Below, piece after piece: positions 1 to 64,000 of a stretch of 64,000 nt of DNA (the first letter of the stretch is position 1; each line of letters begins with the position of its first letter). The notes below the pieces were generated by a model. That model saw only the letters and a program-made list of their open reading frames with translations, was not told where the DNA came from and ran no database searches. This DNA is from an uncultured Bacteroidota bacterium (GTDB taxonomy: Bacteria > Bacteroidota > Bacteroidia > NS11-12g > UBA9320). The stretch covers positions 62,001-126,000 of the forward strand of contig CAKZLB010000039.1 of the NCBI GenBank assembly GCA_937124965.1. Reading direction: 5' to 3'. The position numbers were made by a program, and so were the translations under genes.

Positions 1-2019
1 TTTATACAAGATAGAATGAGTGGTCAATCGAAACAGGCATTTGTTTCTGCGGAAGTCACTGGACCATCGTTGTTATTTGGATTTAAAGACAAAAGTGGTT
101 TTTCATTTACAACAAAAACTAGGGTATTTGCAAGCATCAATAAACTAAACGAGGATTTACTTAAAATCTTCGTAGCAGATTTTGATACATCTGCTCCAGG
201 ATATTCACCAAAAAGCCATCAAGAACAATATCTCAATCAGCAAAATGTACAAACCAATTTTGGTGCTGGAGGGATGGCTTATCAAGAGTTTGCGTTTAGT
301 TACGCAAGCATATTGCACGATAAAAAAGAGCATTTTGTTAAAGGTGGTGCGTCAATCAAATATTTGATAGGATTGGCTGCAGCTTATGTTCGTGTTGATG
401 AGTTAGCATATGAGTTGGTTGGTGAAGACTCACTTCGCATGACTGCAGCGACAATGAACCTTGCGTATACTAGTGATCAATATTTTTCGGATCCTGACCG
501 CCGTTTAAATGACTATCTCGGTAAAAATAAACTTGGAAGAGGTGTTGGTTTAGATATTGGTGCTGTCTACGAGTTTCGACCAAATTACAAAGAATACAAC
601 TATCGAATGGATCGACGTAAACACGAAGATCGAACGGTTAACAAATACAAGTTTAAGATAGGTGCAGCAATTACAGATTTGGGTCGAATAAAGTTCGATA
701 ACTCCCCATATACTAAGAACTTAGATATTATATCAAATGGAGATACGGTTGATTGGGCTGATTTTGAAGAAGTGGCGAAATTCGCAGGTACAAATGATAT
801 AGATTCTTTTACTGTGGGACTTTTCCCGAGCACAACAATTGACAATTCATTTAAAGCAAAACTTCCAGCAAGCCTGAATCTTAATTTTGACTACAATATC
901 AATGATATTTGGTTTGCCAATGCATCGTATGTTCAAACATTACGTGGGAACAAGGTCCGTGGCGTTCGAAAGCAAAATGTTCTAGCTCTAGGAGCACGTT
1001 ACGAAACCAGAAGGTTTGAAGCCTCGAGTAATTTAATTTTTGGCAGATTTTATAACCAAGTCGCATTAAGTGCATTTTTCCGATATGGACCAGTATTTAT
1101 TGGTAGCGATAATCTCGGTGGCGTAATTACCGCTAAGTCTACAAATGGAATAAACATTTATGCAGGTGTCCAATTACCAATTCTACATAATCGAATTCCT
1201 GATAAAGATGGTGATGGTACAAGTGATGAAAAGGATAAGTGTCCAGATACGTTTGGGAGTGAATATGCTAAAGGTTGTCCAGACGCCGACGATGACCGAG
1301 TGCCCGACTTTAAAGACAAATGCCCAACGGTTCCTGGAGCACGAAACGCTGAGGGATGTCCTGATGAAGATTTAGATGGTGTTTCGGGAATAGCTGACAA
1401 GTGTCCGACAGAACCCGGAACGGCCGAGCACGAAGGATGCCCAGATACGGACGGTGATGACGTGCCAGACCATTTAGATGCTTGTATTGACGAAGCAGGT
1501 CTGACAGAGTATAATGGTTGCCCAGATCCGTTTATCGCAGAAAACACAGATAAAACTGAGGAAACAAAAGAACCTGTACAAGAAGTTACAGAAAAAGACC
1601 CAACTGACGAAAAGCCGAAGAGCTGGGAGCCTACAGAATCTGACCCACACCCTGAGGTGATCAAAAAAGAAGTTGTTAAGGAAAAACCTCGGGTTGAACC
1701 AAAACCTGTTATCACACCATCGGATAACCTAACGGTAGACGATGTTGCAAACATTATGGATTATGCGAACTATGATTTTTACCTAATTCTAGGGGCTTAT
1801 AAGAATAAAGTTTTAGCCGATGATTTGGTGAAGAAATTGAACAGACAAGCTGGTGTGTTGACATACATCTATTACGATGAAACGAATCAAATGAACTATG
1901 TTACTTTTGGTCGTGTAACAAACAAGCCTCGAGCATTAGAGCAACTAGCTAAGCTTAAAAAACCAAGTGTCGATCGTTTGATAAACGGTCATGTTTGGTG
2001 GAAAAAGGTTCCCAAATAA
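1..2019 (+). CDS. Outer-membrane (DUF5723-like) protein with TSP3 repeats, N-terminus cut by window edge
   Basis: The frame is open from the first base, so the ATG at 16 is probably internal and the true start lies upstream. About the first 395 visible residues look like a Bacteroidota outer-membrane beta-barrel of the DUF5723/PorP-like type (many aromatic alternating strands; my family call is by resemblance). Nucleotides 1201-1524 encode four thrombospondin type-3 calcium-binding repeats, each exactly 27 residues, of the pattern D-x-D-x-D...KCP...GCP. A Glu/Lys/Pro-rich linker follows. The last ~85 residues resemble a SPOR-like peptidoglycan-binding fold (YDFYLILGAYKNK, then a repeated beta-strand near VTFGR). 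The architecture barrel, TSP3 stalk, wall-binding tail is OmpA-like in logic: an outer-membrane protein tethered to the cell wall. A hairpin terminator follows directly. Confidence 0.7.
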   Translation, partial: FIQDRMSGQSKQAFVSAEVTGPSLLFGFKDKSGFSFTTKTRVFASINKLNEDLLKIFVADFDTSAPGYSPKSHQEQYLNQQNVQTNFGAGGMAYQEFAFSYASILHDKKEHFVKGGASIKYLIGLAAAYVRVDELAYELVGEDSLRMTAATMNLAYTSDQYFSDPDRRLNDYLGKNKLGRGVGLDIGAVYEFRPNYKEYNYRMDRRKHEDRTVNKYKFKIGAAITDLGRIKFDNSPYTKNLDIISNGDTVDWADFEEVAKFAGTNDIDSFTVGLFPSTTIDNSFKAKLPASLNLNFDYNINDIWFANASYVQTLRGNKVRGVRKQNVLALGARYETRRFEASSNLIFGRFYNQVALSAFFRYGPVFIGSDNLGGVITAKSTNGINIYAGVQLPILHNRIPDKDGDGTSDEKDKCPDTFGSEYAKGCPDADDDRVPDFKDKCPTVPGARNAEGCPDEDLDGVSGIADKCPTEPGTAEHEGCPDTDGDDVPDHLDACIDEAGLTEYNGCPDPFIAENTDKTEETKEPVQEVTEKDPTDEKPKSWEPTESDPHPEVIKKEVVKEKPRVEPKPVITPSDNLTVDDVANIMDYANYDFYLILGAYKNKVLADDLVKKLNRQAGVLTYIYYDETNQMNYVTFGRVTNKPRALEQLAKLKKPSVDRLINGHVWWKKVPK

Positions 2020-2022
2020 TCT

Positions 2023-2054
2023 AAAGTTTCTTTAAGCGTATTCAGAAACTTTTT
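2023..2054 (+). terminator. Hairpin terminator after the TSP3-repeat protein
   Basis: A perfect 9-bp inverted repeat (AAAGTTTCT at 2023-2031, AGAAACTTT at 2044-2052) with a 12-base loop begins three bases after the stop codon, and the right arm runs into a short T tract. The stem is AT-rich, so its strength is moderate. Confidence 0.6.
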
Positions 2055-2577
2055 GACTATTTTTCGTTGCTTCACCGCATTAATACACCCAGAAATAAAG
2101 TTAGGTATTAGAAAATTTTGGTTAAACCGAAAGTGTAGGTTACGTTGCTTGGTATAGTCACTAGTCCATTAGCAGGACGCGGCGAATTTGTAGAAGCCGA
2201 ATGATAGTGTTTCTGTCTAGCCATCAATCAAAGGTAGAAGCCAGCATATCAAGCAATGATGCGAAGCGCGGGTGGCCAAAAATAATCGGCGATGTGGGAT
2301 GGAGGGTGTTGGTGGCCAAGGTGAGGAGAAGGGTTTGTGCGCACCAAAACGAAGGGCATTATTATTTTTATGTTTTTTCCGCCAGACGTCGGACAGGTCT
2401 TGTTTCGTTCTTTTTTCAAAAAAAGAATGAAAACCAGGTTATAGGGCTGGTAAGCCCTAAAAGAAGATTAAAGGTTTCAGATTGATGATTAGTACCTTGA
2501 CCATTTGAGAGACTAAATCCGAACTTGGTATAACTTTACGGTGAAGCATTATTTTTTAAATAAATAGTTGAACTGAA
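2055..2577. other. Long gene-free gap with a GC-skewed, hairpin-rich element
   Basis: No convincing gene lies here. From about 2150 to 2400 the plus strand becomes G-rich and visibly richer in GC than the flanks. It contains two copies of GTAGAAGCC (2190-2198 and 2234-2242) and two of GGTGGCCAA (2271-2279 and 2311-2319). Two hairpins follow: CGTTCTTTTTT/AAAAAAGAATG (2406-2416 with 2419-2429, one G-U pair) and a perfect TAGGGCT/AGCCCTA stem with a 4-base loop (2442-2459). A 94-codon open frame (2201-2485) crosses it but has no family resemblance that I recognise. It may be an intergenic repeat element or a decayed gene; I cannot tell which. Confidence 0.45.
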
Positions 2578-2585
2578 TACCTTTG
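2578..2585 (+). promoter_or_regulatory. -7 box TACCTTTG before the SRPBCC membrane protein gene
   Basis: TACCTTTG matches the Bacteroidota sigma-A -7 consensus TAnnTTTG. Only four bases separate it from the ATG at 2590, so the transcript would be leaderless or nearly so. No clear TTG -33 element is seen; a T-rich stretch sits at the expected distance. Confidence 0.55.
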
Positions 2586-2589
2586 TGAA

Positions 2590-3138
2590 ATGAAAATTAT
2601 CAAGTACGTCCTAATTTTTGTGGGTTTTGGTTTAATCGGAACATTATTAGCCACATTTTTTGCGCCAAAAGAACATATTGTTACGCATGATGTAAGCATA
2701 AATCGACCTGTCGAAGCGTGCTGGGATGCGACATTTAACCCTACGACCATAACCATTTGGCGAGATCACCTTGATTCAGTGGAAACTATTGAGGGAAAGT
2801 ATGATGAGTCTGGCTACAGTGCCCATTTTGTTTTTATTGATAAAGAACAAGTTTCGAAACCAATATATAAATTAGATTCTGTTCAACGCTTGGCACTGGC
2901 AAAATCAACGATTTTGCTAAACGAGAAAATACAATTGGATACGCGGTACGAGTTTGCTGCAATAGATTCAATGAATACTCGTATGCACATAACAACAAAG
3001 CTTACTCCAAAAGGGTGGCTGTACAAAGTGATGTTTAGTGGTTCTGGAAACGGATTGGACGCAAAACGAAAAACCGAGCTCGACAATCTTAAAAAATGGT
3101 TAGAGAATCAAGCTACTAACACTGCAACAAACTTGTAA
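2590..3138 (+). CDS. Membrane-anchored SRPBCC-fold protein
   Basis: The protein has one N-terminal transmembrane helix (about residues 5-24) followed by a START/polyketide-cyclase-like (SRPBCC) domain, recognisable by an early motif (INRPVEACWDATFNP), a mixed beta region and a long amphipathic C-terminal helix (NGLDAKRKTELDNLKKW). SRPBCC domains bind hydrophobic ligands, but nothing here identifies the ligand. The ATG lies four bases after a -7 box, which fixes the start. The 3' end overlaps the convergent DUF456 gene by 31 bp, so the last ten codons are coding on both strands. Confidence 0.7.
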   Translation: MKIIKYVLIFVGFGLIGTLLATFFAPKEHIVTHDVSINRPVEACWDATFNPTTITIWRDHLDSVETIEGKYDESGYSAHFVFIDKEQVSKPIYKLDSVQRLALAKSTILLNEKIQLDTRYEFAAIDSMNTRMHITTKLTPKGWLYKVMFSGSGNGLDAKRKTELDNLKKWLENQATNTATNL

Positions 3139-3599
3139 CCGATATAAACAACAACACCCAGTTTTAGGATTACTCCACCAACAAAACCAAGGAATGACCC
3201 GAGACCAGAACGAAGGGCGATTTTTTTGTCTTGACCTGTAATTAGCTCTCCAATTAAGGCTCCAAGAAATGGGCCAATGAGTATAGTTAGTGGGCCGAAA
3301 ATTGGGAAAATGAAAGCGAGAATAAGTCCAACGATACTACCACGCTTTCCTGCATCTGTTCCACCAAATTTTTTGGTTCCCCAAATAGGTAGAAAATAAT
3401 CAATAACGGTTGCAGCAATGGCAACTACGGCATACCAAAATAATGATTTTCCTGTAAGATGTTCTCCTGCAGTGCTATGAAATTCTGCAGCGATTAACGC
3501 AAAGTAGGCAATAGGTGGCCCAGGAATTATTGGAGCAATGCATCCAACAACTCCAAGGAGGAGCAAGATTGAACCAATGATGATTAATACTAAATCCAT
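3108..3599 (-). CDS. DUF456 family membrane protein
   Basis: This is a small (163 residue) hydrophobic protein with about four membrane segments and the glycine/proline-rich pattern of DUF456 (GCIAPIIPGPPIAY, a PIWGTKKFGGT loop, then GPFLGALIGELITGQ). The function of the family is unknown. I place the start at the ATG at 3599 rather than at the TTG at 3632, because a TATATTTG -7 box lies between them, four bases upstream of the ATG. The stop codon is inside the convergent SRPBCC gene. Confidence 0.75.
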   Translation of the reverse strand: MDLVLIIIGSILLLLGVVGCIAPIIPGPPIAYFALIAAEFHSTAGEHLTGKSLFWYAVVAIAATVIDYFLPIWGTKKFGGTDAGKRGSIVGLILAFIFPIFGPLTILIGPFLGALIGELITGQDKKIALRSGLGSFLGFVGGVILKLGVVVYIGYKFVAVLVA

Positions 3600-3603
3600 G
3601 AAA

Positions 3604-3611
3604 CAAATATA
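3604..3611 (-). promoter_or_regulatory. -7 box TATATTTG for the DUF456 gene
   Basis: On the minus strand this reads TATATTTG and ends four bases before the ATG at 3599. It matches TAnnTTTG and argues against any start further upstream. Confidence 0.6.
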
Positions 3612-3674
3612 AGTTGGAACCAATGCTTCCAAATAGGATTTTTACGAAAGCAAAGTGAAAGTCTATAAACAACG

Positions 3675-3682
3675 TATTTTTG
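3675..3682 (+). promoter_or_regulatory. -7 box TATTTTTG for the aldolase/hydratase operon
   Basis: TATTTTTG matches TAnnTTTG. Its last three bases are an in-frame TTG that could be mistaken for a start codon; the downstream ATG at 3698 fits transcription from this box with a leader of about ten bases. Confidence 0.55.
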
Positions 3683-3697
3683 AAGTCGATTTTACTT

Positions 3698-4705
3698 ATG
3701 CAACTATATATTCAAGACGTAACACTCAGAGATGGAATGCACGCCATTCGTCATCAATACACAAAGCAGCAGATTAGAGACCTTGCTAAATCTCTCGATG
3801 ACGCAAAAGTTGATGCTATCGAAATAGCTCATGGCGATGGTCTGGCTGGCGGTAGTTTCAATTATGGATTCGGCGCTCACACAGATTGGGATTGGTTGGA
3901 AGGAGTTGCAGAAGAGTTGAACCATGCAGTGCTTACAACATTACTTATTCCTGGAATTGGAACCATTGAGGACCTTAAAAAAGCATACGCTCTTGGTGTG
4001 CGATCGGTTCGTGTTGCAACGCATTGCACGGAGGCTGATATTTCGCAACAACACATTGAAGCTGCGAAAAAAATGGGCATGGACGTAGGCGGATTTCTAA
4101 TGATGTCGCATATGAGCGAGCCCACAAAACTTGCTGAACAAGCAAAGTTAATGGAGAGTTATGGTGCTGATTGTGTCTATGTTACGGACAGCGCAGGAGC
4201 ATTATTGATGCACGAGGTTGCAGATAGGATGAAGGCTTTTAAAGACACACTTAACGATTCTACTGAAATAGGAATCCATTGTCATCATAATTTAGGGCTT
4301 GGTGTTGCAAACACGATAGTAGCCATGGAACATGGAGCTAAACGATTGGATGCTTCTCTTGCAGGAATGGGTGCTGGTGCTGGTAACTGTCCGCTGGAGG
4401 TACTGATTGCAGTTTTAGATAAAATGAATGGAAATCATAATTCAGATTTACATAAACTGATGGACTTAGCTGATGATGTAATTCGACCGTTGCAAACACG
4501 ACCAGTAAGAGTTGATAGAGAGACGTTAAGCTTAGGATATGCAGGAGTTTATTCAAGTTTCTTATTACACAGTGAGCGCGCCGCTCAACGATATGGATTG
4601 GATACACGAGATATTTTAGAAGAGTTAGGTCGTCGAGAAATGGTCGGCGGACAAGAGGATATGATTTTAGATGTTGCACTTGATATGAAAAAGAATAAAA
4701 AATGA
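3698..4705 (+). CDS. 4-hydroxy-2-oxovalerate aldolase (DmpG/MhpE type)
   Basis: This class II pyruvate aldolase splits 4-hydroxy-2-oxovalerate (or a longer homologue) into pyruvate and an aldehyde at the end of meta-cleavage pathways. The N-terminal DVTLRDG motif (residues 7-13) followed by HAIRH supplies the catalytic Arg-Asp and His of the DmpG family; [11 protein letters not shown] carries the metal-binding histidines; [12 protein letters not shown] and a C-terminal communicating domain ([13 protein letters not shown]) complete the 335 residues, close to the family's usual length. The start is the ATG at 3698. Its stop overlaps the next gene's start (ATGA). In characterised systems the aldehyde is passed to an acylating dehydrogenase (DmpF); no such gene is adjacent here. 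Confidence 0.88.
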
Positions 4706-5466
4706 ATCACAACGAAATAGCAGAAAAACTAGATAAAGCAGCGATTAGTGCTGAAGCGATCGAACAAATTAGTTTAACAGAGAGTTTTACTGAAGACGAA
4801 GCATACGAAATTCAGGCACTTTCTATGGAACAACGTTACGAACGTGGGGATGATTTTGTAGGACTCAAATTAGGGTTTACCAGTTTTGCCAAAATGGAGC
4901 AAATGGGTGTTCACGACATGATTTGGGGGCGACTTACTGAAAATATGTGGTTGGAAAACGGAGATGAAGTAAGCTTGTCAAAATTCATCCACCCACGTGC
5001 AGAACCAGAAATAGCATTTCGACTTTCACAAGATTTAGATCGTGAAATTAGCCTTGAAGAAATTCCTCAATACATCGATAGTGCTTGTGCAGCGATTGAA
5101 ATAATCGACTCACGGTATAAAAATTTCAAATTCTCTCTTGAGGATGTAATTGCTGATAATTGCTCGTCTTCAGGTTTTGTTTTGGGGAAATGGCAACCTC
5201 TACCATCGAATTTAAACGATTTAAAAATGACCTTGTCTTTCGACAATGAGGTAGTTGAGTCGGATTCAAGCAATGCAATTCTTGATAACCCATTTTTGTC
5301 AATTTGTAATGCTTCTAGGCTAGCTGCAAAGTATGGTCAATCATTTCCTAAAGGTTCAATTCTTCTCGCTGGAGCAGCAACACCTGCCGTTTTTGTTAAG
5401 CCAAATACTACCGTATCTGCAGAAGTTGATTCATTGGGCATTGCTGAAATAAGATTTACGGAATAA
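4702..5466 (+). CDS. 2-keto-4-pentenoate hydratase / 2-oxo-3-hexenedioate decarboxylase family
   Basis: The protein belongs to the fumarylacetoacetase-fold hydratase/decarboxylase group (MhpD, DmpE, DmpH). It shows the KLGFTS substrate loop, the acidic metal-binding pair in [17 protein letters not shown], and the late [11 protein letters not shown] segment. These enzymes add water to a 2-oxo-enoate (hydratase) or decarboxylate 2-oxo-hexenedioate; the sequence does not let me choose. It is translationally coupled (4-bp overlap) to the aldolase, whose substrate it would supply, so the two probably run consecutive steps in degrading an aromatic compound such as a catechol or 2-aminomuconate derivative. 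Confidence 0.85.
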
Positions 5467-5539
5467 TATTTATTTCAAATTGTCAAACTCTCAAAACTTT
5501 GCAGTCATACATCTGTTGAACTACTAATAACTCAAGAGA

Positions 5540-6664
5540 ATGGAAACCAATGTGCGAATAACAAGAGGTATAATCATCGCGGTTGTGCTAATTGTAATAA
5601 CGTTTTTTGCTTATAAAGCTCTATCAAAAGAGGAAGAAAAAAAAGCCCCCAAAACCAGTTTTAGAAGCTTAAATGTTCAAACAGAAACTGCTGTAAATAA
5701 GGATGAAGATCTGCTGATTGATTTGAGCGGAAAGTTAGTTGCAAAAAATAGAATTGACATTTATGCTGAAGTGAGCGGTGTTTTAAATTCAAAAAAATTT
5801 AGAGAGGGCAATAGGTATAATCAAGGTCAAGTAATTGTTGATATTGATGATTCTGAGCTTGCATCGAATATTCAAGCTCAGAAAAGCGTTCTTCTCAATA
5901 GCATCTCGCAATTGTTGCCCGACTTATCCATAGACTTCCCAAACGAAGTAGAAAAATGGAAATCATTTGCGGCACAAATCGATTTTAATCAACGCTTACC
6001 AGAGCTACCAAGCGTTGGGAATGAAAAGTTAAAAACGTTCATTTCATCTCGAAATGTATTTACAAATTATTTCAATATAAAATCACTCGAAGTTCGCCGA
6101 TCGAAACATAAAATTAGTGCACCGTTTTCTGGAATGCTGAGTGAAGCTGCTATTAACCCAGGTACATTGGTCAGGATCGGTCAGCGACTTGGGACTTTCA
6201 TCCAACCTAATAGCTATGAGTTAGAAGCATCACTTAGCTTGGATGATTTAAAGTATGTCAAAGTAGGTAATACGGTCGAGCTTAAAAGTCCAGAGTTGAA
6301 CCAAATATGGACTGGAAGAATACTGCGAATCAACGAACAATTAGACGCTGCAACACAAACTGTCAAAGTGTATATTGGTGTGTCGGACAAAAACTTGAAG
6401 GAGGGACAGTACCTCAGTGCGGAAATTAAAGGAACAACACTTACGGAGGTGATTAAGATTCCACGTAAGTTGCTGTTAGAAAATAACGAACTGTATTTTT
6501 TAGAGAAAGATTCAATTCTTAAACGAGAAAAAGTACAAGTTGCGTACAAAGGCGCTGAATGGGTCTATATTAAAGGCTTGAACAATGGTGTTAAATACTT
6601 GAACCAAGCAGTTTCTAGCGCATATGATGGAATGATTGTTTCAGAAATCAAATCAGCGAAGTAG
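5540..6664 (+). CDS. RND efflux periplasmic adaptor (membrane fusion protein)
   Basis: This is the HlyD/AcrA-like adaptor that links an inner-membrane RND pump to an outer-membrane channel. It has an N-terminal membrane helix (about residues 8-28), a biotinyl-lipoyl half-domain (IYAEVSGVLNSKKFREGN ... GQVIVDIDDSEL), a short helical hairpin, the returning lipoyl half (KISAPFSGMLSEAAINPGTLV), a beta-barrel domain and a membrane-proximal tail. The hairpin region (roughly residues 110-185) is short. It is the first gene of a tight four-gene operon. A weak -7-like AAACTTTG lies at 5494-5501, which would give a leader of about 35 bases. No specific substrate can be read from the sequence. Confidence 0.88.
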   Translation: METNVRITRGIIIAVVLIVITFFAYKALSKEEEKKAPKTSFRSLNVQTETAVNKDEDLLIDLSGKLVAKNRIDIYAEVSGVLNSKKFREGNRYNQGQVIVDIDDSELASNIQAQKSVLLNSISQLLPDLSIDFPNEVEKWKSFAAQIDFNQRLPELPSVGNEKLKTFISSRNVFTNYFNIKSLEVRRSKHKISAPFSGMLSEAAINPGTLVRIGQRLGTFIQPNSYELEASLSLDDLKYVKVGNTVELKSPELNQIWTGRILRINEQLDAATQTVKVYIGVSDKNLKEGQYLSAEIKGTTLTEVIKIPRKLLLENNELYFLEKDSILKREKVQVAYKGAEWVYIKGLNNGVKYLNQAVSSAYDGMIVSEIKSAK

Positions 6665-6665
6665 C

Positions 6666-9600
6666 GTGAAGAAACTCATATCATTTTTTATTAAATATCC
6701 GATCACAGCGAATGTTGTGATGGTTTTGTTGATTTTATTTGGAACGATTTCGTACTTTCAATTAAATTCAAGTTTTTTTCCGATTATTCCAAGTCGAATA
6801 ATCAACATTCAATTAGTCTATCCTGGGTCGTCACCTGAAGAAATTGAAGAAGGCGTAGTTGTTAAAATTGAAGAAGAACTTAAGGGTGTTTCAGGCGTTG
6901 AGAGGATTACATCTAATAGTCAAGAAAATGCTGCAACCATAACGGTAGAGGTTGAAAAGGGCTATGAAACATCGATTGCTCTTGAAGATGTAAAAAATGC
7001 AGTAAATGCAATCAACTCATTCCCCGAAGGATTAGAGAAACCAATTGTGGTGCTTCGTGAAAATACTAATCCAACGGTGACTTTTGCACTTTCTGGTGCT
7101 GGTTTAGACTTGCTTACCTTAAAACAGTTTGCACGACAAGTTGAATCAGACTTGTTAAGTCATGAAGGTATTTCCAAGGTCGAATTAAGTGGATTCCCAG
7201 AGGAGGAGATTGAAGTAGCATTGAGCGAAGATGCAATGAAGGCATTTAACGTACGATTTGATCAAATATCTACAGCCATTCGTTCGAGCAATATTGATGT
7301 TACAGGAGGTACAATTAAAACTCCTGAGGAAGATTTATTGATTCGTGGGCGCAACAAAGGTTATTATGCGCATGAACTTGAAGCGATAGTTGTTAAGTCT
7401 ACGCAAGATGGCAAATTAGTGCGGTTGGGTGATGTAGCCACTGTGCGGGATAAGTGGGCCGACAATCCGAACAAAAATATTGTGAATAAGGAGCTTGGCG
7501 TAGAAATAGTCGTAAGTAGCACCGACGACCAAAACTTAATGGCTAATGCTGAATATGTTCGAGAATACATTGACGAGTTCAATGAAAAAAATACAAGATT
7601 AAAAGCAACGCTTATCTCTGACCGAAGTGTCACGTTGAATGAAAGACGAGACTTGCTTGTTAGAAATGGAGGTCAAGGAATGCTGCTTGTACTTCTATTA
7701 CTTGCATTGTTTTTAAATATTCGAATTGCATTTTGGGTGGCAGTAGGTATTCCAATTTCATTCTTTGGAATGATTGTTTTAGCGGCGTATGTTGGAGTAA
7801 CAATAAACGTCATATCGCTCTTCGGAATGATTATCGTTCTCGGTATTTTGGTCGACGATGCAATTGTTATTGCTGAAAATATTTTTCATCATTATGAAAA
7901 AGGTAAATCAGCTTTACGAGCAGCAGTTGACGGGACGTTGGAAGTCATAACTGCAGTTTTGTCAGCCGTGTTTACTACAATAATTGCTTTCTCGTTCTTT
8001 TTTATGGTTGATGGGCGTGCCGGAGATTTTTTCTCAGAATTGGCTTTTGTCGTTATCGCAACGTTATTGGTATCGCTTATTGAAGCACTAATTATTCTGC
8101 CTGCCCATATGGCTCACTCAAAAGCACTTGCTTCTGGTGCCAAGACGAAAAATAGGCTTGAAAGGTTTACCGACAAAATGATGTACTACCTCCGTGATAA
8201 AATATACTCACCGGTATTACGGTATTGCATTAACAATAAATTGCTCACCATGACCATTGCGTTTTGTGCAATTACATTAACAATCGGGGCTTTTCAAGGT
8301 GGCGTTATAAAATCGACGTTTTTTCCTTTTATTGAGCGAGATGATCTGTCAATCGTAGTAAACATGCCTTCAGGTACGCGTGAACAGATTACCGAGAGTA
8401 AATTGAAACAGGTCGAAAATGCAGTTTCTCGGGTAAATGAGAAATATCGTTTGAAACGAAAAGATAGTTTGGATATCGTTGACAATGTTGTCTTAAAAGT
8501 TGGTCCAAGCACACATACAGGTGTGGTAAATGTTTCGCTACTTAAAGGAGAAACACGAGGTATTCCAGCGTTTGAAATTGAAAATGCTATTCGCGAAGAA
8601 ACTGGTCTAATTGTAGGTGCTGAAAAAGTAACATTCGGAACTGCAAGTGCATTTGGTAAGCCCGTTTCAGTTACATTATTGAGCCGTGATTACGAACAAT
8701 TAAATCTTGCCAAAGATGAAGTGAAGGAAGCCATGAGTTCATTTTCAGAATTAAAAGATGTTGTGGAAAATATTCAGCCAGGACCACAAGAAATTAGACT
8801 AAAACTCAAAGATAAGGCTCATTTGTTAGGGCTAACTGAAGCAACTATTCTCGGACAAATTCGACAAGGATTTTTTGGACAAGAGGTTCAACGACTACAA
8901 CGAGGAGTAGACGAAGTGAAGGTTTGGGTGAGATATAACGAGTCAAATCGATCGTCTGTTAAAAATTTAGAAGATATGAGGATTCGTACTCAGACTGGCG
9001 AACAATATCCTTTGAAGGAATTGGCGACATATACAAAAGAGCGAGGCGTAATTGGTATTAATCATATCGACGCTCAAAGAGAAATAACGGTAGAAGCAGA
9101 TATTATTGGACCTCAAGTGAGTGCTCCGGATGTAATTGAAGATCTTAGATCAAATTATGTGACGCAGATTCTTGCTAAATATCCGCAGGTAACACCACTT
9201 TATGAAGGCCAAAATAGAGAGGCAGCCAAAACACAAAAATCAAGTAAAACTGCGTTGCCTGTAGTGCTTATTTTGATTATCTCTCTGATTATATTCACCT
9301 TTAGAAGTGTTGGGCAAACGCTGGCTATTTTTGCGCTTATTCCGTTTAGTTTGGTTGGAGTTGCTTGGGGCCATTATGTTCATTCAAACCAACTCAGCAT
9401 CCTTTCATTTTTGGGAATTGTTGCCCTTGTTGGAATCATCGTTAACGATTCCCTCGTCTTAGTTACCAAACTCAACTCGTTTTTGAAAGATGGGAAACGG
9501 TTTAAAGATGCAGTTTTTGAAGCAGGATACACACGGTTTAGGGCAATATTCTTAACGTCAGCAACTACTATAGCTGGATTAGCTCCTTTGATTTTCTTTG

Positions 9601-9821
9601 AAAAAAGTTTTCAAGCCCAATTTTTAAAACCAATGGCGATTTCGGTTGCTTACGGTATTGGTATTGCAACTGTGCTAACATTAATTGTTCTTCCAGTTAT
9701 TTTGCTTGTGTTGAACGACGTTCGTGTTTGGTGGAGCTTTATGTGGCATGGCAAACGAGCAACGAAGGAAGAGGTTGAACCTGCATTACGAGAATTAAAA
9801 GCGGATAACGATGCGGAATAA
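6666..9821 (+). CDS. RND family efflux pump, inner-membrane subunit
   Basis: The 1,051-residue protein has the usual AcrB-type layout: a first membrane helix (about 8-30) after ISFFIKYPITANVV, a large periplasmic loop starting with SSFFPIIPSRIINIQLVYPG, membrane segments 2-6 containing the paired acidic residues in GILVDDAIVIAEN, a second loop, and helices 8-12 with GIIVNDSLVLVTK. The paired aspartates in helix 4 are the proton-relay residues of the family. The start is best placed at the GTG at 6666, one base after the adaptor stop; an in-frame TTG at 6636 would overlap the adaptor and add an unrelated hydrophilic peptide. The sequence is closer to the general drug/hydrophobe (HAE-like) pumps than to metal pumps, which is inferred from overall motif pattern only. 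Confidence 0.9.
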   Translation: MKKLISFFIKYPITANVVMVLLILFGTISYFQLNSSFFPIIPSRIINIQLVYPGSSPEEIEEGVVVKIEEELKGVSGVERITSNSQENAATITVEVEKGYETSIALEDVKNAVNAINSFPEGLEKPIVVLRENTNPTVTFALSGAGLDLLTLKQFARQVESDLLSHEGISKVELSGFPEEEIEVALSEDAMKAFNVRFDQISTAIRSSNIDVTGGTIKTPEEDLLIRGRNKGYYAHELEAIVVKSTQDGKLVRLGDVATVRDKWADNPNKNIVNKELGVEIVVSSTDDQNLMANAEYVREYIDEFNEKNTRLKATLISDRSVTLNERRDLLVRNGGQGMLLVLLLLALFLNIRIAFWVAVGIPISFFGMIVLAAYVGVTINVISLFGMIIVLGILVDDAIVIAENIFHHYEKGKSALRAAVDGTLEVITAVLSAVFTTIIAFSFFFMVDGRAGDFFSELAFVVIATLLVSLIEALIILPAHMAHSKALASGAKTKNRLERFTDKMMYYLRDKIYSPVLRYCINNKLLTMTIAFCAITLTIGAFQGGVIKSTFFPFIERDDLSIVVNMPSGTREQITESKLKQVENAVSRVNEKYRLKRKDSLDIVDNVVLKVGPSTHTGVVNVSLLKGETRGIPAFEIENAIREETGLIVGAEKVTFGTASAFGKPVSVTLLSRDYEQLNLAKDEVKEAMSSFSELKDVVENIQPGPQEIRLKLKDKAHLLGLTEATILGQIRQGFFGQEVQRLQRGVDEVKVWVRYNESNRSSVKNLEDMRIRTQTGEQYPLKELATYTKERGVIGINHIDAQREITVEADIIGPQVSAPDVIEDLRSNYVTQILAKYPQVTPLYEGQNREAAKTQKSSKTALPVVLILIISLIIFTFRSVGQTLAIFALIPFSLVGVAWGHYVHSNQLSILSFLGIVALVGIIVNDSLVLVTKLNSFLKDGKRFKDAVFEAGYTRFRAIFLTSATTIAGLAPLIFFEKSFQAQFLKPMAISVAYGIGIATVLTLIVLPVILLVLNDVRVWWSFMWHGKRATKEEVEPALRELKADNDAE

Positions 9822-11124
9822 AATATTATTAAGTGTATTGCTATTTGGAGCGTCTCAGTTGTCTGCTCAAGTATCAACGAATGTGTATACCATTGATTAC
9901 TGCATTCAACAAGTCTTAAACAACAATTTCGACGTTGAGGCATCTAGGTATGACGCGGAAATAGCAAAACAGTCAGCAACCAAAGGCAATGCAGGATTGT
10001 TGCCTAATGTGTCGTTAAGTGGTGGTGCAAACTATAGTAATAACAATACTGAATTGATCTTTGCTGGAGGTATTCCTCCAACGAATGTGGATGGTGCTCA
10101 GAGTACAAGCTATAACGGTAGCGTAGGTGTTAGCTACACAGTTTTTAATGGTTTTGCTAATTTGAGTAATTATGACCGCTTGATGCTTAACGAGCAATTA
10201 AGTGTAACACAGTTGCGACTTACCATAGAAAATGCGGTAATAACAGTAATTGGTTTATACCTTGATCTTGCAAAATCACAAGAAGACTTGAACGCCTTAA
10301 ATGAAACATTGACTATTTCCCGAACTCGGTTGAAAAGAGCAGAGGTTTCAAGTGAACTTGGAGTATCAAACTCTTTATCATTACTTAATGCGACTGTCGA
10401 TTTTAACACAGATAGCGTGAATGTTTTGTCAATCAAAAATCAAATTGGGGCATTAAAAAGACAGATGAATTTTTTGATGGGGAATGATATTAATAATGAT
10501 TTTAATGTAGAAACATCTATAAAGTCGTTTAACGATTTATCTCTTGCAGATATACTTTCACAAGCTAAAACGAATAACGTTCTATCGGTCTTAACGACAT
10601 TAGGAGAGCGAGTGTCCGAAGTTGATAGTAGGTTAGCTAAGGCGAATCAGTACCCGACTGTTTCAGTTAATACGAGTTACGGACTAAATAGCTCTCGAAA
10701 TGGGGCTGGAATTGTCTTAGAACAAAACAACATTGGTTTTGCTGGTGGTTTGTCAATCAGTATTCCGGTGTTCTCTGGTGGTCGGACTAAAATTGCTATT
10801 GCAAATGCAGAGAGCCAATTAGCAAAGAGTGAAACGGTTAAAAAACAAAACGACTTTCTAATTGAAAAAGAAGTTTTTGATTATTGGAATAACTATGTGT
10901 ACTTTCAAAAAGCACTTGAGTTGGAACAGAAAAATATTCAAACAGCTTTGCTGAATGAACGCAGATCAGAGGATGCATTTAAGCTTGGGCAGATTACATC
11001 TGTAGAATTTCGCCAGGCGCAATTGGCTTTGTTAGCATCAAAAAATAGAGTCAATGCGGCAAAGTATAACCTGAAAAAGGCCGAATATCAACTAATCCGC
11101 TTAAAAGGAGATTTAGTAAAATGA
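9811..11124 (+). CDS. TolC family outer-membrane efflux channel
   Basis: The protein has a 20-residue signal peptide ending SQLSAQ and two homologous halves of long coiled-coil helices plus beta-strands, as in TolC. Recognisable parts are the early YCIQQVLNNNFDVEASR helix, a NLSLSGGANYS-like first barrel segment, and the second-half GGLSISIPVFSGGRTK and AFKLGQITSVEFRQAQ segments. It overlaps the pump gene by 11 bp and completes the tripartite efflux machine: adaptor, pump and channel. The 437-residue length is normal. Confidence 0.9.
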   Translation: MRNKILLSVLLFGASQLSAQVSTNVYTIDYCIQQVLNNNFDVEASRYDAEIAKQSATKGNAGLLPNVSLSGGANYSNNNTELIFAGGIPPTNVDGAQSTSYNGSVGVSYTVFNGFANLSNYDRLMLNEQLSVTQLRLTIENAVITVIGLYLDLAKSQEDLNALNETLTISRTRLKRAEVSSELGVSNSLSLLNATVDFNTDSVNVLSIKNQIGALKRQMNFLMGNDINNDFNVETSIKSFNDLSLADILSQAKTNNVLSVLTTLGERVSEVDSRLAKANQYPTVSVNTSYGLNSSRNGAGIVLEQNNIGFAGGLSISIPVFSGGRTKIAIANAESQLAKSETVKKQNDFLIEKEVFDYWNNYVYFQKALELEQKNIQTALLNERRSEDAFKLGQITSVEFRQAQLALLASKNRVNAAKYNLKKAEYQLIRLKGDLVK

Positions 11125-11729
11125 AAATAATTTGTGTAGGTAGAAATTATAAAAAGCATGCTGAAGAACTTGGAAATCAAGTTCCAAATGAACCTGTAAT
11201 TTTTATGAAACCAGATTCGGCCATTTTGCGACAACGGGATGCATTTTATATCCCAGATTTCTCAAATGATGTACACTACGAAGCTGAAATCGTTGTTAAG
11301 CTAAATCGACTTGGAAAGCGCATTCAAAGCAAATTTGCTTCCAAATATTATGCAGAGTTTACACTTGGGATTGATTTTACAGCGAGAGATGTTCAGTCCA
11401 ATTTAAAAGCTAAAGGGCTTCCTTGGGAAAAAGCCAAAGGGTTTGATAATAGTGCTGTTTGTGGAGATTGGCTGCAGGTTTCAGAATACGACATTAATAA
11501 TTTGTCATTTGAGCTTTACAAAAACGGAGAATGTGTGCAACAAGGAAACACATCAGATATGTTGTTTTCAGTCGATAGTTTAATTGAACATTGCTCGCAA
11601 TATTTTACACTTAAAATCGGTGATCAGATATTTACAGGTACACCCGAAGGCGTTGGACCAGTGACTTCAGGAGATTTGCTAGAAGGCTATATTGAAGGTC
11701 ATAAAGTGTTGAATGTAAAAGTTAAATAA
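11121..11729 (+). CDS. Fumarylacetoacetate hydrolase family protein
   Basis: This compact FAH-fold enzyme (202 residues, YcgM-like) has the family signatures ICVGRNYKKHAEE, IFMKPDSAI, the metal-binding HYEAEIVVKL glutamates, an ARDVQ motif, and GTPEGVGPV near the end. Short FAH proteins hydrolyse acylpyruvates or decarboxylate oxaloacetate; which applies is not visible. Its ATG overlaps the TolC stop by 4 bp, so it is translationally coupled to the efflux operon, an unusual partner. FAH-fold enzymes occur on both sides of the pump genes in this window (see the hydratase at 4702). Confidence 0.85.
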   Translation: MKIICVGRNYKKHAEELGNQVPNEPVIFMKPDSAILRQRDAFYIPDFSNDVHYEAEIVVKLNRLGKRIQSKFASKYYAEFTLGIDFTARDVQSNLKAKGLPWEKAKGFDNSAVCGDWLQVSEYDINNLSFELYKNGECVQQGNTSDMLFSVDSLIEHCSQYFTLKIGDQIFTGTPEGVGPVTSGDLLEGYIEGHKVLNVKVK

Positions 11730-11749
11730 GGGCAGTTTTAAACCTTTTG

Positions 11750-11757
11750 TATCTTTG
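11750..11757 (+). promoter_or_regulatory. -7 box TATCTTTG for the AlkB-like gene
   Basis: TATCTTTG matches TAnnTTTG and lies six bases before the ATG at 11764. The box contains an in-frame TTG at 11755 that is unlikely to be a start if the box is used. It gives the AlkB-like gene its own promoter directly after the efflux operon. Confidence 0.6.
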
Positions 11758-11763
11758 GATATA

Positions 11764-12777
11764 ATGGGTGCAATTAAATATACTTTTTCATATCTATTTA
11801 TTGTCTTAGGCTATTGGAGCCTCATAGGTGAGGGGTTACAAACGTTTGCCCTTGTCATTTTTTCTTTTGTATTGATTCCATTTTTAGAACTAGTTCTTCC
11901 TCCAAATAAATCAGAAAATAGAGTACGTCATTTATGGGTGTACGATCTAGTATTGTATAGTTTAATTCCAATGTATCTGATTCTCTTTGTTTTCTTCCTT
12001 GCAACGATATCAAACGAAACGGACCTAGTCAGCTTAGTCGGTAAAGTTTCTGCCATGGGAATGCTATGTGGTATTTTTGGAATTAATATGGCTCATGAAC
12101 TTGGGCATAGATTGTCGAAAGTAGATCGCTTTTTTGCTCAATTATTACTCGCAACTAGTCAATACACCCATTTCTATATCGAACATAATCGTGGGCATCA
12201 CAAACGAATTGGTACACCCGAAGACCCCGCTACTGCAAGGAAAAATGAAAATTTGTATCGTTTTTGGATTCGAGTAATAAAGGACTCTTATTTATCAGCA
12301 TGGGAACTCGAAAAACAGCGGTTAAAAAGGAGCGGAGTGCCTTATTGGTCAATTAAAAACGCCATGGTTAGGTACGCTGTGGTTCAAATAATTATTGTAA
12401 TTGCCATTTTGTTATTTGGTGGGCCTAAAGTTACGATGTGCTATTTAGCGGCGGCGTTATTCGGCATAATTTTGTTAGAAACGATAAACTATATTGAACA
12501 CTATGGTCTGGTGCGAAAAAAAATCGGCAAAACGGCGTATGAGCGAGTGCAAGTAGTCCATTCGTGGAATTCTGATCATATGCTTGGACGATTCTTACTG
12601 TTTGAACTTACCAGGCATTCACACCATCATGAAAACTCTCTAAAGAAATACCCAGAATTAACGTCAAAAGAAAATGCATCTCAACTGCCAGCAGGATATC
12701 CAGCTATGATGGTCTTAAGCTTGTTTCCACCGTTGTGGTTTCGTGTGATGAACAAGAGACTTCCTTCAAATTCTTAA
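11764..12777 (+). CDS. AlkB-like membrane di-iron hydroxylase (alkane 1-monooxygenase family)
   Basis: The protein shows the full histidine set of integral-membrane fatty acid desaturase/alkane hydroxylases: HELGH(R) , HNRGHHK, NYIEHYGL and RHSHHHENSLKKYPEL, spread between about six hydrophobic segments. NYIEHYGL and the last box are the AlkB-specific forms. Family members use a di-iron centre and a rubredoxin electron donor to hydroxylate terminal carbons of alkanes or other hydrophobic substrates; no rubredoxin gene is adjacent. It starts at the ATG at 11764, 34 bp after the FAH gene. The neighbourhood suggests handling of a hydrophobic compound, but the actual substrate is unknown. Confidence 0.87.
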   Translation: MGAIKYTFSYLFIVLGYWSLIGEGLQTFALVIFSFVLIPFLELVLPPNKSENRVRHLWVYDLVLYSLIPMYLILFVFFLATISNETDLVSLVGKVSAMGMLCGIFGINMAHELGHRLSKVDRFFAQLLLATSQYTHFYIEHNRGHHKRIGTPEDPATARKNENLYRFWIRVIKDSYLSAWELEKQRLKRSGVPYWSIKNAMVRYAVVQIIIVIAILLFGGPKVTMCYLAAALFGIILLETINYIEHYGLVRKKIGKTAYERVQVVHSWNSDHMLGRFLLFELTRHSHHHENSLKKYPELTSKENASQLPAGYPAMMVLSLFPPLWFRVMNKRLPSNS

Positions 12778-12801
12778 CAGCATAAAAAAATTGCGAAATT
12801 A

Positions 12802-13287
12802 CTAACGCCGCAGAATCATTGAAACGTGATCACGTTTTCCTTCTGCACTGCTTACCATTGTTTGACCGTTTTTAAACCCCATTTTTTCAAAGAATGTAGT
12901 GCAATTTTCAGTGGTTTTTACGTGAACAAGGCTTTCTGGAAAAAGTAGATTAACCTGTTCTAAAACGTAGGCAGAGAGTTTGTGTCCCACTCCTTGACCT
13001 TTTGAACTTGGGTCAACCATCAGCCATGAAATATGAGCACTTACATCGTAATCCTCTAGATAAAAGCCGCCACAAGCTACAACATTAAAGTCTTTAAGTA
13101 CTACATAATAGAAGTCGCCAAAGCTATTTGCACTTGCTTGCTTTCCTTGCTCCTGTGCTGTTAACCACCTGTCAAACAACAATTCATCACCATGCCGAAA
13201 GTACGTTGGACAATTGTCTGATAATATTTCCATACAGCGCTGTCGATCGTGCTTGAGATAGCCTCGTATCGTGTATACTGGCCTCAT
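12802..13287 (-). CDS. GNAT family N-acetyltransferase
   Basis: The 161-residue protein has a GNAT core: an HISWLMVDPSSKGQGVGHKL segment containing the acetyl-CoA-binding Q/RxxGxG/A loop (here KGQGVG), preceded by the central strand VVACGGFYL and followed by a late TENCTTFFEKMGFK motif in which the domain's last helix packs. The substrate cannot be told. It is convergent with the AlkB-like gene (24-bp gap) and divergent from the propeller kinase, sharing a 388-bp upstream region. Confidence 0.8.
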   Translation of the reverse strand: MRPVYTIRGYLKHDRQRCMEILSDNCPTYFRHGDELLFDRWLTAQEQGKQASANSFGDFYYVVLKDFNVVACGGFYLEDYDVSAHISWLMVDPSSKGQGVGHKLSAYVLEQVNLLFPESLVHVKTTENCTTFFEKMGFKNGQTMVSSAEGKRDHVSMILRR

Positions 13288-13330
13288 AGAATTATTCGGG
13301 TTGTGGTACGATTAGAATGCCCGGCTGAAA

Positions 13331-13355
13331 CATCCAATTTCTGGTAAATTGGATG
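13331..13355. repeat. Perfect 10-bp inverted repeat, possible operator
   Basis: CATCCAATTT (13331-13340) and AAATTGGATG (13346-13355) are exact reverse complements separated by CTGGT. No T tract follows on either side and it is 44 bp from the GNAT start, so an operator or RNA hairpin in the GNAT leader is more likely than a terminator. Confidence 0.6.
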
Positions 13356-13650
13356 CATTGCAGAAGTAAGTAGCCGGAGTGTTGTAATGTTCATTAACAG
13401 ATGTACTAACTGCGCTAATAAACACTGATTCTTCATAATTAGCTTAGTTTATCTAGGTCGTTTTAGTCGAGAATTTGCCCTCGTATCTTTTAGCTTTTTG
13501 GTATCAGCAAAGATTTCTAAAATTTCTGATCGTTATTTTTTTAAATGATACACGAGGTACATAACTTAGCTCGTGCGGAAAATTCAGGAAAACTGCGGCT
13601 GCTTTATTATTTTTCGGTTGAAATTCAAACGTTTACAAAAAATGAGTTAC

Positions 13651-13658
13651 TACATTTG
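13651..13658 (+). promoter_or_regulatory. -7 box TACATTTG for the first propeller kinase
   Basis: TACATTTG matches TAnnTTTG. It is 17 bases before the TTG start at 13676 and is followed by an AGGGAG sequence that could serve as a ribosome binding site, which is uncommon in this window. Confidence 0.5.
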
Positions 13659-13675
13659 ATGTTTTAGGGAGCAAC

Positions 13676-16591
13676 TTGAAACAGATTATAACGACATTTC
13701 TAGTGCTTACTGCGTCACTAATCTGGGCACAGCAACCATATTTTCAAAAGCTAGAGACGGTAAACGGACTTGCTTCTGACAAGGTCTATTGTGTATTTCA
13801 GGATAGCGAGAATTACATGTGGTTTGGAACAGATGCAGGAGCCTCGAGGTTTGATGGATATGCATTTATAAATTTCGACCATCAACGAAATTTTACCGCT
13901 AATGAGGTATTTGACATTTTTGAAGATAGTCAACGTCGAATTTGGTTTTTATCAGAAAACGGAGAATTCTCTTTTTACAAAAACGATTCGCTTTTCACCT
14001 CAATCAATACTCCGTCATTTCAAAACCTAAATATTCAATCACAAATTACTTCAATTTGGGAAGCACCCAATGGTTTAATTTACATATCCACTCATGCTGA
14101 AGGAATTTTTACGGTTTCAGAATCTTTAGAAGTAAATCATGTCTTTAGTTTGGAGCTTATTTATAAAATCTGGGGAAAAAGAGACGGCACACTGCTGGCT
14201 CTTGGAGAGTTTGGGGTGTATGATTTAACATCTACATCAGTGGATACGCTAGAATTCTATGACTTTTCTGGTCATTATCCACGGTCAACTGTATTTCGAG
14301 ATACACTTTGGATAGCCAGTGGAGACAAAGTGTTTTCATTTTATAATGAACTGGAACTAGAGTTCAAGTTACCACGAGGTTTAGAGTCTACATTTATAAG
14401 GTATCACGATAATAAGTTGGCAATCGGAACAAGGACTGGAAGCTATTTAAATTATGTGCCATACAATACGCTCGGCGAGCCAGACTTGTTAAAGGAGTCC
14501 GTAGTTTCATCGGTGAAATATGATAACGAAAATAACCTGTGGATTTCAACGGTGGGAGACGGAGTTTACCTAAGTACTTCTCCGGAGATTGATATTTTTA
14601 CAACAAAGTCTGGTCTCGCGGTTAATCAGGTTACCTCTCTACTAAAAACTGGGAATTCTACTCTGTGGCTTGGATATCGTGATGGAAGTCACGGAACTCT
14701 TGACGAAAATGGTTTTGAAAATGACCCTCAAAAAACGCCAACAAACGAACCTGTAACGAAAATTGTAGCTAAAGGGGATGGTAGTTTTTGGGTAGTTTCC
14801 AAAACATACATAACAAAAATTTATGTTGACGGGCGCAAAAGGTCAATGAAAATTTTAGGCAATGACTTACTTTTTGAAAATGATTCAGTCTATTTAGCAA
14901 GTAGCAGAGCCTACCATCTATGTCTTGCGGATTTTGAAAAATCATTAGGGAAAACACAAAACGATATTAACCCAATCAACCCTGAATTATTAGAATCTGA
15001 TGTATTGATGCATAGAACCCGAGTTGTTTGCCAAGATAGAAGTGGTCGGGTGTATTTAGGGAGCGACAGAGGATTGTTTGTCAGACAGGCGGGCAAAACC
15101 ACAAGCATGGGGACGACATCAAACGGACTAAATGCATACATCTATGATATCATATTTGACGAGAAAAGAGAGTTGACATATGTTGCTACACGAGGGCAAG
15201 GCTTGGTAGTTATTAATGGAACAACTATTATTAATCGTTTTGATATTTCTAAAAACCTATCATCGAACACCTGTGTTTCACTTGACTTAGACGAAGAAGG
15301 GAATCTGTGGATAGGGACCTCTTTAGGTTTGGATCGAATTACAGACGTTGAGAAGGATACAATGGTGCAACGATACGGGGCATTAATAGGGTTACGACCA
15401 ACTACGGTTTTTGATGTAGAACGGGTTGAAGATGATATTTACATGGCAACGAATATTGGTTTGATGCGCTACCACGTACATAAATTGATGCTTCGTTCTC
15501 CTCAACTTCCTAAGATTCTTAGTGCTACCATAAATTCGACAAACGTTGTCGGGGCGAATGAGCTGAATTTTCTCCGGTATAACCAAAACACCATTCGATT
15601 CGACTTCATTAGTTTGTCTTACAAAAACCTAGGCAACGTTTCTTACTCATACAATTTAAAAGGACACCAAGATGGTTGGCGAATTACAAAAGATAGAACA
15701 ATACAATTTGAATACTTAGAGCCTGGAGAGTATGAATTTCAGGTGAAAACGATCGACGGAAGTGGTATGACAAGTGATGTCGTTACCGTTCCATTGACCA
15801 TTGCTCTTCCATTTTGGAGCACCATTTGGTTTCGAGTTATGACTATTGTGTTTTTTGGTTTTTTGGTTTACATGTTTGGACTCTGGAGATTTAAAAGTTT
15901 AAAGAGCAAGTTAGATTTAGAAAAAGATCTTAGCTTGAAAGAAATTGAGAGACTTGAATTAGAAAAAGCATACTTAGTATCCGAACAAAAAGCTGGAGTT
16001 CTACAGATGAATCCACATTTTGTGTTTAACTCTTTAAATACAATTAAAGGGTATTATGGTCAAGGGAAGTTAAAAGAAGCAAATGGGTTTATTGCAAAAT
16101 TTTCAAAATTGCTTCGTAAGATTCTTGAGAGCAATAAGCCATTAATTCCTATTCAAAAAGAAGCGGATATTTTGAGTTTGTATCTTGATTTAATGCGTAA
16201 CAGATACGATCATGTGTTTGATTACCAAATTATTAATAAGGTAGATGAAAACAAAAACATAATGATTCCACCAATGATTTTACAACCACTTGTAGAAAAT
16301 GCGGTAATCCATGGAATAGCTCCGTTGAATCAGGGTGAAATTGTAATTTCCTTTGAAGTAACAGACACAGATTTAAAATGTTCGGTAACTGACAATGGTG
16401 TTGGATTTAAAAAAACTGCTCAGGATGGGCATCATTCTGTAGCATTAGAAAACATTCAGGATAGGTTGTCTATTTTGTCAAAACAATACAATCATACCTG
16501 TACGATAAAAATAGTTAGTCCGGTATTTCAAGATGAAGAAACTCCAGGAACGTCAATTATCATTAACCTACCGATAAACGAAGTACAATGA
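13676..16591 (+). CDS. Propeller-domain sensor histidine kinase (LytS-like HisKA variant)
   Basis: The protein starts with a signal peptide (cleavage near WAQ, residue 18) and a periplasmic beta-propeller made of two-component regulator propeller repeats (for example VYCVFQDSENYMWFGTDAGA and SLDLDEEGNLWIGTSLGL). A Y_Y_Y domain follows, then a membrane helix near residues 712-735, a coiled coil, and a LytS/YehU-type kinase core: MNPHFVFNSLNTIK with the phospho-acceptor His at about residue 781, the N-box VENAVIHG near 873, and the G-box DNGVGF at 906-911. The start is a TTG with AGGGAG upstream. It overlaps its LytTR partner by 4 bp. The family senses extracellular, often polymeric, ligands, but the ligand is unknown. 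Confidence 0.88.
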   Translation: MKQIITTFLVLTASLIWAQQPYFQKLETVNGLASDKVYCVFQDSENYMWFGTDAGASRFDGYAFINFDHQRNFTANEVFDIFEDSQRRIWFLSENGEFSFYKNDSLFTSINTPSFQNLNIQSQITSIWEAPNGLIYISTHAEGIFTVSESLEVNHVFSLELIYKIWGKRDGTLLALGEFGVYDLTSTSVDTLEFYDFSGHYPRSTVFRDTLWIASGDKVFSFYNELELEFKLPRGLESTFIRYHDNKLAIGTRTGSYLNYVPYNTLGEPDLLKESVVSSVKYDNENNLWISTVGDGVYLSTSPEIDIFTTKSGLAVNQVTSLLKTGNSTLWLGYRDGSHGTLDENGFENDPQKTPTNEPVTKIVAKGDGSFWVVSKTYITKIYVDGRKRSMKILGNDLLFENDSVYLASSRAYHLCLADFEKSLGKTQNDINPINPELLESDVLMHRTRVVCQDRSGRVYLGSDRGLFVRQAGKTTSMGTTSNGLNAYIYDIIFDEKRELTYVATRGQGLVVINGTTIINRFDISKNLSSNTCVSLDLDEEGNLWIGTSLGLDRITDVEKDTMVQRYGALIGLRPTTVFDVERVEDDIYMATNIGLMRYHVHKLMLRSPQLPKILSATINSTNVVGANELNFLRYNQNTIRFDFISLSYKNLGNVSYSYNLKGHQDGWRITKDRTIQFEYLEPGEYEFQVKTIDGSGMTSDVVTVPLTIALPFWSTIWFRVMTIVFFGFLVYMFGLWRFKSLKSKLDLEKDLSLKEIERLELEKAYLVSEQKAGVLQMNPHFVFNSLNTIKGYYGQGKLKEANGFIAKFSKLLRKILESNKPLIPIQKEADILSLYLDLMRNRYDHVFDYQIINKVDENKNIMIPPMILQPLVENAVIHGIAPLNQGEIVISFEVTDTDLKCSVTDNGVGFKKTAQDGHHSVALENIQDRLSILSKQYNHTCTIKIVSPVFQDEETPGTSIIINLPINEVQ

Positions 16592-17340
16592 AAGCAGTAA
16601 TTATAGATGATGAGAAACAAGCCATTGCTTCTTTAAAAATGGAATTAGAAGAAGTTCGCCCAAAAGTTAAGATAGTTGGAACAGCGAATTCTGTTAAAAC
16701 CGGATTGGAACTATTAAACTCAATAACGCCAGATGTCGTTTTTTTGGATATCAGGCTAAAAGATGGCCTTGGTTTTGACGTATTAGCCAATCTAAATAAT
16801 TTCGGAAAGTTTAGAGTTGTGTTTACAACAGCATACGACCAATATGCCTTAAAGGCTTTTAAGCATGGAGTTTTTGACTATTTGCTAAAACCTGTTGATC
16901 AAGAAGACTTACAGGAAACGATTAATAGGCTGCTCGCCGACAAAAAGAAGAACGACTTTCTAATGCCAGAAGAGCAGATGGATCATATCATAAACTTGCC
17001 ATCGAATATTTCAGCTGGAGCAAAAATAGCACTGAATACAACAGAAGGAATCTTTCTTAAAAAAGTAGAAGACATCGTGCACATACAGGCTTATGGTAAT
17101 TATACAAAGCTTTATTTGATCGATTCAGAAAATCCGATGGTTATTTCAAAAACACTTAAAGATTTTGAGGAGTTACTTAAACCAGCAAAGTTTATTCGCA
17201 TTCACAGCTCTCACTTAATAAACATGATACATCTTGAAAGTTTCCATAGTAAAGGTGGTGGTTTCGTAAAAATGTCCAGTGGTGTTTCTTTACCCGTCTC
17301 TGAACGCAAAAAGTCAAACTTAATGGCTGCCATCAAATAG
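16588..17340 (+). CDS. LytTR-family response regulator
   Basis: This is an AlgR/LytR-type regulator: an N-terminal receiver with IDDE acidic residues and the phospho-acceptor Asp54 in VVFLDIRL, followed by a LytTR DNA-binding domain (IHIQAYGNYTKLYLID ... FIRIHSSHLINM ... LPVSERKK). It is translationally coupled to the propeller kinase, which should phosphorylate it. LytTR proteins bind tandem direct repeats upstream of target genes; its targets are not identifiable here. A second kinase/LytTR pair of the same design is at 55456-59051. Confidence 0.9.
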   Translation: MKAVIIDDEKQAIASLKMELEEVRPKVKIVGTANSVKTGLELLNSITPDVVFLDIRLKDGLGFDVLANLNNFGKFRVVFTTAYDQYALKAFKHGVFDYLLKPVDQEDLQETINRLLADKKKNDFLMPEEQMDHIINLPSNISAGAKIALNTTEGIFLKKVEDIVHIQAYGNYTKLYLIDSENPMVISKTLKDFEELLKPAKFIRIHSSHLINMIHLESFHSKGGGFVKMSSGVSLPVSERKKSNLMAAIK

Positions 17341-17345
17341 GAGTA

Positions 17346-17813
17346 TTAAGCACTCTGATAAATCTTAGCTATTCCTGGTTTTTTAGGTGTTACAAACTTT
17401 GATGAAACCGATGGCAAGGCAACAACAATATCGGTAAATATTACCACGGCCAGCGCATGTTGTGGACTTGCTTCTAAATCTACCTTCGAAATATAACAAT
17501 TCATTGATACTCCAGAGTCAAGCAAATTTGCAATAACGATGTTTTCCGTTGAAGGTAAATAACCAAGTTTTACGCCTTTCCAGGTTACACAAACAGCAAA
17601 TGGGTCATACGCATTATCGCGGTCTCGCTCCATTCCAAGAATGTCTCCATTGCGAATTCTGTCTTTTAAATCGACAAACCCATAGTGCATGATTGATTGA
17701 AGAAACCCATTGTAAACTCTAACAGGTTCATTTTTTACGCGCGCTAACCCATTTGGCAACACAACTCCTGAGGCTCCTAAACCTAACTTGTTTAATAATT
17801 CTGATTGATTCAT
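17346..17813 (-). CDS. HIRAN domain protein
   Basis: The central part (about residues 45-115) carries the HIRAN pattern: NGDILGMERDRDNAYDPFAV, then a KGVKLGYLPSTEN strand-turn and a helix IANLL. HIRAN domains recognise 3' ends of single-stranded DNA in HLTF-type remodellers and are found as stand-alone modules in bacteria, often near DNA-repair or defence genes. Here it is alone, 155 residues, with flanks that I do not recognise. It is 19 bp downstream of an unknown gene on the same strand, and that pair is divergent from a WYL regulator, so the three probably work together. A direct biochemical role is not known. Confidence 0.75.
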   Translation of the reverse strand: MNQSELLNKLGLGASGVVLPNGLARVKNEPVRVYNGFLQSIMHYGFVDLKDRIRNGDILGMERDRDNAYDPFAVCVTWKGVKLGYLPSTENIVIANLLDSGVSMNCYISKVDLEASPQHALAVVIFTDIVVALPSVSSKFVTPKKPGIAKIYQSA

Positions 17814-17832
17814 ATTGTTATTGTTAATGATT

Positions 17833-18213
17833 TTACCCTAATAATTCTTGTATATCCTCTTTTAAACAGCTTCTCCAAAATGGGCGAATGCAGTTTCTCC
17901 AAAACTTTTTACTTGCGATTGAAAGCTCTCTTAATTCATTTTTTAATTCTAATAAGATAAAAGCACTCACATTTGGATGAATAAAAAAGGGTTTCAAATT
18001 CCACCATCCCGGATAGTTTTGCTTAATATACTTCCAAGTATCTGCCCATGAATTAAAAACAGGAAAGGAAAGCTCCAGATAGTCGTACACATCCTCCGAA
18101 GTGTCTAACATGTATACATATTCTCCATTACTATCGCGATGACGATTAACGGCAATTGAAAACTCTGAAGACCCTGCTTCAAAAAATCGTTGTTTATAAA
18201 TTCTGTCGTTCAT
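17833..18213 (-). CDS. Unknown 126-residue protein upstream of the HIRAN gene
   Basis: I do not recognise this family. The protein is soluble, aromatic-rich, with a tryptophan cluster (NSWADTWKYIKQNYPGWWNL at roughly residues 53-72), a proline-containing segment PFFIHPNVS, and a basic C-terminal helix with two more tryptophans and two cysteines (KKFWRNCIRPFWRSC). It probably forms an operon with the HIRAN gene (19-bp gap) and is divergent from the WYL regulator across 83 bp. It could be a partner or effector in that set; there is no sequence evidence for a specific activity. Confidence 0.55.
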   Translation of the reverse strand: MNDRIYKQRFFEAGSSEFSIAVNRHRDSNGEYVYMLDTSEDVYDYLELSFPVFNSWADTWKYIKQNYPGWWNLKPFFIHPNVSAFILLELKNELRELSIASKKFWRNCIRPFWRSCLKEDIQELLG

Positions 18214-18220
18214 ATTTCTT

Positions 18221-18228
18221 TAACTTTG
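18221..18228 (+). promoter_or_regulatory. -7 box TAACTTTG, candidate promoter of the WYL regulator
   Basis: TAACTTTG matches TAnnTTTG on the plus strand just behind the divergent unknown gene. It would give the WYL gene a leader of about 65 bases, longer than most others here. No good TTG -33 element is at the usual distance. Confidence 0.4.
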
Positions 18229-18296
18229 ATTCAAACAAACAACTCCAAAATGCAGCCTATCTTCATTTTAGAAAAAAGTAGAATTATTTTTTAATT

Positions 18297-19301
18297 ATGC
18301 CAGCAAACAAAGAAGCACTGGTTCGGTATCGTGCAATAAATAGATGTTTGGTAGATTATCGTATTGCGTCAAAAGACGTTTTAATAGATGCGTGCACAAG
18401 TGCAATTGGAACGTACGTTTCATGGCGTACCATCGCAAATGACATAAAAACTATGCGTTTTGATGAGCAACTAGGTTACCTGGCTCCCATTAAAACGATT
18501 AAAGGTGAAGGGTATGCCTATGAAGATCCTAATTACTCAATTGATAGTATTCCACTTAAAAAAGAAGAGCTTACAGCCATTGCCTTTGCAGCTAACTTAT
18601 TAAAGCAGTACAGTCAGGTTGATCTGTTTTCAACGTTTTCAGGAGCCGTTGAAAAACTCAGCGATAAAGTGGAATTACACGTCAAAGAAAACGATACAAC
18701 CAAACTTGGTAACGTAATCTCATTTGAAAAAAGCTATGTTGATGGTGGAAGTGAATTTATTAACGAATTACTCCAGCATATTCGACAAAAAACCGTAGTT
18801 CAAGTGATGTATCATTCGTTCAGTACAAATTCAAAAAAGACACATACAATACATCCATACTTTTTAAAAGAGTACAGAAATCGGTGGTACATAGTCGGGT
18901 ATCATCAAGAATATCAAGAGGTTAGAACATTAGCCCTTGAGCGAATAAATTCAGTAAGTCCAGAATATTCTGTTTCATACCAGCCTGCAACGTTTAACAT
19001 TCATTCATATTATGAAAATGCCGTTGGTGTCAGCATAACTTCAGATAAACCTCAAACGATTTTACTAGAATTAGACGCAAGAGAATACCAATATTTTGAA
19101 ACACAACCTATTCACCCGAGCCAAAAAGTGGTTGTAAAATCGGATGACAAGGTTCAAATATCGCTTTATGTTATTCTTAACTATGAATTAAAAAGTACTT
19201 TACTTTCGATGGGATCCAAGATTAAAGTATTGGAACCTGTAGTTTTAAGAGATCATATTTTGAATGAAGCCAACAATATGATTGATCACTACAATTCTTA
19301 A
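18297..19301 (+). CDS. WYL domain transcriptional regulator
   Basis: This 334-residue protein has the standard WYL-regulator layout: an N-terminal winged-helix-like region (residues 1-85, including VSWRTIANDIKTMR as the probable recognition helix), a helical linker with LKKEELTAIAFAANLL, the WYL domain (about 155-235; HPYFLKEYRNRWYIVGY with Trp197-Tyr198) and a C-terminal extension (WCX). WYL domains bind nucleic-acid-derived or nucleotide ligands and regulate CRISPR, phage-defence and DNA-damage genes. It is divergent from the unknown/HIRAN pair and probably controls it. Confidence 0.85.
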   Translation: MPANKEALVRYRAINRCLVDYRIASKDVLIDACTSAIGTYVSWRTIANDIKTMRFDEQLGYLAPIKTIKGEGYAYEDPNYSIDSIPLKKEELTAIAFAANLLKQYSQVDLFSTFSGAVEKLSDKVELHVKENDTTKLGNVISFEKSYVDGGSEFINELLQHIRQKTVVQVMYHSFSTNSKKTHTIHPYFLKEYRNRWYIVGYHQEYQEVRTLALERINSVSPEYSVSYQPATFNIHSYYENAVGVSITSDKPQTILLELDAREYQYFETQPIHPSQKVVVKSDDKVQISLYVILNYELKSTLLSMGSKIKVLEPVVLRDHILNEANNMIDHYNS

Positions 19302-19318
19302 GGTTGAGTATTTTGCCT

Positions 19319-19326
19319 TAATTTCG
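19319..19326 (+). promoter_or_regulatory. -7-like box TAATTTCG before the OmpA protein
   Basis: TAATTTCG differs from TAnnTTTG at one base. The same TTCG variant appears before the genes at 39165, 40560 and 43397, which supports its being a real form of the element in this genome. The leader would be about 25 bases. Confidence 0.4.
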
Positions 19327-19352
19327 CAACTTATTAAAATCAGTAATTTTCT

Positions 19353-20246
19353 ATGGGTTCAAAACTCATTTTGCCAATATTTTTATTCATTGCTCTACTA
19401 ATCGGGGGCTCGTATTATTACGTCTGCAAAATCAAAGGAGTATGTATCCAATCTTCGGCTACTATTGATTCTTCGCGATCTGATTCTAGTACAATTGATA
19501 AATTAGAACTTAGCCCATTAAGCTTTAGATTTAATTCTGCAGAACCTCTAATGGGTTTGGATTTTGATAATATGCGCGATAATTTATTGAACAAACTTGG
19601 AGATTCTGATACGTTAATTATTTACGGAAAGTATTTCAAAGGGGAAGAAAATGGCGAGCAGCTTGGAATGGATCGGGCGCTAAACGTCCATTCTTTATTT
19701 GTCGACAATTTTGATCCCAATCGACTTATCGTTAGGTCTGTAGAAGATGATATGACGTCAATTGATCGGTATGCACAGTTGGAAGCTATCCAGTTTAATG
19801 TGGCTACGGCAAGCAGTGATCTTGCGTCATCCGATAATAAATCAAGTGCTATGAGTGATAATGACGAATCATTTACTAGCGACGGCACTGAATCGTTAGT
19901 TGAAAAATTTGAAGGTAAAGCAATAATCCATTTCCCTCCAGGTTCCATAACAAAAATTATGAATTCTGATGTTCAAGACTTTGTTGTAGAACTGGTGGAG
20001 CAGCTAAATTCAGATCCCGATTTGAAAGTCTATGTTGAAGGACATTCTGATAATAATGGAGATGTTGAAACAAACTACCAATTGGGAAGAAAGAGAGCAT
20101 GGGTAGTAAAGAAAATGATTTGGGACGAAGGTGTTGATCCAATGCGTGTAATTACGTCATCAAAAGGAGAAAAAGAGCCTCTAAAATCCAATGAAACTGA
20201 GGAAGGTCGAGCGTACAATCGTCGGGTTGAAGTGGTCGTTAAATAA
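19353..20246 (+). CDS. OmpA family protein with two OmpA-like regions
   Basis: An N-terminal membrane helix or uncleaved signal (residues 5-24) is followed by a degenerate OmpA-like region (about 60-140, with DTLIIYGKYFKGEENGEQLG and MDRALNV in the place of the usual peptidoglycan-binding helix) and a canonical OmpA_C domain (about 185-297; VYVEGHSDNNGDVETNYQLG, RKRAWVVKKM, EEGRAYNRRVEVVV). The conserved Asp and Arg that hold diaminopimelate are present in the second domain (SDNNG and NRRVE). It is likely anchored in the inner membrane and wall-bound. It is 14 bp upstream of the helix-hairpin-helix membrane protein. Confidence 0.8.
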   Translation: MGSKLILPIFLFIALLIGGSYYYVCKIKGVCIQSSATIDSSRSDSSTIDKLELSPLSFRFNSAEPLMGLDFDNMRDNLLNKLGDSDTLIIYGKYFKGEENGEQLGMDRALNVHSLFVDNFDPNRLIVRSVEDDMTSIDRYAQLEAIQFNVATASSDLASSDNKSSAMSDNDESFTSDGTESLVEKFEGKAIIHFPPGSITKIMNSDVQDFVVELVEQLNSDPDLKVYVEGHSDNNGDVETNYQLGRKRAWVVKKMIWDEGVDPMRVITSSKGEKEPLKSNETEEGRAYNRRVEVVVK

Positions 20247-20260
20247 AGTAAAAGGAGAAA

Positions 20261-21115
20261 ATGATACTATTAGAAATTTTTGGACAAAGTCCAATCGAAG
20301 GTCCAGGAACAGGAAGTTTTACAGATCATCTAATTGAAATCGTAGCTATGTTATTAGTTGCCTTTTTACTTGGATTGTGGGTGGGAAGAGTAGCAGTTTC
20401 AAGACTTAAGTCAAAACTAAATGAAGCAACTTCTGAACTTGAATTACTCAAAACTGAGGTTGAAGCTATTGATGATCGAAAACTTGAAATCGCAAGTTTG
20501 AATGAAAAAGTAAGATTGCTAGAAGACCGAAACTCTAAATTACGTATCCAAGCAAACAGCCCTATCATCGAAACTGATACAAAAACTCTAGATTTAAAGA
20601 TAAGCGCAAAAGATGACGAAATTGGTAAACTAACGAAAGAAATTGAAGAGCTAAAGCAACTAGTAGAAGCAAACAAAGTCGAAGCGAAAAGCACACCATC
20701 GTTCAGCGTATCTAATCCAGTAACTGTAACTAAATCGCAAAGTGAAAAACCAACGGTTGTCTCCCCCAAAACTCCTGAAACAGAAGCCAATGTAAAAGTG
20801 GATAGTCCGATAGAAGAGTCTGCAAAGGTTTCAGAAGTTACTGTTAATACATCTTCTAAAAAGAGCGACTTAAAGAAAATAGAAGGAGTCGGGCCTAAAA
20901 TCGAACAACTACTGAATGCAGATTACGTTTTAACCTTCGATGACGTTATCGAAACGGGAGCTGAAAAAATTCGAGAAATCTTATTAAAAGCAGGGCCACA
21001 ATATAAAGTGCATGATCCTAGCACTTGGGCAGAACAAGCGCAACTTGCACGTGACGAGAAGTGGGATGAACTTCTCTTATTACAAAATGAATTAAAAGGA
21101 GGGAAAAAGGTCTAA
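20261..21115 (+). CDS. Membrane-anchored coiled-coil protein with C-terminal helix-hairpin-helix
   Basis: The protein has one membrane helix (about residues 24-44), a long charged coiled coil (47-150), a Ser/Thr/Pro/Glu-rich linker, and a C-terminal domain of the kind annotated as flap endonuclease-1-like helix-hairpin-helix (DLKKIEGVGPKIEQLL, residues 203-218, the GVGPKI hairpin at 209-214, then DDVIETGAEKIREILLKAG). The hairpin is a DNA-binding element in other families but is very common in membrane proteins of Bacteroidota with no nuclease active site, and I see none here. AAAGGAG nine bases before the ATG is one of the few clear Shine-Dalgarno sequences in the window. It is co-transcribed with the OmpA gene. 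Confidence 0.75.
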   Translation: MILLEIFGQSPIEGPGTGSFTDHLIEIVAMLLVAFLLGLWVGRVAVSRLKSKLNEATSELELLKTEVEAIDDRKLEIASLNEKVRLLEDRNSKLRIQANSPIIETDTKTLDLKISAKDDEIGKLTKEIEELKQLVEANKVEAKSTPSFSVSNPVTVTKSQSEKPTVVSPKTPETEANVKVDSPIEESAKVSEVTVNTSSKKSDLKKIEGVGPKIEQLLNADYVLTFDDVIETGAEKIREILLKAGPQYKVHDPSTWAEQAQLARDEKWDELLLLQNELKGGKKV

Positions 21116-21160
21116 CACACCTTTTTAACACTAACAATTACACCCTTTTTACTGTACACC

Positions 21161-21191
21161 TTGTTTCAATAAGCATTTATGCTCAATTTTG
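21161..21191 (+). promoter_or_regulatory. Candidate promoter TTG-N20-CAATTTTG before the PNGase F-like gene
   Basis: A TTG at 21161-21163 is 20 bases from CAATTTTG (21184-21191), one mismatch to TAnnTTTG. A perfect 7-bp inverted repeat (TTTTGAG 21187-21193, CTCAAAA 21199-21205) overlaps the box and ends two bases before the ATG, which could be an operator. Confidence 0.4.
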
Positions 21192-21207
21192 AGGTTTACT
21201 CAAAAAT

Positions 21208-24200
21208 ATGATACGTAATTTTATACTTATTGCATTAGCACTTTGCAGTTTTTCAGAAATCTACGCTCAAGACACTACTTGGGTTAATACATTAAACTTT
21301 TCGGACATCACCAAAAGACGTGGAACATACTCATTTCCAGAAGGTAAGACGTATCGGAAGATAAAAATGCATTACACACTGAAATGCGACCCAGCTACGA
21401 CAAGAGACAACTTTAACTGTGGAGAGTGGGATTATTTGTCGTATGCCATAGTTCATGACAGTACAGGCAGAATTGATAGCAACGAATACGAGCACAGTAA
21501 TTTTATGATTGGTGACCTTGCTCCTACTTCGTTTGATTATGTGAATAATTCACATGCTGATACGTTTTATAGGTACGATAAGTTCCGAGTTGTGAGCAAT
21601 GTAACTACATCAGATTCCATTGTTTTAGGAGCAGGAAATAACTCAAGCTCTGAAAGCATTGAAGAGAATCGTGTCCAATACATTTACACTGCCGCTGAAT
21701 TAATTGCAGCAGGGTTGAAGCCAGGCGAAATAACAGGATTATCTTTTTTCGTTAATAAGCTCTCAGTTACGATTCCAAATTTTAGGGTAAGAATTACACA
21801 AACACCGTTGTCAAGCTTGTCAGGATTGTATCGAGGAGCAATGAATACCGTTTTTTATGGTGATTTTGATGGAAAGTTGGGTAAAAATAGAATCCAGTCA
21901 CTAGAGCCGTTATTATGGGACGGTGCTTCAAACTTGATTGTTGAGTTTAGCCGTTCGGAAGCAGTGTTGCCGAGCTACTTGGAATTACAAACAGATGTCT
22001 CATTAACAAATGGTATTTCAGAAGTAGGGTCAGATAAGTATTATGAAATATCAAACAACAATTTCATGGAAATCCAAGACCCAGAGACTGTTTTTAAAGA
22101 TATTGATTCCGCAATCTCAATTAGTTTTTGGGCAAAAGGGGATGAATCTCTACCCAAAAATACTTCAGTTCTTGAAGCAAAAGACAAAGATGGCAAACGG
22201 TTATTGAATATCCATTTCCCTTGGAGTAATGGTCAAGTGTATTGGGACGCTGGAAATTCATCGGGCTATGATAGAATAAACAAGGCTGTAGATGAAAGCG
22301 TTTACAAAAACAGTTGGAATCACTGGGTTTTTACGAAAAACGTCCGAACTGGATCGTTAAAGATCTATGTGAATGGTAAATTGTTTCATAGCGGAACTGG
22401 ATTAACCAGAGAATTGGGGAATAACATTGCAACTTTCAGAATCGGAAAAGGAATTACAAATTATCAGTATGAAGGGAGTATAGATCGTTTAAGTGTTTGG
22501 AAATCTGAACTATCCGAAACTGAAATTGGAGACTTACACTCCAAAGATATTGTAACTACTCAACCGAATTTTGCTCAGTTAATTTGTGCTTTTGGTTTTG
22601 ATAGCTATTCAAATACGGCAAACTTAGCTTCAGATTTCAACTCTGCAATTACCGCTCAATTTAAAGGAAAAACGGTTGTTAATACCTACGCAGAATCGGC
22701 ATTTTTTAATACAAAAGTTGCGCAAGAGCGTCCACGACTTGAGTTTGTTTCTTCTGACCAAACTTCATACATAGACTCAGCAATGCGATTTGATGTAATT
22801 TATAGGTCGAATACATTTATTGATCTTTTTGAGGATGACAAGCAGCCAACAGTGCAGACTGGTGTGATGTCAACTTTCGAAGGTGGATTTGCCTATAGCT
22901 ACAATCCTGATGGTTCGAAAAAAGATTCAACAGCAATTTCCGGAAGCCAAGTGTTGCAACAAAAAATGACGAAGTATTACATACCATACGAAGTTGTGAA
23001 TAATGTAGAAATTGCACGATACATAACTCCATATGGTATAGGACTAGATTTAGGTCCTGATGGGTTTAAATGGGTGTATGATGTGACGGATTATGCATCC
23101 TTATTGGAAGGGGAGGTAACATTATCTGCAGGGAATCAACAAGAGTTAATCGACTTGCGATTTGAAATGATTGAAGGAACACCAGTGAGAGATCTAAAAG
23201 AAATTTCATATTACATTAACCGTGAAAGCAGATCTTATAGAAATATCGCTGACAATGTCAATTTTCAAGAAATGGAGATTGACATCAATCCTGAAGCAAA
23301 AACACATAAGTTAGTTACCAGAATTACGGGTCATGGGCATAACACTGATGATGACACGAAACCACATTGCTGCGAATGGGCTGACAAAAAGCATTACTTA
23401 AAAGTTGATGGCAAAGATGCTCTTGAATGGGACATTTGGCAAGACGATAAATGTGCATTGAATCCAGTATTTGATCAAGGAGGTAATTGGGCTCCACCAA
23501 GAGCTGGCTGGTGTCCAGGGGCGCCTGTGGATGATTATAATTTCGACATCACAGCGTTTGTTACTGGTGATAAAGTGTCGTTAGATTATGAGATAGAGCC
23601 AGTGCCAACAACTAACCTGGGACAAGGTGGTGGAAACTACGTGGTGTCAATGCATTTAATGCAATACGGCGATTATAACTTCCTAAACGATGCAACTGTC
23701 GAGGAGATAGTTAGCCCCAATAACTGGGAGTATTATTTACGACAGAACCCAACATGCGGTAAGCCAAAAATTAAAGTTCGGAACACAGGGAAAAATGTAA
23801 TCACCGAACTTGGGCTGAAATACGGAGTGGTTGGAGGAAACCCAATTACATATTACTGGAAAGATACATTACAACAAGATGAGGCGAAAGTGATTGAATT
23901 ACCCTTTGCTATTTGGGATTATTTGAGTGAAGAAAATAGCAACCGGTTTTTTGCTGAAGTATTTGCTGTAAACAAAGTGAATGATGAGTATGCAGATAAC
24001 AATCGAGCAGAATCAGAATTTGAGATTCCAAACATGGCCCCTAAAACATTCACAGTTTATTTTAGAAATAACAAAATTGCCGATGCTACTCTTCAAATAT
24101 TTGACGATGGTGGAAACGCGGTATACGAGCAACTCACGGCACCTGCAGAACAATTAATTAAAGAAGACATTACATTAAATCCAGGGTGCTATAAACTCGT

Positions 24201-24627
24201 TTGTAAAACGGAAAATGAGTTTGGTTTGTCTTATCCATTGATACCTCAAATTGGTTCTGGTTTGTTAAGACTAATCAAGTCTGGAACTAGTTTTAATGAG
24301 TCATTCAATCCTGACTTTGGAAAGAGTATTGAATATTACTTTACAGTTGGATACACGCTTTCGGAAGAGAATGTAACGCATGAGAATTGGAAACTTTATC
24401 CAAACCCAAGTTCTGGCTTAGTAACTCTTCAAAAGAATGTGGCGTCTGAAGGCAATGTCTATCAGGTCATAGTTTACAATGTCTCTGGTCAAGTTGTTTT
24501 GGAGCAAAATAACACCATACATGGAGGTATAGTTGAGTTGGATCTGTGTGATATGAAGGCAGGCATGTACTTCGTTGAAATGATTGAGAACAATCAAAAA
24601 ACATCGTTTAAAGTATCGAAATATTAA
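21208..24627 (+). CDS. Secreted PNGase F-like protein with LamG domain and type IX sorting signal
   Basis: A signal peptide (cleavage near YAQ, residue 21) leads into an N-glycanase N-domain-like segment containing CGEWD (71-75). A concanavalin/LamG domain spans about residues 280-450 (ISISFWAKGDE, NSWNHWVFTKN, KIYVNGKLF, GSIDRLSVWKSEL). A PNGase F C-domain-like region lies near 694-830: ITGHGHN, a CCEWADKKHYLKV strand pair, CALNP, and NWAPPRAGWCPGAPV. The last ~80 residues are a Por secretion tail (NWKLYPNPSSGLVTL ... GMYFVEM). This suggests a type IX-secreted glycoamidase removing N-glycans, or a binding protein of the same fold; catalytic residues would need alignment. The LamG insert is not part of the classic enzyme. 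Confidence 0.8.
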   Translation: MIRNFILIALALCSFSEIYAQDTTWVNTLNFSDITKRRGTYSFPEGKTYRKIKMHYTLKCDPATTRDNFNCGEWDYLSYAIVHDSTGRIDSNEYEHSNFMIGDLAPTSFDYVNNSHADTFYRYDKFRVVSNVTTSDSIVLGAGNNSSSESIEENRVQYIYTAAELIAAGLKPGEITGLSFFVNKLSVTIPNFRVRITQTPLSSLSGLYRGAMNTVFYGDFDGKLGKNRIQSLEPLLWDGASNLIVEFSRSEAVLPSYLELQTDVSLTNGISEVGSDKYYEISNNNFMEIQDPETVFKDIDSAISISFWAKGDESLPKNTSVLEAKDKDGKRLLNIHFPWSNGQVYWDAGNSSGYDRINKAVDESVYKNSWNHWVFTKNVRTGSLKIYVNGKLFHSGTGLTRELGNNIATFRIGKGITNYQYEGSIDRLSVWKSELSETEIGDLHSKDIVTTQPNFAQLICAFGFDSYSNTANLASDFNSAITAQFKGKTVVNTYAESAFFNTKVAQERPRLEFVSSDQTSYIDSAMRFDVIYRSNTFIDLFEDDKQPTVQTGVMSTFEGGFAYSYNPDGSKKDSTAISGSQVLQQKMTKYYIPYEVVNNVEIARYITPYGIGLDLGPDGFKWVYDVTDYASLLEGEVTLSAGNQQELIDLRFEMIEGTPVRDLKEISYYINRESRSYRNIADNVNFQEMEIDINPEAKTHKLVTRITGHGHNTDDDTKPHCCEWADKKHYLKVDGKDALEWDIWQDDKCALNPVFDQGGNWAPPRAGWCPGAPVDDYNFDITAFVTGDKVSLDYEIEPVPTTNLGQGGGNYVVSMHLMQYGDYNFLNDATVEEIVSPNNWEYYLRQNPTCGKPKIKVRNTGKNVITELGLKYGVVGGNPITYYWKDTLQQDEAKVIELPFAIWDYLSEENSNRFFAEVFAVNKVNDEYADNNRAESEFEIPNMAPKTFTVYFRNNKIADATLQIFDDGGNAVYEQLTAPAEQLIKEDITLNPGCYKLVCKTENEFGLSYPLIPQIGSGLLRLIKSGTSFNESFNPDFGKSIEYYFTVGYTLSEENVTHENWKLYPNPSSGLVTLQKNVASEGNVYQVIVYNVSGQVVLEQNNTIHGGIVELDLCDMKAGMYFVEMIENNQKTSFKVSKY

Positions 24628-24630
24628 ACG

Positions 24631-25383
24631 TTGACCATAACTAAGAAACTGTACTTTGCATCTGACTTCCATTTAGGGATTCCCAATTATGCCAAAAGTT
24701 TAGAGAGAGAAAAAAGAATTATCCGTTGGTTAGGCCAAGTATCTAATGATGCGGAAAAAATCTTTTTGATGGGTGATATCTTTGACTTTTGGTACGAGTA
24801 TAAAAAGGTTGTACCAAAAGGCTTCGTTAGACTTCAAGGCAAAATTGCAGAATTAACTGACCGAGGAATTGAGGTTTATTTTTTCAAAGGAAACCACGAC
24901 ATGTGGATGTTCTCTTACTTTCAGAATGAACTAGGAATTAAGCTTGTTTCGGACGAACTTGAACTTAGTCACGGAGGGAAATCGTTCTATTTACACCATG
25001 GTGATGGGTTAGGTGATGGTGACTACAGTTACAAGTTTTTAAAACGAGTATTTAGAAATCCTATTTGCATAAAACTTTTCGGATTCATACCGAGTCGAAT
25101 TGGATTGGGAGTCGCCCATTACTTCTCGTCAAAAAGTCGGTTAGCAAATGCAGAAGCGGATGAAATTTTTAATGAAGATTCGGAATGGTTGTTGCAATTC
25201 TGTAATGACAAGGTGAAAACGAAGCCCTACGATTACATGATCTTTGGTCACCGTCATTTACCATTAGATATTAAACTTGACAATGGAGGGCGTTACATCA
25301 ACTTGGGCGAATGGATTCACCATAATACCTATGCCGTATTTGATGGAAATTCATTAACTTTAGAAACATTTGAAAAGGAATAA
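24631..25383 (+). CDS. lpxH: UDP-2,3-diacylglucosamine diphosphatase-like metallophosphoesterase (LpxH type)
   Basis: The calcineurin-like metal-binding motifs are complete: DFHLG, GDIFDFW, GNHD, HHGDG and GHRH. The order and the GDIFDFWYEY and HHGDGLGDGDY contexts fit the LpxH group of lipid A synthesis, which removes UMP from UDP-2,3-diacylglucosamine at the inner membrane. No in-frame ATG exists near the beginning, so the TTG three bases after the PNGase F-like stop is the likely start. Its stop overlaps the following gene by 14 bp. The 250-residue length is normal for Bacteroidota members. Confidence 0.83.
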   Translation: MTITKKLYFASDFHLGIPNYAKSLEREKRIIRWLGQVSNDAEKIFLMGDIFDFWYEYKKVVPKGFVRLQGKIAELTDRGIEVYFFKGNHDMWMFSYFQNELGIKLVSDELELSHGGKSFYLHHGDGLGDGDYSYKFLKRVFRNPICIKLFGFIPSRIGLGVAHYFSSKSRLANAEADEIFNEDSEWLLQFCNDKVKTKPYDYMIFGHRHLPLDIKLDNGGRYINLGEWIHHNTYAVFDGNSLTLETFEKE

Positions 25384-26167
25384 AATCATAGTATTTACGG
25401 GCTGGATTATTTGTTATATAACATGTATCAGCTTTGTTTCTAATTCTTCGAAAACAATTTTACCTTTTAAAGGAAAGTTCTTTACGACCGATAATCTTGG
25501 CAATCTGTTTCTTGTAAAGCAGGATAATTCTATTGAAAAATATTCCCCATCAGGTAATAGATTGATGGTTGGAAATTATAAAATCTACGGTGATATAACT
25601 CAACTTGACGTATCAAATCCGTTTGAAATTTATGCATATTACGGTGACCAGCAGACGTTATTAATTCTTGATAATATGCTTAACCTGCGGTCAGAGATTA
25701 ATATGGCAGACATTAGCACTGGAGAGGTGTCAGCAGCTGCGCGCTCGTTTGATAATGGCATTTGGTATTTTGATGCAAGTAGTATGAAATTACTGAAGTC
25801 TAATAAAAAGCTTGCTACTCAAATTCAAGGTGTGCCAATGGGTACTTGGACGAAACAGGTTTGGAAACCAACGCACATAATTGACAATGAAAAAAACGTG
25901 TTGGTATTAGATTCAAATAACGGGATTTGCATCTTTGACGTTTTTGGAAATTATTATAAAAATATTGAATTAACGGGTGTGCATGATTTTCAGGTCAAAA
26001 AAAGTCAAATCACTTATTTTACCGATAGTTTGCTTGTTCGATATGATTACAAATTGTTTAAATCGGATACACTTTTTCAAAGTGTGCAAGCTAAATCTGT
26101 TCGAATAGAAAATTCAACTCTTTATATTTGGAGAAATGACTCCCTTGAAATAAGACAACCAAAATAG
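25370..26167 (+). CDS. Hypothetical secreted beta-propeller-like protein
   Basis: I do not recognise a named family. The protein has an N-terminal hydrophobic signal (about residues 6-24) and a series of short beta-strand repeats (GNLFLVKQDNSIEKYSPSG, a VLVLDSNNGICIFDVFGNYY segment) that resemble NHL/propeller blades, about six in all. Such single-gene 'propeller next to LpxH' proteins are common in the phylum, which is from memory of the family rather than shown here. The TTG start overlaps lpxH by 14 bp, implying translational coupling. Confidence 0.55.
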   Translation: MKRNKIIVFTGWIICYITCISFVSNSSKTILPFKGKFFTTDNLGNLFLVKQDNSIEKYSPSGNRLMVGNYKIYGDITQLDVSNPFEIYAYYGDQQTLLILDNMLNLRSEINMADISTGEVSAAARSFDNGIWYFDASSMKLLKSNKKLATQIQGVPMGTWTKQVWKPTHIIDNEKNVLVLDSNNGICIFDVFGNYYKNIELTGVHDFQVKKSQITYFTDSLLVRYDYKLFKSDTLFQSVQAKSVRIENSTLYIWRNDSLEIRQPK

Positions 26168-26173
26168 GACTTT

Positions 26174-26572
26174 ATGGCAACCAAAGACTTTAAGAAATAC
26201 TATATCCTCGCTGCTCCCCCAGAGGAAGTGTATATGGCAATTACAAATCCCAAAAGCATAGAGTTGTGGACGGACGAGGAGGCAATAATGAGTACAGAGC
26301 CAAACACAGAATTTAGTATGTGGGATGGAAGCATTACCGGGATGAATTTGGAGTTTGAAGAAAATCGCAAGATAGTTCAAGAATGGTATTTCGGAGAACA
26401 AGAAGAGAAGTCAATCGTAACGATAAAACTGCATCCACACAAAAAAGGTACTTCGGTTGAGTTGCGCCATACAAATATTCCTGAGGAAGAATATGAGGAT
26501 TTTGCTGGAGGATGGGATCACTCTTATTTTGCAGGAATCAAAGAATTTGTAGAGGATGACGGTTTAGATTAA
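26174..26572 (+). CDS. START-like/AHSA1 domain protein
   Basis: This 132-residue protein is a small single-domain Aha1/SRPBCC-like fold: an early KKYYILAAPPEEVYMAITNP helix, an ELWTDEEA turn, KIVQEWYFGE, then SIVTIKLHP and the C-terminal helix WDHSYFAGIKEF. Relatives bind lipophilic ligands or activate Hsp90, and in Bacteroidota their role is not established. It sits 6 bp after the propeller-like gene and 12 bp before a DUF1801 gene. Confidence 0.75.
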   Translation: MATKDFKKYYILAAPPEEVYMAITNPKSIELWTDEEAIMSTEPNTEFSMWDGSITGMNLEFEENRKIVQEWYFGEQEEKSIVTIKLHPHKKGTSVELRHTNIPEEEYEDFAGGWDHSYFAGIKEFVEDDGLD

Positions 26573-26584
26573 AGGGTGGTTTCT

Positions 26585-27001
26585 ATGGCAGAAAATAAAA
26601 CACAACCAACATCAATGAGTATTCAGGAGTTTATTAAAAGTCAGCCTGAACACAGACAAGCGGACTGCTTTCGGTTGGTTGAAATCATGTCAAAAATTAC
26701 AAATGATCAAGGTACAATGTGGGGGCCAAGCATCATAGGCTTCGGACATTACCACTATAAATACGAAAGTGGGAGAGAAGGAGATTTTTTCCATGTGGGT
26801 TTTTCACCTCGGAAACAAAATTTGACAATCTATGTCATGGCTGGTTTTGGAGCAAGTGAGATTATGAGTAAACTTGGTAAATACAAAACAGGGAAATCGT
26901 GTTTGTACGTAAAGAAACTATCAGACATTAGTGAAGACGCATTAGAAGAACTTATTCATTACAGTATCAAGAAGATAAATGAAAAATACCCTCCGAAATA
27001 G
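26585..27001 (+). CDS. DUF1801 (YdhG-like) family protein
   Basis: The protein matches the DUF1801 pattern: PEHRQADCFRLVEIM, TMWGPSIIGFGHYHYKYESG, FFHVGFSPRKQNLTIYVM, and the late GKSCLYVKKLSDISEDAL. This soluble YdhG-like fold has no firmly known function. The ATG at 26585 is preferred over a GTG three codons upstream because AAAGGGTGG lies at ribosome-binding distance from it. It closes the run of genes that begins at 24631. Confidence 0.8.
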   Translation: MAENKTQPTSMSIQEFIKSQPEHRQADCFRLVEIMSKITNDQGTMWGPSIIGFGHYHYKYESGREGDFFHVGFSPRKQNLTIYVMAGFGASEIMSKLGKYKTGKSCLYVKKLSDISEDALEELIHYSIKKINEKYPPK

Positions 27002-27030
27002 ATAAAACCTAATTCCAAAGCTAACCAAAT

Positions 27031-27882
27031 ATGAAAAAAAAGTTCCTTCTTTTAATCCTAATGATAGTTGAAGTGAGTTGTTTAAATGCTCAAACGATTA
27101 TTAATAATTCAAGCTTTTTGTTTATTGGTTATAGTTCAACTCAGGGACCTCCAAACGATCGCTGGGCGGAAATTGATGAATTAACCATTTCAAAAATTAC
27201 GTCAAACGATACTTTTTTTACAATTGGAGATTCAAAATATGTAAAATCAGGAACAAAGTCATTCATGATACAAGACACTGATACGTTTCTCATGTTTGAC
27301 GAAGCTTTAAAGAAAGGAGACTCCTTATTTACGTTTAATGACGCAATTTCAATTTCTGTTGTGGTCGATAGTGTAAAACAAATCAAGCTTCATAATGGCA
27401 AATACTATAAACATTGGTACTTGAATGATTTGCAATCTTCCGGCACTCTGTATGTTTGGATTGAAAGCCTCGGTGAAAGGCATATGGGATGGCGATTTTT
27501 ATCAGATATAAAAAAGTTACACCTCCCAAGTTTAGCTGCCGTTTGTCAAAATGATGATATTACACATTGGGATTCCTCTTTGTCTAAATACGGAAACAAA
27601 GCATTGTCTCAAACCTGTAATTTTGATTCAATTTCTCAAGTCTTATCCGTAAGTCAATTAACTATTAAGCCTCAATTGTTGTATCCCAATCCCGTTCAAA
27701 ATTTTTTAACGATAGACTCAATAGCCGCCATCAACTATTCAATCGTTGATATTAATGGAAATACGAGATTAGAAGGTCGTTATGCCCATCCTATCGACGT
27801 TTCAAGTCTTAAACAAGGAATATATTTTGTAACCTTAACGTCGAGGGATAAGTCAGCTATTTATAGAATTCTAAAGAAGTAA
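27031..27882 (+). CDS. Hypothetical type IX-secreted protein
   Basis: A signal peptide ends at LNAQ (residue 21). The middle part, about 22-205, is a beta-rich region I cannot assign, with a pair of cysteines (AVCQNDD and SQTCNFDS). The last ~70 residues are a Por/type A sorting domain (LLYPNPVQNFLTIDS ... QGIYFVTLTSRD). So it is likely exported and then handled by the type IX system represented by SprA at the right of the window. It overlaps the next gene by one base (TAATG), so it is probably co-translated with the thioredoxin-like lipoprotein. Confidence 0.65.
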   Translation: MKKKFLLLILMIVEVSCLNAQTIINNSSFLFIGYSSTQGPPNDRWAEIDELTISKITSNDTFFTIGDSKYVKSGTKSFMIQDTDTFLMFDEALKKGDSLFTFNDAISISVVVDSVKQIKLHNGKYYKHWYLNDLQSSGTLYVWIESLGERHMGWRFLSDIKKLHLPSLAAVCQNDDITHWDSSLSKYGNKALSQTCNFDSISQVLSVSQLTIKPQLLYPNPVQNFLTIDSIAAINYSIVDINGNTRLEGRYAHPIDVSSLKQGIYFVTLTSRDKSAIYRILKK

Positions 27883-28913
27883 TGGTACGTCTAATTGTCA
27901 TTCTTGGAGCTCTATTAATTTGCTCATGCAGTGCTTCGAAGCAACGAATTATGTCTTGCTTGGAAGAGGTTTCAACGTCAAAGGTTATCATCGTACAAGA
28001 CAGATATGATATAAACCGTGAGACATTTTACACAGATAGCACCTATGTTCACTTTAGGGATAAACGATTTCTAGATTTTGACGGCTTTGGAGGTATTTAT
28101 CAATACGAATCTATCGATGGACAAACAGAATATTATGGCAACGGTGATACTCACCATATCCGAACAGCACAGTTTTACATTTACTTGAAATACTTTCAAG
28201 TATTACATGATTTGTCAAAATTCAAAAGGAAGGTGAAGGTGTCTTATGTTTCGCCAAAAAAGGATTCTATTATTGTTACACCACGCATTAAATTAGATAA
28301 AACAGCAACTGTTACATACACGCTTGTCTTAAATGACTCGAACCAATTAACACGAATAATTAAAAGAGATAAAAGTGATTTGTATTATGTAAACGACTCT
28401 ATTGTTTATCATATTAAGAGGCCAACAAGTGAAATTCAGCAAAGTTATTTCTTTAATAAATTAGAGGGAAGAGATTCTATCAATGTGAAGAAAATTGTTG
28501 AGAAGATTTCGTTAGATACTGGGAAACTGGCTTTCGATAATTTTGACTCCATATCAAAGCAGATTCACATTAGTGGCCCAATTGCTCAAAACGGGAAAAG
28601 TGTTGTGATTTATAGTTTTATCAGTTGTGCGCCATGCGCTGTTTTAAAGCAAAAACTAAAAGAGGAGATTGAACAAGGGAACTTAGATAGCGGTAGAGTA
28701 GTAGTTATGAATGCCTATGACGATGAAATATCTCTAAAAAAGTTCATCGCCACAAAGCAGTACAACTTTTCATACTACAAACTCAAAAGCTTTAAAATGG
28801 GTCACTCATTTCCTACTGTTGCTTTTTATAACAATAATGGTAGGTTAGAGTATGAAGTTTCGGGATATAGTCCGGCACTTGTCAGAAATGTATTAAAATA
28901 TTTAAAGGATTAA
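27882..28913 (+). CDS. Lipoprotein with C-terminal thioredoxin-like domain
   Basis: A lipobox (ICSC, acylated Cys16) marks it as a lipoprotein. Residues 20-225 are beta-rich and unknown. The C-terminal ~115 residues look like a thioredoxin fold: VVIYSFISCAPCAVLKQKL, with the redox pair CAPC at 249 and 252, and a later cis-proline region GHSFPTVAFYNNNGRL. CAPC differs from the CGPC of thioredoxins. It may reduce or form disulphides in the periplasm, possibly in its coupled partner, which has two cysteines (inference). The stop abuts the convergent DUF3108 gene without a single base between. Confidence 0.65.
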   Translation: MVRLIVILGALLICSCSASKQRIMSCLEEVSTSKVIIVQDRYDINRETFYTDSTYVHFRDKRFLDFDGFGGIYQYESIDGQTEYYGNGDTHHIRTAQFYIYLKYFQVLHDLSKFKRKVKVSYVSPKKDSIIVTPRIKLDKTATVTYTLVLNDSNQLTRIIKRDKSDLYYVNDSIVYHIKRPTSEIQQSYFFNKLEGRDSINVKKIVEKISLDTGKLAFDNFDSISKQIHISGPIAQNGKSVVIYSFISCAPCAVLKQKLKEEIEQGNLDSGRVVVMNAYDDEISLKKFIATKQYNFSYYKLKSFKMGHSFPTVAFYNNNGRLEYEVSGYSPALVRNVLKYLKD

Positions 28914-29711
28914 TTATAGCTTAGAGTCGAATGGATTCTCTAATCCAGAATAAGAAGTCAAATCAACTTTTAGAGATCCAACCCATATATCGGTTTGAAC
29001 TCTCACTGGTAATCTATTTTTGTCGTCAGTAACCCAGATAGTCATATCGTCTTCGTCTTTAAAAACGCGATCAACGACCAATTGCGGTCTAAGTTTAATA
29101 CATCGAACTTTTCCAAAGTCACTTTTAATTGTTTCGATACCTAGGTATTTAAATTTGAGATTATAGATTTTTTGATCTAGGTAAATATCCAATGGATACG
29201 TTTTGCCAATGTAAGCGTCACTAAAATCAATTGTACGTGCATAGTACGTTCCGCTAACGATGTCCTGAACGTATTCAGGCATGTCCATGTTCTTTTTTAA
29301 TCCTTGTAATTTTTTCTTGTCATGATGGTAATAAACTAAATCGGTATCAGTGTACTTGTCTTCTTTAACCGTTTTGAAATATTTGAGTGGAGCAATTCCA
29401 GTTGTGTCGACGTAAGTTTCGAAGCGATCTCGCACATTGTACATCCAATCAAACGAACGATTCGTTTTGCCCTGTGCAACAATGTGATATGTTGGTCTAT
29501 CATTTACAACTACTGCTGTATCGTCTACGCGTATAGTGATCTTTGCGGCATTTATCCATCCGTAATGTACACGGTATTCTAGTTTTTCACCATAACCAAA
29601 AGCCTGGTTGGTTTGATTTCTAAATTTAAATCCGTCGTTTTCTTTTTGAGTGAAACTGAAGTTGAAAACAACGATTAAGGTAAGGGCGATGTATTTTAAT
29701 TTTGCTTTCAT
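28914..29711 (-). CDS. DUF3108 domain protein
   Basis: A signal peptide is followed by the DUF3108 pattern: FGYGEKLEYRVHYGWINAAK, YHIVAQGKTNRSFDWMYNVRD, a GIAPLKYFK turn, and the late DDMTIWVTDDKNRLPVRVQ strand pair. The fold is a periplasmic beta-barrel-like sheet of unknown role that is widespread in Bacteroidota. Convergent with the thioredoxin-like lipoprotein and divergent from the barrel gene at 29883, across 171 bp. Confidence 0.85.
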   Translation of the reverse strand: MKAKLKYIALTLIVVFNFSFTQKENDGFKFRNQTNQAFGYGEKLEYRVHYGWINAAKITIRVDDTAVVVNDRPTYHIVAQGKTNRSFDWMYNVRDRFETYVDTTGIAPLKYFKTVKEDKYTDTDLVYYHHDKKKLQGLKKNMDMPEYVQDIVSGTYYARTIDFSDAYIGKTYPLDIYLDQKIYNLKFKYLGIETIKSDFGKVRCIKLRPQLVVDRVFKDEDDMTIWVTDDKNRLPVRVQTDIWVGSLKVDLTSYSGLENPFDSKL

Positions 29712-29869
29712 AAAGGTCTTGTATTAACAACTCATACATTTCAAAAGTTGTTCCATAGTCCAATTCAAATATATTACCAATTAGTGTATTGTTTATGGTT
29801 AAGGGTTGACATAAAGTTAAATAGCACATTCATAGATATTTAGTTGAAATAAATTGAAAAGGATACTAC

Positions 29870-29877
29870 TATATTTG
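29870..29877 (+). promoter_or_regulatory. -7 box TATATTTG for the barrel gene
   Basis: TATATTTG lies five bases before the ATG at 29883. A TTG at 29844-29846 is 23 bases upstream, at the long edge of the usual spacing. The transcript would be almost leaderless. Confidence 0.6.
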
Positions 29878-29882
29878 TCGCA

Positions 29883-31004
29883 ATGGTAACGTATCTACTC
29901 AAGCGATTTGTCATCGTTTTTTTGGTTCTACTGTCTATAAATTCGTACGGACAATGGAACAACTCCTTCTTTGATTTGGAACGGGATGACACTTCTGAAG
30001 GCTTGGTTTCCCTTTCAATTGAAAATCTAAATTACTTCAGAAACTCAGAATATAAATCACGAATAGATGAAGGTCGTTCTTTATTTGGGTACCAACTATG
30101 GCCAGAGTTAATTTACCAAGCTTCCACTAATGTTCAAGTATCTTTTGGAATGTTTCTTCAACAAGATTTCGGAAGTGACGAACTGTATAAATCAACCCCA
30201 ACGTTTAGCCTTCAGTTTGGAAAAAAAGGTCATATGGTCCGATTTGGAACTCTAATGGGAAGCATGCAGCACAAGTTGTTAGAGCCTATTTACGACCCAG
30301 AAAGAATCATTGAAAATCGTTTGGAGAATGGGTTCCAATATGTTTTAAGTAAAAGGAAAATAGATGGTGAGTTCTGGGTAGATTGGCAAAAAATGATTTA
30401 CCAAAACAGCCCATTTCGCGAGGAGTTTACAACAGGGTTACGAATAGAACCAAAACTTCCAACAAAAAACAACAATCATCAAATATCCTTACCTATTTCA
30501 ATTGTGTCCTTTCATAAAGGAGGGGAAATTGATACCTCGAAAATGCCAACGATTAGTAATTTTAATTTTGATTACGGGCTAAGATATGTTGCCCGAAATC
30601 CAAACTGGTTTGATTCCATCGATTTGCAAGGTCACGCAATCTACTACGAAGACATTTCTACTGAAACTGAGAATTATATTGATGGTTTAGGTCAGTACGT
30701 TTCTGTTGCCGCGTATAAGAATGGGTTTGGAGTGATGTTAAATTATTGGGACTCGCACCAGTATCACAATCCAATGGGTGATGCGATCTTTAGAACAGTT
30801 TCAATGAGAAACCCTGAGTATATTTTTGATTACAGAAAGCTAATAATGGCTCGACTATCGTGGGAGAAAGTAATTAAAGAGAATCTACACTTTCTAATAC
30901 GGACTAACTTCTCTCATAACTTAAAAGAAGAAACGAACGACTTTATTGCAGAGTTCTATTTTAGATGGACTCCAACCTTTGGACTTTTTAGCGTCAAAGA
31001 ATGA
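29883..31004 (+). CDS. Predicted outer-membrane beta-barrel protein
   Basis: I do not recognise a named family. A signal peptide (cleavage near SYGQ, residue 23) precedes about 350 residues of alternating amphipathic strands with many aromatic and short polar turns (MFLQQDFG, FGKKGHMVRFGTLMG, WDSHQYHNPMGD), ending FRWTPTFGLFSVKE, with strands suited to a porin-like barrel. It is coupled to a small soluble protein by a 4-bp overlap. Confidence 0.55.
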   Translation: MVTYLLKRFVIVFLVLLSINSYGQWNNSFFDLERDDTSEGLVSLSIENLNYFRNSEYKSRIDEGRSLFGYQLWPELIYQASTNVQVSFGMFLQQDFGSDELYKSTPTFSLQFGKKGHMVRFGTLMGSMQHKLLEPIYDPERIIENRLENGFQYVLSKRKIDGEFWVDWQKMIYQNSPFREEFTTGLRIEPKLPTKNNNHQISLPISIVSFHKGGEIDTSKMPTISNFNFDYGLRYVARNPNWFDSIDLQGHAIYYEDISTETENYIDGLGQYVSVAAYKNGFGVMLNYWDSHQYHNPMGDAIFRTVSMRNPEYIFDYRKLIMARLSWEKVIKENLHFLIRTNFSHNLKEETNDFIAEFYFRWTPTFGLFSVKE

Positions 31005-31354
31005 CAGAATTGAAAACACTAACAGAATTAAATTCTAATGCTGAGTTAAGGCAGGAAGTGATTGATCAATTAAACAAAGACTTTGGTTCTAATGTTCCAG
31101 ATTTTGAATGGGATGATTCAGTTGTTGATCCATTCTCAGCGTTCGTAACTTCATTTGAGCATTTTCTAAAAGTATGGCTGAGAGAGCATGAACAAAAGTT
31201 AATGCAAATCCTCTATAGGGTAGATTTATTTGAACGAAAGGTGAAATTTGTTTGGTCATATGATGCGGATGAAAGACCTAGAAGACTTGCTTTTATGATT
31301 CTCGACAGAGAGTTGCAAAAGGTATTGACACGCCGACTTAATAAACAGAAATGA
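31001..31354 (+). CDS. Hypothetical small soluble protein coupled to the barrel gene
   Basis: I do not recognise this 117-residue protein. It is mostly helical, acidic at the N-terminus and basic at the C-terminus (ELQKVLTRRLNKQK). Its ATG overlaps the stop of the preceding barrel gene by 4 bp, so expression is coupled. It has no signal peptide, so any link to the barrel is by operon only. Confidence 0.5.
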   Translation: MTELKTLTELNSNAELRQEVIDQLNKDFGSNVPDFEWDDSVVDPFSAFVTSFEHFLKVWLREHEQKLMQILYRVDLFERKVKFVWSYDADERPRRLAFMILDRELQKVLTRRLNKQK

Positions 31355-31412
31355 CCACAACCGAACAATTCGATTGTTAAAAAACATGTAACTTGCGCTC
31401 AAATTCTGAGTT

Positions 31413-31970
31413 ATGAAAAAATATATAGGTTTGAGTTTTGTAGCATTGCTATTAGTTTTTACAGGATGTAAGGATGATGAAGGCACGACACCTACACCAG
31501 AGAATAAAGACAAATCGAATTTCGAAATGGCAACGGAAGGTACTTGGAGAGTAGAATCAGGAACAATAGATCCAGCCATAACCATCGATATTCAAGGAAA
31601 TGTAATTACAGTTGATGAATACTGGGATCTTTTAGCATATCAAGGTGGTGGAGTAGTTCAAGATTGTGATAAAGATAATGTGATGCACTTGAATGCAGAT
31701 TCTACCGTGTTATTAGATGAAGGCCCAACAAAGTGCGACCCTAATGACCCACAGTCGGAAGATGGAGGTACTTGGACATTTCTAGATAACGAGAGTAAAA
31801 TTAAATTTAGTAGCTTTCCTTTTGACCCTCAAGGTTCACCACAAACACTTGATGTTACAACATTATCGAGTACGAATATGAATATCGAAATGACGTACGA
31901 ATTCGAAGATCCTATTAAAGGTGGGAAAACAAACCACATAATTAAATTGAATTACGTTAACACCAAGTAA
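31413..31970 (+). CDS. Lipocalin-like lipoprotein (DUF5004-like)
   Basis: A lipobox (VFTGC, Cys19) is followed by a Thr/Pro linker and a beta-rich domain: GTWRVESGTIDPA, a conserved cysteine pair (QDCDKDN and TKCDP), GGTWTFLDNESKIKF, and MTYEFEDP. This is the usual lipocalin-like/DUF5004-type fold seen in surface lipoproteins of Bacteroidota. The ligand is unknown. It overlaps arsC by one base (TAATG). Confidence 0.6.
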   Translation: MKKYIGLSFVALLLVFTGCKDDEGTTPTPENKDKSNFEMATEGTWRVESGTIDPAITIDIQGNVITVDEYWDLLAYQGGGVVQDCDKDNVMHLNADSTVLLDEGPTKCDPNDPQSEDGGTWTFLDNESKIKFSSFPFDPQGSPQTLDVTTLSSTNMNIEMTYEFEDPIKGGKTNHIIKLNYVNTK

Positions 31971-32329
31971 TGAGTACAAGTCTTTACCATAATGCACGAT
32001 GCAGTAAAAGTAGAGAGGCTTTAAACGTATTAAAGGAACACGACGTTCAATGTGAGGTTGTTGAATATATGAAGGTGCCATTATCAAGCAGTGATTTACA
32101 AGCCATTATTCAAAAATTAGGAATCACTCCGTATGATCTAATCCGCAAGAAGGAAAAAGTATTCAAAGAAAAGTTTAGTACGTCTGATATTGAAGGAACT
32201 GATTGGATTCAGGCTATGATTGATTATCCGCAACTAATGGAACGACCGATTTTAGTTTCGAATAATAAAGCCGTGATAGGTCGCCCCCCTTCTAATGTAT
32301 TGTCAATTATCCCTTCCAGCGCTTTTTAG
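31970..32329 (+). CDS. arsC: ArsC family arsenate reductase-like protein
   Basis: This 119-residue thioredoxin-fold protein carries the catalytic site NARCSKSR (Cys11, CxxSR) near the N-terminus, the VVEYMKVPLS and LIRKKEKVFKE segments, and the late MERPILVSNNKAVIGRPP, where the cis-proline and the Arg pair of ArsC lie. It is ArsC/Spx-type and uses glutathione/glutaredoxin in E. coli; no ars operon genes (efflux or ArsR) are nearby, so a general redox role is possible. It is coupled by one base to the lipoprotein upstream, and its 3' end overlaps the convergent DUF4846 gene by 23 bp. Confidence 0.82.
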   Translation: MSTSLYHNARCSKSREALNVLKEHDVQCEVVEYMKVPLSSSDLQAIIQKLGITPYDLIRKKEKVFKEKFSTSDIEGTDWIQAMIDYPQLMERPILVSNNKAVIGRPPSNVLSIIPSSAF

Positions 32330-33155
32330 ACGTAGCTGGGAAAGTCCATTCTGGAGTTCGTATTGGCTCATTCTCTTTCAAAATATACCAAGGACTAGAT
32401 TCACTATTGTTTGGATTAACTAAGATGTGTATGCTTTGAGCGGGCATGTAACTTTGCGAAAGTATCACCGCTGTCCTGCCTAAACTATCTCTTGCAACAT
32501 CCATTATGGTCACAGCATGGCCATAAGGGTTTCCCGTAACATGCAACACATCACCTGGTTTGATTTCATTAATTGAAATCATTTCCAATTCTTTCGACAT
32601 TGATGCTGTGCCACAGTATGTAAAAATTAAGTCCATATATTTTCTGTAGTTGGAATAACTTGTATCGCTATCTGCAGATTTTACCCACGACACGCTATTA
32701 CCGTTGATAACCGGACGATATCCTTCACTATATTTTTGCCATGTTGCCAAGTCTCCGCTTGTAAAATGAAAGCGTATTTGGTCATACAACTTTTGTTTAA
32801 AAAGAAATTCTGCTCTCAATCGCATAACGGCATCGGCACATTGTTGTAAGTCTCTTTTTCCAATATCAATGTCTAGAACGGCATACTGAGCATCCTGGTT
32901 TCTCTTTTCCTCTCCGTTAAACAAATACACTGTTTTGTCTTCTTTAAACGACAATTGTCGTAAAAAGAACCCAACATCATTCGTGTCGCACTTAACGCGC
33001 TCGAATCCAATTGGTGTATTTATTTCAATGGTCGATCGTATGGGAGTATTTGATGATTGCTTGTTTAATGAATCTTGCGTTTGAGGTTGGCTACAACCAG
33101 TGGCAATGACTGATATTAAAAACAGAAAGGAAGAAAGTGTAAGGATTTTACTCAT
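32307..33155 (-). CDS. DUF4846 lipoprotein
   Basis: A lipobox (IATGC, Cys21) is followed by the DUF4846 pattern, FERVKCDTNDVGFFLRQL, a VLDIDIGKRDLQQCADAVMRL core, and a C-terminal GHAVTIMDVA segment containing a His and Asp pair reminiscent of NlpC/P60-like folds. The family is common in Bacteroidota and has no assigned activity. It is convergent with arsC (23-bp overlap). Confidence 0.75.
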   Translation of the reverse strand: MSKILTLSSFLFLISVIATGCSQPQTQDSLNKQSSNTPIRSTIEINTPIGFERVKCDTNDVGFFLRQLSFKEDKTVYLFNGEEKRNQDAQYAVLDIDIGKRDLQQCADAVMRLRAEFLFKQKLYDQIRFHFTSGDLATWQKYSEGYRPVINGNSVSWVKSADSDTSYSNYRKYMDLIFTYCGTASMSKELEMISINEIKPGDVLHVTGNPYGHAVTIMDVARDSLGRTAVILSQSYMPAQSIHILVNPNNSESSPWYILKENEPIRTPEWTFPATSKKRWKG

Positions 33156-33327
33156 AGGTTGGATATTATTTTTTAACGCCAGAGTTATTATAAAAGTATT
33201 GATGGAGCTGCAACAACTATCGTGGACAAGTGGTGAATAGAGTTAATAAAATATAGCAGAAGAAGGATTAAGAAATCCATAACATTGCAGGGAACGCTTT
33301 TTGTAAAATAATATTTACTCAGTATAT

Positions 33328-36237
33328 ATGTCAAAATATCCTTTCATAAAACTTGTAGCAGCTTTTGTCTTTGTGATAATTAGCTCATCTGGATTTGCCC
33401 CTAATCCGGATAAGTTTGCGAAGGATTGGGTTGATAAAGAATTTGATAAGTTAAGTCTGGATGAAAAAATCGCTCAATTGATGATGATTGAGGTTCGCCC
33501 GACCTACGGTTCCGCACATCTCGAAAAGGTTCGAAGTGACATAAGAAAGTACAAAGTTGGTGGGGTGATTTTTTTTAAAGGCGATCCATTAACTGAGGTT
33601 AAACTTACAAACGAATTTCAAGCAATGAGTAAAACACCATTGATGGTTGCCATTGATGGAGAATGGGGATTGTCTATGCGATTGTCACAAACTACCACTT
33701 TCCCTTATCAAATGGGGCTCGGTGGAATTGCTGATAACGAAGTCATTTATGAGATGGGCCGTGAAATTGGAAGACAATGCAAACGAATGGGGATACACGT
33801 CAACTTTGCTCCTGTAATTGACGTAAACAATAATTCCAACAATCCTGTAATAAATTATCGTTCTTTCGGAGAGGATAAAGTTAATGTTGCCGAAAAAGGG
33901 TGGTCTTACGCTAAAGGTATGCAAAAGGAAAATGTTATGGCTTGTGCAAAACATTTCCCCGGTCATGGCGATACAGATGTTGACTCTCATAAAGATCTTC
34001 CAGTAATCAAACACTCACGAGCACGACTAGATTCAATAGAGTTGCATCCGTTTAAATCCCTTATTGATAGCGGTGTAATGAGCGTAATGACCGCCCACTT
34101 GTACATACCAGCTATAGATCCTACTCCAAACACAGCTATTTCAATTTCTCCTATTGGAATCAATGGGTTGTTGAGAAACGAACTTGGGTTTAATGGGTTG
34201 GCATTTACAGACGCATTAAATATGCAAGGGGTTGCTAAATTTCATGCACCTGGAGGTCTTGAATTAAAAGCACTTAAGGCTGGAAATGATATTTTATTAG
34301 CACCAGGAAATATTCCTAAAGCAATAGAATTAATTAAAGCAGCGATAGCTTCTGGTGAGTTAACAAAGGAATACGTAGAAGAAAAGGTAAAGAAAGTTCT
34401 CTATGCAAAATATTGGGCAGGGTTGAATGAGTTCACACCAATCGCAGAAGAGAATTTAATTGAAGAACTAAATTCGTCATATGCTACATTCTTATTAAAT
34501 AAATTAATAGAAAAACAACTCTGTGTCGTACAAGATGAAAACGGTTTATTGCCGTTAACGTTAAATAGTAAGGCAAAAATAGCTACGGTTTCAATTGGTG
34601 GTGATGTCACAAATAAATTCGAATCCACCATTGATAAATACCATAAGGCGGATCATTATCACCTACCAAAAATTGTGTCAAAAGATGATATTAATGGGGT
34701 GTCTAAGAAGTTTAAACAATACGACCTTGTAATAGTAAGTCTGCATAAAAGTAGCCGATACCCAAAAAATAATTTTGGTGTGACTTACTCTGCTTCAAGA
34801 TTTGTTAAAGCGCTCAGTGATAGCATAAACTGTGTTTTTGTGGATTTTGGAAATCCTTATAACCTTAAATCATTTGACGGTGTCAAAACTGTAGTTATGG
34901 CATACCAAGATGATGATGTCAATCATGAAAAAGCAGCACAAATGCTGTTTGGAGCCATTCCAGCTGATGCGTTTTTGCCCGTCTCTGTCACTCAAAACTT
35001 TAAAGTATTTAACCAAAAAGTTATAGAAGATAAAAAGTTACTTCAATACGGAGAGCCTGGAGAAGTGGCTATGAGCGAAAAGGGGCTTGCAAAAATTGAT
35101 AGCATAGCTGAGGATGCAATATCGAAAGGTGCAACACCAGGATGCCAGGTATTAGTAGCTCGTTATGGAAAGGTGATATATCAGAAATCCTTTGGAAAAC
35201 ATACATACAATGAAAACCGAAAAGTAGATAATGATGATTTATACGATTTAGCTTCGTTGACAAAAGTGAGCGCTACAACTTTGAGTATAATGAAACTAGT
35301 GGAGGATTCGGTAATTAAGCTATCCGATCCTTTGTCGAAGTATCTCAATAACTTGGATACTACGAATAAAAATGAGATTACACTTAAGCAAATATTAACG
35401 CATTCTGCTGGTTTGAAGAGTTGGATTCCTTTTTATCAAGTTACAACGCGCGACCCTATGGTATATGATACCACTTTTTCTAAAATAGCTTCAGATAGGT
35501 TCTGCATAAAAGTGTCAGATGATTTATACATGTGTCGTGAGTTTCAGTCAGTAATTTTTGGTAGTATTTACAATTCAGACGTTAAATCACCGGGTAATTA
35601 TGAATATAGTGATCTTGGAATGATTCTAATGCGTTATTTAATTGAACAAGTTACTCATACGACGTTAGATCGGTTTGTTGACAGCGTTTTCTATCAACCT
35701 ATGGGATTACGAACTATGACGTACAACCCCTTAAATAAATTTGATAAATCTCAAATAGTTCCAACAGAAGATAATGCCGATTTTAGAAAGTCATTGGTTC
35801 ATGGATATGTTCATGACCCTGCTGCGGCGATGCTAGGAGGAGTGTCAGGGCATGCTGGTCTTTTTTCGAATAGTACTGATGTAGCTGCAATTATGCAAAT
35901 GTTACTAAACGGTGGCTATTACAACGGGAAAAAGTTATTGGATGAATCAACCATTGCGGAATTTACAAAATACCAATATATCAATTCACGAAGAGGAATT
36001 GGGTTTGACAAACCAGAACCAAATAGAAATAAGACAAACCCAATTTCTGATTACGCATCTAAACAAACGTTCGGCCATAGTGGCTTTACTGGAACTCAAA
36101 TGTGGGCCGATCCACAAAACGGAATAGTGTATGTTTTCTTATCAAACAGAGTCTTTCCTTCTGCTGAAAACTGGAAATTAGTAAGTATGGGAGTTCGAAC
36201 TAAGATCATGGATGTCATTTATGAATCGATTGAGTAA
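33328..36237 (+). CDS. GH3 beta-N-acetylhexosaminidase fused to a beta-lactamase-fold serine hydrolase
   Basis: A signal peptide precedes a GH3 domain (about residues 35-380): AIDGEWG, the KHFPGHGDTDVDSH loop with the acid/base His213-Asp215, and the nucleophile Asp295 in FTDALNMQG, typical of NagZ-type hexosaminidases. A linker (about 390-590) leads to a class C/PBP4-like serine hydrolase: SLTK with nucleophile Ser643 and Lys646, YSD at 760-762, and HSG in GHSGFTG. The fusion is seen in Bacteroidota and suggests peptidoglycan turnover or recycling outside the cytoplasm, with two different bonds attacked by one protein. It has no clear -7 box upstream. Confidence 0.87.
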   Translation: MSKYPFIKLVAAFVFVIISSSGFAPNPDKFAKDWVDKEFDKLSLDEKIAQLMMIEVRPTYGSAHLEKVRSDIRKYKVGGVIFFKGDPLTEVKLTNEFQAMSKTPLMVAIDGEWGLSMRLSQTTTFPYQMGLGGIADNEVIYEMGREIGRQCKRMGIHVNFAPVIDVNNNSNNPVINYRSFGEDKVNVAEKGWSYAKGMQKENVMACAKHFPGHGDTDVDSHKDLPVIKHSRARLDSIELHPFKSLIDSGVMSVMTAHLYIPAIDPTPNTAISISPIGINGLLRNELGFNGLAFTDALNMQGVAKFHAPGGLELKALKAGNDILLAPGNIPKAIELIKAAIASGELTKEYVEEKVKKVLYAKYWAGLNEFTPIAEENLIEELNSSYATFLLNKLIEKQLCVVQDENGLLPLTLNSKAKIATVSIGGDVTNKFESTIDKYHKADHYHLPKIVSKDDINGVSKKFKQYDLVIVSLHKSSRYPKNNFGVTYSASRFVKALSDSINCVFVDFGNPYNLKSFDGVKTVVMAYQDDDVNHEKAAQMLFGAIPADAFLPVSVTQNFKVFNQKVIEDKKLLQYGEPGEVAMSEKGLAKIDSIAEDAISKGATPGCQVLVARYGKVIYQKSFGKHTYNENRKVDNDDLYDLASLTKVSATTLSIMKLVEDSVIKLSDPLSKYLNNLDTTNKNEITLKQILTHSAGLKSWIPFYQVTTRDPMVYDTTFSKIASDRFCIKVSDDLYMCREFQSVIFGSIYNSDVKSPGNYEYSDLGMILMRYLIEQVTHTTLDRFVDSVFYQPMGLRTMTYNPLNKFDKSQIVPTEDNADFRKSLVHGYVHDPAAAMLGGVSGHAGLFSNSTDVAAIMQMLLNGGYYNGKKLLDESTIAEFTKYQYINSRRGIGFDKPEPNRNKTNPISDYASKQTFGHSGFTGTQMWADPQNGIVYVFLSNRVFPSAENWKLVSMGVRTKIMDVIYESIE

Positions 36238-36270
36238 ATTATTTAAGTAGAAAATTAGAATACAACAAAT

Positions 36271-37008
36271 ATGAAAAAGTGGATATTAATTCTTACCGTT
36301 ACGATCACATTAACTTCATGTGATTCACTTTTACAGGTAATGGGGACCGCCAATGAGGTCTTAAATGAAACTTCAGGAATAACGCAAGGCGAAGCTGCTC
36401 AAGGTTTAAAAGAAGCATTAAACAAAGGAGTTACTAACGGCACGGGTTTCTTGGGAAAAACCAATGGTTTTCTAAATAACGAAGCATACAAAATCTTACT
36501 TCCGCAGGAGGTGAGAGATGCAGAAGCAAAAATACGTGGTAACGTTATTGCAAATGCTCTTGCAGGGAAAAAATTAGATGAGGTTATTAATGCAATGAAC
36601 AAGGGGGCTGAAAACGCAATGTCAGAAGCGAAGCCAATTTTTGCCAACGTAATTAAGCAAATGAGTATTGCAGATGCAATTAACATTGTAACAGGTGGTG
36701 ATGGAGCAGCAACAAACTATTTAAGGAACGCAACAAGCGCTGAGTTAAAGCAAAAGTTTCAGCCAGTTATATCAAGTGCGCTGGATAAAGTCGGAATCCA
36801 AAAACCATGGGCTGACGTTACAAAAGGGTACAATATGGTAATGGGCAAAAACGTTACCACAGACTTGAATGAGTACGTTACCGATAATGCAATGACTGCT
36901 TTGTTCTCTGAAATCAAAAAAGAAGAAGATAAAATTCGGGCAAATCCAGTGGCACGAACAACAGAAATATTAAAAAAAGTGTTTAGTTACGCGGATTCGA
37001 ATAAGTAA
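36271..37008 (+). CDS. DUF4197 lipoprotein
   Basis: A lipobox (LTSC, Cys17) precedes the DUF4197 domain: EAAQGLKEALNKGVTNG, LLPQEVRDAEAKIR, ENAMSEAKPIFANVIKQM, ADAINIVTGGDGAATNYLR and PWADVTKGYN. The family is exported and of unknown function. Palindrome GAGTTTTATAAAACTC (37015-37030) lies just after the stop. Confidence 0.87.
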   Translation: MKKWILILTVTITLTSCDSLLQVMGTANEVLNETSGITQGEAAQGLKEALNKGVTNGTGFLGKTNGFLNNEAYKILLPQEVRDAEAKIRGNVIANALAGKKLDEVINAMNKGAENAMSEAKPIFANVIKQMSIADAINIVTGGDGAATNYLRNATSAELKQKFQPVISSALDKVGIQKPWADVTKGYNMVMGKNVTTDLNEYVTDNAMTALFSEIKKEEDKIRANPVARTTEILKKVFSYADSNK

Positions 37009-37014
37009 AAATCT

Positions 37015-37030
37015 GAGTTTTATAAAACTC
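37015..37030. repeat. 16-base palindrome after DUF4197
   Basis: GAGTTTTATAAAACTC reads the same on both strands. It begins seven bases after the stop codon. As RNA it would fold with a 4-base TATA loop and could be a weak 3' hairpin. Confidence 0.4.
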
Positions 37031-37080
37031 TAAACGTATAAGGAAGAATCGAACCCGTGTTAAAAGAATATTAGTACATG

Positions 37081-37112
37081 AAAGGCGACTTACTCAATAG
37101 GGCGCCTTTTTT
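37081..37112. terminator. Hairpin with T tract between convergent genes
   Basis: AAAGGCG (37081-37087) pairs with CGCCTTT (37103-37109), followed by a run of T on the plus strand. It sits between DUF4197 and the convergent DUF3352 gene and may stop transcription from the left. Confidence 0.6.
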
Positions 37113-39051
37113 AGTACTTCTTTTTCTCAGTGAGTTTGCCTTTTTCGTCGTAATACTTCCAGGTTCCTTTTTTTCTACCCATTTTGTATTTCCCATCAAC
37201 CTTTTTCTCGCCATTTTTGTAGTATTCGGTATAATTGCCATCTAAGACACCATCAGATGTTTTTCCTTCAATTTGAGTTATCTCACTTCCTGGATATTTC
37301 TTTATGTATAAACCATCCTCAATCCATTCCATAGCAAAGTTTTTACTATTTATGTCGCGCTCTTCAGCAAACTGGCTATATAATTCACGGATAGATTCTT
37401 GAGAGGTAAATTCTTCCTCTTTTACAGCAACTGTTTCGGTTAATTGAATTCTCGTTTTAAACGCAGAGTTATCACCACTTAAGGTTATTCCGAAACTCTC
37501 AAAGGCTCTAAAGTAACGTTCGCTCTCAGATAGTGTTTTTTTGCTTTCCGGTTCCATTAAAGGAAGTAATGCTGGATACAAATTACTTGGTGAAGCATAT
37601 AGTGTCACACTCGTTTGGTCGTTATCCTTAACAAAACGCTGATATGAAGCAGAATTAGATAGGTTACGGTCGTTTTCGTAGTCCTCAATCAAACCAACAA
37701 TGGTGTATGGGCTATTGCAAAAAACGACATAGTCGCCAATGATAGCAAAATATGGCTTGTCAATTTTGTCAAAAGCTTTCCCAAAAAAAGCTCTGAAGAA
37801 ACCTTTTATGTCCAGATACTGAATATTGTAATTATGGTATACAATTGATCTGAATTTTGCTGGTGTGCGTTTTTTAACTTGCTGAGATATGTGATTTAGG
37901 TGTTTCGTAGCTAATCCAACATCACGTGCTTTAATCAACAAAACTGCAGCTTCATCAGTGTCATACGACAGGTTTTTCTTAAGTTGAGCGACAGTTACTT
38001 CGTCGCCAATCCAACTCAATAAATCTTCATCAACATTAATATTTAACAGACTTTCGATTCGTTGGATATTCTTTTCATAACTCTTTAAAGAGGCATCCAC
38101 AGAGCGAAGGGATTCTAGATTTTTTCGAAAAGTTTCAAAGTCACTAAAATTGAAACTCATAAACCAAGCTGTTCGATTTGAAAGAACATCTCCAGCACGA
38201 TTTTGACTTGCACCACTATTTAAAACAGCAGATACAACAGAGGTTTTTGTTGTGTCAGTGAGTGTTAAACCTTCCAAAATCCACGATTGGTCATCAATCA
38301 AACAATCAAAACCTGTGTAACTAAATAGAGAAGTAATTTCCCTTACAGATTCCAACCCATCTGACATATAACATGCAAATAAGTCATCGAGAAAATGATA
38401 ATTAATAAATAACTGACCTAAACCATCGTTAGGAATTGATTTATACAATTGACTAAACTCATTGTCATCAACGAGCGAATTGGCATCGACTGATTCAACC
38501 ACCGACTGCACTAACTTTTCATTGAAGCTAATTACTAATTGTGTTCCAATCTGAGTAAAAACAAGAGTCTCTCCATTGTCGTCTACAGCTTTTAGAATAG
38601 CTAAATCATCATGATCGTATGTTGATACTGTATAGTTGTTTGACTTAAGAATGTTAGATAGTGTAGTATTTACAATTGAAGAGTTTGCAGAAGCTTCAAG
38701 TTCAACAAAAAACAAGAAGTCATATGATTTGGAGTTTGTCTCGTGCGCACTAATGGTAAGGCTTCTATCGTCAAGAAAACTAAAAACTGCATCATTACTT
38801 GAGATTAAGGTATCTAAATAATTTGCGTCGTCTTCGATATCAATAAATGCTGGATGGGTTTTTAACAATTGCCAAATTGAGTGGCTGCTAAAGGATTTCC
38901 AGTTTTTAATTGGTTTGGTAGTTTGAAAAATATACATCGCATTAGTAGGTACTAACTTTATACCTTCAACAGACGATGATTTGTTAAAACGGAGGTATCC
39001 AAAAATTGCGGCAACAATAACAATGGGTATGATGTACTTTAAGTATTTCAT
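37111..39051 (-). CDS. DUF3352 protein with C-terminal YwqK-like repeats
   Basis: One N-terminal membrane helix (about 5-21) anchors a long extracytoplasmic domain of the DUF3352 type (VPTNAMYIFQTTKPIKNW near the start and SFNFSDFETFRKNL mid-way). The last ~55 residues carry YwqK/MORN-like repeats (GNYTEYYKNGEKKVDGKYK, GTWKYYDEKGKL), found elsewhere in toxin-antitoxin and surface proteins. The combination may be a membrane-tethered protein of unknown function. No -7 box close to the ATG matches well; TAACTTGC lies about 30 bases upstream on the minus strand. Confidence 0.75.
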   Translation of the reverse strand: MKYLKYIIPIVIVAAIFGYLRFNKSSSVEGIKLVPTNAMYIFQTTKPIKNWKSFSSHSIWQLLKTHPAFIDIEDDANYLDTLISSNDAVFSFLDDRSLTISAHETNSKSYDFLFFVELEASANSSIVNTTLSNILKSNNYTVSTYDHDDLAILKAVDDNGETLVFTQIGTQLVISFNEKLVQSVVESVDANSLVDDNEFSQLYKSIPNDGLGQLFINYHFLDDLFACYMSDGLESVREITSLFSYTGFDCLIDDQSWILEGLTLTDTTKTSVVSAVLNSGASQNRAGDVLSNRTAWFMSFNFSDFETFRKNLESLRSVDASLKSYEKNIQRIESLLNINVDEDLLSWIGDEVTVAQLKKNLSYDTDEAAVLLIKARDVGLATKHLNHISQQVKKRTPAKFRSIVYHNYNIQYLDIKGFFRAFFGKAFDKIDKPYFAIIGDYVVFCNSPYTIVGLIEDYENDRNLSNSASYQRFVKDNDQTSVTLYASPSNLYPALLPLMEPESKKTLSESERYFRAFESFGITLSGDNSAFKTRIQLTETVAVKEEEFTSQESIRELYSQFAEERDINSKNFAMEWIEDGLYIKKYPGSEITQIEGKTSDGVLDGNYTEYYKNGEKKVDGKYKMGRKKGTWKYYDEKGKLTEKKKY

Positions 39052-39152
39052 AAGACTTTCTGCGTTGGTTTTTTAACATTGTGCAAGTTAAAGACAAAAT
39101 CAATTTACTGAAACTAAAGAGTTGTTATACTGTTTATAGAATGAACTGATTG

Positions 39153-39160
39153 TAAATTCG
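39153..39160 (+). promoter_or_regulatory. -7-like box TAAATTCG before the small membrane protein
   Basis: TAAATTCG (TAnnTTCG variant) ends four bases before the GTG start at 39165, and a TTT at 39133-39135 is 17 bases upstream. The message would be leaderless. Confidence 0.45.
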
Positions 39161-39164
39161 CACG

Positions 39165-39473
39165 GTGAAAAAGTACTGGGATAGATTAAAAGGCAAGTGG
39201 GGAGTTGAAACAGATGCTCGAATGGCAAAAATTTTTATAGTTTTTGCAATTACCGGAACAGCCACTCTATTTGTTAGAAAAGGATTGTTCCAATTACTTG
39301 GAATCGATATTCAAAATCAAACACTGTCGGTAATTGTTAAGTGGGTAGCCATTTATTTCATTTATCAGATAATGCTGTATGTTGTGGGATACCTTTTCAA
39401 GGAAGGGGCTTTTTTTTGGCACTTTATAAAGAAAATGAATCTGCGAATGATTGGAAAAAAACCGAATAAATGA
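39165..39473 (+). CDS. Small membrane protein (DUF6787-like)
   Basis: The 102-residue protein has two predicted membrane helices (about residues 22-44 and 54-75) and an N-terminal motif WDRLKGKWGVE that I associate with a small Bacteroidota family near mrp; the family name is uncertain. It begins with GTG and overlaps the mrp start by 4 bp. It has a basic C-terminus. Confidence 0.55.
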   Translation: MKKYWDRLKGKWGVETDARMAKIFIVFAITGTATLFVRKGLFQLLGIDIQNQTLSVIVKWVAIYFIYQIMLYVVGYLFKEGAFFWHFIKKMNLRMIGKKPNK

Positions 39474-40531
39474 AATACACAGAAGATCAAATATTACATG
39501 CATTAAGTCATGTGGACGATCCAGATCTGAAAAAGGATTTGGTAACGTTAAACATGATTCAGAATATTAAGATTAGTGGGAATCAGGTTGATTTTGATGT
39601 CGAATTAACGACACCCGCATGCCCGATGAAGGACATGATCCAAAATGCGTGCATTAATGCGGTAAAGCATTTTGTGTCTAAGGATTTAGAAGTGACCCCC
39701 AACATGACAAGCAAAGTAACCTCTAGCAGAGAGGAGAAAGAAGTGTTGCCAGGAGTAAAAAATATTATTGCAGTTGCAAGTGGAAAGGGCGGTGTTGGGA
39801 AATCGACTGTTGCGGTAAATTTAGCTCGTAGTTTACAGGCATCTGGGGCCACGGTGGGGATATTAGATGCAGACATTTATGGTCCAAGCCTTCCAACGAT
39901 GTTTGGACTTGTAGGGCAAGTTCCAGGTCAAGTTGATGGTAAAATGGAACCATTGGTTAAAGACGGGATAAAAGTTGTTTCAATCGGATTTTTAGTTGAC
40001 CCCAAGCAAGCCATTGTTTGGAGAGGCCCAATGGCTTCGTCTGCAATTAAACAGTTTACAACCGATGTACATTGGGGTGAGTTAGACTACTTAATATTGG
40101 ATTTACCTCCAGGCACAGGTGATATACATTTAACAATTTCAAAACAGGTACCTGTGAGCGGAGTTGTAATTGTTACGACACCACAAACAGTTGCTCTAGC
40201 TGATTGTAAAAAAGCAGTAGACATGTTTTTAAATCCTAGTATAAATATTCCAATTTTTGGGATAGTGGAGAATATGAGCTATTTCTCGCCAACTGATATA
40301 CCTGATAAAAAATATTATCTCTTTGGTAAAGATGGAGGGAAAAACCTTGCCGAAGAATTTAACTTACCCTTATTAGGTCAAATTCCATTGATGGAGGAAA
40401 TTAGAATTTCTGGTGACGATGGAGAAGGACTAATTGGTGATGAAATTGTTAAAAGTGCGTATCTTGGCATTGCAGGTGAATTAGCTCGTCAGGTAGCCAT
40501 TAAAAACGGGATTGCTAGTTTAGCAAATTAA
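39470..40531 (+). CDS. apbC: Mrp/NBP35 family iron-sulfur cluster carrier ATPase
   Basis: The protein joins an N-terminal MIP18/FeS-assembly domain (residues ~4-85, with SHVDDPDLKKDLVTLNMI and TPACPMKDMI) to a P-loop ATPase: deviant Walker A GKGGVGKST, LDADIYGPSLPTMFG, LDLPPGTGD. It loads Fe-S clusters onto apoproteins. The CxxC pair normally found after ENMSYF in Mrp proteins is absent here (SPTDIPDKKYY). The adjacent NfuA-like gene supports a role in cluster trafficking. Confidence 0.9.
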   Translation: MKYTEDQILHALSHVDDPDLKKDLVTLNMIQNIKISGNQVDFDVELTTPACPMKDMIQNACINAVKHFVSKDLEVTPNMTSKVTSSREEKEVLPGVKNIIAVASGKGGVGKSTVAVNLARSLQASGATVGILDADIYGPSLPTMFGLVGQVPGQVDGKMEPLVKDGIKVVSIGFLVDPKQAIVWRGPMASSAIKQFTTDVHWGELDYLILDLPPGTGDIHLTISKQVPVSGVVIVTTPQTVALADCKKAVDMFLNPSINIPIFGIVENMSYFSPTDIPDKKYYLFGKDGGKNLAEEFNLPLLGQIPLMEEIRISGDDGEGLIGDEIVKSAYLGIAGELARQVAIKNGIASLAN

Positions 40532-40541
40532 CGTAACTTCG
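40512..40541 (+). promoter_or_regulatory. Promoter TTG-N19-TAACTTCG before the NifU-like gene
   Basis: TTG (40512-40514) and TAACTTCG (40534-40541) are 19 bases apart, the preferred Bacteroidota spacing, with a TTCG variant -7 box. It would start transcription just before the NifU-domain gene, so that gene can be expressed without mrp. Confidence 0.5.
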
Positions 40542-40559
40542 AATATTAATAACACTGCA

Positions 40560-40793
40560 TTGAATAGCGACACATTAAGTAAAATTGAAGAAGCATTAAA
40601 CAACATTAGACCTTTTTTAAAGGCAGATGGGGGTGATGTAGAATTAATTGGAGTTCAAGACGATGTTGTTCGCTTAAGACTCTTGGGGGCTTGTAGTAGC
40701 TGTGAAATCAGTCATATTACAATGAAAGCTGGTATTGAAGAGAGTATAAGAAGAATTTATCCTGAAGTAAAGGAAGTGATCGCTGAGGTGTAG
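40560..40793 (+). CDS. NifU C-terminal domain (Nfu) iron-sulfur scaffold
   Basis: This short protein (77 residues) is almost entirely one Nfu domain: ALNNIRPFLKADGGDVEL, then ACSSCEISHITMKAGIEESI with the cluster-binding CxxC. Nfu proteins hold and pass on 4Fe-4S clusters. It lies 28 bp after mrp, which carries clusters, so the two likely act together. No in-frame ATG precedes the domain, so the TTG at 40560 is the likely start. Confidence 0.88.
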   Translation: MNSDTLSKIEEALNNIRPFLKADGGDVELIGVQDDVVRLRLLGACSSCEISHITMKAGIEESIRRIYPEVKEVIAEV

Positions 40794-40799
40794 ATTTGG

Positions 40800-41681
40800 A
40801 TGACTTCTGATCGTCAGGATATCTCAATTTCCCAACTAGGAGTCATAGAGTTTCTCAATTGTTTTAGTGTATTAGTGGTTGCTGGGTCTGTTTCAACAGC
40901 CTATTTTTTTGGCAATGTGTTTCACACCACTTTACCTTTGTCCTTTTACTGGTTGTTAGCTTCTACAATTTGGGCGATTTACACGCTAGATCACATTTTG
41001 GATGGAATGAAGATGAAGATGCAATCGGTTTCAATACGACATTTGATTCATTACAAATATCGAAAATCAATCTTACCTGGTCTTACGGCATTAGTGATTT
41101 TTAATGCATATGTGGCGTGGATGTTTTTACCAAATCGAATAATAATTGCAGGCGTGGTTGTTAGTGTAGTTGTACTGTTATACTTTATTTTAGTGCACTA
41201 CTCAACAGTTAAAATTACGAAAGAGTTCTTTGTGTCAATTGTTGTTTGTGTTGGTATGGTTGTTTTGCCTGGACTGTATGGCGACTTGTCATTTTCTATA
41301 GTACCAGCCGTTCTGATCGTTACAATGGTGTTAATTAATTATTCTAATCTCTTGCTCTTTTCATACTTTGATTATGATTCTGATGTAAAAAATGGGCTTC
41401 AGTCTGCAGCGACAGAATGGGGCGAAGAGAAAACAAAGTCAGTAATTTTGTATGCTTTAGGAACTGGATTCTTTACTTTTTTTTGCTGGCTGCTCTTAAT
41501 TCAAAGTCCAGTAAAGTTAATAGTAAGTGTTGCCTTTCTGTTAATGTTCAACATTTTGCTCATATTATACATTCAGGAAGAGCGATTTTCAAAAGATGAG
41601 CAATATCGATTTTGGGGAGATTTTATTTATCTCGTTCCAGGTTTAGTTTGGTGGTTACTTTCGAAACAAACGTTCTTCTAG
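40800..41681 (+). CDS. UbiA-like prenyltransferase family membrane protein
   Basis: The protein has about eight hydrophobic segments and two acidic motifs at the expected places: YTLDHILDGMK after the second helix and FSYFDYDSDVKNG later, corresponding to the two D-rich diphosphate-binding loops of UbiA enzymes, although the first is not the classic NDxxDxxxD. It lies six bases after the Nfu gene. Substrates (an aromatic acceptor and a prenyl diphosphate) cannot be told. The stop overlaps the convergent galE gene by 4 bp. Confidence 0.7.
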   Translation: MTSDRQDISISQLGVIEFLNCFSVLVVAGSVSTAYFFGNVFHTTLPLSFYWLLASTIWAIYTLDHILDGMKMKMQSVSIRHLIHYKYRKSILPGLTALVIFNAYVAWMFLPNRIIIAGVVVSVVVLLYFILVHYSTVKITKEFFVSIVVCVGMVVLPGLYGDLSFSIVPAVLIVTMVLINYSNLLLFSYFDYDSDVKNGLQSAATEWGEEKTKSVILYALGTGFFTFFCWLLLIQSPVKLIVSVAFLLMFNILLILYIQEERFSKDEQYRFWGDFIYLVPGLVWWLLSKQTFF

Positions 41682-42685
41682 TCCTTAAGGGTTTGCTGCC
41701 AATCCCAAGCAGTACGTAACATCTCTTCCAAGCTAATTTCCGCTTTCCATCCAAGTATTTCATTTGCTTTTGTAGCGTCTGCCCAAATTTGCTCAACGTC
41801 TCCCGCACGTCGAGGACCATAAATATGGTTTAGTGATAAGCTATTAACCTTCTCAAAAGTATCAACAACTTCGGAAACAGATGTGCCCTTTCCAGTTCCT
41901 AAATTGAACACTTCGACCTTAAATGAATGGTTATCAGCAAAGTCTATCGCTTTCACATGAGCTTTAGCCAGGTCGACTACATGAATAAAATCGCGAATAT
42001 TTGTACCATCAGGAGTGTTGTAGTCATTGCCAAAAATTGTAAGCTTCTCACGTATTCCAGCAGCAGTTTGTGTAACGTATGGAATAAGATTGTTTGGTAT
42101 ACCAATTGGCAACTCTCCAATTAATGAAGATGAATGAGCGCCGACAGGATTAAAATATCTAAGAGATACGACTTTGGTGCTACTTACATTTGCAAAGTCA
42201 AATAAGATTTGTTCTCCAACAATTTTTGTTGTGCCATAAGGGGATATCGCTTGAACTATAGGGTGTTCTTCGGTAATCGGACTTTCTTTTGTATCACCAT
42301 AAACGGTGCAGGAAGAAGAAAAAACGATGTTGGGAACATTGTACTCCTTCACACATTCGAGCAATGATATCAGGCCTTCTATGTTGTTTCGATAGTATAA
42401 AATAGGGTTTTCAACGGACTCTCCAACGGCCTTAAATGCAGCAAAGTGAATAATGCCGGTTATGTTTTCAGACGCAAATACTTCTTTTAACTTTTCTGTG
42501 TTACAGACATCTATCTCATAAAATGGAAATGATTTTCCAGCAATCTTTTCAATTCGATTTTTTACATCAATTGTTGTATTCGACAGATTGTCAACAACAA
42601 CAACTTCAATCCCTTTACCCAGTAACTCAACAGTAGTATGACAACCAATGTAGCCTAAGCCTCCGGTAACTAAAATTTTACCCAT
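41678..42685 (-). CDS. galE: UDP-glucose 4-epimerase
   Basis: This extended short-chain dehydrogenase shows [10 protein letters not shown] for NAD binding (residues 7-16), the SSSCTVYG segment, and the catalytic YxxxK in SPYGTTK. The C-terminal [19 protein letters not shown] segment is typical of GalE. It interconverts UDP-glucose and UDP-galactose (or the N-acetyl forms) for surface polysaccharides. It overlaps the WbpD-like gene by 8 bp and probably shares its message. Confidence 0.92.
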
Positions 42686-43253
42686 TTTTACAAGAAACTA
42701 CGTTTTCAGATAAGTAATACTTTTCACCGCTTTCAGAACAAATTGCTTCCCCATTTTCATCGAAGTGCAAGCGCTGACCATATTTACTCATCCAGCCAAT
42801 GTGTTTCCCTGGATTTCCAACCATCAAGGCAAAAGCTGGAACTTCTTTTGTGATGACAGTACCAGCGCCAATGAAACAATATTCTCCAAGATCATTCCCA
42901 CAAACAATAGTCGCATTAGCGCCAATTGTGGCTCCTTTTCGAACGGTAGTTTTTAAATATTCACTTTTTCGATTAACAGCACTTCTCGGATTAATAACAT
43001 TCGTAAAAACCATACTCGGTCCCAAGAAAACATCATCTTCACAAATTACACCTGTGTAAATACTTACGTTATTTTGAATTTTGAGATTGTTTCCCAACAC
43101 AACATCCGGGCTAACGACTACATTCTGACCAATATTGCAGTTTTCGCCAATTACAGAATTGGACATTATATGACTAAAGTGCCAAATCTTAGTACCAGCA
43201 CCTATTGAGCAATTATCATCAATAACTGCCGTTTCATGAGCAAAATATTCCAT
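42678..43253 (-). CDS. WbpD/WlbB-like UDP-amino sugar N-acetyltransferase
   Basis: The protein is a left-handed beta-helix of hexapeptide repeats ([48 protein letters not shown]). [27 protein letters not shown] and [15 protein letters not shown] match the group that acetylates UDP-2-acetamido-3-amino-glucuronic acid in the synthesis of diacetamido uronic acids for O-antigen. The other genes of that pathway are not in view, so the exact sugar is uncertain. First gene of the galE pair. Confidence 0.82.
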
Positions 43254-43379
43254 GGTGCAAAGGAAAGAGAAACTGACAACCTCCGCAATACATAATTTAG
43301 CAATTTATGGTGAAACTATGTTTGATTATTCAGGACAGATTGAAAAAAGAATAATTATGTCATAGTCCTTTTTATCAAT

Positions 43380-43387
43380 TAATTTCG
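43380..43387 (+). promoter_or_regulatory. -7-like box TAATTTCG for the acyltransferase pair
   Basis: TAATTTCG (TAnnTTCG variant) ends nine bases before the ATG at 43397. The same octamer occurs before the OmpA gene at 19319-19326. Confidence 0.45.
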
Positions 43388-43396
43388 CTTAGCGAT

Positions 43397-44209
43397 ATGA
43401 CAAAGAAATTTATCGATGTTGAAGAAATAATTGCAACGAAAAACCCAACGTTGTTCAAAAGGCTTCCAAAATTTGTTATTCGTTTCCTAAAAAAAATTCT
43501 ACATCAGGATGAAGTCAATACCATTATAGAGGAAAACAAAGACATTCGAAATGAAGCTTTTTGTTCGGAGATTGTCGAACGTTTTGGCCTTAAATTATCA
43601 GTTTATGGTGAGGAAAATATACCTTTAAATGAGGGAGCAATATTTGTTGTAAACCATCCTTTAGGTGGCATGGATGCTATGACTTTAGTTGATGTTTTAA
43701 GCAAGTTTAGGACAGATATAAAATTTATTGTAAACGATATTTTACTTCATCTAGAAAGTCTAAAAGGGTTATTTGTCGGTGTTAATAAGCATGGAAGAAG
43801 TGCCAAAGAATCACTTCAAGAAGTTGAAAATCTTTTTGGTTCAGAGAATGCAATTTTTATTTTTCCAGCTGGTTTAGTAAGTCGTAAAGTGGGAGACAAG
43901 GTAGTAGATTTGGAATGGAAAAAGACTTTTGTAACACAATCTAAGAAGCACAATAAAAAAGTAATACCCGTTTACCTAAAGGGGCAACTAAGTCCTTTTT
44001 TTTACCGGTTGGCAAAGCTTCGTACTTGGTTGGGCATAAAAGTAAATATTGAGATGCTTTTTTTGGTGAATGAACTGTTCAAGCAAAAGAATAAGGCTAT
44101 AAGTGTTACATTTGGTAAACCAATTGAGGCTGCACGATTTGATTCAAGCAAGTCAGATAAGGAGTGGGCTCAGGTTGTTAAAAATCAGGTATATTCATTA
44201 TCCGATTAA
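43397..44209 (+). CDS. GlsA-like O-acyltransferase (lysophospholipid acyltransferase family)
   Basis: The NHPLGGMDAM motif is the family's catalytic box, here in the HX5D form rather than the usual NHX4D of PlsC, and is followed by FVGVNKHGRSAKES and IFIFPAGLVSRK (the FPEGTRS-type box). The protein is 270 residues. Paired with the OlsB/GlsB-like gene downstream, it resembles GlsA of Bacteroides, which adds the second, ester-linked acyl chain to make glycine lipids. This pairing suggests a glycine- or ornithine-type aminolipid pathway; substrate is by analogy only. Confidence 0.75.
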   Translation: MTKKFIDVEEIIATKNPTLFKRLPKFVIRFLKKILHQDEVNTIIEENKDIRNEAFCSEIVERFGLKLSVYGEENIPLNEGAIFVVNHPLGGMDAMTLVDVLSKFRTDIKFIVNDILLHLESLKGLFVGVNKHGRSAKESLQEVENLFGSENAIFIFPAGLVSRKVGDKVVDLEWKKTFVTQSKKHNKKVIPVYLKGQLSPFFYRLAKLRTWLGIKVNIEMLFLVNELFKQKNKAISVTFGKPIEAARFDSSKSDKEWAQVVKNQVYSLSD

Positions 44210-44211
44210 TA

Positions 44212-45150
44212 ATGAAGGAGAAAGCATTAGACTATATTATCGACCCAATTTCGTTGGATGTTTTGGAAGCGGAATTAACACAGGAACGCTTTGTTCGTAA
44301 AACGAACAAAGGTGATAACGAGATTTATGTGTTGAACCATCATAATAGCCCGATGGTTGTTAAAGAAATTGGTCGCTTGCGTGAGCTTACATTCGCCAAA
44401 GCAGGAGGAGGAACAGGAAAGTCTCTGGACTTAGATGATTTTGATACCTCAGAAAATTGTTATGAGCAGTTGATTTTATGGGCACCTGAAGCAAAAGAAA
44501 TAATAGGGGGCTATCGTTTCATAGATTGCTCAAAGATTGTAAATACATCACCCTTAGAATTGTCGACGAACCATTATTTTAATTTTTCTGAACGCTTTGT
44601 TTCGGAATACTTACCCCGAACAATAGAACTTGGAAGAAGTTGGGTTCAACCAAACTTTCAACCAACACAAGGATCACGAAAAGGAATTTTTGCACTGGAT
44701 AATTTGTGGGACGGACTCGGTGCGATAACCGTTGAGAATCCTCACATTGAACACTTCTTCGGAAAGGTAACTATGTATTCGAATTATGATACGGTATCGC
44801 GAGACGCAATTTTGTATTTCTTGGACAAATATTTTCACGATGACGAAGAATTAGTGAGACCTATAACTCCATTAACCTTAACATCCGATTTGTTAAGTTT
44901 TACTGAGGATATACGTGGGTTAGATTTTAAAGAAGCGCATAAAGTTTTGACTCGCTTTGTTAGAAGTAGAGGAGCGAATGTGCCTCCTTTAATAAACAAT
45001 TACATGCAACTTTCCCCAACAATGAAAGTTTTCGGAACTGCATTAAACCAAGATTTTGGTGATGTTGAAGAAACTGGAATACTTGTTACAATTGCCGATA
45101 TTTACCCAGAAAAAAAGGCACGACATGTCGATACGTATACCAAAAACTAA
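44212..45150 (+). CDS. GlsB/OlsB-like N-acyltransferase
   Basis: The protein has the PlsC-independent, GNAT-like N-acyltransferase pattern of the OlsB/GlsB group: VKEIGRLRELTFAKAGGGTG, an ELGRSWVQPNFQP motif, a RKGIFALDNLWDGLGA substrate loop, and KVFGTALNQDFGDVEETGI at the end. OlsB joins a 3-hydroxy acyl group to ornithine; GlsB does the same for glycine in Bacteroides. It lies two bases after the GlsA-like gene. Which amino acid it takes cannot be read from sequence. It overlaps the convergent rhodanese gene by 4 bp. Confidence 0.78.
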   Translation: MKEKALDYIIDPISLDVLEAELTQERFVRKTNKGDNEIYVLNHHNSPMVVKEIGRLRELTFAKAGGGTGKSLDLDDFDTSENCYEQLILWAPEAKEIIGGYRFIDCSKIVNTSPLELSTNHYFNFSERFVSEYLPRTIELGRSWVQPNFQPTQGSRKGIFALDNLWDGLGAITVENPHIEHFFGKVTMYSNYDTVSRDAILYFLDKYFHDDEELVRPITPLTLTSDLLSFTEDIRGLDFKEAHKVLTRFVRSRGANVPPLINNYMQLSPTMKVFGTALNQDFGDVEETGILVTIADIYPEKKARHVDTYTKN

Positions 45151-45470
45151 CTTTCGCTAGAGATAGAATTTAAGAGTTGGGGACAATTAACGATACCATC
45201 TGTCAAGTGGAAGACGTTTTCGAATCCTAGTTGAGCCATTATCCTTACCGCTGATTTACTTCTAACACCGATGGTGCAGTATACCAAATATGATTTTTTT
45301 TTGTCTAAAGCGTCGAGTTTTTCAATGGAACCATTATCCATTACATCGATGTTAAAAGAATTAGGGATGTGACTTTCTATATATTCTATAAAATTTCGGA
45401 CATCTATAATTTCTAAATCAGTTTGATTTAGCAACTCCCTGCAATAATTGTTGTCAACCTCGGTTATCAT
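45147..45470 (-). CDS. Rhodanese-like domain protein
   Basis: The protein is one rhodanese domain: IIDVRNFIEYIESHIPNSFNID, then the active site YCTIGVRSKSA with a Cys at the start of the loop and an Arg following. It may transfer sulfur or act as a sulfur carrier; the target is unknown. The 107-residue length is normal for single-domain proteins (GlpE-like). The gene is convergent with the GlsB-like gene (4-bp overlap). Confidence 0.87.
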   Translation of the reverse strand: MITEVDNNYCRELLNQTDLEIIDVRNFIEYIESHIPNSFNIDVMDNGSIEKLDALDKKKSYLVYCTIGVRSKSAVRIMAQLGFENVFHLTDGIVNCPQLLNSISSES

Positions 45471-45543
45471 TTACTAATCTACAAATGAAACGTGATGGCT
45501 GAAAGAAGAGACTGCTTGCAATCAGAAAGCGATATGATAAGAA

Positions 45544-46572
45544 TCAGTAGGGAGCATTTTTTAGTTTGTCATAATGAATAATTTTGATAGTAGCTTTATT
45601 GACTTCTACCAAACCATCGCTCTTAAACTCAGATAGCATTCTTATCGCAGATTCGACTGAAGTACCTGCAATCCCAGCCAATGTTTCACGACTTACTGCC
45701 ATAGAAAAAGGTTGTGTAGGGTCGTCAGTATATTTATCTGCAAGCTGAATTAAAGCACTTGCAACACGCTTACGAACAGAGTTGTATGCTAATTCCACAA
45801 TTTTATATTGTTGAACCAACAAATTGTTGCTTAGCATCTTGATAAATTTTGAAGCTATTTCGTTTTCGTTTTGTACTACTTCAAGAAAGTCAGAATGAGG
45901 AATGTGAATCACTTTGCAAGTTTCCAGAGCCTCAGCGTTTTCAGTGGTGTTCTCTTTTTGCAACACTGACCAATATCCGAAATAGTCGCCAGGCTTTAAT
46001 AAATCTAAAACCATTTCCTTACCGTCATCACTTAATCTGGTTAGTTTTATTTTACCACTTTCAAGCTGGTAAACATTGGTTGGGGTCTCACCTTCATGGT
46101 AAATGAGTTCTTTCTTATCATAATTCTTAACATATTTATTCGGAAAGAGGTCCTCTTCTTTAATGCTTGCAGCCCGCGTATTTCCTGCAACCTCTTGAAT
46201 AAGTTCGAATTTTTTCAATCTGTTTTCAACGGCGGTAAGTAAATCGAGTTCATCAAACGGTTTAACAATATAATCATCTGCACCTAGACTCATACCCTTT
46301 CGTATATCCACTTTTTCTGTCTTTGCAGTCAAGAAAATAAATGGAATTTGCATTGTTTGAGGGTTGCGACTCAGCATATGTAAAACACCATAGCCATCTA
46401 AATTAGGCATCATTATGTCGCAGAGAATCAAATCAGGAAGTTCTTCATAGGCAATAGAAACACCAATTTTACCGTCTTCAGCGGTGGAAACTTTGTAGCC
46501 GTCTAGTTCTAAAATTTCGCGAAGATTCTCTCGTATTTCGTAGTTGTCTTCAATGACAAGAATTGTTTTCAT
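45544..46572 (-). CDS. Receiver-CRP/FNR fusion response regulator
   Basis: An N-terminal receiver domain (residues 1-125; phospho-acceptor Asp52 in LILCDIMMPN, KPFDELDL) is joined to a cyclic-nucleotide-binding-like domain (about 145-260; YHEGETPTNVYQLESGKIKL, LKPGDYFGYWSVLQ) and a Crp-type helix-turn-helix (about 265-335; SRETLAGIAGTSVESAIRML). No FNR-type cysteine cluster is seen. The receiver replaces the usual sensory role of the Crp fold, so phosphorylation by the adjacent kinase (gene 9 bp upstream) probably drives binding. Confidence 0.88.
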   Translation of the reverse strand: MKTILVIEDNYEIRENLREILELDGYKVSTAEDGKIGVSIAYEELPDLILCDIMMPNLDGYGVLHMLSRNPQTMQIPFIFLTAKTEKVDIRKGMSLGADDYIVKPFDELDLLTAVENRLKKFELIQEVAGNTRAASIKEEDLFPNKYVKNYDKKELIYHEGETPTNVYQLESGKIKLTRLSDDGKEMVLDLLKPGDYFGYWSVLQKENTTENAEALETCKVIHIPHSDFLEVVQNENEIASKFIKMLSNNLLVQQYKIVELAYNSVRKRVASALIQLADKYTDDPTQPFSMAVSRETLAGIAGTSVESAIRMLSEFKSDGLVEVNKATIKIIHYDKLKNAPY

Positions 46573-46581
46573 TTTGATGAA

Positions 46582-48156
46582 TTATGCGTTTTTAAGTATC
46601 AGTCCAAAGATACTTCCTTTATTTAGTTCACTCTTAAATATCAACTCACCTTTTACTAACTCAATATACCGTTTAACTATATGAAGTCCTAATCCAGTGC
46701 CTTGGACATTGCCGCTGTTTGATGCTCTATAAAATCGTTGAAACAATCGTTTTTGATCCTCTTCACTGATGCCAATTCCATCATCAATTACCTGAATTAT
46801 AAAATCGGAGTTTTTGCGTTTTAATTCAATGGTAATGTTACCATCGTCACCAGAGTATTTTATTGCATTACTAACGAGGTTAGTCATAATGTTTTGTATC
46901 ACAAAACGATCTGTGAAAATTAACGGATTAGAAAGATCTTCTTTGAGTGTAATGGATTGTTGACTTTTCTTCAACATCATCATATCTTCTTTGACCTCCG
47001 AAATACATTCGATAATGTTAATCTCGCTATTTTCAGTTCGGATGTTGTCATTTTCTAACTTCTCCAGACTTAAAAAGTCATTGAGAATCATAGTCAGGTT
47101 TTTGACATTGTTTTGTATTCTATCCGCATGACGAACTGTTTTTTCACCCTCATTAATCGCTGTGTATTTTTTGATTAACGATGCAGAGCTCATTATTGTG
47201 CTTAGTGGAGTTCGGAACTCATGCGAGGCCATACTGACAAACTTTGACTTTAACTCATTCAAATCCTTTTCTTTTTGGAGAGAATTGTAAATCTCTTTTT
47301 CAGCATTTTTTTGCTGAGTGATATTGCTTTCCACTAACAATATTCGGTTAACCTGATTTTGATCATTATACAGTGGAACTGCCCTAATTCGAAAGATTTG
47401 ATGCTTCGTTTCAGTTTCGAAAGTTGAAGGAATCCCACTTAAAACGACGTTAAGCTTTTGGTTAATGGTATCTTTTAACTCGTTTGGAACAGAATCGAGA
47501 TAGTTCGTATTCAATAACTGATTGGTCTCAATTCCAGAATCCCTTAAGCCTTGACCTTCAATAAATACGAATCGTAATTGATCGTCCAATACTGTAATTG
47601 TTCCGTTCGGAAAGTTTTTGGCAATCGTTACATATAACTTTTGACTGTCAATTAACTCTTTTTCAGTCGCTTCTTTTTCTTGTATTTTTTGCTGAAGTAA
47701 AGAGTTAGAAGTATTCAGTGATTCTGTTCGAGAGGCTACGATATTTTCTAAATTTTCGGCATATTCCTTTAAAGTTTGTTGAGCAGCTTTCTCTTTAGTT
47801 AAGTCATGAATGAAACCAGTATACCACGTTTTATTGGTAAGAGGCAATTCGCTCACTGCCAGACGAAACGGAAAAACAGAACCGTCTTTTTTTAGCCCTT
47901 CAACTTCTCTTCCAATTCCGATGATTTTTGCTTTCCGAGTTTTTTGATAATTACTGATGTAGCCATCGTGTTCTTTTTGATGTGGATTAGGCATTAATAA
48001 TTTGATATTCTTCCCAACCACCTCTGATTTAGAGTAACCAAATAAATCTAGCGCCGCTTGATTTATTTCTTCAATTATGCCTCGATCATTAATCAATACA
48101 ATGCCGTCAATGGCAGAGTGAAATACTGATTGAAATTTTAAATCAATTTCATTCAT
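46582..48156 (-). CDS. PAS-domain histidine kinase with FixL-like first PAS
   Basis: The protein has a first PAS (residues ~5-125) with GYSKSEVVGKNIKLLMP and IIGIGREVEGLKKDGSVFP, a coiled-coil segment, a second PAS-like domain (about 170-285), HisKA with phospho-acceptor His312 (ASHEFRTPL), and HATPase_c with the N-box VSNAIKYSGD, DDGIGISEE and GTGLGLHIVK. The first PAS has the FixL motif but lysine (Lys77) where FixL has its heme-ligating His before IIGIGR, so it is probably not a heme sensor of that kind. No membrane helix is seen. It is likely to phosphorylate the receiver-CRP protein. Confidence 0.9.
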   Translation of the reverse strand: MNEIDLKFQSVFHSAIDGIVLINDRGIIEEINQAALDLFGYSKSEVVGKNIKLLMPNPHQKEHDGYISNYQKTRKAKIIGIGREVEGLKKDGSVFPFRLAVSELPLTNKTWYTGFIHDLTKEKAAQQTLKEYAENLENIVASRTESLNTSNSLLQQKIQEKEATEKELIDSQKLYVTIAKNFPNGTITVLDDQLRFVFIEGQGLRDSGIETNQLLNTNYLDSVPNELKDTINQKLNVVLSGIPSTFETETKHQIFRIRAVPLYNDQNQVNRILLVESNITQQKNAEKEIYNSLQKEKDLNELKSKFVSMASHEFRTPLSTIMSSASLIKKYTAINEGEKTVRHADRIQNNVKNLTMILNDFLSLEKLENDNIRTENSEINIIECISEVKEDMMMLKKSQQSITLKEDLSNPLIFTDRFVIQNIMTNLVSNAIKYSGDDGNITIELKRKNSDFIIQVIDDGIGISEEDQKRLFQRFYRASNSGNVQGTGLGLHIVKRYIELVKGELIFKSELNKGSIFGLILKNA

Positions 48157-48178
48157 AGTGCGTGAATCCTTCTACCTC

Positions 48179-48186
48179 CAAAGGTA
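48179..48186 (-). promoter_or_regulatory. -7 box TACCTTTG for the kinase/receiver-CRP operon
   Basis: On the minus strand this reads TACCTTTG, matching TAnnTTTG, and lies 22 bases before the ATG at 48156. Confidence 0.55.
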
Positions 48187-48261
48187 CGATAAAGGTAATT
48201 TAGTTAGGTGCATCGAGGAATTAGATTGAACGAAGTGGGCATCTTAGAATCAATCTGAATT

Positions 48262-48269
48262 TATTTTTG
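48262..48269 (+). promoter_or_regulatory. -7 box TATTTTTG for the msrB/msrA lipoprotein operon
   Basis: TATTTTTG matches TAnnTTTG; the leader to the ATG at 48319 would be about 45 bases. Confidence 0.45.
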
Positions 48270-48318
48270 TCAGTTTAGGTCAATAAAACTATCTAATACA
48301 TAAAATCGTTTAAAGAGT

Positions 48319-49359
48319 ATGAAGTATTCAATATTTAAAACAATTCTTGTGAGTATAAGCTTACTTCTCTTAAGTAACTGTAGTGGACAAAACAATTCAA
48401 CGAATAACGAAAATATGAAAATTGGTAAATCACTCAAGTCTGATTTGGATAGCATAGTAAACTCAAAAGATGATCTAAAAATATGGTTTAATGGAATGGA
48501 TTTTAACAACAAATCATTTGTAGCAAAATCTCCTGATTCGGGTTCAAATCTGGTTAATGTTATTGAAGGTTTAGTTGAGAACAAACCAGCGTTTATAGTT
48601 TTCGTTGGAAGCGTGGAAGATCCAATTTATTCAAGTGTCTTAAGTCACTATGAATCCTTAGCAATCAAGTTGGGGGAGTTTGGGTTGCAAGTAATTGTTG
48701 TGACACCAAGTGAGGTACCTACTACCTATTCTTCATTGACATTCGTGACAGATGTTAAGAATGAAATACCTACTAAAATGGGATTAGAGTTAATGGTTCC
48801 AAAGACAATCGATGAGTTTAAATTTAGTTTTACAGATAATTTGAAAGCACATCAGTATTGTGTGCTTTTTGATAATCAGCATAAACCATTATCTGTTTGG
48901 GCAAGTAGTAATGCAATCGATTTCCCAGAGCCTGAGAGTGTTTCAAACGTTTATCTGACCAATGTTTTCGACATTAGAGATGGCTCTGCATTAAAACCAT
49001 ACAATAATCTAAACGATTTTGAGAAATACGTAATTGCTCAAAAAGGAACAGAAAGGGCATTTACTGGTGAATATTTTGACAGCAAGGCTGAGGGCATTTA
49101 TGTTTGTCGACGTTGTAATGCGCCTCTTTATTGGAGTGACAGTAAGTTTGACTCACGTTGTGGCTGGCCTAGTTTCGATGACGAAGTTGAAGGAATGGTT
49201 AAGCGAACCGTTGATGCAGATGGTAGACGTACAGAAATAACGTGTAATTCGTGCCAAGGACATTTGGGACATGTTTTTATGGGTGAAGGTTTTACAGATA
49301 AAAACACAAGACACTGTGTAAATTCAGCATCGATTAAATTTAAATCATTAAACAAATGA
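48319..49359 (+). CDS. msrB: Lipoprotein MsrB with N-terminal peroxiredoxin-like domain
   Basis: A lipobox (LSNC, Cys21) is followed by a domain of about 200 residues that resembles a peroxiredoxin/thioredoxin fold without an obvious catalytic Cys ([46 protein letters not shown]). The C-terminal ~120 residues are a standard MsrB: zinc pairs Cys263/266 and Cys309/312, [12 protein letters not shown], and catalytic Cys333 in [11 protein letters not shown]. MsrB reduces methionine-R-sulfoxide. It is coupled to msrA by a 4-bp overlap. Both are lipoproteins, so repair of oxidised methionine is likely in the periplasm. Confidence 0.88.
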
Positions 49360-50015
49360 TACGAAAAAATATAAAAACGACGATACTTTTAAGTGTGCTT
49401 TTGCCTTTATTTGGATGTGCACAAAACAAAAATAATACAACAGTTAACAAACAAGAAATGACTGAAAATATTGATAGTATGCAATTAGATACCGCAACTT
49501 TCGGAGCAGGGTGCTTTTGGTGTGTTGAGGCAGTTTTTCAACAAATGAAAGGAGTTCATAAAGTAGAATCAGGATATGCTGGTGGACAAGTGAAAAATCC
49601 GAGTTACAAAGAAGTTTGTACAGGGACGACTGGTCACGCTGAAGTTGCAAGAATTTGGTTCGATCCAAGCGTAATTGGTTATGAAACGTTGTTAGAGATT
49701 TTTTGGCACTCACATGATCCTACAACTTTAAACAGGCAAGGTGCTGATAAAGGTACACAATACAGAAGTGTAATATATTACCACAATGAAGCTCAAAAAG
49801 CTACCGCAATGGCAAGTAAGGATTCGACAGATGCAAGTGGTTTATGGCCAGATCCAATTGTAACGGAGATATCCGCGGTGCCAGTTTATTATCCAGCAGA
49901 AGACTATCATCAAAATTATTTAGAAAATAACCCGAATCAACCTTATTGTTCTGCCGTTGTTGGACCGAAAGTTCAGAAGGTGCGTAAGAAGTTTAAAAAC
50001 TTGCTTAAAGACTAG
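49356..50015 (+). CDS. msrA: Lipoprotein MsrA
   Basis: A lipobox (LFGC, Cys21) is followed by the MsrA domain: [13 protein letters not shown] with catalytic Cys53, [42 protein letters not shown] and EDYHQNYL. It reduces methionine-S-sulfoxide, complementing MsrB, whose gene overlaps the start. Its 3' end overlaps the convergent tilS gene by 11 bp. Confidence 0.93.
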
Positions 50016-51336
50016 TTACATTCTCTAATAAAGTAATTCGCCAAATCAACGATTTAGAAAAATCAGTATCTTCCCTTAGAGCATATCTTTTTGAGAAGGA
50101 ATGATTTGGTACCCAAACAACCTCATCATGGTTTACAAGGATTGGAAGCGAATGCTTAATATTTCTTGGAGTTTTGCGATTTATGAAGACGTCGCTTAGA
50201 AGCTTCGTACCTTTCATTCCAATAGGAGAAATCTTGTCCCCTTCGAGCCAATTTCTTAAGACTAATTTCAAGGATTGACTATCTACATAACACGCTGACT
50301 TTGGTAAAATAAGGGATGAAGGTGTTTCTTCGATGTGTTCAACTATTATTTCAAAATCATTAAATTGATATACTCCTGGACCCGAAATACTAATCTGAGT
50401 TGTCGATTTCGTTTTGCTAACGATAAAATTGTGTCTGTCTCTAATAATATGATGGGTTTCACTTTTTGAGAAAGAACCAACAGTTGATGAATATGAAAAA
50501 TCACGAATTTGGGCTTCGGTAAACCCAAAGTTGCCTACAAAGCAATACAGTATTTTGTGGTAGTGTGGAAAACTACTTATTGCTGAAATTGGAAGGTAGT
50601 AATCTCCATTTTTTTTAACCACTATCTCTTCTAACTTTCTGTTAATTAGTGCATTGTGTAAAGAAATAGTTTCGCTAACTCGAGTTGAATTGTCCGCAAA
50701 TCGTTGTTCGATATCCGGCTCAATTGCTATTAAGTCTTTAAAAACATTGTGTCTAATATTGTTTCTTAAGTATTTGTCTGAAGAGTTGCTCGAGTCATTT
50801 CTGTACTTGACTCTTTGGGTTTGGTTAAATGCGCGAATTTCAGAAGACTTGAAAATCATCATTGGTCGGATGATTTTGCCACGAATTAACGGAATGCCTT
50901 TGTAACCGTATATGTCGGTCCCACGAATTTGGTTGATTAAAACAGTTTCTAAATTGTCAGTTAGATTATGTGCAGTAGCGATAAACGTATAGTCTAATTT
51001 AAGCCTAAGCTCTTCGAACCATTCATATCGCAAGTCTCTGGCTGTTTGCTGAATAGATAATCCATTTTTCTTTGCAATCGATTCAGTATTAAATGATTTT
51101 GAATAGAACGGGACATCATTTATTAAACAAACGTTTTTTACAAATTTTTCGTCATCCTCACTTTCTTTACCTCTCAATTTAAAATTACAGTGAGCCACTA
51201 CAATGCTCATATTGATTGATTTAAATAAATGCAACATGGCCATGCTGTCACCACCTCCGCTAACGGCACAAATGATTCGGTCGGTTTTATTTATCCCTAG
51301 CTCGTTTAATAAAGAAGTCTCAAAGCGTTCTTGCAT
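50005..51336 (-). CDS. tilS: tRNA(Ile)-lysidine synthetase
   Basis: The N-terminal PP-loop SGGGDSMAM (residues 26-34) and the following HNLTDNLETVLINQIRGTD motif identify TilS, which converts the wobble cytidine of tRNA-Ile2 (anticodon CAU) to lysidine. RKLE... linker and the C-terminal WLEGDKISPIGMKGTKLLSDVFINRK region fits the tRNA-binding domains. The gene starts with ATG and faces the ostA gene across only 23 bp, with interlocked promoter boxes. Confidence 0.9.
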   Translation of the reverse strand: MQERFETSLLNELGINKTDRIICAVSGGGDSMAMLHLFKSINMSIVVAHCNFKLRGKESEDDEKFVKNVCLINDVPFYSKSFNTESIAKKNGLSIQQTARDLRYEWFEELRLKLDYTFIATAHNLTDNLETVLINQIRGTDIYGYKGIPLIRGKIIRPMMIFKSSEIRAFNQTQRVKYRNDSSNSSDKYLRNNIRHNVFKDLIAIEPDIEQRFADNSTRVSETISLHNALINRKLEEIVVKKNGDYYLPISAISSFPHYHKILYCFVGNFGFTEAQIRDFSYSSTVGSFSKSETHHIIRDRHNFIVSKTKSTTQISISGPGVYQFNDFEIIVEHIEETPSSLILPKSACYVDSQSLKLVLRNWLEGDKISPIGMKGTKLLSDVFINRKTPRNIKHSLPILVNHDEVVWVPNHSFSKRYALREDTDFSKSLIWRITLLENVTSL

Positions 51337-51344
51337 TATTTTTG
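51337..51344 (+). promoter_or_regulatory. -7 box TATTTTTG of the ostA operon
   Basis: TATTTTTG matches TAnnTTTG and is 15 bases before the ATG at 51360. It abuts the start codon of the divergent tilS gene. Confidence 0.5.
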
Positions 51345-51352
51345 TCCTAATT

Positions 51353-51360
51353 CAAATCTA
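51353..51360 (-). promoter_or_regulatory. -7 box TAGATTTG of tilS
   Basis: On the minus strand this reads TAGATTTG, 16 bases before the tilS ATG. Its first base lies on the A of the ostA start codon, so the rest of the tilS promoter is inside ostA. Confidence 0.5.
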
Positions 51361-52916
51361 TGTTGCGATCTAATAGAATCAAAATTTTAACGACCATAAA
51401 GATACTAGTAATAGCACTGTTCTATTGTCTTCAGGCATCTTATGTTAACGCACAAAGTGTTATTGAACTTCTTGGTGCCGATGTGATAGAGTATGATCAA
51501 GATTTCGTAGATGCTGAAAGGGTAAAAGGGAACGTTCGATTTAAGCAGGATCAGGTGTTTATGGATTGTGATAGTGCATATTTTTACAGAAAGGATAACA
51601 AAGTAAAAGCATACGGTAATATATACATCAGGCAAAAAGATACTTTCAATTTATGGGGTGATTATTTGGAGTATGATGGAGATAAGAAGCTTGCATATGT
51701 TCAGAAAAACGTGAGGTTAAGGGATCAAGAGATGCAATTAACTACTGACTTGATACAATATGACGTTTCTTCAAAAACGGCATTTTATACAACAGGTGGA
51801 AATATTGTTAATGGTGAAGATAGGCTCAGAAGCAGACAAGGTCGGTACTTTAGCCGCAGTAAACAATTCTTTTTTAAAGATAGTGTAGTGCTAACAAATC
51901 CTGAATATAAGATGGTCAGCGACACATTGATGTATAATACCTTCACTAAGATAGCTTACTTCTATGGTCCTACGTACATTACCAGTGAAGAAAATACCAT
52001 ATTCTGTAGATATGGGTGGTACAATACGAATTCAAATAGAAGTCAATTTAGTAAAGGAGCTTGGATTCAGGGAGAAACAAATAGACTTACAGCCGACAGC
52101 ATAACTTACGATAGAAACGAAGGTATTGGTCAGGCTTTCAAGAGTATTGAGCTACTCGACACTATGGAAAGGATAAAGATTAACGGTGAATATGGAATTA
52201 CTTACAGAAATAGCGGTAAGACTATTGTGACAGGTGAACCCATGGCAACCAAATACTTTGATGATGATAGTTTATTTGTAATGGCAGATACGTTAATCGA
52301 CCAAATAGATAGCAATGACTCAAGAAGGCTTTCGGCCTTTTATAATACTAAATTGCATAAAACGGATATGCAAGGAGTTGCTGATTCATTAATTTATTCT
52401 TTCACAGACTCAATCATCAGCCTACTTGGAGATCCAGTGTTATGGACGGAAAATAATCAGATTACTGGCGACACGATTGTTGTATATCGAAAAAACGGAG
52501 TAATCGATAAGATGACAATAACGAATAATGCGTTTATCGTTTCACACGTGGAAGATGATATTTTTAATCAAATCGATGGGAATGATATGATTGCTTATTT
52601 TAAAAACAACAGATTGCACAAAGTTAATGTCTTAGGAAACGGACAAACGACATATTATATGCAAGAAGAGGATTCATCGTACATTGGAGCAAGTAATATG
52701 ATTTGCAGCAACATGATGATTTATTTGGTCGACAATACAATCGAGGACGTGAGATATTACGGCAATCCGACTGGAGGATTTTATCCAATGGAGAAATTGC
52801 CAAGTGAAAAGAAAAAGCTGCCCAATTTTATATGGTTACCAGCAAAGAGACCAGAAATATCTTGGTTCTATAGAGGGCAACATGAAACGATTACAGAACA
52901 TTCCGAAACAGAATAA
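51360..52916 (+). CDS. OstA/LptA-like lipopolysaccharide transport protein
   Basis: A signal-like segment ends near VNAQ (residue 32). The rest is a long run of beta-jellyroll repeats characteristic of OstA-like proteins (VRFKQDQVFMDCDSAYFYRKDN, KVKAYGNIYIRQKDTF, VRLRDQEMQLTTDLIQYDV), as in LptA and the N-domain of LptD. In Bacteroidota these proteins probably form a periplasmic bridge for lipopolysaccharide. It begins a run of genes through 55418; a DUF1684 gene starts three bases after its stop. Confidence 0.8.
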   Translation: MLRSNRIKILTTIKILVIALFYCLQASYVNAQSVIELLGADVIEYDQDFVDAERVKGNVRFKQDQVFMDCDSAYFYRKDNKVKAYGNIYIRQKDTFNLWGDYLEYDGDKKLAYVQKNVRLRDQEMQLTTDLIQYDVSSKTAFYTTGGNIVNGEDRLRSRQGRYFSRSKQFFFKDSVVLTNPEYKMVSDTLMYNTFTKIAYFYGPTYITSEENTIFCRYGWYNTNSNRSQFSKGAWIQGETNRLTADSITYDRNEGIGQAFKSIELLDTMERIKINGEYGITYRNSGKTIVTGEPMATKYFDDDSLFVMADTLIDQIDSNDSRRLSAFYNTKLHKTDMQGVADSLIYSFTDSIISLLGDPVLWTENNQITGDTIVVYRKNGVIDKMTITNNAFIVSHVEDDIFNQIDGNDMIAYFKNNRLHKVNVLGNGQTTYYMQEEDSSYIGASNMICSNMMIYLVDNTIEDVRYYGNPTGGFYPMEKLPSEKKKLPNFIWLPAKRPEISWFYRGQHETITEHSETE

Positions 52917-52919
52917 TTT

Positions 52920-53543
52920 ATGGATAGCGTAATAAGGACAGTTTTAATGTTTGCGATAATGACGAACTCGTTAATAGGTTTTGGTCAGGTAGATTATGTT
53001 ACAAAAACGCAATTAAAAAGAGATTCAATTGATGCAGAATTTAGCGATACTGCTACAACAATACTTGATGAAAATGCATTGAATAGTTTTACTGGATTGC
53101 ATTATTTCCCTTTTAACGACAAGTATTTGATTGAAGCTACATTTAAGAAGAAATTAGGGAAGCCTTTTAAAATGTCAACCAGCACGAACCGTTTGCCAAT
53201 CTATAGGAGATATGGGGTGTTGACATTTGAAGTTGACGGTGTTAAATGTAAGTTAAATCTATATCAGGGCATAAAAAGTATGCAAAACGACTCAGCCCTA
53301 AATGACTATCTGTTTTGTCCGTTTAAAGATCAAAGTAATACGGATTCTACCTATGGAGGAGGAAGGTATTTAGATTTTAAATTATCAGATGTGTCAAAAA
53401 CAGTTTTAATTGATTTCAATCAGTGTTACAACCCATATTGTGCATATAGCAATCGGTATTCATGTCCGATTCCTCCAAAAGAAAACATCTTATCTGTCCG
53501 AATTGACGCCGGAGTTAAAAAACCAAATCAAGAAATTCATTAG
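52920..53543 (+). CDS. DUF1684 secreted protein
   Basis: A signal peptide (cleavage near GFGQ, residue 23) leads into a DUF1684 core: [17 protein letters not shown], a [20 protein letters not shown] segment, [23 protein letters not shown], and the cysteine-bearing [20 protein letters not shown] near the end. The NPYCAYS motif (two or more cysteines) is the family signature. Function is unknown. A promoter for panD begins right after its stop. Confidence 0.85.
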
Positions 53544-53560
53544 ACAATGGCCAAATCAAC

Positions 53561-53568
53561 TAACTTTG
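53561..53568 (+). promoter_or_regulatory. -7 box TAACTTTG for panD
   Basis: TAACTTTG lies nine bases before the first ATG of panD and downstream of the DUF1684 stop, which indicates a separate panD promoter within the run of genes. Confidence 0.5.
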
Positions 53569-53577
53569 TTACCTGTT

Positions 53578-53928
53578 ATGATGATCGAAGTATTAAAGTC
53601 GAAAATACATAATGTAAAAGTGACTCAAACAGAGTTGCGTTACGTAGGAAGTATTACAATTGATGAGGATTTGTTGGATGCGGCAAATATGATTGAAGGT
53701 GAGAAAGTTTTAGTTGTAAATAATAACAATGGTGAGCGGCTGGAAACATACACCATCAAAGGAGAGAGAGGCAGTGGAATGATCTGTCTAAATGGCGCAG
53801 CTGCACGCAAAGCTCAATGGGGAGATCAAGTAATAATTATATCCTTTGCGTTACTTGATTTTGACGAGGCAAAAAGCTTTGTTCCGACTATAGTTTTCCC
53901 AGATTCTAATAATCACCTTACCTCTTGA
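53578..53928 (+). CDS. panD: Aspartate 1-decarboxylase
   Basis: PanD makes beta-alanine for pantothenate and is self-processed at Gly24-Ser25. The start at the first ATG (53578) gives exactly this numbering ([10 protein letters not shown] with Gly24-Ser25), then [26 protein letters not shown] and the C-terminal fold. An open frame extends further upstream inside DUF1684, but it does not fit the family. The protein is 116 residues. Its stop overlaps the TTG of the next gene. Confidence 0.92.
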
Positions 53929-54917
53929 CGGTTTCAGGAAAACACTTAAAAAAGTTTTTATATCCTTTGTTGGCTATAGGTTTGATATATTGGGTATATC
54001 AGACTATTCAGCCCGACAAAATAATTGAAGAAATTAAGGGAGCAAATTACTTTTGGGTTGGGGTGGCAGCTTTAGCTGGTTTAACAAGTCACGTTATAAG
54101 AGCATTACGATGGAAGTTGTTAATTGAGCCACTAGGGTACAAATCAAATTTTAGTTCAAGTTTCCACTCTGTAATGGTAGGTTATACAGTCAATTATGTA
54201 ACACCAAGAATGGGTGAAGTTGCAAGATGTGCGATAAAAGCCAAATCAGATGATATTCCCATAGATAAGCTTGTTGGTACTGTCGTAACTGAAAGAGTAT
54301 TTGACTTAATAATCATGTTCTTTATAACAATTGCTGGAGTATTTTGGCAATATGATTTAATAGCAGATTTTTTAAAATCAATTTTCTACAGTGCTGGTTC
54401 GGATAATTTGAATTACAAGGTGTATGTTTTAATTGGCCTTGGCGTTTTAGGGATTTTGGGAATAGTAGTGTATCGATACTTTGCCAGACGTAAAAACAAC
54501 CCTGTGATTATTACGAAAATTATTGACTTTGTTACGGGGTTAATTGGTGGCGCAAAGAGCATTTTTCAGATGAAAAGGCCAATACTTTTTATCATTTATT
54601 CGTTGCTCATTTGGTTGATGTATTTTCTGGTTTCGTACCTTGTTTTTTTCGCTTTGGATGGGACCAGGGGGCTTGGATTGGATGCCGCCATGACAACTTT
54701 GATTGTAGCGACCTTTGCAGTTATTGTTCCAGCCCCTGGAGGTTTAGGGAGTTTTCACTATTTCGTACCGAGAGGCCTTTTACTATATGGGATAGATTTG
54801 AGTATTGGCACTAGTTATGCGATAATCTCACATGCCAGTCAAATGCTAATGATATTTTTCTTTGGCGGGTTATCAATGGTGATAGTTAGTTTCAAGAAAC
54901 GTAAATCGGTAGTTTAG
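53925..54917 (+). CDS. YbhN/AglD-type membrane flippase-like protein (UPF0104)
   Basis: The protein has about seven to eight membrane helices and the family motifs, [33 protein letters not shown] and [17 protein letters not shown], characteristic of the LPG-synthetase transmembrane/UPF0104 (YbhN) group. Some relatives move lipids or sugars across membranes. It begins with TTG overlapping the panD stop and its own stop directly abuts the next gene. Confidence 0.82.
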
Positions 54918-55418
54918 ATGAAAAACATAGAAAGGGTCAAAAATAAGATACGTAATCTCTCCCAACTGCAGAACGACGTAAAGACATGGAGGGAAGAGAA
55001 CAGTATGATTGTCTTTACAAATGGTTGTTTTGATATATTGCACAAAGGCCATGTCGATTATTTAAATAAAGCGGCAGATTTTGGGGATAAATTAATAATT
55101 GGAGTCAACTCTGATTCCTCTGTTAGGGAGTTAAAAGGATCAAACAGACCAATTCAAGATGAAGTCTCAAGATGCTGGCTTTTAGCTAGTCTTGAATGTG
55201 TTTCAGCTGTGGTGGTTTTTTCAGATCAAACTCCTTTAAAATTAATAGAGGTCATTAAGCCGGACGTACTTGTTAAAGGTGGTGATTACCAACTTGAAAA
55301 TATAGTTGGAGCACAGGAAGTTATTGAAAATGGAGGGGAGGTCAAGATTGTTGAATTCTTAGAAGGTTACTCGACTAGTAGTATAGAGACTAAAATACTA
55401 CGTTCGGATACTCATTAG
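54918..55418 (+). CDS. rfaE2: ADP-heptose synthase C-terminal type nucleotidyltransferase (HldE/RfaE2)
   Basis: The cytidylyltransferase-like HxGH motif in FTNGCFDILHKGHVDYLNKA, plus GVNSDSSVRELKG and PDVLVKGGDYQLENIVGA, match the RfaE2/HldE C-terminal domain, which adenylates heptose-1-phosphate for lipopolysaccharide core. The kinase domain is absent here and would need to be separate. The start is the base after the previous stop, so it is tightly coupled. Its position with ostA and lipid-transport-type genes fits envelope synthesis. Confidence 0.87.
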   Translation: MKNIERVKNKIRNLSQLQNDVKTWREENSMIVFTNGCFDILHKGHVDYLNKAADFGDKLIIGVNSDSSVRELKGSNRPIQDEVSRCWLLASLECVSAVVVFSDQTPLKLIEVIKPDVLVKGGDYQLENIVGAQEVIENGGEVKIVEFLEGYSTSSIETKILRSDTH

Positions 55419-55439
55419 CATCACTAAGACCTTGAACCT

Positions 55440-55447
55440 TATATTTG
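55440..55447 (+). promoter_or_regulatory. -7 box TATATTTG of the second propeller kinase operon
   Basis: TATATTTG is eight bases before the ATG at 55456. A good -33 element is not seen at the usual spacing. Confidence 0.55.
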
Positions 55448-55455
55448 TTTGAGAT

Positions 55456-58332
55456 ATGAATCAAACATATTTTATAAAGTTTTTACTGGTGCTGTTAATC
55501 TCAGGGTGTGTATTTCTAAGTGTGTATTCACAAGAGCGGTCATTTGAAAACTTTAATACTAAGGATGGGCTGCCGAGTCCTGAGACATACTTTGTTCATC
55601 AAGACAAGAAAGGGTATTTATGGATAGGCACAGATCGTGGTTTATCTCGATATGATGGATATAAGTTTACAAATTTTACAACTGCAAATTCTAACTTAAC
55701 GAATAATACGATTTTCAAGTGTTACGAAGCTCCTAACTCTGAATTGTGGTTTTCCTGTTATGATGGAAGCATAAGTATTTATAATGTTGATTCACAATAT
55801 TTTAGGCCATTTATATATAATGATAGTTTGCAAACATGGTTTAAGTATTGGCCAAAACAAATAGATTTTACTGATGATGGTGTCGATATATATGGGTTTA
55901 ATGACAACTACTATAAAGCACACTTTAGTCAGGATGGAATTATTTACAAACGTATCACAGCTCAATTAATAGGAGTCTTACCTTTCAAATCGACTAAGAA
56001 TGGAGGGTTGTTTTTAGGAACAGGAGAAAAAAAATCACTATTTACAAACTTTGTTAATTTTGATGGGGATACAGCTTTGATAGCAAGGCGATTAATAGCA
56101 TCAACAATAAAATATGATAGAGAAATTTATTTTTCAGACGCAAATTGGTTTTACAGGTATTTCAAGGGGAAGGTTCATGTAGTAAGAAAGTTTCAGACTA
56201 CAATAAACCAAATAGTTTCTTGTGGTGATGAAATAATCTTAGTGGCAACCGATGAAAATGCTTGGTTATATAAAAATGGTGATTTTTTTGACTTACAAAT
56301 AGTGTCAAAGTGTTCAAACGCTACTACTGACTCTGAGAATAATTTGTGGATTACGACCCTAGACAAGGGAATTTATAAAATATCCTATTTCCAAAATATA
56401 CTTTCAAAACAAAGACCGTTTCACAACAATCAAACAACCGTAAAAATCACAGAAAATAAAGACAACCTAATAATAGTAGATAAGAACGGTCAAGTTAGAG
56501 AAATTGTAGTTGATTCTAAAAGAAAAAATCTGATAAATTCTAAGTGGCTTACTACAACTATTAAATACAGTTATGTTACGAAAACTAAAAACAAGCATCG
56601 AACCAACGATATCATAGATGTAGATCCAGCACTTGGTAAGATTAGATCACATTTGAAAATTACTGATTCGCTATATGTTGTATTTCCCTTTGAGCCTGGG
56701 TATGATATATACAAACCAGGCGCTAGACTGCAACATGTAGACACTAAAACAGAGCAGGTCAAATGTTTTGATTTAGATCGTGATGGGAATGTTTGGCTTG
56801 GAACTCAATTAGGCTTCTGGTTAATAAAGCAAGATGCTCTACATGAACCAATAAAGTATAGTAATAACTTGTCATTCAATGGAACAGTAAATGTAATATG
56901 TAACAATGAGAGAGTGGTTGCTTTTGGTACAAGTGGTGATGGCATACGATTCTTAGTTAATGATAGTTTGTATACGCTTTCAACAAGCAAGGGCTTAGCA
57001 AGTGACATAATTAATTCTCTAAAGTTTTCAAACGATTCAACCCTTTGGGTTGGAACCAATCGTGGAGTGAGTAAGGTAATTGTTACTAAGAATGTCTCAA
57101 AATCTTATGTTGAATTAAATTTGGGAGTTGAGGACGGAATTTTAAGTAATTATATTTATGATGTGGAATATTGGAACAATTCACTATGGGTAGGTTCAGA
57201 TCTAGGCTTAGCTGAAATCCCGGAATCCCAATTGAATAGGGAAATTAGCAACCCCTATATGAATATTGAGGATGTTTCAATTAGCCATACTAATCAGAAA
57301 ATAAAAAGCAAGGATTTAATACACTCGGAAAACAATATTCATTTTTCATTTGTTGGCATTTGTTTTCAAAAACCTAGTAATGGGTTTTATAAATATCGCC
57401 TGATTCATAATAATGCTTTTGGAAGCTATAGGCTGACAGATCAAACAGATGTAGACTTTTATAACCTTTTACCTGGGGACTATACGTTTGAGATTGCTTG
57501 TAGAAATAGAAATAACATTTGGTCTGAATCTGATATTTATTCGTTTACAATCCTACCTCATTTTACACAAACCCAATGGTTTAGAACTGCAATGTGGATT
57601 GTTGGAATTGGCTCATTGATTTTTGTAATATTTCAGATTTTTCGGTTTAAAAACGCAATTAGCTTTTTCAAAGACTTTAAAAATTATCGTGAAGTTACCA
57701 TAAAAGAAGAGGAGCTGGTACTTTTAAGAACTCAAATGAACCCGCACTTTATATTTAATGCATTAAATTCCATTAAGTCGTTTATTCTAGAGCATGATGT
57801 CCAAAAAGCATCTCATTACGTGCAAAGCTTCTCAAAGTTAATGCGCTCTAGTATGGAATACAGCAAGAGCCAATGGATTCCTTTAATAGATGAAATTAAG
57901 TTTATTAAGACCTATTTGAAGATTGAACAAATGCGGTTTCAAGAAAGGTTTACGTTTTCCGTAGATTGTGACTTCGATTATGAAAAAGATGAGTTTATGG
58001 TTCCTCCTTTGTTAATCCAACCTCTTGTTGAAAACTGTGTGAAGCATGCATTCGGAAACGAAACTGGAGGGTTTATTCGTGTAAATATAAACTTAATCGA
58101 AAAAGGATTTAAATGCATCATTGAAGATAATGGAGTAGGGTACAACAGTGGGCCAGAAACCAAACATAAATCTTTTGGAACCTTCGTAGTAGAAAACCGC
58201 TTAAAACTTCTACGGTCCCCAGACTTCAAACCATCTCTAAAAATAATTGACAAAAGTGATATGATACATGAATTTAAAACTAATCAGACAGAAACTGGAA
58301 CAATTGCAACATTAATAATACCTCGAAAATGA
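55456..58332 (+). CDS. Second propeller-domain LytS-like sensor histidine kinase
   Basis: It repeats the design of the kinase at 13676: signal peptide (to about residue 24), a periplasmic two-component-regulator propeller (YFVHQDKKGYLWIGTDRGL, VKCFDLDRDGNVWLGTQLG), a Y_Y_Y-like domain (YNLLPGDYTFEIACRNRNN), a membrane helix near 710-735, and MNPHFIFNALNSIK with the acceptor His at about 764, N-box LVENCVKHA near 857, and DNGVGY at 891-896. Its ligand is unknown. The two kinases are not very similar in the propeller, so they probably sense different things. It overlaps the partner regulator by 4 bp. Confidence 0.88.
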   Translation: MNQTYFIKFLLVLLISGCVFLSVYSQERSFENFNTKDGLPSPETYFVHQDKKGYLWIGTDRGLSRYDGYKFTNFTTANSNLTNNTIFKCYEAPNSELWFSCYDGSISIYNVDSQYFRPFIYNDSLQTWFKYWPKQIDFTDDGVDIYGFNDNYYKAHFSQDGIIYKRITAQLIGVLPFKSTKNGGLFLGTGEKKSLFTNFVNFDGDTALIARRLIASTIKYDREIYFSDANWFYRYFKGKVHVVRKFQTTINQIVSCGDEIILVATDENAWLYKNGDFFDLQIVSKCSNATTDSENNLWITTLDKGIYKISYFQNILSKQRPFHNNQTTVKITENKDNLIIVDKNGQVREIVVDSKRKNLINSKWLTTTIKYSYVTKTKNKHRTNDIIDVDPALGKIRSHLKITDSLYVVFPFEPGYDIYKPGARLQHVDTKTEQVKCFDLDRDGNVWLGTQLGFWLIKQDALHEPIKYSNNLSFNGTVNVICNNERVVAFGTSGDGIRFLVNDSLYTLSTSKGLASDIINSLKFSNDSTLWVGTNRGVSKVIVTKNVSKSYVELNLGVEDGILSNYIYDVEYWNNSLWVGSDLGLAEIPESQLNREISNPYMNIEDVSISHTNQKIKSKDLIHSENNIHFSFVGICFQKPSNGFYKYRLIHNNAFGSYRLTDQTDVDFYNLLPGDYTFEIACRNRNNIWSESDIYSFTILPHFTQTQWFRTAMWIVGIGSLIFVIFQIFRFKNAISFFKDFKNYREVTIKEEELVLLRTQMNPHFIFNALNSIKSFILEHDVQKASHYVQSFSKLMRSSMEYSKSQWIPLIDEIKFIKTYLKIEQMRFQERFTFSVDCDFDYEKDEFMVPPLLIQPLVENCVKHAFGNETGGFIRVNINLIEKGFKCIIEDNGVGYNSGPETKHKSFGTFVVENRLKLLRSPDFKPSLKIIDKSDMIHEFKTNQTETGTIATLIIPRK

Positions 58333-59051
58333 AAGTTTACATAATAGACGACGAGCCTAAAAGTCTAAAATTAACCCGACAATTACTAGAATCTTGTGGA
58401 CAAGAAGTCTCTTCTATTCAAGAATTTACAAACCCCTTGTTGGCATATGAACGGATATTAGAATCAAAGCCTGATTTGCTTTTACTCGATATTGAAATGC
58501 CTGGTATTTCAGGATTTGAACTTATTGATAAACTGGATATGGAGGATATTAATGTGGTTTTTGTGACTGCGTTTGACGAATACGCAATAAAAGCAATAAA
58601 ATGTTCCGCAATCGATTATTTACTTAAGCCGTTTTCCGAAAAAGAGTTGTCAGAGGCTATTGAAAAAACCCGTGAAGTATTAGAAAATGGACAGCTTCGT
58701 TTGGAAGCAATTAATCAAAAGCGGCCAAAGTTTATTGTAATACCGAGTCTGCGTGAGTATACGAAAATCGATTTATTAGATATCGTTTATGCTGAAGGCC
58801 AAAGAGGAGGTTACACGGTGTTTTACTTGAATCATGGTAGCAAGGTTATGGCTTCAAAACCTTTAGCTTATTACCACGATGTGTTTGATGAACTGCCCTT
58901 TTTTCAAATACATAAATCTCATGTAATCAACATGAATGAAATGAAGAAGTTCTTATCCCCCAAAAACAAAGTTTTAATGTCTAATGGTACCGAATTAGAT
59001 TTAGCGCACAGGCGAAAGGCGTCCTTTGTTAAACTACTAAAAACAAAATAG
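58329..59051 (+). CDS. Second LytTR-family response regulator
   Basis: A receiver domain (IDDEPKSL, acceptor Asp54 in LLLLDIEMPG, KPFSEKEL) is joined to a LytTR DNA-binding domain (IVYAEGQRGGYTVFYL, FFQIHKSHVINMNEM, LDLAHRRKASF). It is coupled to the second propeller kinase and should be its output. Confidence 0.92.
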   Translation: MKVYIIDDEPKSLKLTRQLLESCGQEVSSIQEFTNPLLAYERILESKPDLLLLDIEMPGISGFELIDKLDMEDINVVFVTAFDEYAIKAIKCSAIDYLLKPFSEKELSEAIEKTREVLENGQLRLEAINQKRPKFIVIPSLREYTKIDLLDIVYAEGQRGGYTVFYLNHGSKVMASKPLAYYHDVFDELPFFQIHKSHVINMNEMKKFLSPKNKVLMSNGTELDLAHRRKASFVKLLKTK

Positions 59052-59059
59052 ATCTTAAC

Positions 59060-59098
59060 CATTGGCATTTGACAATTATTCGCAAATATTTGCCAATG
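59060..59098 (+). repeat. 8-bp inverted repeat covering the EamA start codon
   Basis: CATTGGCA (59060-59067) is the exact reverse complement of TGCCAATG (59091-59098), with a further CAAA/TTTG pairing inside. The right arm includes the ATG, so a transcript reading through from the LytTR gene could fold over the start. No T tract follows. Confidence 0.45.
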
Positions 59099-60052
59099 CC
59101 AATTAAAAAGTCATTTGGGCCTTTTCTCAAAATTCATATTGCCGTATTCCTCTTTGGATTTACAGCTATATTGGGGAAGTTCATTCAATTTAACCAACTC
59201 GAATTGGTTTGGCATCGACTATGGATTGGAGTCTTGGGTTTACTAGTAATTCCAAAAGTCATTCGAGGTGTATTCAAGATTCCTAAAGGTACTATGATGG
59301 TGTACGCAGGAATCGGAGTTATAGTCTGTCTTCACTGGGTGGCGTTTTTTGGAAGTATCAAATTGGGTAATGCAAGTATTGCACTGTCTTGTATGGCTAC
59401 AACTACTTTATTTATTGCGTTTCTCGAACCGATTATTACAAAGTCTAAGTTTAATTGGGTCGAAATGATTTTAGGTCTTCTCGTGATAATTGGTATAGTT
59501 TTAATCTTGAATGTAGGGGCAGTTTTTTATTCTTCAATACTTACTGGTTTAATTGCAGCATTTTTAGCGGCTTTATTTTCGACATTCAATAAAAAATATA
59601 TCGGGAGTAACAATAGCATGTCAGTGTCAGCTATTGAGCTTGCTTCTGGCTTTATATTTTTAACATTAATATTTGGAGTTTTTAAAGAGACAAGCTTCCA
59701 GTCATTATCACTTTTTAGAAGTGATTTAGTTTCTGATTACGCTCTTTTTGGTTATAATATCCACTCTTTTTGGTATTTAATTGTACTTGGGTTTCTATGT
59801 ACATCAATAGCATACGCATTAGCATTGTCTTCTTTAAAAAATATTTCCGCATTTAGCGCTGGTCTTGCAGTTAACCTTGAACCTATCTATGGTGTGGCAA
59901 TGGCAATACTTATTTTTCACGAAAATGAGGATTTAAACCTTTCGTTTTATATCGGAACTAGCTTAATCTTATTGTCTGTCTTCATTCACCCTGTAGCATT
60001 GAAATGGATGAGCAAAAGACAGTCACGCTTATTGCAGAGTATATCTAAGTGA
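59096..60052 (+). CDS. EamA/DMT family transporter
   Basis: About ten membrane helices in two EamA halves: IHIAVFLFGFTAILGKFIQ, LHWVAFFGSIKLGNASIAL and FLEPIITKSKFNW in the first, and ALALSSLKNISAFSAGLAVNLEPIYGVAMAI in the second, the standard drug/metabolite transporter layout. The substrate is unknown. The ATG at 59096 begins MPIKKSFGPF and leaves the first helix intact; an upstream TTG (59069) would only add a short basic tail. The 3' end overlaps the convergent sprA gene by 24 bp. Confidence 0.85.
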   Translation: MPIKKSFGPFLKIHIAVFLFGFTAILGKFIQFNQLELVWHRLWIGVLGLLVIPKVIRGVFKIPKGTMMVYAGIGVIVCLHWVAFFGSIKLGNASIALSCMATTTLFIAFLEPIITKSKFNWVEMILGLLVIIGIVLILNVGAVFYSSILTGLIAAFLAALFSTFNKKYIGSNNSMSVSAIELASGFIFLTLIFGVFKETSFQSLSLFRSDLVSDYALFGYNIHSFWYLIVLGFLCTSIAYALALSSLKNISAFSAGLAVNLEPIYGVAMAILIFHENEDLNLSFYIGTSLILLSVFIHPVALKWMSKRQSRLLQSISK

Positions 60053-63000
60053 AACGCCAAAGTCAGTTATAGCCGAGTTGAAGCTTTGAGAGTTTTTAGG
60101 TTCTGTTAATGTTCGATTATAGAACATCCTCAAGTTCGTATTGTCGTTAACTTTATAATCAATATTAGGTTTTATCGAAAAAATTCGATTACCAGCTTGA
60201 GCAGTGTTGGATCCAGATTCTATTTCTCGTCGTATTGTTACTCCATCTCGAATGGATAAATCAAAACGGAAATTCAAGTTATTTTCTAAATAGATTTTTG
60301 ATCCACGATACTTAATAGGAAGACGCACTCCTTTGGTTACAAAACCAGCTCCTATCACCCATTCTTTGTTGCGCTGTTCTATTAATTGATAGGTATTCAT
60401 GAACATCGTGATGTTTCTATCACGTTTGTGCTCAAGCTTCAATGTTAGACCATTCTTCATAGTTACATCTACACCCAAAACTGGAGTTAATCGCTCAATT
60501 AACGAAACACCCTGCTGAAAAGTAAACTGTGAAGTTAAGTTGTTAGTGTCGTTGACCAAATCATCCACGCCATAAGATAATTCGCTGTAGTAACTATTTA
60601 GATTTAAGGTTGAACTATAGGCATGCTGAATGCTAATATTTGTAAAGTGTTTTTTCAAACCAAATAAATCCTTTAAGCCATTATAGCTTACTTGCCAAGA
60701 TGGGGCGGGCATTCTCTTGAATGGGTTCAGTGAGATACTCTTAGCATCTTTACCACTATACGCAGCTAAAAATGAATATAGCATTACGTCTTGATGAGTC
60801 TGATTGTATCCAACTGGGAACGCTGTGTTTGGGTTCAAATCACCTATTCTATCAGCATATCGTGAGTTGGTAGTGGTAAATTCCTGTTCTTGTAGTCTAG
60901 TTGCTATGTCTTTTCTATTTTCTTTAAATGCGTCGAATACGTCAGAACTGTAGTTTTGAGTTACGTCTCCAAGTTTATCGAAAGCAGACGCCCACGAGAA
61001 AAATGATATGGTATATTGACCTACTTCTTGCAAGCCAAGATCAACAAAGTCTTGTTGTCCTTCGTCATATCTAAAATTACTTGAAACCGTGTTACTCGTC
61101 CGTTTCGTGAAATTTAAGGTAATTCTAAAATTGTTAAACGGTTCTAAAGTAGCGCTTGCAGATAGATTTTGAGCACTTAATTCCATAAACCGGTTATTCT
61201 GTGCCGTATCATTGGTCATATAACCATTCCGTGCTAAATCATAACGAATATTAGGGTCTTGAATCCCCATGATAAATGCCCAACTTGGAGTAGCTAAATC
61301 AAAGTTGCGACCTAAATATTGAATGTCTTGATTGAACCCAGGAAGTGTTGTCCCATTCGTCTCTGTATAAGTTATTTGCGCCTGTTTTAACATTAATAAA
61401 AATGCGCCTATTCCTTTTGCCGCTGGAGATAACCCTTCTTTTTTCTTTTTCTTCGACGGATCAGCGTCCTCGTCGTCAGGTGTTGTAGTTTTTGTTGACT
61501 TTTTTCTATTGCGATTCGTTCTTGTAACAAATGGTCGAAGTTTTTTATTTCTGTTATAAAAAGAAGTAAAATTCATTCTCCCATTTAATGTGATCGTTTG
61601 ACTATTTTGGATCGTATTACCAAGTGAAGGGAAGGTGGGTGGAGCAGTAGTCCAACTATAATTTGCGGCATATTTGGCAGAAGCGGTAATCCAACTTAAA
61701 CTTCTAATTTTACTAAATGGTAAGGTATAATTCAAATCCATTACCTGATTGAAATTACGCAGCGTTCCAAAGTTGAAAAAATTGTTTCGAATGGAATCTT
61801 CTTTAGCTTCTGTGTCTATTTCGCCAAATGGCTCTTCTACCCACGCGTCTGCTACACTATTATAGTTAAACTTCAAGTTTCTTGTGAAATTCCATCGTCC
61901 GCCATAGGTCCGTTTCAATGTGAAAGATTTGTCGTAAAACCTTGGAACAATAGCTTCAAAATCATCATTACTCCTGTTTTGCATTTCACCATATCGCCTG
62001 TCTACGTCAAACTGAAAATTCAAGCTACTTGGCATCAAAGTGAAATTGAAGTCTTTTATCAAATTGATTTTATTTGATCGTATTAACTTTTTGAAAGGCT
62101 CCCAAGGTTTAGGCCTATTTGCATAGGTATACGCTAAACTCGCTCTATGCGTGTTGATGAAGTTTTCTTCTACTATTTGATTCCGTCTAAATACTCTTTG
62201 GTAGGAGTATGATGCGTTTAAATTCTCAACGTCAAATAGACCTACTTTACCCCCTCCAGTTCTGTTCTTTTTAACATTAGTAAAATTGAGACTATATCGA
62301 CTTGTGTAGTCCTGGCTTGTTTCCTTTATTTTGGTCCTGTCTTCTGCTGTTTCTGCTGCATCAAGTACTTGTTTGTACAAGATGTCTGGATTCAACGGGT
62401 AATATTTTGGATTAATAAAGTTTTCATTCCATCCTATAAACATTGGGATAGATATTCCTGTTTTTTGAGGAAAAAACTTCCCAAGTTCAAGGTTAGCTGA
62501 TATGTCATATTGGAAAGTCTGATCTAGACTTCGTTCATTTAACGTCTTATCTATTCCTCCGAAACCAATTGTAGTGTAGTTGCCAGAAACATTAACACGA
62601 GCGAAATCAGCAAGTTTAGTAACCATTCGTGCAGTGGCAGCCCAACCACCCTTGTTAGCAATTCCTGTTACACGCATTTCATTAAACCATACTTCGCTAC
62701 AAAGTTTTTCTGGTCCTGTCCCTCCTGATGGATTTAAAACACCAAGCATTAGAGTTCGTACCTGACTTAAATCAGGTAATCCAACAACGCGTAAAATATG
62801 ACCTTTTCCATTTGTAGTTTCATAATTAGCAGTTTTCGAACCTGTCGCTTTTTCTCGTTCAATTTTTAAATTATAGAAATCCTCTAGTTCGAATTCCATA
62901 TTATTGGTGGATGGCCAAATTTCATCTTGCAAAACAGCACCAGCACCTGTAATTTGAAGTGGCATTTGGTACTCGTAATAGTTGTTTTCTAAGTCAGTAC

Positions 63001-64000
63001 CTATTCGTACAAAAGCCCAAACATCTCCATTCTGTAGATTTTCACCTTCAGCATGTAAAAACATCTTAAACGCTTTGTAATTTCGGATATCGACTTCTGT
63101 GACTCTAAACGCTCCCCTAGCATCGCCTTTTTCGAGATCACACACTCTTAACGATAAGGACTGTTCGTTCTGTAAAACTTGATTCGGTTGCGTAGCGTCT
63201 ATTTCTCTCGTAATTCCAGGAGGTTCTACGTACTTTACTGGAACTCTAGAGCTATTTTCTTCAATATTTACTGTACTAACTACAAATTCAACCGGATCAT
63301 TAGGGTCTGGTGGTAAGCCAATAGTAGGCGGATATTTTAAACTATTCTGATACCTTCTCCAATCAGCCCGAATCATACGCATTTCAAGTAATCGAACAAT
63401 TACGCTATCCTCAAAACCAGTCATGAACATTCGCATAAATCGAATAGACTTAAAATTGCTTATTCCTCCGACACGTTTTTGATATTCTCGAATGGGAATT
63501 TTTAACTGGTAATATGTTACACTATCCGGTTTTGCGCCTTCGTCTTCTCTGGTTGCAAACACACGTATTGAATCCGCTACATATCCTTTACCTACAACTA
63601 AGTCGCGCTGACTAAGATCTATTTTATATTGAAAATATTCCTCGATCTGATCTAATGTATTGTCTTGGTTTATATCTTCATCATCAGGGAACGTAGTATT
63701 TGCTTTAGGAGTTCCGTCAGGTAACCGATCTAAATTTGAGTTGCCTTCTGGTTGCTTGTAATACAAGTAACGATGTAAAACACTGGTTTCATTGGCGTCG
63801 TATTGTTCGTCTCGGTGATGAATGAAATTATCGCCAGATGGGTCTTGAATTGCATTGTTGTATGCAATGGAATTAACACCAAACTTATTTCTAATGCCTT
63901 GAATGTAGGTGGTGTCGTAGAAGCCTAACTCTAACTCGTCACTTAATCCGTCCAAACCAACGTCTTGAAGTGGTCGCGCATTTGGATCGTTATCAAACCC
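60029..64000 (-). CDS. sprA: SprA, type IX secretion outer-membrane translocon protein (C-terminal part, cut at window edge)
   Basis: SprA forms the large outer-membrane channel of the type IX secretion system and is needed for gliding. The minus-strand frame stays open past the right edge, so at least 1,300 residues of the C-terminal part are seen; the family is about 2,400 residues. NDPNARPLQDVG right at the edge, the EKLCSEVWFNEMRVTGI motif (near 62690), and the long series of amphipathic beta-strands that ends in SAITDFGVSLRYTLQ identify it. The acidic/lysine run near 61440-61510 (DPSKKKKKEG) is a flexible loop. A TTG at 63955 is internal and not the start. Confidence 0.92.
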   Translation of the reverse strand, partial: GFDNDPNARPLQDVGLDGLSDELELGFYDTTYIQGIRNKFGVNSIAYNNAIQDPSGDNFIHHRDEQYDANETSVLHRYLYYKQPEGNSNLDRLPDGTPKANTTFPDDEDINQDNTLDQIEEYFQYKIDLSQRDLVVGKGYVADSIRVFATREDEGAKPDSVTYYQLKIPIREYQKRVGGISNFKSIRFMRMFMTGFEDSVIVRLLEMRMIRADWRRYQNSLKYPPTIGLPPDPNDPVEFVVSTVNIEENSSRVPVKYVEPPGITREIDATQPNQVLQNEQSLSLRVCDLEKGDARGAFRVTEVDIRNYKAFKMFLHAEGENLQNGDVWAFVRIGTDLENNYYEYQMPLQITGAGAVLQDEIWPSTNNMEFELEDFYNLKIEREKATGSKTANYETTNGKGHILRVVGLPDLSQVRTLMLGVLNPSGGTGPEKLCSEVWFNEMRVTGIANKGGWAATARMVTKLADFARVNVSGNYTTIGFGGIDKTLNERSLDQTFQYDISANLELGKFFPQKTGISIPMFIGWNENFINPKYYPLNPDILYKQVLDAAETAEDRTKIKETSQDYTSRYSLNFTNVKKNRTGGGKVGLFDVENLNASYSYQRVFRRNQIVEENFINTHRASLAYTYANRPKPWEPFKKLIRSNKINLIKDFNFTLMPSSLNFQFDVDRRYGEMQNRSNDDFEAIVPRFYDKSFTLKRTYGGRWNFTRNLKFNYNSVADAWVEEPFGEIDTEAKEDSIRNNFFNFGTLRNFNQVMDLNYTLPFSKIRSLSWITASAKYAANYSWTTAPPTFPSLGNTIQNSQTITLNGRMNFTSFYNRNKKLRPFVTRTNRNRKKSTKTTTPDDEDADPSKKKKKEGLSPAAKGIGAFLLMLKQAQITYTETNGTTLPGFNQDIQYLGRNFDLATPSWAFIMGIQDPNIRYDLARNGYMTNDTAQNNRFMELSAQNLSASATLEPFNNFRITLNFTKRTSNTVSSNFRYDEGQQDFVDLGLQEVGQYTISFFSWASAFDKLGDVTQNYSSDVFDAFKENRKDIATRLQEQEFTTTNSRYADRIGDLNPNTAFPVGYNQTHQDVMLYSFLAAYSGKDAKSISLNPFKRMPAPSWQVSYNGLKDLFGLKKHFTNISIQHAYSSTLNLNSYYSELSYGVDDLVNDTNNLTSQFTFQQGVSLIERLTPVLGVDVTMKNGLTLKLEHKRDRNITMFMNTYQLIEQRNKEWVIGAGFVTKGVRLPIKYRGSKIYLENNLNFRFDLSIRDGVTIRREIESGSNTAQAGNRIFSIKPNIDYKVNDNTNLRMFYNRTLTEPKNSQSFNSAITDFGVSLRYTLQ

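Follow-up and report, generated by a model that had tools for sequence, protein, structure and literature searches.

A PNGase F-like candidate type IX cargo protein with jelly-roll and LamG domains nested in its predicted catalytic core

Whether a peptide:N-glycanase (PNGase) core that is interrupted by unrelated domains would still act on N-glycans, and on whose, is the question raised by a 1139-residue protein encoded in an uncultured Bacteroidota bacterium. Its ORF lies at 21208-24627 on the forward strand of the window, the 64-kb stretch of DNA analysed here. An earlier note made from the sequence gave the same extent for the ORF, as is borne out, and proposed PNGase F-like N and C domains, an inserted LamG/concanavalin domain and a type IX secretion system (T9SS) sorting tail. 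The parts of the gene, with the basis on which each is drawn, are as follows.

21208-24627, + strand: whole gene, encoding the PNGase F-like candidate T9SS cargo with LamG in a nested insert (ORF, Pfam, PDB sequence match, model)
21208-21267, + strand: presumed signal peptide, residues 1-20, ending in IYA and followed by Q (read from the sequence; model helix 3-18)
21274-21498, + strand: PNGase N domain, first part, residues 23-97 (N-core profile; alignment of the model with 1pnf from residue 18)
21499-21618, + strand: outer beta module, first half, residues 98-137 (model strands; module without jelly roll or LamG in relatives L122-L126)
21619-22023, + strand: carbohydrate-binding module (CBM)-like jelly roll, about residues 138-272 (model, with middling Z; no Pfam match)
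22027-22710, + strand: LamG/pentraxin-like domain, residues 274-501 (PF13385; match to the LamG region of PAPP-A)
22726-22977, + strand: outer beta module, second half, residues 507-590 (model; relatives whose insert is the outer module only)
22999-23187, + strand: PNGase N domain, second part, residues 598-660 (Pfam, PDB match, model)
23188-23679, + strand: PNGase C domain, residues 661-824 (PF09113, PDB match, model)
23680-24381, + strand: beta-rich linker modules, residues 825-1058 (the 'mid' profile)
24394-24621, + strand: T9SS type A sorting domain, residues 1063-1138 (TIGR04183, PF18962)

A split PNGase core and the domains within it

Pfam matches above cut-off are to Laminin_G_3 (PF13385) at residues 294-440 (E 4.2e-18, 66.4 bits against a cut-off of 27.6), N-glycanase_C (PF09113) at 677-817 (E 8e-14, 52.1 bits against 25) and Por_Secre_tail (PF18962) at 1063-1135 (E 1.5e-15, 57.6 bits against 27). 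The N-terminal family, N-glycanase_N (PF09112), is below its cut-off, at 16.9 versus 22.4 bits, and is matched solely at residues 594-639, since the insert splits the N domain and prevents its being scored as one stretch. Given this sub-threshold profile, membership of the PNGase F superfamily is taken from the predicted fold and from individual residues. By sequence, the best solved relative is PNGase F itself (1pnf, E 1.8e-19 against the PDB), and a family profile finds PNGase F at 4.5e-40, along with Ngly2, PNGF-II and 7zgn. An AlphaFold2 model, built on a 68-row alignment (A3) that has the window sequence first and includes 59 long forms, has a mean pLDDT of 88.2 and a pTM of 0.61. It superposes on 1pnf with Z 27.2 and rmsd 3.1 over 285 aligned residues, which extend over model residues 18..824, and on zebrafish Ngly2 (9lwg, Z 25.7), PNGF-II (4r4z, Z 23.5), the B. 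massiliensis type II PNGase (7zgn, Z 23.3) and the Group 1 Bacteroides PNGases (3ks7 and 4qhb, Z 22.5 and 22.1). Because the alignment to 1pnf runs across both regions, the N domain is taken to be present despite its weak Pfam match, and the predicted PNGase F-type double jelly-roll core spans the N and C domains alike, in agreement with what had been proposed.

The insert, of about 500 residues (approximately 98-590), falls within the N-terminal half of this core. In the model it begins past the strand at 77-97 that follows the catalytic Asp, and the core picks up again at the strand 587-606. As modelled, it is an outer beta module enclosing a CBM-like jelly roll and a LamG/pentraxin-like domain. 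For the latter, the Pfam match above cut-off and the predicted fold point to the same identity, with residues 274-501 superposing on LamG and pentraxin domains, e.g. those of PAPP-A (8d8o and others; Z 21.4, 15% identity). The LamG part of the original description consequently stands, but LamG is not the whole of the insert, as the outer module and the jelly roll are additional to it. A separate model of residues 118-285 is a beta jelly roll (pLDDT 85.3), for which a Foldseek search of the PDB gave no match at E <= 0.001. With VIA-align the matches are middling (best Z 9.9) and are to phage baseplate or fibre proteins, an esterase CBM and Eph-type folds, and for these two reasons the jelly roll is given no family. 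Loops and insertions have been noted in PNGase F structures, e.g. the extended hairpin within a stretch of 60 residues in 3ks7 (PMC8812541).

C-terminal to the core, the 'mid' linker profile matches long, intermediate and short forms of the family alike. The sorting tail is recognized by the NCBIfam model TIGR04183 for T9SS type A (55.1 bits against a cut-off of 23) in addition to Por_Secre_tail, and so the type IX assignment of the earlier note is sustained. The same window holds a match to the SprA model (1173.9 bits against 200), by which the presence of a T9SS was judged; tail and SprA together mark the protein as a predicted type A cargo.

Catalytic pair and sugar contacts

D60 and E206 constitute the active site of PNGase F, and their equivalents in Ngly2 are essential (PMC12753239). 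The positions relevant here are these.

21430-21432, + strand: D75, corresponding to catalytic D60 of PNGase F (alignment; D in 68 of 68 rows)
23143-23145, + strand: E646, a few residues past the position of E118 in PNGase F (Glu in 62 of the 68 rows and in 80 of 80 loci)
23332-23334, + strand: H709, aligned with W191 of PNGase F (68 of 68 rows, 80 of 80 loci)
23374-23376, + strand: E723, corresponding to catalytic E206 of PNGase F (68 of 68 rows, 80 of 80 loci)
23500-23502, + strand: R765, corresponding to R248 of PNGase F (68 of 68 rows, 80 of 80 loci)

The loci are a set of long forms, the best 80 of at least 578 contig stretches encoding a relative. Throughout A3, D75, E723, R765, W768 and H709 are each invariant (68/68). 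Among the 80 loci the same holds for E723, R765, W768, H709, Q645 and E646, and D75 is present in 79, the sole exception being a gap in L116. Alignment with PNGase F therefore reveals no loss of catalytic residues, in keeping with the enzymatic assignment made previously, and a pseudoenzyme is unlikely with both D75 and E723 retained.

The sugar contacts are a different matter. PNGase F contacts chitobiose through W59, R61 and W191 (PMC12753239). At the place of R61 the window protein has Y76 (Y in 67 of the 68 A3 rows and T in one), and H709 stands in place of W191. The change at R61 says little by itself, as the genome also encodes a second PNGase F-like protein, of canonical type (L002, 353 aa), that has V in place of this Arg, though it keeps E118 (in IETW) and W191. 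In a gapped alignment with PNGase F, on which the pairing depends, the place of E118 is A641 in the window protein; over the 80 long-form loci it is A in 73, S in 5 and G in 2, subject to the same dependence, and elsewhere it is variable (A, S, G, D, N, T or others) with no conserved Glu. To the extent that this alignment is followed, the Glu118 that distinguishes type I enzymes is absent from the window protein, and the Gly that distinguishes type II is in its case an Ala. A possible active-site signature of the clade is WDY, then (G/H)NxQE where PNGase F has TETW, then TGH where it has SGW.

Set beside PNGase F of Elizabethkingia (type I; 1pnf, 1png, 3pms), the protein shares the double jelly-roll core and the places of D60, E206, R248 and W251, but departs at R61, E118, W120 and W191, and the solved PNGase F chains have no such insert, linker modules or T9SS tail. 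The type II enzymes PNGF-II and 7zgn share the core fold and, like the window protein, have no Glu at the E118 place. However, type II PNGases carry an N-terminal bowl-like domain ahead of the core (PMC9522356), whereas here the extra domains are inside it; as the 4r4z alignment starts at model residue 21, opposite chain residue 183, there is no bowl-like domain before the core of the window protein. Ngly2, an acid PNGase, has the common core with catalytic Asp and Glu and altered sugar contacts, but it is lysosomal and eukaryotic, and its PNGase domain is accompanied by a protease-associated and a thioredoxin-like domain (PMC12753239). Group 1 Bacteroides PNGases have just a small beta insert between the sheets, and Asp at the E118 place (PMC9522356). 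Other bacterial PNGases include PNGase L from Flavobacterium and PNGase H+ from Terriglobus roseus (PMC12753239). Even L002, with the core and catalytic residues in common, differs in the E118 and W191 it retains and in being insert-free. A plain 'PNGase F plus LamG' description is right with respect to the catalytic pair, but the sugar contacts differ, the insert is multi-domain and there are relatives that do without it.

Distribution, gain and loss of the insert

Some match is present in all 39 near genomes, the organism's own included, and domain profiles find the PNGase family with its linker block in 36 of them. The long form occurs in 15 (broken in G004 and cut by a contig end in G003, G023, G034 and G035) and the form without insert in 21, mostly as proteins of about 640-690 aa, with the G012 copy cut by a contig end. 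G011, G025 and G037 have weak matches alone (best E 6.9e-6 to 2.2e-5). In a sample of 392 genomes drawn evenly from the phylum, with two candidates scored per genome and the counts in consequence being lower bounds, at least 63 have a match at E <= 1e-25 and at least 22, the organism's own among them, match the long profile nearly in full, starting no later than its residue 9 and ending no earlier than 1039; in others of the 63 the match is confined to LamG, jelly-roll or linker parts.

In the best 80 of the 578 or more stretches, the same insert is seen in relatives: the jelly-roll, LamG and C-domain profiles match 80/80, the N-core profile 79/80 and the tail profile 77/80, with the qualification that profiles and loci have rows in common. 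The taxa named are Flavobacteriales, Crocinitomicaceae, Bacteroidales, Chitinophagales, Saprospiraceae, Ignavibacteria, Kapaibacterium and Chlorobiota, nearly all as metagenome-assembled genomes and some with doubtful species names; one long-form locus, L092, is labelled as coming from a strain, Crocinitomix algicola. By these profiles, the same build recurs across many largely uncultured Bacteroidota and their relatives. Among the papers listed from the open-licence literature, none was seen to describe a PNGase core with nested LamG and jelly roll, which may be published elsewhere.

Relatives come in three sizes, of about 650 aa without insert, about 755-890 aa with the outer module alone, and with the full insert. 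The intermediate size is represented by five proteins, L122-L126 (two of them incomplete, being cut at the edge of the retrieved stretch), which have the outer beta module without jelly roll or LamG; LamG and jelly roll are hence lodged inside a module that can stand alone. Conservation is uneven, with mean pairwise identity among the 59 long rows being 0.51 and 0.46 for the core against 0.35 for LamG, 0.28 for the jelly roll and 0.20 and 0.25 for the outer module: the core is better conserved than the insert. As insert-free relatives retain the core, the insert is dispensable for the function of the core.

The same locus exists with and without insert, as seen with L010, an insert-free protein that shares both flanking genes with the window gene. 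Downstream of it is an LpxH-like gene (60% identity) and upstream an HHH-domain gene (41% identity over 82 aa to that of the window). In the window the former is as follows.

24631-25383, + strand: LpxH-like metallophosphatase, 3 bp downstream, a neighbour and not part of the enzyme (PF12850; synteny)

LpxH models match this gene below their curated cut-offs (104.4 against 134 and 81.5 against 190.35), and it adjoins the PNGase gene in eight genomes (G000-G005, G007 and G009) among the loci compared.

A quick first tree of 69 rows, rooted on the organism's own canonical PNGase, places the long forms in a single 62-row clade (support 99), together with the short rows L010, L018 and L019, and requires three changes for the long state. 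A second tree of 73 rows, with the intermediates and two outgroups included, has long forms in a clade of 54 (support 94); in it one long form, L140, joins the intermediates L122 and L123 (support 99), the other three intermediates fall with short forms, and four changes are required for the long state. The insert has probably been lost at least twice, once at the syntenic locus. The trees fit one main gain, after which L010, the L018/L019 group and perhaps L122/L123 lost the insert, though there may have been a second gain, or the events may have run in reverse order; the order of gain and loss is ambiguous because the outgroup branches are long and meet each other, and counts of changes are blind to direction. 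A stepwise gain with the outer module first is attractive given the intermediates, but is set aside with L140 grouping with two of them and the long state needing four changes.

Proposed function, competing explanations and genome context

The protein is real and conserved, and it is probably active. On the predicted fold and the invariant residues, the function we favour, with somewhat better than even confidence, is that of a PNGase F-superfamily peptide:N-glycanase exported through the T9SS. The presumed signal peptide and T9SS would carry the protein to the cell surface or into the medium, as its sorting tail suggests, and there the D75/E723 pair, whose chemistry is presumed from the invariance of the residues and from the fold, would hydrolyse the GlcNAc-Asn amide bond of eukaryotic glycoproteins, such as those of algae or protists. 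To judge from domain type, the jelly roll and LamG may keep the enzyme in contact with its substrate or with a particle surface. Proteases could then attack the deglycosylated protein, and amino acids, not the released glycan, would be what the organism takes up.

The rival that carries most weight, while rather unlikely, retains the PNGase fold and the same Asp/Glu amidase chemistry but supposes a reshaped sugar site shifted to another glycan or linkage, such that chitobiose-type mammalian N-glycans would be poor substrates and, e.g., core alpha-1,3-fucosylated or unusual algal glycans would be used instead. The substitution of W191 by His in every A3 row speaks for it, as do the near-universal Tyr for R61 and the small residues at the E118 place, after which Q645 and E646 follow in 80/80 loci; in type II PNGases, Gly at that place leaves room for core alpha-1,3-fucose (PMC9522356). 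Its force is lessened by Ngly2, an active PNGase in which His occupies two of the three positions through which PNGase F contacts chitobiose (PMC12753239), and by the dependence of the E118 pairing on a gapped sequence alignment. A non-catalytic surface adhesin, in which the PNGase fold would serve to bind glycans and LamG and the jelly roll would be further binding domains, is improbable. Two binding-type domains are indeed inserted, and a structure comparison finds individual PNGase F jelly rolls interspersed among CBMs (PMC8812541), but an adhesin accords poorly with the invariance of D75 and E723 and with a core better conserved than the insert (0.20-0.35).

The least credible explanation, to which we attach hardly any weight, is that the fusion of domains is an artefact of annotation or assembly. 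The partial match to the Pfam N domain would fit this, but the domain order is identical in 59 long A3 rows, with uninterrupted ORFs in many separate assemblies, and the gene has no step in base composition and just imperfect repeat pairs of 16-22 nt. Insertion of mobile DNA was discarded on like grounds, i.e. the absence of a composition step, imperfect repeats alone when those of at least 16 nt were examined, and homologous inserts in many assemblies.

A further reading is put forward tentatively, of a distinct PNGase type with nested insert and the active-site signature given above, which might be reshaped for non-mammalian glycans and serve glycoprotein feeding in place of glycan feeding. 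Its glycans could conceivably be, e.g., core alpha-1,3-fucosylated N-glycans of algae or protists; the type would possibly form a clade, secreted by the T9SS and widespread among Bacteroidota, Ignavibacteria, Kapabacteria and Chlorobiota; and its catalytic domain, in an equally speculative step, would have taken up the outer beta module with jelly roll and LamG nested inside. A large environmental clade of secreted PNGase type, its catalytic pair intact, its sugar contacts altered and binding domains nested in its catalytic domain, would supply deglycosylating enzymes of different specificity, and the architecture would let one study how catalytic domains acquire and drop a 500-residue insert. 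It would perhaps also tie the T9SS to use of the nitrogen of algal glycoproteins.

Within the organism's own genome, no match at E <= 0.001 was found to the six glycan-utilisation families for which it was searched, GH92, GH18, GH20, GH29, GH130 and SusD_RagB. On the account of these six families N-glycan utilisation was rejected as the purpose, and protein feeding would fit better than glycan feeding. Cultivated Cryomorphaceae are to some extent fastidious, with amino acids and vitamins required (PMC7214798), and as it is no more than our guess that the organism is near this family, the bearing on protein feeding is slight. PNGase-type genes in a genome where these six families were not found could also signal a different substrate, and the plain 'PNGase F plus LamG' description likewise sits less easily with such a genome. 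A scan for promoters and terminators was unremarkable (15 promoter-like sites versus 14.2 expected, and 3 terminator-like versus 2.1). A search of the genome for TonB barrels gave 15 places.

A second lectin-PNGase build and the jelly roll

A different type of combination, a second lectin-PNGase build distinct from that of the window protein, is encoded at a locus (L130) in genome G166.

L130:377-2650, (-) strand, PNGase F-like protein, 758 aa

Its fucolectin-like F5/8 type C domain is N-terminal, followed by the PNGase F-like core, with the motifs WDR, DTW and TGHGWD, and a T9SS tail; an Ig-like match scores under the cut-off. Within the insert of the window protein, the jelly roll is without any match in a Pfam search. 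It looks like a mobile module, since the corresponding part of the family profile matches other large proteins of the phylum (in G425, G218, G415, G095 and G422).

Variants of the long form

Genome G003 has, together with an orthologue of the window gene, a second, diverged long-form paralogue with 32% identity to the window protein.

L039:710-3466, (+) strand, diverged long-form paralogue, cut by the contig end

In G004 the orthologue (L040 / L006) is in three separate reading frames, with the breaks around the jelly-roll region and one TAG in the middle piece; either the gene has decayed or the assembly is wrong at this place. Long forms of up to about 1260 aa occur in Ignavibacteria and Kapaibacterium (L076, L085 and L095). 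At the C-terminus of the L076 protein there is a FlgD_ig match with a score under the cut-off, and no Por_Secre_tail is among its matches listed.

Neighboring and T9SS-related genes of the window

Window 24631-25383, LpxH-like metallophosphatase, starting 3 bp past the PNGase gene
Window 27031-27882, small T9SS type A cargo protein, 283 aa
Window 60029-63955, (-) strand, SprA (T9SS translocon), C-terminal part, model positions 1004-2319

Among the loci compared, the LpxH-like gene adjoins the PNGase gene in 8 genomes. The small cargo gene is a few genes beyond the PNGase gene, and the SprA part sits close to the window end.
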